From assembly GCA_945877865.1 (NCBI GenBank), contig CAMDVX010000004.1:1-35732 (forward strand): a DNA stretch of 35,732 bases. The letters are read 5' to 3'. The stretch is from Bifidobacterium breve. Its GTDB lineage: Bacteria; Actinomycetota; Thermoleophilia; Gaiellales; F1-60-MAGs149. The position numbers and the translations under genes were made by a program. How positions within the stretch are numbered: the stretch's first letter is position 1; every line of letters begins with the position of its first letter. A model generated the notes under the pieces. It did not search any database, had not been told where the DNA came from, and saw only the letters and a program-made list of their open reading frames with translations. Positions 1 through 35,732 of this stretch are shown here, in pieces.

Positions 1-973
1 CAGAGCCGAGCGAGACGGAGATGCCGCGCTCGAACATGCGCCGCACCGGCGCGTAGCCATCGCCAAGGTTCGCCTCGGTCGTCGGGCACACGCAGACGCC
101 GGCCCCGCGCTCGGCCAGCAGGTCAAGCTCGGCGTCATCGCAGTGCGTCCCGTGCACGATCACCGTGCGGCCGTCGAGCGCCCCCGCCGCATCGATCACC
201 TGGACCGGACGCAATCCGTACCACTCCAGCGACTCGCGGATCTCCCGCGGCTGCTCGTCCGCATGGATATGCAGCGGCAACGCCTGTGCGCGGGTGTAGG
301 CGCTGATTGCCGTCAGCCACTCCGGCGACACCGCTCGCATGGAGTGCGGCGCTGCACCGACCGTCACGAGCGGACGGTCCGCCGCCCACTGCCGCATTGC
401 CTCCAGTCGGCTGAGGTACGCGTCGACGTTCGGATCGCAGAAGCGTCGCTGGCCCGGCGTTGGCGGCACGTCCTTACCGCCTCGCTGATAGGCCACGAGC
501 AGCATCACGATCCGCAGGCCCTCCGCCTCAGCGGCCCGACAGACGGCCTCTGACAGCGCGTTCGGAGCGGCGTACGGCGTGCCGTCAGGCTGGTGGTGGA
601 CGTAGTGAAACTCGCCGACGCTCGTCGCCCCGCTCGCCCGCAGCTGCCGATAGCAGCGCCGCGCGACATCGAAGATGCGCTCCGGATCCATGCGACCAGC
701 CTGCGCGTACATCTCATCGCGCCACGTCCAGAAGTCGTCGTCGGGATTGGCAGGATCGATGCGCTCGACTGCTCCGCGCAGATCCCGCTGAAAGGCATGC
801 GAGTGGGCGTTGACGAAGCCGGGCAGCAGCGCGGCATCGACCAGCCGCTCAGCCTCTGCCGGCGCATCAGCCGCCGGGACGACAGCGGTGATCACGCCAT
901 CCGCGACCTCCACCGCGAGGCCGCGGCGCACGCCCTCAGCATCGAGCACGACGGCCGGCAGGAGCCAGGTCAC
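1..973 (-). CDS. hutF: Formimidoylglutamate deiminase (HutF-like amidohydrolase), 3' end beyond window
   Basis: Minus-strand frame read directly from 973 (GTG) to the window edge: [14 protein letters not shown]...[23 protein letters not shown]...[12 protein letters not shown]...[12 protein letters not shown]...[10 protein letters not shown]...HGTHCDD. Amidohydrolase HSHAFQR and HIHADEQ motifs; GTGA overlap with the hutU stop. Confidence 0.88.
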
Positions 974-2634
974 GTCGTGATCCCCGGCAGGTCGATGCCA
1001 CCGCGCACAGCGGCCTCCTTGGCGCTCGCGTAGCCCGCGTGCGCGTGGCGCATGACGCCCGTGCCAGGGTCGTTCCAGAGGACGCGCTCCAGCCGGAGCG
1101 CTCCCTCCTCCGTGCCATCGGCGACCACCTGCGCGCCCGAGTGGATCGAGCGGCCGATGCCGACGCCCCCGCCGTGATGCAGCGCGACCCAGGCCGCACC
1201 CGACGCGACGTTGAGCATCGCGTTCAGCACCGGCCAGTCGGCAATCGCATCCGAGCCGTCCTGCATGCCCTCCGTCTCGCGGTACGGCGAGGCGACGGAG
1301 CCAGAATCGAGATGGTCGCGACCAATGACGAGCGGTGCGGCGACCTCGCCCGAGCGCACCAGCTCGTTGAAGCGCAGACCTGCCCGATGGCGCTCGCCGT
1401 GGCCGATCCAGCAGATCCGCGCCGGCAGCCCCTGGAAGGCGATCTTCTCCTGCGCGCCATCCAACCAGCGCTGGAGGCGATCGTCGCTGGGGAACAGCTC
1501 GCGCATCGCGGTATCCGTCGCCGCAATATCAGCCGTTTCGCCCGACAGAGCGGCCCAGCGGAACGGTCCGATGCCCTTGCAAAACAAGGGCCGCACGTAG
1601 GCCTCGACGAAGCCCGGATAGTCGAACGCGTTCGTGAGCCCGCCCGTGCGCGCCTCCGTGCGCAGCGCATTGCCGTAGTCGAAGACCTCAGCGCCGCGGC
1701 TCTTGAACTCGAGCATGGCCTGCACGTGACGGACGATCGACTGCCGCGCGAGGTCGATGTAGCGCGCCGGATGCACCTCGCGAAGATCCTCTGCGCCATC
1801 GACCGAGAAGCCGGCTGGGATGTAGCCGACGAGCGGATCGTGCGCGGAGGTCTGGTCCGTCACGATGTCCGGCAGGAAGCCACGCGCGAGCAGCTCCGGC
1901 AGGACCTCCGCCGCGTTGCCAAGCAGGCCGACTGACAGCGGCTGCTGCTCGCGGCGCGCCTCCTCAACGCGCGCGAGCGCCTCGTCAATATCGTCGTAGC
2001 GCTCGTCGAGGTAGCGCGTCTCGAGGCGACGGTCGATGTGGTGCGTATCGACCTCAACGCAGAGCGCAACGCCGCCGTTCATCGTGACGGCCAGCGGCTG
2101 CGCACCACCCATGCCGCCGAGCCCCGCCGTCAGGACGATGCGGCCCGCAAGCGAGCCACCGAACCGCTGCTCCGCGATCGCCGCGAACGTCTCATAGGTC
2201 CCCTGCACGATGCCCTGCGAGCCGATGTAGATCCACGATCCTGCCGTCATCTGCCCGTACATCGTCAGACCGAGCGCCTCGAGGCGACGAAACTCGTCCC
2301 ACGTGGCCCACTCCGGCACGAGCAGGGAGTTTGCCAGCAGCACGCGTGGCGCCATGCGGTGCGTCGGGAAGACGCCGACGACGCGGCCGGACTGCACGAG
2401 CATCGTCTCCTCGTCGCCGAGGCGCTTGAGCGTTGCAACGATCTGGTGGTAGTCCTCCCACGATCGCGCCGCCTTGCCCGTGCCGCCGTACACCACGAGC
2501 TTGTCTGGCGCCTCCGCCACGTCGGGATCGAGGTTGTTCATCAGCATCCGCAGCGCAGCCTCCTGCAGCCAGCCTTGGCAGCTGAGCGTCGTACCTCGCG
2601 GAGCGCGAACGACCGGTGGGGAAGCTTCCGACAT
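970..2634 (-). CDS. hutU: Urocanate hydratase
   Basis: ORF with urocanase hallmarks ([80 protein letters not shown]). Start set at MSEASPP (2634) rather than the longer ORF start. Confidence 0.96.
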
Positions 2635-2761
2635 GCGATCCTCCAACGAGCAATAGACGGGACGGGTAGGCGCCCGGATAGCGAGCAGACTACCGCGCCT
2701 GCCCGGCCTCCGCAGTGATCGCGACGGGGCCGGACCGGGCTGTCCTATACTCACGAACCAC

Positions 2762-2835
2762 GCGGATGTAGCTCAGTTGGCTAGAGCGTCGCCTTGCCAT
2801 GGCGAAGGTCGAGGGTTCGAGTCCCTTCATCCGCT
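2762..2835 (+). tRNA. tRNA-Gly (anticodon GCC)
   Basis: Cloverleaf read by hand: acceptor GCGGATG/CATCCGC, D arm GCTC...GAGC, anticodon stem TCGCC/GGCGA with loop TTGCCAT, T arm GAGGG-TTCGAGT-CCCTT. CCA not encoded. Confidence 0.95.
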
Positions 2836-2906
2836 CTTCCCCGGCTGTGGGCTGCGTCGGACGCCTGCGGCTGGTCAGCACAGCGGTCGCCTGAGGAACG
2901 GACCGC

Positions 2907-3842
2907 TTAGCCACGACCGTGCGGCGCCGACCAGTCCAACGCAGGTCCGAGCGGCACGATCCCCGCCGGATTGAGCTGGCGATGCGTCACGAAGTAGTGG
3001 CGCTTGATGGCATCGAGGTCGACGGTCTCGGCGATGCCGGGGTGCTGGTAGAGATCGCGCAGGTAGGGGCCGAGGTTGGGATAGTCGGCGATGCGGCGGA
3101 GGTTCGTCTTGAAGTGCGTCACGTAGACGGGGTCGAAGCGGATCAGCGTCGTAAAGAGGCGCCAGTCGACCTCGGTGAGCTGCGAGCCCAGCAGGTAGCG
3201 GCGGGAGGCAAGGCGCTCGTCGAGCTCATCGAGCATCCTGAACAGCACAGCGAACGCCTCGTCGTACGCCGCCTGCGTCGTCGCGAACCCACAGCGGTAC
3301 ACGCCGTTGTTGACGGCCTCATAGATGCGGTCCTCCAGCGCATCGAGCTCCGCAATCAGCTCGGGCGGACGGAGGTTAAGGCGCGTGTCCGTGAAGGCGT
3401 CAAAGGCCTCATCAAGGACGCGCATCAGGAGCGCCGACTCGTTGCAGACGACGCGTCGCGTGACGGTATCCCACAGCGTCGGCACCGTCACGCGACCGTC
3501 GTAGGCGGGATCGGTCAGACGGTAGGCCTCCGCGAGGAAGCGGAAGCCCTCGAAAGGATCAACGTCGGATCCTGGCGGCGCACCGAAGCCCCAGCCCCGC
3601 TCGTCACGGATCGGATCGACCACGGCCATCGGCACGACGTCGTGGAGCCCCTTGAGGTGCCGGACGATGATCGTGCGATGCGCCCACGGACAGGCGTACG
3701 AGACGTAGAGCCGGTAGCGCCCGGCCGCGGCCGGGTACGGCGCCGAACCGTCGGGCTGGACGCAGTCAAGAAAGCGGCTCGCCTGCCGGACGAAGCGCCC
3801 GCCGGCATCAGCCTCGCGGGGGAGCTGTGGAAGACCGGCCAT
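2907..3842 (-). CDS. Glutathione S-transferase family protein, glutathionyl-hydroquinone reductase (YqjG/ECM4)-like
   Basis: RYRLYVSYACPWAHRTIIVRHLKGL (CPWAHR active-site motif), DPIRDERGWGF, C-terminal GST helical domain. Start MAGLPQLP at 3842 or upstream. Confidence 0.88.
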   Translation of the reverse strand: MAGLPQLPREADAGGRFVRQASRFLDCVQPDGSAPYPAAAGRYRLYVSYACPWAHRTIIVRHLKGLHDVVPMAVVDPIRDERGWGFGAPPGSDVDPFEGFRFLAEAYRLTDPAYDGRVTVPTLWDTVTRRVVCNESALLMRVLDEAFDAFTDTRLNLRPPELIAELDALEDRIYEAVNNGVYRCGFATTQAAYDEAFAVLFRMLDELDERLASRRYLLGSQLTEVDWRLFTTLIRFDPVYVTHFKTNLRRIADYPNLGPYLRDLYQHPGIAETVDLDAIKRHYFVTHRQLNPAGIVPLGPALDWSAPHGRG

Positions 3843-3882
3843 TCCCCTACCGTAGCGCGCACCGACCACGTATTCTCTCGCC

Positions 3883-5064
3883 ATGCTCCGCATTACGAAC
3901 GCACGCTTCGCCATCGTCGTCTGCGCGCTCGGCGCACTCGGCGAGGCGCTGTTCTACACCGCGCTCGCTCCGATGCTGCCGTCGCTCGACGAGCAGCTCA
4001 ACCTCAGCCATCAGCTGGCCGGGCTGCTGGTCGCGGGCTACGCCATCGGCTACGTCCTCGGCACCTACCCGGCGATCCGTCTCACCGCGAGCATCGGACC
4101 CCGCTCGACTGCGGTGGCTGGCGTCCTGCTCGTCGCTCTGGCGACGACGATCTTCGCGCTTGGCAGCCAGCTCGAGCTGCTCCTCGCCGCGCGCGTGCTC
4201 GTCGGGGTTGGCAGCGCCGTCGCCTACACGGGCGTGCTCGCCGCCGCTGGCAGCCTGGCCGGGCCTACTCACCGGGGCGCGGCGATCGGCACGGTCTACA
4301 GCGGCGGCGCCGCTGGCTCAGCCGTGGGGCCCCTCGTCGGGGCACTCGCCGAGAACGTGGGCCGCGGCAGCGTCTTCATGGCCGTGGCGGCGCTCCAGGT
4401 GGTGATCGCCGGGCTCCTCTCGCGGCTACCGAGCGTGCCGCAGACAGCGGGTGTCTCAGTGCGGTCCATGCTCGAGAACTTCCGCTACCCCGTCGTCCGC
4501 ATGGGCGTGTGGATCACCGCAATTCCGGGCTTCGCCCTCGGGGTGCTGACAGTCTCAGGCTCGTATCGCCTCGACGAGTTTGGGGCGGGGGCCGTGATGA
4601 TCGCAGCGTCCTTCAGCGGCATCGCCGTGATTGGCATCTTCGTCAACCCAAACGTCGGCAAGCTGACGGATCGCATCGGCCGCAGGCTGCCCATCCTGCT
4701 GGCGCTGCTCGCGGCGGCTGGCACCCTCACAGTGCTGGCCCTGCTGGCGCTGGCGGTGCCCACCATGGTGCTGATTGCCATCACGGGCGCTCTGCTGCTG
4801 TCGATCGGTGGGCCCGGACTGGCACTGATCGGCGATGAGATCAAGCGCCACGGTGGCGATCCAGCGGTCGCGACGTTCCTGATGAACCTCGGCTGGGGGC
4901 CGAGCGCCGCGCTCGGAGCAATCGTCGCTGGCCTGGCCCACGGTGCGGTCGGCGCAGAGCTCTCGCTAGCGCTGCTGGCCGTCGTCGCGCTCGGCTCCGC
5001 GCTGCTCGTGCGCCGCTACGTGCGTCCCAGCCCGAGCCTTGCACCGAGCGCCGGCTCGCTGTAG
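3883..5064 (+). CDS. MFS transporter
   Basis: About 12 hydrophobic segments; GYAIGYVLGTYPAIRLTASIGPR loop and LTDRIGRR repeat loop typical of the major facilitator superfamily. Confidence 0.88.
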   Translation: MLRITNARFAIVVCALGALGEALFYTALAPMLPSLDEQLNLSHQLAGLLVAGYAIGYVLGTYPAIRLTASIGPRSTAVAGVLLVALATTIFALGSQLELLLAARVLVGVGSAVAYTGVLAAAGSLAGPTHRGAAIGTVYSGGAAGSAVGPLVGALAENVGRGSVFMAVAALQVVIAGLLSRLPSVPQTAGVSVRSMLENFRYPVVRMGVWITAIPGFALGVLTVSGSYRLDEFGAGAVMIAASFSGIAVIGIFVNPNVGKLTDRIGRRLPILLALLAAAGTLTVLALLALAVPTMVLIAITGALLLSIGGPGLALIGDEIKRHGGDPAVATFLMNLGWGPSAALGAIVAGLAHGAVGAELSLALLAVVALGSALLVRRYVRPSPSLAPSAGSL

Positions 5065-5067
5065 GGA

Positions 5068-5835
5068 TTACTGCTGGCTGCGCTTGCGAGCCCGCCAGAC
5101 CTCCTCGATCGGCCACTGCGCAGCCCACGCGGCGGTGGCGAAGGAGTAGCGCGTCGTGGCGTCGGGTGGCGTGTAAATCTCGATTAGCTGCTCCACCTCG
5201 AACCCACAGCGCCGAAGCAGCGCGAGCTGCTCGCCGTGTGGAAGGTGAAACTCAACGGATCCGTCATCCGGCCAGTCGAGCTCGTGCAATCCACGCTGCG
5301 GGCGCCGCAGCGACTCCCCAATGACGTCGGCTTCAGCATCGCCCAGGCAGAGGACCGCGAGCACCGAGTTGACGAGGAAGATCAGCTCGCCACCCGGCCG
5401 CAGGATTCGCGCGGCCTCCGGGATCCACGCATACGGATCGCACCAGATGCTCGCACCGTACTCGGAGATTGCGAGGTCGAACGAGTCGTCGGCGAAGGGC
5501 GTTGCCTCAGCGTTGCCGTGGTGCAGCGGAAAATCGATTCCGTGCTCCGCCTGCAGGCGTCGCGCCGTCTTCAGCTGCTCCTCCGAGTTGTCGATGCCGA
5601 CGGGGCGTGCCCCGCGACGCGCCAGCCACGCCGACACGTAGCCCGTGCCACAGCCGAGCTCGATCGTGTCAAGCCCGGCGACGGAGTCCGGCAGCAGGCC
5701 GACGTCGGCTTCGGGCACGCCAAACACGCCCCATGCCGGCTCGCCGGCCCACGAGCGCTCGCCTGCGGCGACGAAGTCCGCCGCCCAGAGGTCCCACTGC
5801 GCGCGGTTCGACGCAACGTGCGCAGGCAGGTCCAC
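5068..5835 (-). CDS. Class I SAM-dependent methyltransferase
   Basis: TIELGCGTGYVSAWLARRGARPVGIDNS (motif I) and later ARILRPGGELIFLV motif. Confidence 0.93.
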   Translation of the reverse strand: MDLPAHVASNRAQWDLWAADFVAAGERSWAGEPAWGVFGVPEADVGLLPDSVAGLDTIELGCGTGYVSAWLARRGARPVGIDNSEEQLKTARRLQAEHGIDFPLHHGNAEATPFADDSFDLAISEYGASIWCDPYAWIPEAARILRPGGELIFLVNSVLAVLCLGDAEADVIGESLRRPQRGLHELDWPDDGSVEFHLPHGEQLALLRRCGFEVEQLIEIYTPPDATTRYSFATAAWAAQWPIEEVWRARKRSQQ

Positions 5836-5838
5836 CGT

Positions 5839-8211
5839 CTACTCGGGGCGCCAGAGGCCAGCGATCGCGGCCTCCGCGATCGCCTCTGCGCTGAGGTCGA
5901 GCCACTCGTAGACCGCAGGCTGCGATCCGCACTGGCCGAAGCGATCGACGCCGAGCGGAATCAGCGGGCAACCGAACGCGGCACCAAGAAAGGCCAGAGC
6001 GTGCGGCGCTGCGTCGTGCACCGTGACGAGCGGCGTGCCGCGCTCCTCGGGCAGAGTCAGTCGCTCGAGAATCGAGGGATCGCTGAGGCGGCCGCTCCGC
6101 AGCGCACCCGTGCGTGTGCGTAGCGCTCGAAAGAGGCGGTCGGGGCTCGTGATGTTGATCACCGAGGCGCCGATGTCCTCCTCCGCGAGCAGGTCGCGCG
6201 CCAGCAGCGCCTGCGGCACCATGGCACCACAGGCGGCGATCACGACGCGTGAGCCTGTCCCGCCCGCCTCCGCCTCGACGAGCCGATAGCCCCCCGCGAG
6301 CACGTCGTCGCGCAGCGCCGCGCGGTCAGATCGCTCCAGCAGGGCGGCGAAGCTGTCCTGCTCGATGGGCGTCGTGGACAGGCGCAGGTAGTGCGCCTCG
6401 CCGTCGGCCCGGACGATGTCGCGCAACCCGTGCAGCAGCACCCACTCCGTCTCGAGCGCAAAGCAGGGCTCCCACATCGTCACGCCTGGTAGCTCCATGC
6501 CGATTGACGCGGTGATCGACGACTGGTGCGCACCGCCCTCACGCGAGAGCGACACGCCCGAGGGCGTGCCGGCGAAGACGAAGCGCGCACCCGAGTACAC
6601 CGAGTAGATCAACGCGTCGAGCCCGCGGCACACGAACGGGTCGTAGACGGTGCCGACCGGCAGCAGCTGCGTGCCGTGCAGCTCGGCGCCAAGGCCAAGC
6701 TGCCCGAGCAGCAGAAAGAGGTTCATCTCCGAGATGCCGAGCTCGATGTGCTGACCCTGCGGCGACGGCTCCCAGCGCAGGGGACCTGCGTCCTCGATCT
6801 CAAAGACCTCCTCGACGACGGGGCTAAACACGCCGCGCTTGTTGATCCAGCCACCGAGGCCGGTCGAGATCGACACGTCGGGGCTCGTGGTCACGACGTG
6901 CCGAGCGATCTCGTCCACGCCGGAGAGATCTAGCAGCGCTCGCGCCCAGGCGTCCTGGCTCGAGGTCGGCCGCGTGGTGATGGGTCCGAACTCGTCGGGA
7001 ATGGCATAGGGATCGACGAGCAGCGGCGGCATTGCCTTGCCGTCATCGAGGCGTTCTGCCGAGGCGCGACAGATGCGAGCCTCGGGAGAGCCGTCTGCGA
7101 AGCCCGCCCACTCGTCGTCCGGATCGGCCAGCTCGCCACGGAGCTCGTCGATCTGCGGACCGGACAAGAGCGCTGAGTGGTTCATGGGATGCCCAGCGAT
7201 CGGCAGGCCCCAGCCCTTGATGGTGAACGCGAAGATGACCGTCGGCCGCTCTGGATCGGCATCAGCCCGCTCGAGCGCCGCGATCATATCCCCGAGGTCG
7301 TGCCCACCGAGATCGCCGATCAGACGTGGCAGCGCCGCGTCCTCGTACGCGCCAAGCACGGACTTCAGCGCCTTGCGGTCGCGCTGCGGGGCTCCGTCGA
7401 TCACGAGCTTGCGGATCTCACCGCCGCCCTTGCGGAGGAGGCTCTGGTACTCGGGGTTGGCCATCTCGTCGATCCGCCGCTCCAGCGCACTGCCGCCGTC
7501 GAGCGCGAAGGCCTCGCGCAGCTGCGAGCCGTACTTGACGATCTCAACCTGCCAGCCATGGTCGCGGAAGACGTGCGTAAACTCCTGCGAGCGGACGCCG
7601 GGGATCACGCGATCGAGGCTCTGCCGGTTGAAGTCGACGATCCACGTCAGCTGGCCCAGACCACGCGCCGCCGGGTCGGCGAGCGCCTCCCAGACGTTGC
7701 CCTCATCCAGCTCGGCATCGCCGAGCAGGGCGACGAAGCGGCGGCCAGGCGGCGTGTCGAAGTGCGCACCGACGTAGCGGTCCACCACGCTCGCAAACAG
7801 CGGCGCCGCCGCGCCAAGGCCGACGGAGCCGGTCGAGAAGTCGATTGGATCGGGGTCCTTCGTGCGCGACGGGTATGACTGCAGGCCACCAAAGTCGCGC
7901 AGCGTCGTGAGGTACTCGCGGTCGAGGCGCCCGAGCAGATAGTTGATCGAGTGCAGCACCGGCGAGGCGTGCGGCTTCACGGCGACGCGATCACCCTGCT
8001 TGAGCCAGTGGAAGTAGAGCGCCGTCATCGCGGTCACCATCGACGCCGACGACGCCTGATGCCCGCCGACCTTGAGACCATCGCCCTTCGGGCGCTCGCG
8101 GTTGGCGTAGTCGATCATGCGCGTGGCGAGCCAGAGGACGCGGCGCTGAATCGCAGCGAGCGTCTCGAGGTCGACTGCAACCTGCGGGGCGGGCGGAGGA
8201 GACGTGGCCAT
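5839..8211 (-). CDS. Thiamine-diphosphate enzyme, homodimeric pyruvate dehydrogenase E1 (AceE)-like / transketolase-like
   Basis: GGHQASSASMVTAMTALYF, ALLGDAELDEGNVWEA...DFNRQSLD (ThDP motif), LGISEMNLFLLLGQLGL, C-terminal transketolase-like domain. Confidence 0.88.
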   Translation of the reverse strand: MATSPPPAPQVAVDLETLAAIQRRVLWLATRMIDYANRERPKGDGLKVGGHQASSASMVTAMTALYFHWLKQGDRVAVKPHASPVLHSINYLLGRLDREYLTTLRDFGGLQSYPSRTKDPDPIDFSTGSVGLGAAAPLFASVVDRYVGAHFDTPPGRRFVALLGDAELDEGNVWEALADPAARGLGQLTWIVDFNRQSLDRVIPGVRSQEFTHVFRDHGWQVEIVKYGSQLREAFALDGGSALERRIDEMANPEYQSLLRKGGGEIRKLVIDGAPQRDRKALKSVLGAYEDAALPRLIGDLGGHDLGDMIAALERADADPERPTVIFAFTIKGWGLPIAGHPMNHSALLSGPQIDELRGELADPDDEWAGFADGSPEARICRASAERLDDGKAMPPLLVDPYAIPDEFGPITTRPTSSQDAWARALLDLSGVDEIARHVVTTSPDVSISTGLGGWINKRGVFSPVVEEVFEIEDAGPLRWEPSPQGQHIELGISEMNLFLLLGQLGLGAELHGTQLLPVGTVYDPFVCRGLDALIYSVYSGARFVFAGTPSGVSLSREGGAHQSSITASIGMELPGVTMWEPCFALETEWVLLHGLRDIVRADGEAHYLRLSTTPIEQDSFAALLERSDRAALRDDVLAGGYRLVEAEAGGTGSRVVIAACGAMVPQALLARDLLAEEDIGASVINITSPDRLFRALRTRTGALRSGRLSDPSILERLTLPEERGTPLVTVHDAAPHALAFLGAAFGCPLIPLGVDRFGQCGSQPAVYEWLDLSAEAIAEAAIAGLWRPE

Positions 8212-8255
8212 GGCGGCATCGTACCCGCAGATCCGCTCGTCAGTAGAGTTCCCCC

Positions 8256-10478
8256 GTGGGTCATACGACGCGGACGACGATCATCGCTGCGACCGGCCAA
8301 CCACGGTCACTCGGCGCCTCGACACTTGCATTCACACGTGTGCTGACATACGGTCACGTTCAGATGTCCGTTCCGTTGCCCACTCGCCTTCACATAGTCG
8401 TCACAGGCCGCTGCGACAGCAGCGTCATCCGCTCGCAGCGGGACCGACCAGCGTCAGGCCTCGCCGGTCAGAAGCTGCCATGGGGCTCAGCCCGCAGGCT
8501 GGCCACTTCCGCTTGCCGGAGCCACCTGCGCCTAGCGCTGCTGGCGTGCCTCGGCCTGCTGCTGCTGCCCAGCGTGGCGGCAGCCTCAGCCGGGGACACG
8601 TGGACGAGCCGCACGACGCCCGCCGACAGCAACTGGGACGACATTACGTACGGCAGCGGCACCTTCGTCGCCGTCGCCGGGTCAGGCGCGGGCCATCAGG
8701 TGATGACGAGCACGGACGGCATCACCTGGCTAACCCAAGCCACCCCCGTCGACAACCTCTGGTCTGGTGTGACCTACGGTGAGGGCAGCTTCGTCGCTGT
8801 CTCAGCGTCGACGAGCGGCAACCGGGTGATGACGAGCCCCGACGGCACCACCTGGACCAGCCAGGCCTCGGCCGACGACAACTTCTGGACGTCCGTTGCC
8901 TATGGCGAGGGTACCTTCGTGGCCGTGGCTCAGACCGGAACCAATCGGGTCATGACCAGCACCGACGGCGTCACCTGGACGAGCCAGACCGCGGCCGTCA
9001 ACAACGACTGGATCGACGTCACGTACGGCAATGGCCTGTTCGTCGCCGTCGCCAGCACGGGCACGGGCAACCGCGCGATGTGGAGCAACGACGGCATCAG
9101 CTGGACCGCCAGCACGACGCCAGCAGACAGCCTGTGGGCCGGCGTGACGTTCGGCGAGGACACCTTCGTCGCCGTCGCCCAATCGGGGACCGGCCAGCGA
9201 GCGATGACGAGCCCCGACGGCGTCACCTGGACCCTGCGCTCGACCCCGGCCGACAACAACTGGTTCGACGTGACGGACGGCGACGGCGTCTTCGTCGCCG
9301 TGGCCATGACGGGAGCCGGCAATCGCGTGATGACGAGCCCCGACGGCATCACGTGGACGATCGGCGTGACGCCCGCCGACAACAATTGGCGTGGGGTCGT
9401 CTACGGCGATGGGCTGTTTGCCGCCGTCTCGCTCAGCGGCACGGGCAACCGCGTGATGACGTCGGGCGAGCTGATCCCGCCGGCGGAACCGGTCACGTTC
9501 ACCTCGGCTCCACCCGAGACGACCGTGTTCACGTCCGCCGAGTTCGAGTTCTCTGCAGGCGCTGCCACCTCCTTTGAATGCCACCTCAACGACCGCGACT
9601 GGGAGCCGTGCGCCTCCCCCGAGACGTTCACTGGGCTCCACAAGGGCGACAACGTCTTCAGCGTCCGCGTAGCCGCGGCGGCCGAGCAGTACGACTACGC
9701 GTGGACGATCGCGGCCGCGGCGCCCAGCGGCGACGAAGAGAACCACCTGAAGGCCACCGTCTCGGCGACGATCCGAGTCGCCCCGCTCCCGCGTCGCCAC
9801 GGCGCGCTCGGCACGAGCGTCGGCTGTGCGGTCACGGGCGACCTCGTCCTCGAGTCGTGCGTCGTCGACCTCTATGCGCCGCGTCGGGTGCTCGCCGGCA
9901 CGGGCCATGGGCTCGAAGTGTCCTTGCCCCGCCAGCGGCTGGTCAAGATTGGCACCGGTAGGTTCAAGGCAAAGGACGCCACGACTCGGAAGGCACAGGT
10001 CGTCGTGCTGCTCAACGGCACGGGGCGTCGAATCCTCGGCGCCAACCTCAATGGCTTTCCCGGCACGGTTGTCGTACGGGGGTTTCCGAAGGACGCCCTC
10101 GGGCTGACCATCACCCGCTCGACCCGCTTTCGCCCGCCTGCCCACGTCGTCGCACCAGCCGACGGCCTGTTTAGCAGTGGCTCGGCCACGCTGTCGGGCA
10201 CCGGCCAGACGTTCATCGCGTCGATCGCGCAGATCATTCCAAAGCGCATCAAGAGCCTCGCCTGCGTCGGCTTCACCGACAGCACCGGCTCGACTGCGGC
10301 GAACGACCTCCTCGGCCAGCAGCGTGCCGAGGTCGTCTGCGCCGCGCTTGCCGCCGCGGGCATCACGGCCCGCTCCACCGAAGCGACGTCGGCAGGCGAG
10401 AGCCACCCACGTGCCACCAACGCTACCGCCGCGGGCCGAGCCCTCAACCGGCGCATCGCCATCACCATCAGGTACTAG
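8256..10478 (+). CDS. Secreted beta-propeller-like repeat protein with C-terminal OmpA-like domain; start uncertain
   Basis: Signal-like LRLALLACLGLLLLPSVAAASA, seven approx. 42-aa repeats, FECHLNDRDWEPCASPETFTGL Ig-like segment, C-terminal SLACVGFTDSTGSTAANDLLGQQRAEVVCAAL...GRALNRRIAITI (OmpA-like). True start may be 8364 or an internal codon. Confidence 0.85.
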   Translation: MGHTTRTTIIAATGQPRSLGASTLAFTRVLTYGHVQMSVPLPTRLHIVVTGRCDSSVIRSQRDRPASGLAGQKLPWGSARRLATSACRSHLRLALLACLGLLLLPSVAAASAGDTWTSRTTPADSNWDDITYGSGTFVAVAGSGAGHQVMTSTDGITWLTQATPVDNLWSGVTYGEGSFVAVSASTSGNRVMTSPDGTTWTSQASADDNFWTSVAYGEGTFVAVAQTGTNRVMTSTDGVTWTSQTAAVNNDWIDVTYGNGLFVAVASTGTGNRAMWSNDGISWTASTTPADSLWAGVTFGEDTFVAVAQSGTGQRAMTSPDGVTWTLRSTPADNNWFDVTDGDGVFVAVAMTGAGNRVMTSPDGITWTIGVTPADNNWRGVVYGDGLFAAVSLSGTGNRVMTSGELIPPAEPVTFTSAPPETTVFTSAEFEFSAGAATSFECHLNDRDWEPCASPETFTGLHKGDNVFSVRVAAAAEQYDYAWTIAAAAPSGDEENHLKATVSATIRVAPLPRRHGALGTSVGCAVTGDLVLESCVVDLYAPRRVLAGTGHGLEVSLPRQRLVKIGTGRFKAKDATTRKAQVVVLLNGTGRRILGANLNGFPGTVVVRGFPKDALGLTITRSTRFRPPAHVVAPADGLFSSGSATLSGTGQTFIASIAQIIPKRIKSLACVGFTDSTGSTAANDLLGQQRAEVVCAALAAAGITARSTEATSAGESHPRATNATAAGRALNRRIAITIRY
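8598..9476 (+). repeat. Seven tandem approx. 126-bp (42-aa) in-frame repeats encoding propeller blades
   Basis: Consensus TWTSxxTPADNNWxDVTYGxGxFVAVAxxGTGNRVMTSPDGI; lengths 42,42,41,42,42,42,42 aa counted from the translation. Confidence 0.92.
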
Positions 10479-10636
10479 CCGTCGTGCCAACGGCGCGCCC
10501 GGCTCGGCTAAGCGGAACCGCTGCAGGCAAAACAGCCAGCGTTCGACCGAAGCGACCCGTGCTTCCTCCCAGGTTCTCCGCATCAGTCACGGGGTGCTGA
10601 CGCTGCGTGACGGGCGGATCGAGCCGGCGACGGACG

Positions 10637-11797
10637 CTACTTAACGACGACGGTCCCCGTCATCGCCGGGTGGATCGTGCAGACGTACGGATAGCGCCCC
10701 GCCTGCTTGAAGACCCTGCTGACCTGACCGGTCGTCTTGAGCGGCGAGTACCAGTGCAGGCTGCCCTTCGAGATATGCACGTTATGGCCGACCTGACCGG
10801 CGAACCGCCACGTCACTCGACCGCCGCGGGCGATCGTTGCCGTTGACGGGGTGAACGCGAAGTCCGAGGCGACCACGGTCGCCGCACGCGGCGCAGTTGC
10901 TCGCTTCACAGCACCCGCGTTCGTCAGGTGTCCGCAGTCCGTGGCGGCGCAGCGGGTGATCAGGGCGTTGAAGTCGCGTGGGTTCCACGCCGAGATGAAG
11001 TCGGCGTGGAGCGTGGACGGCAGGCCGGATGCGAGCGTCACGAGCGACGGAGTCATCAGGTGGCCTGGGTCCTGCACGTAGGAGCGAAACAGGTTGATGC
11101 GGGCGATCCGCACCGGATGCCCCTGATCGCAAACCCCGTCTTCGCTGGGGTAGGCAACGTGCGATTTGTGGTCTGCGCTATCGAGATTTGTGCCGTCCCA
11201 GCACGACGGGAACATCAGCTCGGCCATCACGCCGTCGTAGAGAAACGCGCCGCTGGCAGTCTTGGCGACGGTGCAGTCTGGCAGGACGGTCTGGTTGTAG
11301 TCGCTGCTCGGCTGGCACGACCACGAGGCAGACTGGCTGTCGCTAGCAGGACCGACCTGCGCGGCGTTGCCCGCGATCATCACGAGCCCCTTAGGTATCG
11401 CCCGAGCACCCTCGTCAAGACGGTAGTAGACCTGAAGCGGCTGCGGCTGGTACGTGCTCACCGCTCCCCCGTACAGCAGCGACGGCATCCAGTAGGTCGA
11501 CTGGTCCTTGCGCAGGCTGCACGACGTCGGCTGCCGAACCCTACGCGACAGGCTGCGGATCGTGGCGCTCGTCGCGACCCGGCGTGGACCGAAGAAATCG
11601 TGCGAGTGGCTCATCCCAAGCATGCCGGGCATCAGGATCGGATCGAGCGGCTTGCGCACCGTTGGATCGCAGTCGATCGCGAAGACGCCGCCGTGCCCGA
11701 CCGGCACCGGGGCGGCGGCCGCGGTGCCGACGCCAGTCAGGATCAGCAGGCTGAGCGTGGTGAGGACGAGACGAACGCACCAAGAGCGAGTTTGCAT
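10637..11797 (-). CDS. Secreted DUF1996-domain protein with C-terminal cupredoxin (plastocyanin-like) domain
   Basis: Signal MQTRSWCVRLVLTTLSLLILTGVGTAAAAP; DUF1996-like DPILMPGMLGMSHSHDFFG, YWMPSLL, FPSCWDGTNLD; C-terminus DFAFTPSTATIARGGRVTWRF..GHNVH..YPYVCTIHPAMTGTVVV with His, Cys, His, Met type-1 copper ligands. Confidence 0.85.
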   Translation of the reverse strand: MQTRSWCVRLVLTTLSLLILTGVGTAAAAPVPVGHGGVFAIDCDPTVRKPLDPILMPGMLGMSHSHDFFGPRRVATSATIRSLSRRVRQPTSCSLRKDQSTYWMPSLLYGGAVSTYQPQPLQVYYRLDEGARAIPKGLVMIAGNAAQVGPASDSQSASWSCQPSSDYNQTVLPDCTVAKTASGAFLYDGVMAELMFPSCWDGTNLDSADHKSHVAYPSEDGVCDQGHPVRIARINLFRSYVQDPGHLMTPSLVTLASGLPSTLHADFISAWNPRDFNALITRCAATDCGHLTNAGAVKRATAPRAATVVASDFAFTPSTATIARGGRVTWRFAGQVGHNVHISKGSLHWYSPLKTTGQVSRVFKQAGRYPYVCTIHPAMTGTVVVK

Positions 11798-11960
11798 ATG
11801 CGCAGCATACGTCGTCAACCTGCGAAACGCACCCGCCGCCGGCAGGTGGAGAAACGGCAACCCGCACAAGCGACGTGCTCACCATGGGCCACTTGACGCC
11901 GCTGCGTCTGGTGGCCGCTGAGGGGACGAGGCGTGTGGCGCGCCCCGTCCCGCCGCAGCA

Positions 11961-13325
11961 TCAGCCGACGCGGATCATCTTTCGGTTGACGAACTCCTCC
12001 GCGCCGAAGCGGCCGAGCTCGCGGCCGAAGCCGGAGCGCTTGACCCCGCCGAACGGCAGCTCCGGAGCATCAGCACCGACGACGTTGACGAAGACCATGC
12101 CGGCCTCAATCTGGTCCGCGACGCGCATCGCCTGGTCAGCATCAGTCGTGAAGAGGTACGAGCCAAGGCCGTACGGCGTGTCGTTGGCAAGGCTCACCGC
12201 TTCGGCCTCGTCCGCCACGCTGAAGACGATCGCAATGGGACCGAACAGCTCCTCGTGAAACGCATCGTTGTCAGACGTCACGCCCGTCAGCACGCCAGCC
12301 GTGAAGTAGTTGCCGCTGCGCGCGCCACCGACGAGCGTGGCACCACCAGCCACGGCGCGCTTGAGCTGATCATCGAGGCGATCGGCTGCCAGCGTCGACG
12401 ACAGCGGACCCATCGCACAGTCCGACGAGGTCGGATCGCCCGTCTCGACGGCGGCCATCGCCGCCGTAAACTTGCCGAGGAAGTCGTCGTAGAGGTCGGC
12501 AGCGACGACGAAGCGCTTGGCCGCATTGCACGCCTGCCCCGCATTGTCGACGCGCGCGGCGACCGCGGACTCGACGACGCCATCGAGGTCGTCTGTCGAG
12601 AGGAGGATGAACGGATCGGAGCCTCCGAGCTCGAGCACGACCTTCTTCAGGTTGCGTCCGGCGATCTCGGCGACGGCCGCGCCGGCACGCTCGGAGCCTG
12701 TCACGGACACGCCCTGAATGCGCGGATCGCCGATGGCGTGCTCGATCTGCGCATTCGACGCGTAGATGTTGACGTACGCGCCTGCCGGGAAGCCGGCGTC
12801 AAGGTACATCTGCTGCATCGCGGCTGCCGACTCGGGGCACTGCGGCGCGTGCTTGAGCAGGACCGTGTTGCCGATCACGAGGTTCGGGCCGCCAAAGCGA
12901 GCGACCTGGTAGTACGGGAAGTTCCACGGCATGATCCCGAGCACCACGCCAATCGACTTGCGACGAACGACGGCTGAGCCTTCGCCCCACGACAACGGCA
13001 CCTGCTCGTCAGCCAGCAGCGTCTCCGCATGGTCCGCGTAGTACTCGTAGATCGCCTGGCAGAAGTCGATCTCACCGAGGGCCTGCTCGACCGGCTTGCC
13101 CATCTCGCGGACGATGATCGCGGCGAGCTCCTCGCGACGCTCAACGTGCAGCGCGCCAACCTTGCGCACCAGCTCCGCGCGCTCCGCGACGGTGGTCGAT
13201 CGCGACCACTCACGATGCGCCGCGTCGGCGAGGGCGATCGCGTCCGCGAGCGCCGCGTCCGTCATCGTCGGATACTCCTTGATGGTCTCCCCGGTGGCCG
13301 GGTTGATCACTGCGTAATCGCTCAC
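11961..13325 (-). CDS. NAD(P)-dependent aldehyde dehydrogenase, succinate-semialdehyde dehydrogenase-like
   Basis: VSDYAVINPATGETIKEY..., GIMPWNFPYYQ, VTGSERAGAAVAEIAGRNLKKVVLELGGSDPFI, NAGQACNAAKRF, ELPFGGVKRSGFGRELG. GTG start at 13325 preceded by AGAGGAGAGCAAC. Confidence 0.93.
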   Translation of the reverse strand: MSDYAVINPATGETIKEYPTMTDAALADAIALADAAHREWSRSTTVAERAELVRKVGALHVERREELAAIIVREMGKPVEQALGEIDFCQAIYEYYADHAETLLADEQVPLSWGEGSAVVRRKSIGVVLGIMPWNFPYYQVARFGGPNLVIGNTVLLKHAPQCPESAAAMQQMYLDAGFPAGAYVNIYASNAQIEHAIGDPRIQGVSVTGSERAGAAVAEIAGRNLKKVVLELGGSDPFILLSTDDLDGVVESAVAARVDNAGQACNAAKRFVVAADLYDDFLGKFTAAMAAVETGDPTSSDCAMGPLSSTLAADRLDDQLKRAVAGGATLVGGARSGNYFTAGVLTGVTSDNDAFHEELFGPIAIVFSVADEAEAVSLANDTPYGLGSYLFTTDADQAMRVADQIEAGMVFVNVVGADAPELPFGGVKRSGFGRELGRFGAEEFVNRKMIRVG

Positions 13326-13610
13326 GTTGCTCTCCTCTGTCCAGACCGCCCGCCAACCGGGTACCGATGACAGCAAGCGTACCTGTAGCGCGGGGCTGTC
13401 CGCAAAGAGCGTCAGGCGCGACAATCCGCCGCAGAACATGGCCCAGCCTGGCACCCACGAGCGTCGGCCCCCGCAGGCTCGCCGTACACCCAACGGACAA
13501 CGCGCGAGCTGCCGACTGCGACGCATCACGGTGGGCTGTCTTTGCGGCCGGGGGAGCGACGCCCCTCGGCGTGACCCCGCAGCCGCAGCGTCACGCACCG
13601 TGGGCGACGC

Positions 13611-14042
13611 CAGCGTGTCCGAAAGCCAGACGCAATCGGACAGCGTGTCCGAACGGGCTCCGAGGCGGGTGATGGCGTGTCCGAAAGGGGCCAGACCCCA
13701 ATCGGACAGCGTGTCCGAAAGGGGCCAGACCCCAATCGGACATCTGCACGTCGGCAAATGGGTAACTCGCACGCTATGGGCAGATGTCCGATTGGGGTCT
13801 GGCCCCTTTCGGACACGCCATCACCCGCCTCTCGCCCCTTTCCGACACGGCGTAAGTTCGGGGTCTGATTTCCAATACGCCTTCCACTTGGGGTCTGCTT
13901 TCGGACACGCTGTCCGTTTGGGGTCTGGTCCCTTTCGGACAGGCCGTCACCCGCCTCGGGCCCCTTTCCGACACGCCGTCCGTTTGGGGTCTGCCCTTTT
14001 CCGACAATCCCACCCCATGGAGTCTGGCTCTCCATCGGACAA
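13611..14042. repeat. Composite REP-like palindromic repeat cluster
   Basis: Copies of TGTCCGAAAGGGGCCAGACCCCAATCGGACA and degenerate variants at 13616-13642, 13678-13708, 13712-13742, 13785-13815 (rev), 13881-13910 (rev, partial), 13911-13941 (rev), 13977-14006 (rev), interleaved with a second unit (approx. 13643-13676, 13816-13848, 13942-13974). Confidence 0.9.
13709..13818. repeat. Perfect approx. 39-bp inverted repeat with approx. 32-nt loop
   Basis: Left GCGTGTCCGAAAGGGGCCAGACCCCAATCGGACATCTGC (13709-13747); right GCAGATGTCCGATTGGGGTCTGGCCCCTTTCGGACACGC (13780-13818), exact reverse complements. Confidence 0.92.
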
Positions 14043-14286
14043 TCAATCTCATACGTTCCCTTTGCCGACGAACACCGCTCCGCTTGTCGACAGACACCGT
14101 TACGACATTGCATACGTCTGTTGTCCAAATCGAGTCGAAAGAAGACCGCTGCGGTCCCGTCGACCCGTGATCGGTGAGCTCTCGATCGGGTCCCTCTTGA
14201 TCCGGAAGCCGAGACCCGCCAACGCCCGGTCTGGCTGCGGTGGACCGATCCGCCATTCGTCGGCTAGGGACTTGACGCGTCAGCCC

Positions 14287-14312
14287 TCGCCCCACGTCAC
14301 CACGTGGGGCGA
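14287..14312. repeat. Perfect 11-bp inverted repeat, 4-nt spacer
   Basis: TCGCCCCACGT-CACC-ACGTGGGGCGA. Confidence 0.85.
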
Positions 14313-14493
14313 CGCGACTCGGCAGCAGCGTGGCGCCGGTGGCGAGGTCTTTGCAGGCAGAGAACAGGTCTGCGGATACCTCAACCAGCGCCGGATTGAG
14401 GTCGGCAAGGTGCTCGTTGTCCAACCACGATTGATCGTCAGGCGGAAGCTTCAGGAGCATGGGATCGTCCACTGTCTCGTCGCTCATCTGCCG

Positions 14494-14607
14494 GACGGCA
14501 GCTGCGTCGCAGGGGCTTAGACAGCCGGGAAGCTTCGGCTCCATCTCCCCGACGGCAGCTGCGTCGCAGGGGCTTAGGCAGCCGGGAAGCTTCGGCTCGA
14601 TCTGCCG
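14494..14607. repeat. 57-bp direct tandem duplication
   Basis: GACGGCAGCTGCGTCGCAGGGGCTTAG(A/G)CAGCCGGGAAGCTTCGGCTC... at 14494 and 14551; period 57 bp (19 codons). Confidence 0.9.
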
Positions 14608-14886
14608 GACGAGCCCGTCGAGCGGATCACCGCTGGTCCGGACCGGGTCGAGCAGGAAGCCGAGCCGCACGGGTGTACGGTGCTGCCGCGGAGCGTTCGG
14701 TCCAGCACCACGGGTTGAGGGGTCTCAGCGTGTTCGTATGTGCTGCGACCTCCATGCGGGATCTCAACCTACGCGACGACCTGCGTTTTCGGTGTGCGCC
14801 TCGCGGCGGGGCTCCCCGCGGTCGTGCAGAGGCTCGACGGTCAATCATGGGCAGGAGCACCGTGCACGGGTGGTACGATCGACGCG

Positions 14887-16146
14887 GTGTCTGTCAAAGT
14901 TGCCGTCCTCGGGTGCCTCGGAGTGGTTGTGATCGCGGTCGGCCTCGAGGTCGGATCTCATCGCATCGCAGACGAGCGGCGGCAGGACGCACTTGACGCC
15001 TTCTATGCGATGCCGCCTGGACTCGACGAAGCTCCGCCGGGAACCGTTTTCCAGATTGAGTCGCTTGGCAGCGCGCCGGTTGCCGGCGCCTCGAGCTTCC
15101 GGATTCTCTACCGCACGGAGCGGCCCGACGGATCGGCGGCCGTGTCGGGCGCCATGGTGTTTGTGCCTTTTGCGGACGCGCCACCTGGTGGCCGGCCGGT
15201 GCTGGCGTATGCCCATGGCGCGACTGGAATGGGTCGTGGCTGCGCGCCATCGCGCCGGGGCGACCCGATTGGTGATGACGTCTGGTTTGCCCAGGCGATT
15301 GCGGCCGGCTTCGTCGTCGTAGCGACCGACTACGCAGGCCTCGGGACCGCTGGGCCTAACCTTTACCTGATTGGCGAGTCAGAGTCGCTCGACATCGTCA
15401 ACTCGGTGCGTGCGCTCGACCACGTCCCCGGCGCGGACCCGGGGCGAAAGTGGGCGGTCTATGGCTACTCACAGGGCGGGCACAGCGCGCTCTGGACGGG
15501 AGAACTCGCGGCGACGCAGATGCCGGAGCGAATGCTCGTCGGCGTTGCGGCAGCTGCGCCCGCCGCGGACCTCTCGCTGATCATGGCTAACCAGTGGAGC
15601 AGCGGGGTTGGCTGGGTCGTAGGGGCCAAGGTGGCCAGCGCCTGGCCCGCGGCGTATCCCGGGCTAGATTTCTCGCAGGTGATCTCCAGCGAGGGCCACC
15701 GCTGGACCGCAGACGTGGCCGACGCCTGCCTCCGTGACGGATTGCCCGTACCACCGCTGCTCGGGCTAATCGCGTCGTCGGTTGGCGTGCCGTACTTCGA
15801 TCACAATCCGCTGGAGGACCCTCAGCTGGCGGCCGCCGTGGAGGCGCAGACGCCGAAGCCGCTGCCCGCCAACCTGCCGCTCATGATCGTGCAAGGCACG
15901 GCCGACTCCGTCATCCCGCCTAGTTCGAATGCCAACCTGCAGCAGACGTGGTGTGCGGCCGGTTCGAACCTGACGATGCTCTGGCTTGGTGGCGTTGGCC
16001 ACGCCAATGCGGGGAAGACCGCGGCGCCAATCGTCGTGTCCTGGCTGCGCGAGCGCTTCGATCAACCGGCACCACGCCCAGCTTGCGCCGACGTACCCCC
16101 GGCGTTGGTTAGCGCGTCCTTGCTCGGCGATCTGCTGAACAGCTAG
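14887..16146 (+). CDS. Secretory lipase (LIP)-like alpha/beta hydrolase
   Basis: N-terminal hydrophobic segment VSVKVAVLGCLGVVVIAVGL; RPVLAYAHGATGMGRGCAPS, WAVYGYSQGGHSALW (GxSxG), PLMIVQGTADSVIPP and GVGHAN (Asp/His region). GTG start at 14887 proposed; ORF open from 14740. Confidence 0.85.
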   Translation: MSVKVAVLGCLGVVVIAVGLEVGSHRIADERRQDALDAFYAMPPGLDEAPPGTVFQIESLGSAPVAGASSFRILYRTERPDGSAAVSGAMVFVPFADAPPGGRPVLAYAHGATGMGRGCAPSRRGDPIGDDVWFAQAIAAGFVVVATDYAGLGTAGPNLYLIGESESLDIVNSVRALDHVPGADPGRKWAVYGYSQGGHSALWTGELAATQMPERMLVGVAAAAPAADLSLIMANQWSSGVGWVVGAKVASAWPAAYPGLDFSQVISSEGHRWTADVADACLRDGLPVPPLLGLIASSVGVPYFDHNPLEDPQLAAAVEAQTPKPLPANLPLMIVQGTADSVIPPSSNANLQQTWCAAGSNLTMLWLGGVGHANAGKTAAPIVVSWLRERFDQPAPRPACADVPPALVSASLLGDLLNS

Positions 16147-16288
16147 TCGAGCACATCGAGCGTGGCCCGAAGGGCACACGCGAAACTCAGCGGTGTCTTT
16201 GAGTCACCTGAGGGTAGATTGTGGACCCAAGCGTCTGTAATCGATCTCCAGCGTCGCCGTGACGCTCGTATGCCAAGGAGACACCGCC

Positions 16289-17803
16289 GTGCAGCAGGCT
16301 CGACACTGGAGCGTGAGGGGCGCGCATCAAAGATGGTCGTTGGTGCTCGTCGTGATCGCCGTATTCCTCACGGTGACAGGCAGCGCGTTTGCTGTCACTG
16401 CTACTCCAACGCCATATGCGACGATCACGTCGGCTGGCCCGCTGACGAGCGTCTTCGTCGGCAACGACCTCTCCTGACAGGTTGCGCGAGCGGAAGGGAA
16501 CCAGATCTATCCGCAGTCCGCCACGCCCGGCGATTGCTCGACGTACCTCACCGTGGGTGGCACCGTCTATGCGGCTGATTTCACGAATCACACCGGCTCG
16601 GCCAACTCCTCTGCCACGTCGCTGCCGACACCCTCTTCACCGGTCTAGCAGTCGGCTGTCACCGGCACCGGCACGAGGACAGACCCGTTCGCTGTCGTCA
16701 CGACCGCCACGGCTGGCGTGATCCGCATCGTGCAGACGGATCGGTACGTGATTGGCGATGAGTACTTCTCGTCGGAGTTCGCGCTGACTAACACGGGTGG
16801 AGGTGCCGAGTCCGTCTCGCTCGCCCGGGCCTGGGACTGCTACCTCGGTGGCACAGACGAGGGCTATGGGTTTAGCAGCCTGTACTTCCAAGGAACGATC
16901 GTGGCGGGTGCGACCGGCTGCAGCGCAGTTGCCAATGCGGCGACGCAGGGGCTCGTCGAAGGCTTTGTTCCTACGACCGGTGAGGCGTCCACGTTCTATC
17001 AAAATCGGTATGGCGAGGTTTGGAGCCTCTTGGACGGTGGTGCAACGGTGCTGCCGAACACCTGCCTCTGCGACACGCTCCAGGACAACGGGGCAGCGAT
17101 CCAGTGGACCGTCGCGCTCGCCGCTGGTGCCTCAGCAAAGCGCACCGTGCAGGAGATCTTCTCGCCAGCGGGCGGAACGCCCCCTCCGGTTCCGCTGAAC
17201 GTGACGATCAAGAGCAAGGGCAAGGGCAAGAGCAAGGGCAAGGGGAGCGTGACAGGAACGCCCGGGGCGATCTCCTGCACCGCTACGTGCTCGACGACGC
17301 AGTACCAAGGCATGAGCATTGTGCTGACCGCAAAGGCTGCAACTGGCTCGGGGTTCTCCGGCTGGGGCGGCGCCTGCTCGGGCACGAGCACTACGTGCAC
17401 CGTGGAGATCACCGCCGCGACGGACGTGACGGCAACCTTTGGACTGCCGGAGCTGGCACTCAAGCTGACGCCGTCGAAGTCGACGATCGTGAGCGGTGAC
17501 AAGCTCACGCTCAAGCTTGTGGTGACAAACGCTGGTAACGGGTCCGCTGAGAAAACCCAGGCGTGCGCGATCATCCCTGAAGGCTTCACCGTCGTCAGCG
17601 CTCCCGATGGCAAGGTCAAGGGCAAGTCGGTCTGCTATCAGGTTGGCTCGCTCGTGGTGGGCGCCTCCTCGAAGAAGTCGATCTCGCTGCGTGCTACGAC
17701 TGACGTCCTGACGACCGTCGAGTTCAGTGGTACGACGAGTGCGGCCGGGGTCGCCAAGAAGACCGCGGTGGCGAAGGCCAATCCGGTGATTCTCAACCCG
17801 TAG
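16289..17803 (+). pseudogene. Secreted cell-surface-type protein gene interrupted by in-frame TGA (16475-16477) and TAG (16646-16648)
   Basis: All three segments share one frame; AAGGAG RBS upstream of GTG 16289, signal-like WSLVLVVIAVFLTVTGSAFAV, then FVGNDLS*QVARAEGNQIYPQSATPGDCSTYLTVGGTVYAADF...SSPV*QSAVTGTGTRTDPFAVVT...; downstream 361 aa intact with InlB-B/DUF11-like segments. Confidence 0.75.
17210..17245 (+). repeat. Two 18-bp tandem units encoding a Lys/Gly/Ser linker
   Basis: AAGAGCAAGGGCAAGGGC x2 (last base variant) encoding KSKGKGKSKGKG. Confidence 0.85.
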
Positions 17804-17922
17804 GCGGAGACGCCGACCGGCTAGGCACGTTGGTCTGCTTCCTGCGTGTACCCGCTCAATGGGTCGCGCAGGGAGCAGCCTGTTCCTGCCCGCGCGGGCC
17901 AGTGCGGGCTGTGGATTGCCGG

Positions 17923-18615
17923 CTAGTAGAGGACGAGGAGGAACGCCGTCTCAAGGGTGGCTCCGAGGACGAGGGCCGTGAGATGCTGCTCCTCCTCCAG
18001 CACCTCGTGGATGGTCCTTGTCATCACGCCGCCGGCCAGCAGCGCGACAATGCCAGCGACCGCGACGGGAGGCGCCTCCCATGCCGTGCCGATCGAGAAG
18101 CCAGCCACGATCGCGCCGGCGAGGACTAGTCCGCTGAGCGGCGCCTGCAGGCGCGTCGTGAGGGTGTGGGCGTTGATGGCAACGTGCAGACCGATTGCGA
18201 CCGCGAAGACCATCAGCACGCCCACCGCGGGGTCATCGCGAACAGCCAGCAGGTAGCCGACGAGCAGCGCGGACAGGGCCGGCTGCAGAATCTGTAGACG
18301 CGGATGGGGCCGCAGGCCGTGGCGGCCGTGCACCACTGCGTGCAAGGCAAGCGTTCCGATGATGCCCACGAGCACGAGCAGGTACACGTGCGCTTCGGCG
18401 TACGGAAGCTTGCCGTCGGTGCTGCGTTGCACGAGCTCCGCGCCCTCCGCGAGCTCGGGCAGAAGGTGCACAACCACGTAGGCAATACCAACGCCGGCGC
18501 CTGCCGACAGCACAGCCTGCGGCCACGCTCGGCCGAGCAGCCTCGGCTCGGCGACCGCGATGCAGGCGAGCGCGATCAGAGTGGCGGCAGCGAGATGCAC
18601 GTAGGCAAGTGTGAC
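17923..18615 (-). CDS. Integral membrane protein, possibly ZIP-family-like
   Basis: VTLAYVHLAAATLIALACIAV...GAGVGIAYVVVHLLPELAEG... about 7-8 hydrophobic helices. GTG 18615 chosen because upstream residues are non-membrane, low-quality sequence. Confidence 0.7.
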   Translation of the reverse strand, partial: VTLAYVHLAAATLIALACIAVAEPRLLGRAWPQAVLSAGAGVGIAYVVVHLLPELAEGAELVQRSTDGKLPYAEAHVYLLVLVGIIGTLALHAVVHGRHGLRPHPRLQILQPALSALLVGYLLAVRDDPAVGVLMVFAVAIGLHVAINAHTLTTRLQAPLSGLVLAGAIVAGFSIGTAWEAPPVAVAGIVALLAGGVMTRTIHEVLEEEQHLTALVLGATLETAFLLVLY

Positions 18616-18665
18616 GCGAGGGGTCGCCGGCAGAGAAGCTGGGGCACAATGAGGAGGTGACCTCC

Positions 18666-20240
18666 GTGCGGATAAAGGGGAGCGCGGCGGCGAGGCGAAC
18701 TCTCGTAGCGATGCGCTCTGGGCTTGGAATTCGCAGGTGTCGGTTGGCTGCCATGTCCGCGCTGGCCGTGCTGATCGCGTGCTTGCTCTCGTCAGCTCTC
18801 TGCTCTCCGGACGCGCAGGCCGCAGTAGCGCGCCCAAAGGCGCTTGGCTCATTTTGGATTACCTACTACTGGTTTGCCCCTGAGTCGTGGTTCGAAGCCA
18901 AGCCCATCGTTCCGCTCGGCCTTGCCAAGGCGTATCGCGAGGACTTTCTCTACGGTGCGAAGGGCATTGCCATGCAGGGCACAGGTAGCGGCGACGACGG
19001 CGTGCTCCTGCACTGGCGCAGCGGCAGCGGCGCTTGGATCAACAAAGATGGTGTGCCAACGTCCACGTCAGCCGGTGGCTTCACCAACGGCTCGCCGTAC
19101 GCACGACCTGGCGGCTGCACCTATTGGACGGTGGGCGCTGACGGCAAGCCGGGGTCTGATACACGCAGGCCGACGTTCCCGCTTGGAGATGAGACGTGGT
19201 CGAACCCGCCAGCCGCGCCCGTCGTCGGCATGCCCGTCTGCGATAAGGCGGCAGCGACGGCGAAGGCCGCGTACCCCGATGGCCACGATTGGACCAGGCG
19301 AGGCTACCTCGACACGTACGGGGTCGGTGTTGGCACCGCCGTCACACCGTGGCATTCGATTGCGACGGACCGCGACGTGATTGCGAGGGGGGCGGCCATC
19401 TACATCGAGGCTCTCAAGGACACGCCAGCGCGGGGCTGCTTCGTCGCCGAGGACACAGGTGGCGCGATCATTGACAAGCACATCGACATCCTCATCCCGC
19501 CGGACAAGACGCTCAGTCAGAAGTTCAAGCTCCCGAGTCGTGCTGACCTCACGCAGCTGCCAACCGGCGTCGAGTGCCCACCGCCCACCGCGCTCGCTCC
19601 CGGGCCGCTCGGCGTTCTTGATCTGTCGTACCTGATCCCCGCTGCAGAGGCCACCTTCGGCGCAGCGAAGTCGCCTGCCAAGGGCCTCGACGCGGTTCGT
19701 CTCCGTGAAGACTTTCTCTACGGCACAGATGGGGTCGTCGCGCGGTCACTTGGCACCACGGCTCGTCACCGCATGGTGGTCGCGCTCGGTGGAGGCTGGT
19801 GGGTCGATGCCACAGGGCGAAAGACGATGCGGAAGTCCGATGGCACGTGGACGCGCGGCGCTCCGGTCTGGCGCGATGGTGGTTGGAGAACCCGGGCAGG
19901 GCGTCCCACCTTCAAACGCGCAGACGGCACGTGGGCGCGGGGTAAGGGCGTGCACTACCTGCGCTACCGAGATCGCTTCCGGTTCGGCAGCGAGGGTGAG
20001 CACATCCCGTGGCGAACGATTGCTGCCGCCAAGTCCACCGCACCGCTTGGCACCCTGCTGTCGCTCGACGGGGTGCCCGCGGCGACCTGCCTCGTCGTCA
20101 ATCGACTCGTGGCGACGCTGCCGACGAACAGCATTCAGATCGTCGTCCCGGCGGGGACCGATCCGGCCTCGCTCCCTGCGCTCAGCCCTGCGAACGTGCT
20201 CTCCGCCACCGCCGGCACTGCGGATGGCTGCCCCGCATAG
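18666..20240 (+). CDS. Secreted protein with 3D-type (double-psi beta-barrel) domain and internal duplication
   Basis: Signal CRLAAMSALAVLIACLLSSALCSPDAQAA; TPWHSIATDRDVIARGAAIYIEAL...GCFVAEDTGGAIIDKHIDILI matches the 3D motif; second copy starts LREDFLYGTDGVVA. SD AGGAGG at 18652-18657. Confidence 0.8.
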   Translation: MRIKGSAAARRTLVAMRSGLGIRRCRLAAMSALAVLIACLLSSALCSPDAQAAVARPKALGSFWITYYWFAPESWFEAKPIVPLGLAKAYREDFLYGAKGIAMQGTGSGDDGVLLHWRSGSGAWINKDGVPTSTSAGGFTNGSPYARPGGCTYWTVGADGKPGSDTRRPTFPLGDETWSNPPAAPVVGMPVCDKAAATAKAAYPDGHDWTRRGYLDTYGVGVGTAVTPWHSIATDRDVIARGAAIYIEALKDTPARGCFVAEDTGGAIIDKHIDILIPPDKTLSQKFKLPSRADLTQLPTGVECPPPTALAPGPLGVLDLSYLIPAAEATFGAAKSPAKGLDAVRLREDFLYGTDGVVARSLGTTARHRMVVALGGGWWVDATGRKTMRKSDGTWTRGAPVWRDGGWRTRAGRPTFKRADGTWARGKGVHYLRYRDRFRFGSEGEHIPWRTIAAAKSTAPLGTLLSLDGVPAATCLVVNRLVATLPTNSIQIVVPAGTDPASLPALSPANVLSATAGTADGCPA

Positions 20241-20407
20241 GAGCGCGACGCACACGAGCGGACGTCCCACCGTCATGCCGAGCCGAACGCCTTACGAGGA
20301 TCGAAACCCCGACCAGACCGCGTGCTCGCAAGCCTCCGCGGAGTGCTTCCTGTTACCCGGTGTCGTACCGCCCTCGCATGCCAACAAGCCTCCAAGCCTC
20401 CCGAGGG

Positions 20408-21427
20408 CTATTCAGGGAGCGCCACCCCTGATTCGGTGGTGCGCCAAACGCCTTGGCGGTGATCCATCCAGGCGACGATCGCAGCGTGTGGATAGGTCAG
20501 AGACGCAATCACCGCCAGGCTCACCGCAGCTATCTGTGTGGCCCCCGTTGCAGCCAGCGCCACCGCGATCACTGCGACGCCGATCAGGGGCACGACCGTA
20601 AACAGGAGCGCCTCGCGGTGAAATGCTGCGAGCGCCGCCAAGCTGCTGCCCTTGTCGAGCAGAGCCTGCTGGCGTGGCTCACACGCCATCAGTCGAAGGA
20701 TATGTCGCGGCGAGTGCCAGACCAGAAAGTACATCCCCACAGCAAAGACTGCCGGCGTCAGCAAGAAGAAGACACTCAGCAGCCCCAGTTCGCCCAGATC
20801 AATCAGCAAGGCCCGCCGCGGCCGCGCACGGTTATCACGGACGCTCAGGAGAGCCGCTGCTGCGACGATGAATCCGATCACAACGAGACCAACCAGTCGT
20901 TGCGTTGGCGTGATCGTGAGCGTTCCGTCGCGCCCAAACAACGCCAGCAACCCGTCGAACGCTGACAGCGCGGCATCCGCGTCCACCAAGAGAGGAACCG
21001 CGATCGGCAGCAGTCCGCGCGCCAACACAAAAACGAGCAACGAGACCACCGAGCGCGGCGCCGAGCGCCCGTTGATGACCTCACAGAACCAGAGATCGCC
21101 ATCGCCCCAGTGCGCAATGGCAATCAACAGAAACAAGCCGAGGGCGAGCAGCGGCGCAACCCACCAGAGTCCCAGCAACAAGATGCTGAGACCGCTGTAG
21201 CCAGCAATCAGCAGCGCTTGCTCTCGGCGCGTCAGCGCTCGGCGCAGCAATCGCCCTGGCACATGGTGATCAACCGCGCCGTGCGCCATCCCCAGTAACG
21301 GCAACGAAAGCAGCAGCGGCAGCCACTCGAACCGAGTCACGAACGCAGGTGCCAACAGTGCCAGCACAGCCGCCGTCCCCAACCCCAGATACGTCGGCAA
21401 GGTCCACGTGCGGCGCAACGATGTCAT
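20408..21427 (-). CDS. blh: Brp/Blh family beta-carotene 15,15'-dioxygenase (retinal-forming)
   Basis: Multi-TM protein with LLGMAHGAVDHHV, AIAHWGDGDL, FLVWHSPRHILRLM, LTYPHAAIVAWMDHR conserved His motifs; ATGA overlap with upstream crtY. Confidence 0.92.
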   Translation of the reverse strand: MTSLRRTWTLPTYLGLGTAAVLALLAPAFVTRFEWLPLLLSLPLLGMAHGAVDHHVPGRLLRRALTRREQALLIAGYSGLSILLLGLWWVAPLLALGLFLLIAIAHWGDGDLWFCEVINGRSAPRSVVSLLVFVLARGLLPIAVPLLVDADAALSAFDGLLALFGRDGTLTITPTQRLVGLVVIGFIVAAAALLSVRDNRARPRRALLIDLGELGLLSVFFLLTPAVFAVGMYFLVWHSPRHILRLMACEPRQQALLDKGSSLAALAAFHREALLFTVVPLIGVAVIAVALAATGATQIAAVSLAVIASLTYPHAAIVAWMDHRQGVWRTTESGVALPE

Positions 21428-22602
21428 CGTCGGAGATGCTCGCAACCGACGCGCACCGCGCCCCGCACAAACGGCGGCTTTGGCAGCGCGGCGATCATGC
21501 TGAGCAAATCGACTGGTGATGCAGCATCCATCATGAAGCGTGCAAAGCGGTCGCCAGGCAGGCGCTTAGCAAGCAGCATGAGATTACGGGAGAACGCCTC
21601 CGGGTCGTGCTGCAACACATTGAGAAAGACCTGATCCAGAAATTCATCGCGTCCACGACCCACCGGCACAGCAGACGGGTGACCCTCGGCAACGCGGGCT
21701 GCCAGCGCAGCCACCTGCAGCTGCGTTCGAACGAAGGCGTAGCCACTCGAGGGGCGAACGGTGCCAGCCGCTGTACCGACGGGTATCAGGCGCTGCGAGG
21801 ACTGGTCGGATCGCTTGACCTGAAGCATCGGAATCGTTGCGACCTCCTCGCGCTCGATCTGCCACGTCGTCAATCCATAGCGGTGACTGAGGTACTGCTG
21901 CACCTCTCGTCGGTGCGCACTCAGCGGAATGCCATCGAGGCCAATCGTTGTGTCCTCAACCAAGGCCCGAGTGGAGCTGAATGGCAAGACGTAGACAAAG
22001 TGCAGCTCGCCATTCGGCGTGACATCAAAATCCATCAGCGTCACACACGAAGGATCAAACACGGGTTCAGCCACCTCGACAAACCAGCCGAGAAATCGCT
22101 GACAGAGAACCCCGGGGCCAGGCTGGGGAACCGTGCTGGGCCAGGTCGGCCCGCGCGTGCCCAAGGCGTCGAACACATGGGTCGCAGACAGCTCTCCGGC
22201 AGACGTCTCGACAGTCATCCGAGTCGCCTCCTGGCGCACGTTGCCAACCTTTGTCCCCAGCAGGAGGCTGCAGTTCGGCGCAGCCTGCAGGCGAGACACT
22301 ACATCCTGATAGAAGCGATCTGCGGGCAGATAGCAGTACGGTGCCACCACCGAAGACTGGCGATAGTCAGTGGCTCCGGATCTGAAGCTCCACTGGCTCC
22401 AGCGTTGATGCACGAGACCACGATAGGCATGCGGATGAACATCCCAAAAACCCCACGTTCGGTCATTCGTAAAGTCATCACGCGCATCGGCAACAACGAT
22501 CGACGAACGAACGCCTCGTCGTAGCAGGGCATCGGCCAACGACAGGCCCGCAAGTCCGGCACCAAGAATGAGGTACGACGCATGAGGACTAGCGGTCGAC
22601 AC
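21424..22602 (-). CDS. crtY: Lycopene beta-cyclase (CrtY-type)
   Basis: YLILGAGLAGLSLADALLRRG (FAD-binding), NDRTWGFWD, QRFLGWFVEVAEPVFDP, TLMDFDV; GTG start with GGAGATCTC upstream. Confidence 0.92.
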   Translation of the reverse strand: MSTASPHASYLILGAGLAGLSLADALLRRGVRSSIVVADARDDFTNDRTWGFWDVHPHAYRGLVHQRWSQWSFRSGATDYRQSSVVAPYCYLPADRFYQDVVSRLQAAPNCSLLLGTKVGNVRQEATRMTVETSAGELSATHVFDALGTRGPTWPSTVPQPGPGVLCQRFLGWFVEVAEPVFDPSCVTLMDFDVTPNGELHFVYVLPFSSTRALVEDTTIGLDGIPLSAHRREVQQYLSHRYGLTTWQIEREEVATIPMLQVKRSDQSSQRLIPVGTAAGTVRPSSGYAFVRTQLQVAALAARVAEGHPSAVPVGRGRDEFLDQVFLNVLQHDPEAFSRNLMLLAKRLPGDRFARFMMDAASPVDLLSMIAALPKPPFVRGAVRVGCEHLRR

Positions 22603-22932
22603 GAGATCTCCATCATGACCGAACTCACCTCGAGCAAAAGGTACCTCGGTGAATAGCCCCGGGTCATCCCAAAAACGCTGGGCATCAGGTGATGCAGCAT
22701 GGGGTTACGTTCAGGTGAGAGCAGCTCCGCGTCACGGTGGCCGGGAGGACGCGCTGGCTGCTCTCGTCGAGGTCGGCCACGGCCGTCAGGAGCGCTGCGG
22801 GGAGGTCGGAGGAATTCATCATGCGCGGAGTACCCGCCCTGCCGAACCGGTTGCCTCAACCGCGTCCTCGCTCGCAGTTGGGCGGCGGGTGGGGTGCCGG
22901 ACTGCCGGTCGCCCCACCCACCGCAGACAGCG

Positions 22933-24108
22933 CTACTTGCGGAGGCTCTTCGTCGCGTTTACCCACGCGTTGAACGAGGGCTTATTGACGTCGTCAGACT
23001 TCTTTAGTCCCGTGGTGTACCACGCTTTAGAAGATGGATCATCCGGAGAAATGTCGTCCCTGATCAGGAACCAGATCGCCCGCTCGACCTGCGGCAGGCT
23101 TCGGAAGCGTGCAATGGACTTCGCTGCGAACTTGGCTTGGTTCGCAAACGAGGTCGTGTACTGCGACTTGCCGGCCGCGGGCGTGGCCCAACCGAACTCT
23201 GTCACCCAGATCGGGTACTTCTTGTGGAAGATCTGGTTGGCGAGCGAGATGAACACGTTGAAGTTGCCAACGCCGACGAAGCTAGGGTTCGTCTTGCTCA
23301 GGTCCAGACCATCGTTGAGCCCGAGGTTCGGCGTGTTGTTGTAGGGGTGCATCGACAGGACATCGAACTTCGCGCCTGCAGCCTTGAGGCCGCGCATGAA
23401 TTCGATCGGCCCGGGATTTGAGCGGGGGGAGCCTTGCTTGAACATGGCACCCGCCACGAACGTCGGCGTAAACGGTGCGGCGGCGTTGACCTCTTGCTTG
23501 AGCGCGTTGAGGAGGATCACGTAGTTCTTCGGTGAGACCGCTTTACCACCCTTGTACTGCGGGCGGAACGCGAATTTGGCGTTCGGCTCGTTCCAGGTCT
23601 CCCAAGCGATTACTCGTGGCAGCGGCTCAGACGCACCTAGCGGCGTGTACTGACCCGAGTAGCGGGTGGCAGCCGCGGCGACGAAGTTCTGCCACGCCGT
23701 CAGCGTCGGCATCTGCGTCTCGAGGGCACCCTTGTTCTTGACGGAGGCGGCCCACGGAGGCGTTTTCCAGAGCGTAAACATCACGCGGTCCTGAAGCCCG
23801 TGGTTTGCAGCACCGATGACGAAGGCATCCGTGGCCGCCCACCGGTAGGCCGGGTCGGCGGGATCACGCTCAGCGACGGGCTGCGAGGGCGCAATGGTGG
23901 CCCACTGGAGGTCCCAACGCATGACGCCGACGTTGAGCGTCGCTGCATCAGCCCAGAATGCATCCGGACTGTGCTCTGCATAGGTGTTGTCAAGGAACCC
24001 GACCTTCAGATCGGCGTTCGCGCCGGCGATCGCCGGCAGGGCCAGCACCACGAGCGCTGCCAAGAAGGCGGGCAGCGGCCGGAAGGTGGTATGAAGGCGT
24101 ACGGGCAT
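22933..24108 (-). CDS. Secreted clan GH-A-like glycoside hydrolase (paralog 1)
   Basis: Signal FLAALVVLALPAIAGANA; TIM-barrel glycosidase motifs VIAWETWNEPN (acid/base Glu) and IWVTEFGWA (nucleophile Glu). Confidence 0.87.
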   Translation of the reverse strand: MPVRLHTTFRPLPAFLAALVVLALPAIAGANADLKVGFLDNTYAEHSPDAFWADAATLNVGVMRWDLQWATIAPSQPVAERDPADPAYRWAATDAFVIGAANHGLQDRVMFTLWKTPPWAASVKNKGALETQMPTLTAWQNFVAAAATRYSGQYTPLGASEPLPRVIAWETWNEPNAKFAFRPQYKGGKAVSPKNYVILLNALKQEVNAAAPFTPTFVAGAMFKQGSPRSNPGPIEFMRGLKAAGAKFDVLSMHPYNNTPNLGLNDGLDLSKTNPSFVGVGNFNVFISLANQIFHKKYPIWVTEFGWATPAAGKSQYTTSFANQAKFAAKSIARFRSLPQVERAIWFLIRDDISPDDPSSKAWYTTGLKKSDDVNKPSFNAWVNATKSLRK

Positions 24109-24208
24109 GCGGAGGTGACCTCTCACTCGTTGATTGCACGTCCCATGGTGCCACAGCCGGAGACCGCCGTCACCTGACGGGGTGTGCGGATCACCAGCTC
24201 GGAACCTT

Positions 24209-24227
24209 CCCGCCCCGCTGGGGCGGG
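24209..24227 (-). terminator. GC-rich hairpin abutting the stop codon of the 24229-25389 gene; possible terminator
   Basis: CCCGCCCC-GCT-GGGGCGGG perfect 8-bp stem; no strong U tract. Confidence 0.5.
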
Positions 24228-24228
24228 G

Positions 24229-25389
24229 CTACTCCAGCCCTTCGGTTGCCCGCTGCCACGAGCCGAAGGACGGCTTGCGCGCATCGTCCGCTCGACGCAA
24301 GCCAGTGGTGTACCACGCGCCAACCGGCTTATAGGGCATGTCGCGAATCAGAAACCACGACAATCGCTCTACCTGTGGCATCCGCCGGAAGCTGGCGATC
24401 GCCTGTGCGGCGAACCGCGCCTGCTTCGCAAAGGTCGTAACGAACTGCGTCTTGCCAGGGGTCTGCGTTGCCCAGCCAAACTCCGTGACCCAGATTGGGT
24501 ACCGGTGACGGAAGATCTGATTGGCCGCTGAGATGAAGGTCTGGAAGTTACCGACGCCAATGAAGCGGGGATTCGTGGTGCTTTGGCTGACACCGTCCTG
24601 CAGGCCGAGCCCGGGGCGACTGTTGTACGGGTGCATCGAGAGGACATCGAACCGCGCGCGGGCAGCGTGCAGTCCGCGGAGGAAATCGAGCGGCGTCATG
24701 CTTTTGGGACCGCCCTGCTTGTACATGGCGCCGGCCACGAAGGTCGGCTTGAACGGCATCACGGCATTGACCTCCCTGCGGAGCGCGGCCAGCAGGGTCG
24801 CGTAGTTGCGTGGGGCAACGGCACGTCCATGCATGAACTGCGGGCGGAACGCAAAGTACGCATTCGGCTCATTCCACGTCTCCCAAGAGACGACGCGCGG
24901 CAGCGGTTGGGTGGCGCCGGGTGGGATGTAGGTGCCGGAGTAGCGCAGCGCCGCAGCGGCCACGAAGTTACGCCAAGCCGCAACTCGTGGCATCTGAGCC
25001 TCAAGCGCGCCTCGGTTCCTGACTGCGGCTGCCCAGTCCGGAGTGCGCCAGACAGTGAACATGACGCGATCCTGGAGCCCGTGCTCCGCGGCGCCAATGA
25101 CGAACGCGTCGGTCGCTCCCCAGTGATAGGCCGGATCGGCAGGGTTGCGTTCTTCGTCTGGCCGCTCCGGTGCGATCACCTTCCACTGGACGTCCCAGCG
25201 CATGAAGCCGACGTTGAGGTCTGCCAGGTCCTGCCAGAACGCGCCCGGATTCTGCTCGGAGTAGGCGTTATCGAGGAACCCGACCTTTAGGCTTGCGTTC
25301 GCACCGGCAGCGGCGGGCAGCGCGAGGGCTGCAAGCGCGGCCAGCAGGACGGACAGCATGCGGACGCCGTGGAGGGTGGGTGCGTGCAT
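24229..25389 (-). CDS. Secreted clan GH-A-like glycoside hydrolase (paralog 2)
   Basis: MHAPTLHGVRMLSVLLAALAALALPAAAGANASLKVGFLDNAYSEQNPGAFW...WETWNEPNAYFAF...IWVTEFGWA; colinear with the 22933-24108 product throughout. Confidence 0.87.
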   Translation of the reverse strand: MHAPTLHGVRMLSVLLAALAALALPAAAGANASLKVGFLDNAYSEQNPGAFWQDLADLNVGFMRWDVQWKVIAPERPDEERNPADPAYHWGATDAFVIGAAEHGLQDRVMFTVWRTPDWAAAVRNRGALEAQMPRVAAWRNFVAAAALRYSGTYIPPGATQPLPRVVSWETWNEPNAYFAFRPQFMHGRAVAPRNYATLLAALRREVNAVMPFKPTFVAGAMYKQGGPKSMTPLDFLRGLHAARARFDVLSMHPYNSRPGLGLQDGVSQSTTNPRFIGVGNFQTFISAANQIFRHRYPIWVTEFGWATQTPGKTQFVTTFAKQARFAAQAIASFRRMPQVERLSWFLIRDMPYKPVGAWYTTGLRRADDARKPSFGSWQRATEGLE

Positions 25390-25496
25390 AAACGAACCTC
25401 TCAGTGCGGGGACAGTCGACCCATCGTGGCACACGCGGGGGACAGGCACGCGTGAAAAAGTGGTGGCGACGCAGCGACTTGGTAGGGTTACGCACT

Positions 25497-26066
25497 ATGG
25501 AGCATGTTGCCAAGCCCGCCGTGATCGTCGCGGACATGCTTGTGGACTTCGTCTCGGGCGCGCTCGCGAACCCCGCTTCGCAGGCGACGATCGCGCCGAC
25601 CGGTCGGCTGCTGGAGGGCGCGCGCGAGCGAGGCTGGCTCGTCTGCTACGTCAATGACGCCCACCTTCCCGGAGACAGCGAGGAGCGGATCTGGGGCGCG
25701 CATGCCATGGCGGGATCGGCCGGTGCGCAGGTCATTCCAGAGCTTCGGCCACAGCCGGGCGACGTCGAATTTCGCAAACGCTACTACTCCGGTTTTCATG
25801 AGACAGGCCTCGACATGTACCTGCGGCAGCACGGCGTCGACTGCGTGATCCTGACCGGTCAGCACGCCCACATCTGCGTGCAGCACACGGCGGGCTCAGC
25901 CTTCATCGCGGGCTACCGCATCGTGCTCGCCGAAGACTGTATTTCCGCTTTTACTCCTGATGATCAGGCTGCCGGCATCGCCTACATGGAGCAGATGTAC
26001 GGCGCGGTCACGCTGAACGTCGATCGCGTCCTGGTCGACGGATTCGTCGCCGACGCGGCTCGCTGA
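25497..26066 (+). CDS. Isochorismatase-family cysteine hydrolase
   Basis: VADMLVDF (Asp), FRKRYYSGF (Lys), TGQHAHICVQHTA (Cys) catalytic triad positions. Confidence 0.9.
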   Translation: MEHVAKPAVIVADMLVDFVSGALANPASQATIAPTGRLLEGARERGWLVCYVNDAHLPGDSEERIWGAHAMAGSAGAQVIPELRPQPGDVEFRKRYYSGFHETGLDMYLRQHGVDCVILTGQHAHICVQHTAGSAFIAGYRIVLAEDCISAFTPDDQAAGIAYMEQMYGAVTLNVDRVLVDGFVADAAR

Positions 26067-26920
26067 TGCCCGAGGCGGGCCTCGTCGTCGTCGTGGGTTC
26101 AATCAACGTCGACCTCGTCGCGACCGCCGATCGGCTGCCGCAAGCCGGTGAGACCGTCCTCGCCGGCGGCTTCGCCCGCCACGGCGGTGGCAAGGGGGCT
26201 AACCAGGCGGTGGCAGTCGTGCGGGCTGGCGCAGCGGCTCGGCTCGTCGGCTGCGTCGGCGAGGATGCCGAGGGGCGTGCGGCGATCGACGAGCTTGCTG
26301 GCCTCGGTGTCGACGTCGGCCTCGTTGCTCGCACTGGTGCCGCAGCCACGGGCGTTGCGCTCATCGTCGTCGACGCCGCTGGCCGCAACCAGATCGTCGT
26401 TGCCCCGGGAGCCAATCTGCTCGTTGAGGCCTTTTCGGAGGCGGCGCTGGCAGGTGGCCCGGGCGTTCTGCTGCTCTCCTTCGAGGTTGGCGACGCCGTG
26501 CTCTGCGATGCCGCCGAGGCAGCGCTCGCCGCCGGCTGGCTGATCGTGGTCAACCCGGCGCCCGCTCGCCCGCTGCCGGAGCGGCTGCGCGCCTGCCACC
26601 CGATCCTGATCCCCAACGAGCATGAGGCCGCACTGCTGACCGGGATTGACGATCCGGCACAGGCAGCGCTCGCGCTGACGGAGCAGACCCACGCAGCGGT
26701 CATCGTTTCCCTCGGCGCCGATGGTGCGCTCGTGGCCGACGATGCTGGCATCTCCGTCTTCTCCGCGGTCGCAGTTGACGTCGTCGACACCACGGGCGCC
26801 GGGGACTGCCTCTGCGGCACCTTCGCTGCCCGTCTCGCCGCAGGGCACGACCTCTCTGCTGCGCTCTGCGACGCGCTCGAAGCCGCCACGGCGAGCACGC
26901 GCCTGCCCGGTGCTAGGTGA
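26066..26920 (+). CDS. PfkB-family sugar kinase, ribokinase-like
   Basis: VVVVGSINVDLVATADRLPQAGETV, GGKGANQAVA, VDTTGAGDCLCGTFAARLA. Confidence 0.92.
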   Translation: MPEAGLVVVVGSINVDLVATADRLPQAGETVLAGGFARHGGGKGANQAVAVVRAGAAARLVGCVGEDAEGRAAIDELAGLGVDVGLVARTGAAATGVALIVVDAAGRNQIVVAPGANLLVEAFSEAALAGGPGVLLLSFEVGDAVLCDAAEAALAAGWLIVVNPAPARPLPERLRACHPILIPNEHEAALLTGIDDPAQAALALTEQTHAAVIVSLGADGALVADDAGISVFSAVAVDVVDTTGAGDCLCGTFAARLAAGHDLSAALCDALEAATASTRLPGAR

Positions 26921-27938
26921 CCGTGACCTCAAAGGCACGCACCGAAGACACGCAGTAGCCGCGCTCATTCCAAGGGGTGTGCGGTGGCTGCTGGTGGCCG
27001 CTCCGATCCGTCGCGCGCGAGCGCAGGACGTGTGTGCCCGCAGCGAGCTCAAGGCTGATCGAGAACCGGGTCGGTGCGTGCAGCCCGGGGCCGGGATCAA
27101 TCCTGGCTGCACGCCAAGGCTGATCGGCGACCTGCACCTCAACGCTCTGCACGCCACCACGCCCGCCCCACGCGAGGCCAGTGATCGGAACCAATCCGGA
27201 GGCCGAGCTTGCCGCACCTGGCGGGACGATCAGCGAGTGGATCGGAAGCACGCTCAGCTCGCGACCAGGCCCAGCATCACCGTCCTCACGCACCCGGTAA
27301 TCGACTGCTTGGAAGTACCCAGCGAACGGGCCTGCGATCAGCTCGATCCGCGCTAGCCACTTGACGGACGAAACCGCGAACCAGCCAGGCACGACCGCGC
27401 GGACGGGAGCACCGTGCTCAGGCTCGAGGCCGCGGCCGTTCATCTCCCACGCCAGCACGATCTGGCGAATGACGGGATCCCGCAGCGGAAGTGCGCGCGC
27501 GAACGGTTCGCTGGCCACACGTCCCTCCACAGCCCCCTCGTCCCGACCGATCAGCACCAGATGCGTAGCGGTTGGAAGCGGACGCACGATGTCCAGCAGG
27601 TCCGCGAGCTGTCCGCCGGCCCAGCGCGCGTGGCTGATGGCACCGAGGCCCCACGGTACGCCCGGCGCGGGAGGATCCAGCTCGAGCCGGCGGTGGCCAG
27701 CACACTCCAGCGTGACGTGCGTCGAGATATGCGACAGCTTGCGGAGATCGCTGAGGGTCCAGCGGAGCGGGCGGTGAACGAGCCCGCCGACCTCAAGCAC
27801 GTAGTCGTCGCGGCTAAGCGATGGCGTGCCGAAGTGGCTGCGGATGAAGTGCTGGCCGACAGGGACGACGTCGGCCAGCAGCGAGGTGAGCGGTGCCGGT
27901 CGGCAGTCGGGGCTCAGTTCAGCGGAGACATGATCCAT
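26913..27938 (-). CDS. Sulfite-oxidase-like molybdopterin oxidoreductase
   Basis: GTPSLSRDDYVLEVGGLV, HVTLECAGHRR (Moco-ligand Cys region), GAPVRAVVPGWFAVSSVKWLARIEL, C-terminal dimerisation-type domain. Confidence 0.9.
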   Translation of the reverse strand: MDHVSAELSPDCRPAPLTSLLADVVPVGQHFIRSHFGTPSLSRDDYVLEVGGLVHRPLRWTLSDLRKLSHISTHVTLECAGHRRLELDPPAPGVPWGLGAISHARWAGGQLADLLDIVRPLPTATHLVLIGRDEGAVEGRVASEPFARALPLRDPVIRQIVLAWEMNGRGLEPEHGAPVRAVVPGWFAVSSVKWLARIELIAGPFAGYFQAVDYRVREDGDAGPGRELSVLPIHSLIVPPGAASSASGLVPITGLAWGGRGGVQSVEVQVADQPWRAARIDPGPGLHAPTRFSISLELAAGTHVLRSRATDRSGHQQPPHTPWNERGYCVSSVRAFEVTVT

Positions 27939-28270
27939 GCGAGTCCTCTAAGGGCGGTAACGGTAGGTCTGGCAGGTCGATCATGGTCCTCGGCCACCTT
28001 GGCGACACGATAGCGCGAGGGCCGCGTCAGCCACGGGCGGGCAGGCTACCGGACCACGCGCGACCCTCCGACTCGGCGAAGCTCCTGCTGACCATGGCCA
28101 GTGCGATGCTGACGCCGAGGCCAGTAGTCACCCGTGCGGCTGCGGCAACCTGTCAGCCAATCGGTGCGTTTCTTCCGGTGCCCAGACTGCTCGTGCCGTG
28201 CCTACCTGTTCCCCGAGGCCAACCGAGAAGCCCCCCTCCCGCGTCCATGCTGGACAGACGCGACGGTGGA

Positions 28271-29011
28271 TCAGGCTTCAGCGCGCGTCGCGCGAAACAG
28301 GCCGACGGCGAGAAACGCGCCAACCCAGATTGCGAGCGCGAGCAGCGCGACCCCGAGGCTGCCGGACCCTCCACCGAGCACGCGCTCCGTGGCCTGCGGC
28401 AGCATCCAACTCTCTAACGCGGGGACGAGGAGGGTGATCGCCGAGACGACGTTGAGCCCAATCAGGTTGAGACCAAGCGCGATTGCGATGGCGGCGCCGA
28501 CCGAGCGGAAGGCGCTGCCGATGCCGTAGGCGATCAGCGCGTAGACGCCGCACTCAACGGCGATGACGAGCAGCGCCTGCAGCACGTCGCCAATAGCAAT
28601 CGCGTCGCCGCTGCTCGGCAGGATCAGCGCCGCGAGGATCAGCAGCACGAGCGCCGGCAGGGCGATGCCGATCGAGGCAACGAGAACGACGGGTATCCGC
28701 ACGAGAAACAGGCGCAGCCGGGAGAAGCCCGTCAGCAGGATGTAGCGCAACGTACCGTTGGCCGAGTCTTCCGCGCCAACGATGGCGCCGATCAAGGTGC
28801 CGAAGATCATCGTGACGAGGCTGATCAGGTTGACAGCATCCAGCAGCGCTGTGCCACCAACGGCGGGGTGTTCAAACGGATCGCGCTCGTGCAGGATGAC
28901 CATGACGGCTGTGACGAGGAGCACGATGCCGATCGGCACGAGCAGCCCTGACAGCATCAGCCCTCGGCGCCGGGTCAGGCGGCTGATGTCGGCGAGCGCG
29001 ACGGCAATCAC
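28271..29011 (-). CDS. ABC-2 type transporter permease
   Basis: Six hydrophobic segments, GAEDSANGTLRYILLTGFSRLRLFLVR motif; 4-bp ATGA overlap with ATPase gene. Confidence 0.85.
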   Translation of the reverse strand: MIAVALADISRLTRRRGLMLSGLLVPIGIVLLVTAVMVILHERDPFEHPAVGGTALLDAVNLISLVTMIFGTLIGAIVGAEDSANGTLRYILLTGFSRLRLFLVRIPVVLVASIGIALPALVLLILAALILPSSGDAIAIGDVLQALLVIAVECGVYALIAYGIGSAFRSVGAAIAIALGLNLIGLNVVSAITLLVPALESWMLPQATERVLGGGSGSLGVALLALAIWVGAFLAVGLFRATRAEA

Positions 29012-29937
29012 GCGACGCTCGCCTCGTGGACGATGCTGAGGTAGCGGTCCTCAAGCGACTCCTGGCTCGGCTCAAGGCGGCTCACGCCGATCCCTGCCGT
29101 GACCAGCTCGCGGTTGAGCGCCGCCCGGATCTCTGGCGTGTCCGACGTTAAGTCGATGACGATGCTGCCGTCGGCGGCAGGGATCGCGCTGCGGACGCCG
29201 TGGTGGGCGGAGAGCAGCGCCGTGGTCCGCGCGGCATCGTCGGTCTCGATCACGAGCGACGATGCTCCTTCAGCAATGAGGCTCGCGAGGGTGCCCGAGG
29301 TGACGACCTTACCTTGATGGATGATCGCAAGGTCGTCGCAGATCTTCTCGATCTCGTCGAGCAGGTGTGATGACACGAAGACCGCGCGCCCGTCTTGCTC
29401 GACGAGGCTGCGGATCAGGTGACGGAAGTCGGCCACTCCGTCCGGATCGAGGCCATTGGTCGGCTCGTCGAGCACGAGCAGCTCGGGGTCGTTGAGCAAC
29501 GCACGGGCTACGCCGAGCCGCTGCCGCATGCCGAGGGAGTACTTCGCGACGCGATCGTCGGCGCGCTCGACGAGCTGCACGCGCTCGAGCAGCGCGGGAA
29601 TCCGCTCGCTTGCGCCCGCGCCAACGAGTGCTGCCCAGAGCGCGAGATTCTGGCGCCCAGTCAGGTACCCGTAGAAACGAGGCTCCTCCACGATCGCGCC
29701 AATGCGCGAGAGCGCCTGAGTGGGAGCATCAGCAATGTCGTAGCCGCGCATCACGATGCGGCCGCTGGTCGGTCGTGCCAAGCCGAGCATGCAGCGGATG
29801 ATGGTGGTCTTCCCTGCTCCGTTTGGGCCCAGGAAGCCAAAGCACCGTCCGGGCTGGACCTCAAGGGTCACGTTATCCAGCGCCGTCCGGCCGCCGAAAC
29901 GACGTGTTACGCCCTCGCAGCTGATGATCGGCTCCAT
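29008..29937 (-). CDS. ABC transporter ATP-binding protein
   Basis: GFLGPNGAGKTTIIR (Walker A), YSLGMRQRLGVARALLNDPELLVLDEPTNGLDP (signature, Walker B). Confidence 0.97.
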   Translation of the reverse strand: MEPIISCEGVTRRFGGRTALDNVTLEVQPGRCFGFLGPNGAGKTTIIRCMLGLARPTSGRIVMRGYDIADAPTQALSRIGAIVEEPRFYGYLTGRQNLALWAALVGAGASERIPALLERVQLVERADDRVAKYSLGMRQRLGVARALLNDPELLVLDEPTNGLDPDGVADFRHLIRSLVEQDGRAVFVSSHLLDEIEKICDDLAIIHQGKVVTSGTLASLIAEGASSLVIETDDAARTTALLSAHHGVRSAIPAADGSIVIDLTSDTPEIRAALNRELVTAGIGVSRLEPSQESLEDRYLSIVHEASVA

Positions 29938-29966
29938 CAGCCCGAATCCTACGGCATAGGGCGCTG

Positions 29967-30218
29967 CTACGTGGTGAGGGCGGGCCCGTCTGAGGGACGA
30001 TCGATGACGAACTCCATCAGCCCACGTCCCGCTTCGATCTCCTGCAGATCGCTCTCGGCCGTCTCCAAGTAGGCGCGCAGCGCCTGCTCCAGGCCCTTGC
30101 CCTCTCGGAGGAGCGCGATCGTGACCTCGACGCTTAGCTCGGCCTGACCGAGGCGCTCGGCGATGGCTTCGAGGCGGGCGAGCCCAGCCTCGAACGACAC
30201 GTGCTGCGGTTCGCTCAT
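29967..30218 (-). CDS. xseB: Exodeoxyribonuclease VII small subunit
   Basis: 83 aa: SFEAGLARLEAIAERLGQAELSVEVTIALLREGKGLEQALRAYLETAE; coupled to xseA. Confidence 0.93.
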   Translation of the reverse strand: MSEPQHVSFEAGLARLEAIAERLGQAELSVEVTIALLREGKGLEQALRAYLETAESDLQEIEAGRGLMEFVIDRPSDGPALTT

Positions 30219-31564
30219 TGTGCAGACTCCTGCTCGTCGGGATGCGTGGCGTTGCTGACAGCGTCGATGGTGCCACCCTTGAGCAGAATGGCGAGCGCCT
30301 GCCCCGGCGCCACGTCAGCGATGCTGGTGATCAGCGAGCCATCGGCTCGCCGCACGAGGGCAAATCCACGCTCGCGCCAGTCGCGGGCGCGAATCAGGTT
30401 GAGCGTCGCCTCCACGGTCGCCGTACGGGTCGCCGTCGCATGACGCACGCCAGCGGTGGCAAGCGCCAGCCGTTCGCGGGGCACGTCGAGCGTGGTGGGG
30501 CGGGGCAGCAGGCCGAACGCCCGCTGGAGCGCTGCTGCGCAGTGGGTGATGCGAAGCGACGGCGGTGCGATGGTCGTCGACTGGGCATGCACGACGCGTT
30601 GGCCCGCAAGGTCGACGCGACGGAGACGGGCCAGCAGTGCAGCCTGCCCGGCCGGCCGCATCGCCGACCGGTCGATCCGGGCACAGAGAGCCACGAGAAC
30701 GCCGGCTGTGATGCCCATCAGCTCATCGGCGCGGCGGTCGATGCGCTCGGCAAGCTCGGTAGCGCTCGGCACGACGCGCTCGGCCGCGCGGGCCGGCACC
30801 TCAGCCGCGGCGCTCGCGACGTGGTCACAGTTCGGCCGCTGCTTGGTGTGCCCGATCGACGTCACGACCGGCGTGCGCAGCGCGGCGATCGCACGGCAGA
30901 GGCGCTCGTCTGAGAACGGCAGCAGATCCTCAACGCTTCCGCCACCGCGGGCGAGCACGATCACGTCGACCTCGGGCTCACCGTCGAGGCGGGCGAGCGC
31001 GTCGATCAGCTCGGGCACCGCATGAACTCCTTGGACCAGCGAGTAGGCGACGGCGATGCGCGTTGGCGGAAAACGGTCGCGAAGCGCCCGCACCACGTCT
31101 GCCTCAGCATCGGAGCCTCGACCAGTGACGAGGCCAACTCGGCGGGGAAAGCGGGGGAGCGGCGGCTTGCGCTCCGTGTCGGTCAACCCCTCGGCGATCA
31201 GCTGGGTCAGCGTCTCGCGCACGCGACGCAGCAGCTCGCCCTCACCGGCCGCGCGGATCGCGTTGACGTCGAGCGAGATCGATCCGTTCTTGGCGTAGGT
31301 GCGGATCTTCGTGTAGCGCGCTTGGATCAGCTGGCCTTCGGCCGGGAGGTCGGCGATTCGCGCCGCGTTGGCCTTCCAGATGACGCACTTGACGACGGCC
31401 TCACCGTCGCTGAGGTCGAGGTAGACGTGCCCGGACGAGGCGCGGAAGCACTTCTGGACCTCGGCCTCGACGATGCCCCCACCGAGCTCGCCGAGCGCTC
31501 CCTCGATGCGGCGCCAGATTGCGCTCGGCGATTCGGCGACGGCCTCGGTGGACTGGACCTCCAC
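30215..31564 (-). CDS. xseA: Exodeoxyribonuclease VII large subunit
   Basis: OB-fold N-terminus (HVYLDLSDGEAVVKCVIWK), RVGLVTGRGSDAEADVVRAL, VDVIVLARGGGSVEDLLPFSDE, TPVVTSIGHTKQRPNCDHVAS. Confidence 0.96.
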   Translation of the reverse strand: MEVQSTEAVAESPSAIWRRIEGALGELGGGIVEAEVQKCFRASSGHVYLDLSDGEAVVKCVIWKANAARIADLPAEGQLIQARYTKIRTYAKNGSISLDVNAIRAAGEGELLRRVRETLTQLIAEGLTDTERKPPLPRFPRRVGLVTGRGSDAEADVVRALRDRFPPTRIAVAYSLVQGVHAVPELIDALARLDGEPEVDVIVLARGGGSVEDLLPFSDERLCRAIAALRTPVVTSIGHTKQRPNCDHVASAAAEVPARAAERVVPSATELAERIDRRADELMGITAGVLVALCARIDRSAMRPAGQAALLARLRRVDLAGQRVVHAQSTTIAPPSLRITHCAAALQRAFGLLPRPTTLDVPRERLALATAGVRHATATRTATVEATLNLIRARDWRERGFALVRRADGSLITSIADVAPGQALAILLKGGTIDAVSNATHPDEQESAQ

Positions 31565-31568
31565 GCGT

Positions 31569-32342
31569 TTACGAAACTTCCTTGACGGCTTTGGTGATCG
31601 TCTCAGTCGTCGGAATCGCGCCGCTCAGGACCTTCTCGCCCTTGGGGCCAGTGATGATGAACGACGGGGTGCCGCCGAAGCTGCGCTGAGCAGCGATGAC
31701 CTGAACGTCTTGGATCGCCGGGCTCCACAGCGCCTCATCCTGCCGCGCCTTCTGGAAGGCGGGCAGATCAAGGCCAAGCGCCTTGGCCACGCCGTCGACG
31801 TACGCATCCGTCGCATAGTCCGTCGACTCGTCCTGCTGGTTGATGTACCAGAGGTCGGAGTACTGGTAGAGCATGTCCTGCTCGCGGGCAGCGATACCGG
31901 CCTCGGCGGCGAGCACGGAGTCGGTGCCGAGGATCGGCCACAGCTGGAACTCATACTTCGCCTTGCCCGTCCTGATCAGCTTCTCGACGATGGCTGGGAA
32001 GTAGTCAAGCTCGAACTTTTGACAGGCCGGGCAGCGGAGGTCCGCAAACTCAGTGATCGTGACCGTCGCGTTAGGGTCACCGAGAATCGCGCCATCCTGG
32101 GGAATGCCCTTGAAGCGCTTCGCGACCTCGTCGACGCCCTTGAGCTTGCCGGCCGCCACCTGTGCAGCGTCAGACCCTCCACCGCTAGCGTCGTTGCCTG
32201 ACCGCTGCGAGAGGTAGATCAGGCCGCCAGCGACGACAATTGCCACGAGGGCGCCGATCCCCCCAATCATCCAGAGGCTACGGCGCGGCGCCTTGGCGGG
32301 TGCCTTCTTCGCCGGTGGGGGGGTTTTCGCTCGGTCGGCCAT
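31569..32342 (-). CDS. Membrane-anchored DsbA-family thioredoxin-fold protein
   Basis: Lys/Pro/Ala-rich N-terminus plus one TM (LWMIGGIGALVAIVVAGGLIYL), ITEFADLRCPACQKFE (CPAC), FGGTPSFIITGP cis-Pro motif. Confidence 0.92.
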   Translation of the reverse strand: MADRAKTPPPAKKAPAKAPRRSLWMIGGIGALVAIVVAGGLIYLSQRSGNDASGGGSDAAQVAAGKLKGVDEVAKRFKGIPQDGAILGDPNATVTITEFADLRCPACQKFELDYFPAIVEKLIRTGKAKYEFQLWPILGTDSVLAAEAGIAAREQDMLYQYSDLWYINQQDESTDYATDAYVDGVAKALGLDLPAFQKARQDEALWSPAIQDVQVIAAQRSFGGTPSFIITGPKGEKVLSGAIPTTETITKAVKEVS

Positions 32343-32439
32343 GTGATGATCCTCGTCGGTCGTGCGGTCTGCACGAATCCTAGCGGTCGCGACGAGCGAC
32401 ACCGCACCGTCGGGTGCCGCTCGTCGCGCGCACGTAGCG

Positions 32440-33513
32440 CTACGCGATCGTGACGCCCTCGCAGAGGTAGACGTCCTGAATCGCGTTGAGGAGCTCGATG
32501 CCCTCGGCGCGCGGCCGTTGAAACGCCTTGCGTCCCGAAATCATCCCCATGCCGCCGGCGCGCTTGTTGACGACGGCCGTGCTGACAGCGTCGTGCAGGT
32601 CGTTGGCTCCCGACGCACCGCCCGAGTTGATCAGGCCAGCGCGGCCCATGTAGCAGCCAGCAATCTGGTAGCGAGTCATGTCGATCGGGTGCGGCGTCAT
32701 CAGGTTCTCATAGACGCGTTTGTCGGTCTTGCCGAAGCTGACGTCAAGGAACCCAGGTGCGGCCGTCTCAGGTGCCTTCTGCTTGATGATGTCCGCCTGA
32801 ATTGTGACGCCGAGGTGGTTGGCCTGGCTCGTCAGGTCTGCGGCCGTGTGGTAGTCGGGCCCACCATCCTTGGCCGAGAACGCGCCGTTGCGCAGATAGC
32901 ACCAGAGGACGGTCGCCATGCCGAGCTCGTGGGCAGCCTGGAAGGCGTCCGACACCTCCTGGATCTGGCGCTTGGACTCCTCCGAGCCAAAGTACACAGT
33001 TGCCCCGACGGCAACGGCGCCGAGCTCGAAGGCCTGATTGATCGAGGCGAACATGATCTGGTCGTAGCCGTTGGGGTAGCTGAGAAACTCGTTGTGGTTG
33101 AGCTTCAGCATCATTGGGATCCGGTGCGCGTACTTGCGCGAGACGGCTCCAAGCACGCCGAGCGTCGAGGCAACCGCGTTGCAGCCGCCTTCAAGAGCGA
33201 GCTCAACGATGTTGGCAGGATCGAAGTAGTCCGGATTCTTCGCGAACGACGCGCCCGCGGAGTGCTCAATGCCCTGATCGACCGGTAGGATCGAGAGGTA
33301 GCCCGTGCCCGCAAGGCGGCCGTGGTCGTACATCGACTGCAGGTTCCGGAGCACAGGGACGGAGCGGTCGGTGTCGCGCATGACGCGGCTGACGAAGTCG
33401 GGCCCCGGCAGGTGCAGGCGATCACGGTCGATCGTCGTGCAGGTATGCCCAAGCAGGTCCTCGGCGCTGTCGCCTAGGATCTTCGCAATTCCATCGATGC
33501 CCATTCCAGCCAC
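32440..33513 (-). CDS. fbaB: Class I fructose-bisphosphate aldolase (FbaB/DhnA type)
   Basis: [63 protein letters not shown]. Confidence 0.93.
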
Positions 33514-33552
33514 GTTCTATCCCTCCGGTGCGTATGACGGGAGGATACCGCG

Positions 33553-33912
33553 TCAGTCGAAGAACGTATCCTCATGGCGATACGGCGGCGCGCAGCAGCA
33601 GAGAAACCGCAGCTCAGAGGCGACGTCCGCGCGGATGGTGTGGCGGGCGCCCGGAGGGATGAGCACAGCGTCGCCTGGCCCGACGGGGCGGATCTCACCA
33701 GCAAGCTCCATGCCGCCCGATCCCGTCAGGATGAAGTAAATCTCCTCGGCTTCGGCGTGGTAGTGACGCTGCGTCGAGCCACCGGCAGGCAGCGAGGCCT
33801 CGGCGAGGCTCTGATTGCGCGTCGGAGCGTGAATGACGTTCAGCAGCTCGCGGATCGTTGATCCGTCTGCGGTGGTGAACGGTTCCGCATCGTCGAGGTT
33901 GCGAAGCTGCAT
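33553..33912 (-). CDS. Cupin-domain protein
   Basis: GGSTQRHYHAEAEEIYFILTGSGGMEL...GPGDAVLIPPGARHTIRA cupin motifs. Confidence 0.92.
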   Translation of the reverse strand: MQLRNLDDAEPFTTADGSTIRELLNVIHAPTRNQSLAEASLPAGGSTQRHYHAEAEEIYFILTGSGGMELAGEIRPVGPGDAVLIPPGARHTIRADVASELRFLCCCAPPYRHEDTFFD

Positions 33913-33914
33913 GG

Positions 33915-34916
33915 TTAGTCCTCCTTGAGGTGGCTCAGGGCGAAGCGTGCCGCTCCTCGCAGCGCGCAGTGGTCGTCGAGGATGACACGGACCGCCATCT
34001 GCTCCAGCAGCCCGTTGTAGCGGCCCTTCGCGTGAAACGCGTCGAGGAAGCCGCCACGACGGAGGATCGGCAGGATGCGAGGCGCAATGCCGCCGCCGAT
34101 GTACAGGCCGCCAGTCGACAGCAGCATCAGCGCAAGGTTGCCGGCCTGCGCGCCGTAGGCCCGGGCAAAGAGGTCAAGCGTGATGGTGGCGCTGAGGTCG
34201 TCTTCTGCGATGGCAGCGCTGCAGATCGCGGTGCTTGGGTCGCCGCTCTCGATCGCCTCCAGCAGCGCCTGCGTTGGCGTCGCCCGTCCCGTCTCGCAGA
34301 CGAACTGCCAGATCGCGTGGATGCCCGGCCCTGAGACGACGCGTTCGGCGCTGACGTGGCCCCACTCGGGGTGCTGCTGGCGGAGGTAGACGAGCAGCTC
34401 GTCCTCGTCCTGCCCGCGTGGGCCATAGTCGATGTGCCCGCCCTCGCTGGCAAACGGTTGCCAGCCATCTCCGCTGGCAACCATGCCAGCGATGCCGAGG
34501 CCTGTGCCCGCGGAGCAGACGGCGCGGTTGCCGCCAAGCCTGATCCGGTCGGGCTGGAGCTCCTCGAGCTGGTTCGGGCCGAGCTCGCCGATGCCCCACG
34601 CGTTGGCGAGCAGGTCGTTGAGCAGATGGCCGCCACCGTGGCCGATGGTCGCGCGTACCTCACCTTCGGAGACCGACCATGGCAGATTAATCGGATGAGC
34701 CTGACCACCCACAAGCGGCGCCGCGATACCAATTGCGGCTGACGCGATTGGACCGGGATGCTCATCAAGGTACCGGCGGATCAGCGCTCCGAGCGAGGCG
34801 GCGCCGGGGACGTCGTAGGTCGCTGCATGGATGAGCTCGACGGAGCCGGAGCCAACGGCGACGCGTGCGAAGCGCGCATGCGTGCCGCCAATATCGCCGG
34901 CAAGGACCTCACTCAC
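33915..34916 (-). CDS. glk: Glucokinase
   Basis: LAGDIGGTHARFARV, LLNDLLANAWGI, CSAGTGLGIAGMV, FASEGGHIDYGPRGQDEDELL, GGLYIGGGIAPRIL. Confidence 0.94.
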   Translation of the reverse strand: MSEVLAGDIGGTHARFARVAVGSGSVELIHAATYDVPGAASLGALIRRYLDEHPGPIASAAIGIAAPLVGGQAHPINLPWSVSEGEVRATIGHGGGHLLNDLLANAWGIGELGPNQLEELQPDRIRLGGNRAVCSAGTGLGIAGMVASGDGWQPFASEGGHIDYGPRGQDEDELLVYLRQQHPEWGHVSAERVVSGPGIHAIWQFVCETGRATPTQALLEAIESGDPSTAICSAAIAEDDLSATITLDLFARAYGAQAGNLALMLLSTGGLYIGGGIAPRILPILRRGGFLDAFHAKGRYNGLLEQMAVRVILDDHCALRGAARFALSHLKED

Positions 34917-35732
34917 GCGACGATCGCAACTCGGTCGAGGGCGCGCAGCGCGTCCTCATACCCCTGTGGTGGGGAGTACACCGTGTCAAGCGCCTCACCG
35001 AGCAGGCCGAGGCTGCAGCTCAGGCCTGCACCGGGGCTGATGGCTACGCCGGCGACGGTCACGGCCTCGACGCTCGCGGCGTCAGCGCCCGCGCGCAGCG
35101 TGACGTTGATGTCGGCCTTGGCAGCGATCCACGCTGCCAGCAGGATCGTGGCCGGGCTGTGGACTGCACCCACGATCTCCGCAGATGGCAGGAAGGCGAG
35201 GGTGCCGAGGCGCTGCTCCGATTGGAAGGCCGCGCTGATGCGGGCACGCCACCTCGCGGTGCGCATCCACGCGAGGTCGCGGCATGGGTGCTCGAGCGCC
35301 GTGTCGTAAGCGAACTCGAGCGCTCTGCCCGGGTTCGGATCGGCATCGCTATCGAAAACAGTCACATGGGCCGTTGCGGCCAGCGCCTCCCCGAGCTCGC
35401 CATGGTCGTACCCGGGCAGCCAAGCCACCGTCGGAACGCCACGGGCGAGGATCGGCGACAGCAGCGAGCGGGCGTGATCGTAGCGATCGCGATTGGCATG
35501 GATGGTGACGTCCTCAACGAGCAGCGGGAGGTGCTGATCGCCAGTGCGCTCTAGGCGCACGTGGACGCGAGCGTCGAGCCGGTCGACGTTGTGCTCGACG
35601 AGGTGGACGACTCGCGCCGGGTGAACATCGCGGCCAGCTGCGAGGCCGGCGTGGATCGTCGCGGCATCTCCCGGGGCGATCACGAGGTTCATCGTTCGCG
35701 AGGCCGCGTGACGCGGGCCGGTGCGCTCGGCC
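34913..35732 (-). CDS. opcA: Glucose-6-phosphate dehydrogenase assembly protein OpcA-like, 5' end beyond window
   Basis: HPARVVHLVEHN, VEDVTIHANRDRYDHARSLLSPILARGVPTVAWLPG, ARWRARISAAF; reading frame open to the window edge (ERTGPRHAASRTMNLV), so ATG 35692 is probably internal. ATGA overlap with glk. Confidence 0.82.
   Translation of the reverse strand, partial: AERTGPRHAASRTMNLVIAPGDAATIHAGLAAGRDVHPARVVHLVEHNVDRLDARVHVRLERTGDQHLPLLVEDVTIHANRDRYDHARSLLSPILARGVPTVAWLPGYDHGELGEALAATAHVTVFDSDADPNPGRALEFAYDTALEHPCRDLAWMRTARWRARISAAFQSEQRLGTLAFLPSAEIVGAVHSPATILLAAWIAAKADINVTLRAGADAASVEAVTVAGVAISPGAGLSCSLGLLGEALDTVYSPPQGYEDALRALDRVAIVA

Follow-up and report, generated by a model that had tools for sequence, protein, structure and literature searches.

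How does a cluster of mirrored palindromes come to lie in a bacterial genome, and is it a local curiosity or one copy of a dispersed family? The question is raised by a repeat cluster at positions 13611-14042 of the window (the whole stretch of DNA analysed, 35,732 nucleotides), which is contig C4 of G000, a 1.49-Mb MAG of 114 contigs with 83% completeness. Sequence and complementarity analysis of the window confirmed the cluster. Its heart consists of two inverted 31-nt imperfect palindromes (13712-13742 and 13785-13815) flanking a 42-nt spacer (13743-13784, TCTGCACGTCGGCAAATGGGTAACTCGCACGCTATGGGCAGA), which is conserved and recurs in other clusters of the genome. Read outward, the left palindrome gives TGTCCGATTGGGGTCTGGCCCCTTTCGGACA on the minus strand, and the right one is a perfect 31-nt copy on the plus strand. 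The entire REPIN-like dimer (13709-13818) has arms of 39 nt (13709-13747 and 13780-13818) that are 100% complementary and enclose a 32-nt loop. This agrees with the preliminary description of this DNA, which had placed a centre near 13763 and had given the two sides opposite polarity. The same description had presented the 31-bp unit as self-complementary and able to form a hairpin. The palindrome does fold as single-stranded DNA (-11 kcal/mol, z = -5 versus shuffles; for the dimer, -57 kcal/mol and z = -15), but its self-complementarity is imperfect: a 7-bp stem is followed by a 2x2 internal loop, a 4-bp stem and a 5-nt loop.

From the dimer, units of ~30-34 bp extend both ways with strong ~30-bp tandem periodicity, and in every unit the GGGGTCTG strand reads outward. 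As had been noted before, the 31-bp unit is repeated and some copies are degenerate. The motif is perfect in three copies, on the plus strand at 13678-13708 and 13712-13742 and on the minus strand at 13785-13815; a fourth copy (13911-13941) carries 2 mismatches, and further copies (13616-13642, 13860-13897, 13986-14003, and 14011-14041) are shortened or diverged. No 31-nt copy arose in 100 dinucleotide shuffles of the window. Taken in the outward direction, the left array lies on the minus strand and runs from a first unit with a still perfect palindrome (13678-13708) through a copy of a second unit, B (CGCCATCACCCGCCTCGGAGCCCGTTCGGACA, 13646-13677, with a relative on contig C93), to truncated and decayed units (13611-13645). 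On the plus strand, the right array starts with another copy of unit B (13816-13847) and continues with two decayed ~30-bp units (13848-13910), the near-complete palindrome with its 2 mismatches (13911-13941), a third copy of unit B (13942-13973), and decayed outer units (13974-14041). The three copies of unit B, described earlier as a separate repeat of about 33 bp, are real and 32 nt long; because unit B shares its ending (CCCCTTTCCGACA) and its place in the period with the 31-nt unit, sequence comparison identifies it as a diverged form of that unit and not an independent element. Nor do the units alternate in orientation: those on the left all point one way and those on the right all point the opposite way.

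The cluster lies upstream of an ALDH gene, within a long gene-poor stretch. In an empty-site comparison of the ALDH locus, the orthologues of the genus were 82-88% identical and had no upstream synteny. An ORF on the minus strand (13774-14670) with weak similarity to pyrophosphatase, whose reading frame continues into the repeats, contains a 57-bp tandem duplication (14485-14611) and is probably a decayed gene. Elsewhere in the window, a 126-bp tandem repeat (8597-9389, about six copies) falls in a 593-aa ORF (8802-10583, minus strand) with no Pfam match. At gathering score, no named RNA family except a tRNA was found in the window.

A genome-wide search for the units, suggested in the preliminary description, was decisive against a purely local duplication: BLAST returned 48 matches in ~20 clusters of the MAG. 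The exact core plus arm (GGGGTCTGNCCC..TCGGACA) was present at 34 sites, versus 0 for the reversed control. A test for intergenic bias had also been suggested, and family copies do sit between genes throughout the genome; the genes flanking the checked clusters are ordinary ones, for aldehyde dehydrogenase, alcohol dehydrogenase, ribosome recycling factor, arginase, a luciferase-like protein, PriA, Cpn60 and an aminotransferase. The core-to-core distance is 68 nt in four complete dimers, with the spacer conserved. Most clusters (~19) reach contig ends, which could be taken as a sign that repeats of another organism had been joined to G000 contigs during assembly or binning. We consider such an artefact highly improbable, since identical dimers make an assembler stop and hence place clusters at contig ends, since the end of C10 and the start of C18 overlap within a second type of dimer spacer, and since the internal clusters on C4, C36, C46, and C10 are flanked by genes and a sister subfamily is present in same-genus genomes.

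G000 contains a second stem family (AGCTTTGCTTTGGGGTCAG) with 47 copies (reversed control 0), which also forms tandem arrays, mostly at contig ends (C16, C20, C33, C34, C35, C46:11966-12096, C52, C96, C99 and others); it matches the outer stem flanking transposases in the same-genus genomes G006 and G009. Unrelated intergenic tandem repeats with periods of 52, 63, and 81 adjoin palindrome clusters (L079:165-322, L087:183-362, and L090:299-514), and this genome seems prone to minisatellites.

Centre units, recognised by their spacer (GCAGATG, GCAGGTG or GCCGGTG), differ sharply from array units. Genome-wide, and with A or T allowed at one position, the palindrome is perfect in 19/19 centre units versus 10/84 array units, and the inner-stem GCCCC is retained in 16 of the 84 array units. 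For the dimers themselves, comparisons were based on 5-6 complete examples. Their arms are 99.5% paired over 39 arm pairs in six dimers; across these six, four pairs have changed, always at both partners and never at one alone, and the pattern of pairing and co-variation is lost when the arms are shifted by 1-3 columns. The symmetry reaches beyond the arms: the 8 nt that adjoin the dimer on its left and right mirror each other in 5/5 clusters for which both sides are known (34/40 identities), a value reached by 2/120 permutations, and mirror similarity over the full 130-nt arm is weak (reached by 9/120), the permutations in both cases ignoring kinship among clusters. Template switching between the arms of imperfect inverted repeats is treated as an established mechanism in two earlier papers (PMC7202029, PMC8604942), and would yield such co-varying, mirrored arms.

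We then asked how far the family extends among relatives. The exact motif was found in 0/84,980 genomes of other species and nowhere in IMG/VR, in scans that may omit records very near to G000. A sister subfamily (TGTCCAGATGGGGTCTGGCCCCTTCTGGACA) is present in 5/12 same-genus genomes (control zero), often as dimers 60 nt apart, and compensating changes (AGA/TCT against GA/TC) set its outer stem apart from that of the window. The core alone (GGGGTCWGRCCCC) occurs in 58/101 genomes of the order with up to 264 copies per genome, compared with 0-2 for the reversed pattern. GGGGTCWG forms 54 tandem direct repeats in G000 and 16 in G002, against 0-1 in each remaining genome of the genus, so that the growth of arrays is not a genus-wide trait. 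One site is common to G006 (L228), G009 (L216), and G010 (L207). At another, G009 (L179, G009:C1) has a dimer and G010 (L174, G010:C10) a single perfect palindrome, suggesting collapse of a dimer to a monomer. In G008, a palindrome with ~48 nt of flank is duplicated 1071 bp apart (L219, G008:C111, at 1501 and 2572), which looks like a palindrome that moved along with its flank; the gene between these two TGTCC-type copies was considered as a transposase and rejected, being by eye a TerC-like membrane protein.

The genus copies are intergenic and often directly follow a stop codon (L207, L222, L228, L173, and L206). This placement, and hairpin folding well above that of shuffles, would suit palindromes kept as RNA or DNA signals (terminators, stabilisers of mRNA 3' ends or supercoiling sites), with their spread being secondary. 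We regard this explanation as unlikely, given the position of the window cluster (upstream of ALDH, in gene-poor surroundings), the fast decay of the arrays with distance from the centre, and the three same-genus genomes that live without the core.

The preliminary description had also suggested looking for a linked RAYT/Y1 transposase. No match to Y1_Tnp (PF01797) or to the A1-type transposases described below was found in the incomplete MAG G000, and a genus-trained transposase profile gave none there at E <= 10; the same profile gave 17 matches in 8/12 same-genus genomes. In these relatives such a link was found: the same core lies beside REP-type Y1 transposases. The seven closest transposases from same-genus genomes were aligned (A1). 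They have a Y1_Tnp domain, with a C-terminal HTH_17 in 7/7 and HTH_23 in 6/7, and they match TnpA_REP (PDB 4er8, E = 1e-4) as well as NCBIfam REP_Tyr_transpos, the latter below its cut-off; judged from their sequences, they fit the description of TnpA_REP subclass 2.1 / TIRYT. All seven are bracketed by palindromes or dimers on both sides, which carry the GGGGTCWG core in 6/7; at L099 the flanking palindromes have the GGTGCCWGGCACC variant. G009 encodes two transposases that differ in their outer stem, and copies of either stem are scattered elsewhere in that genome. A transposase flanked by the TGTCC-stem subfamily was found in none of the genomes examined. Within the genus, A1-type transposases occur in 8/10 genomes with core repeats versus 0/3 without them (Fisher 0.035); order-wide, Y1 presence and core abundance are weakly associated (p 0.02-0.25 depending on the threshold). 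For G000, the cognate gene may lie between two repeats, on a short contig left out of the bin, the smallest G000 contig encountered being 5.2 kb, or may equally have been lost from the genome.

Other REP-type transposases of the genus adjoin different palindromes, some of them on both sides, and represent further transposase-palindrome pairs (L237, L240, L245, L246, and L248). At L240, CCAGAATGTCGCC around GGGCCCGGGCCC stands beside the transposase, and at L237 the neighbour is GGACATGACAA.

Could the repeats nevertheless be a plain intergenic minisatellite that spread by slippage and recombination alone, with a transposase never involved? The tandem structure of ~30 bp is strong, G000 itself yielded no transposase match, and its contigs carry other, unrelated tandem repeats. 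We find this quite unlikely all the same: ~20 unlinked sites have the perfect 31-nt palindrome and the conserved spacer in common, and in same-genus genomes the core is found in untandemised dimers and monomers beside Y1 transposases.

Among known systems, the closest is TIRYT, an HUH/Y1 transposase with a C-terminal HTH and inverted flanks that share GGGGWSAS (Di Nocera et al. 2013, PMC3733652); some TIRs of TIRtrons/TIRYT are self-complementary and dispersed, in dimers or groups (PMC3733652). TIRYT has been equated with TnpA_REP subclass 2.1 (PMC6006769). Same-genus relatives carry GGGGTCAG, which matches GGGGWSAS at 8/8 positions, whereas the window unit (GGGGTCTG / GGGGCCAG) matches at 7/8. 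Among genomes of the genus, core copies that have other outer stems show the arrangement of Y1 plus C-terminal HTH between inverted elements; no such gene was seen beside a TGTCC-stem copy. The window family further differs from TIRYT in its tandem mirrored arrays and in a genome without a detected transposase. The family likely belongs to the TIRYT system, an assignment that for the window stem is a candidate one. In a 2018 survey, REP-like sequences were not found near subclass 2.1 genes (PMC6006769), whereas in the present genomes the core is shared by families with copy numbers in the tens to hundreds.

The window family resembles REPINs (PMC3116915, PMC8049555) in having its palindromes as an inverted pair around a conserved spacer; the pair is dispersed between genes as one unit and is linked to a RAYT in relatives. 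It differs from them in sequence, in having no GTAG tag, in the subclass of transposase, and in a dimer embedded in arrays; a cognate RAYT was not detected in the 83%-complete MAG. With enterobacterial REP/BIME it shares intergenic clusters and imperfect palindromes with an internal-loop stem, and as short imperfect palindromes with many dispersed intergenic copies its units are REPs in the broad sense. The flanks of full palindromes (CGC, AACCC, AACTGACC and the like) bear no GTAG or CGTC tag, so the family is not REP in the strict sense, and it is not BIME because its orientation does not alternate. Of the earlier comparison with BIME/REP, the REP likeness survives in the genome-wide, intergenic distribution and the link of the core to REP-type Y1 transposases in the genus, while BIME alternation is not supported, the centre being a REPIN-like dimer from which arrays of uniform orientation run outward. 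A CRISPR or integron array is disfavoured, as the spacers are not unique and the units are palindromic and decaying; a viral or plasmid origin was also considered, and the exact motif was absent from IMG/VR, the collection scanned for it. The exact sequence was matched neither in the collections scanned nor in the literature searched, and both the sequence family and the mirrored-array shape appear undescribed. The preliminary description had left it undecided whether the family is described; its core lies near the published TIRYT motif GGGGWSAS (PMC3733652).

We consider it probable that the cluster belongs to a lineage-specific REPIN-like family, which was seeded by a subclass-2.1 transposase and then grew into mirrored tandem arrays via replication slippage and template switching. 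The founding unit would be an inverted hairpin pair, i.e. a REPIN-like dimer of ~110 bp with the core GGGGTCTGGCCCC. An HUH/Y1 TnpA_REP of subclass 2.1 / TIRYT would probably recognise the hairpins of this unit as single strands and spread it in trans, with the copies settling in intergenic sites. In G000, most dimers would then have expanded locally, with replication slippage copying half-units of ~30-34 bp outward to the left and right. Quasipalindrome correction, in which the template switches from one hairpin arm to the other, would preserve the mirror identity of the arms and of the flanks next to them within a cluster, while the outer array units would decay. We infer the mobilisation by a TIRYT-type transposase, both the slippage and the template switching, and the loss of the cognate transposase from the MAG or the genome.

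A more active role of the dimer is conceivable, though doubtful. TnpA_REP-type nicking or fork stalling at the 39-bp hairpin might lead to snap-back copying, by which half-units are added beside the centre on both sides at once. If so, the clusters would expand from within, each preserving its own growth history in time order and in mirror symmetry.

Under the preferred reading, in which a transposase seeded the dimers and slippage with template switching built the arrays, subclass-2.1 / TIRYT transposases are now linked to a superfamily of dispersed palindromes that share the core GGGGTCWGRCCCC and have outer stems that change fast. Matched transposase-stem pairs within one genus, such as the two in G009, make it testable whether recognition proceeds through the outer stem or the core. 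The mirrored tandem expansion of a REPIN-like dimer is unusual; the mirrored arrays account for where the G000 assembly breaks into contigs, and offer a natural record of palindromic-repeat expansion and of the upkeep of symmetry.
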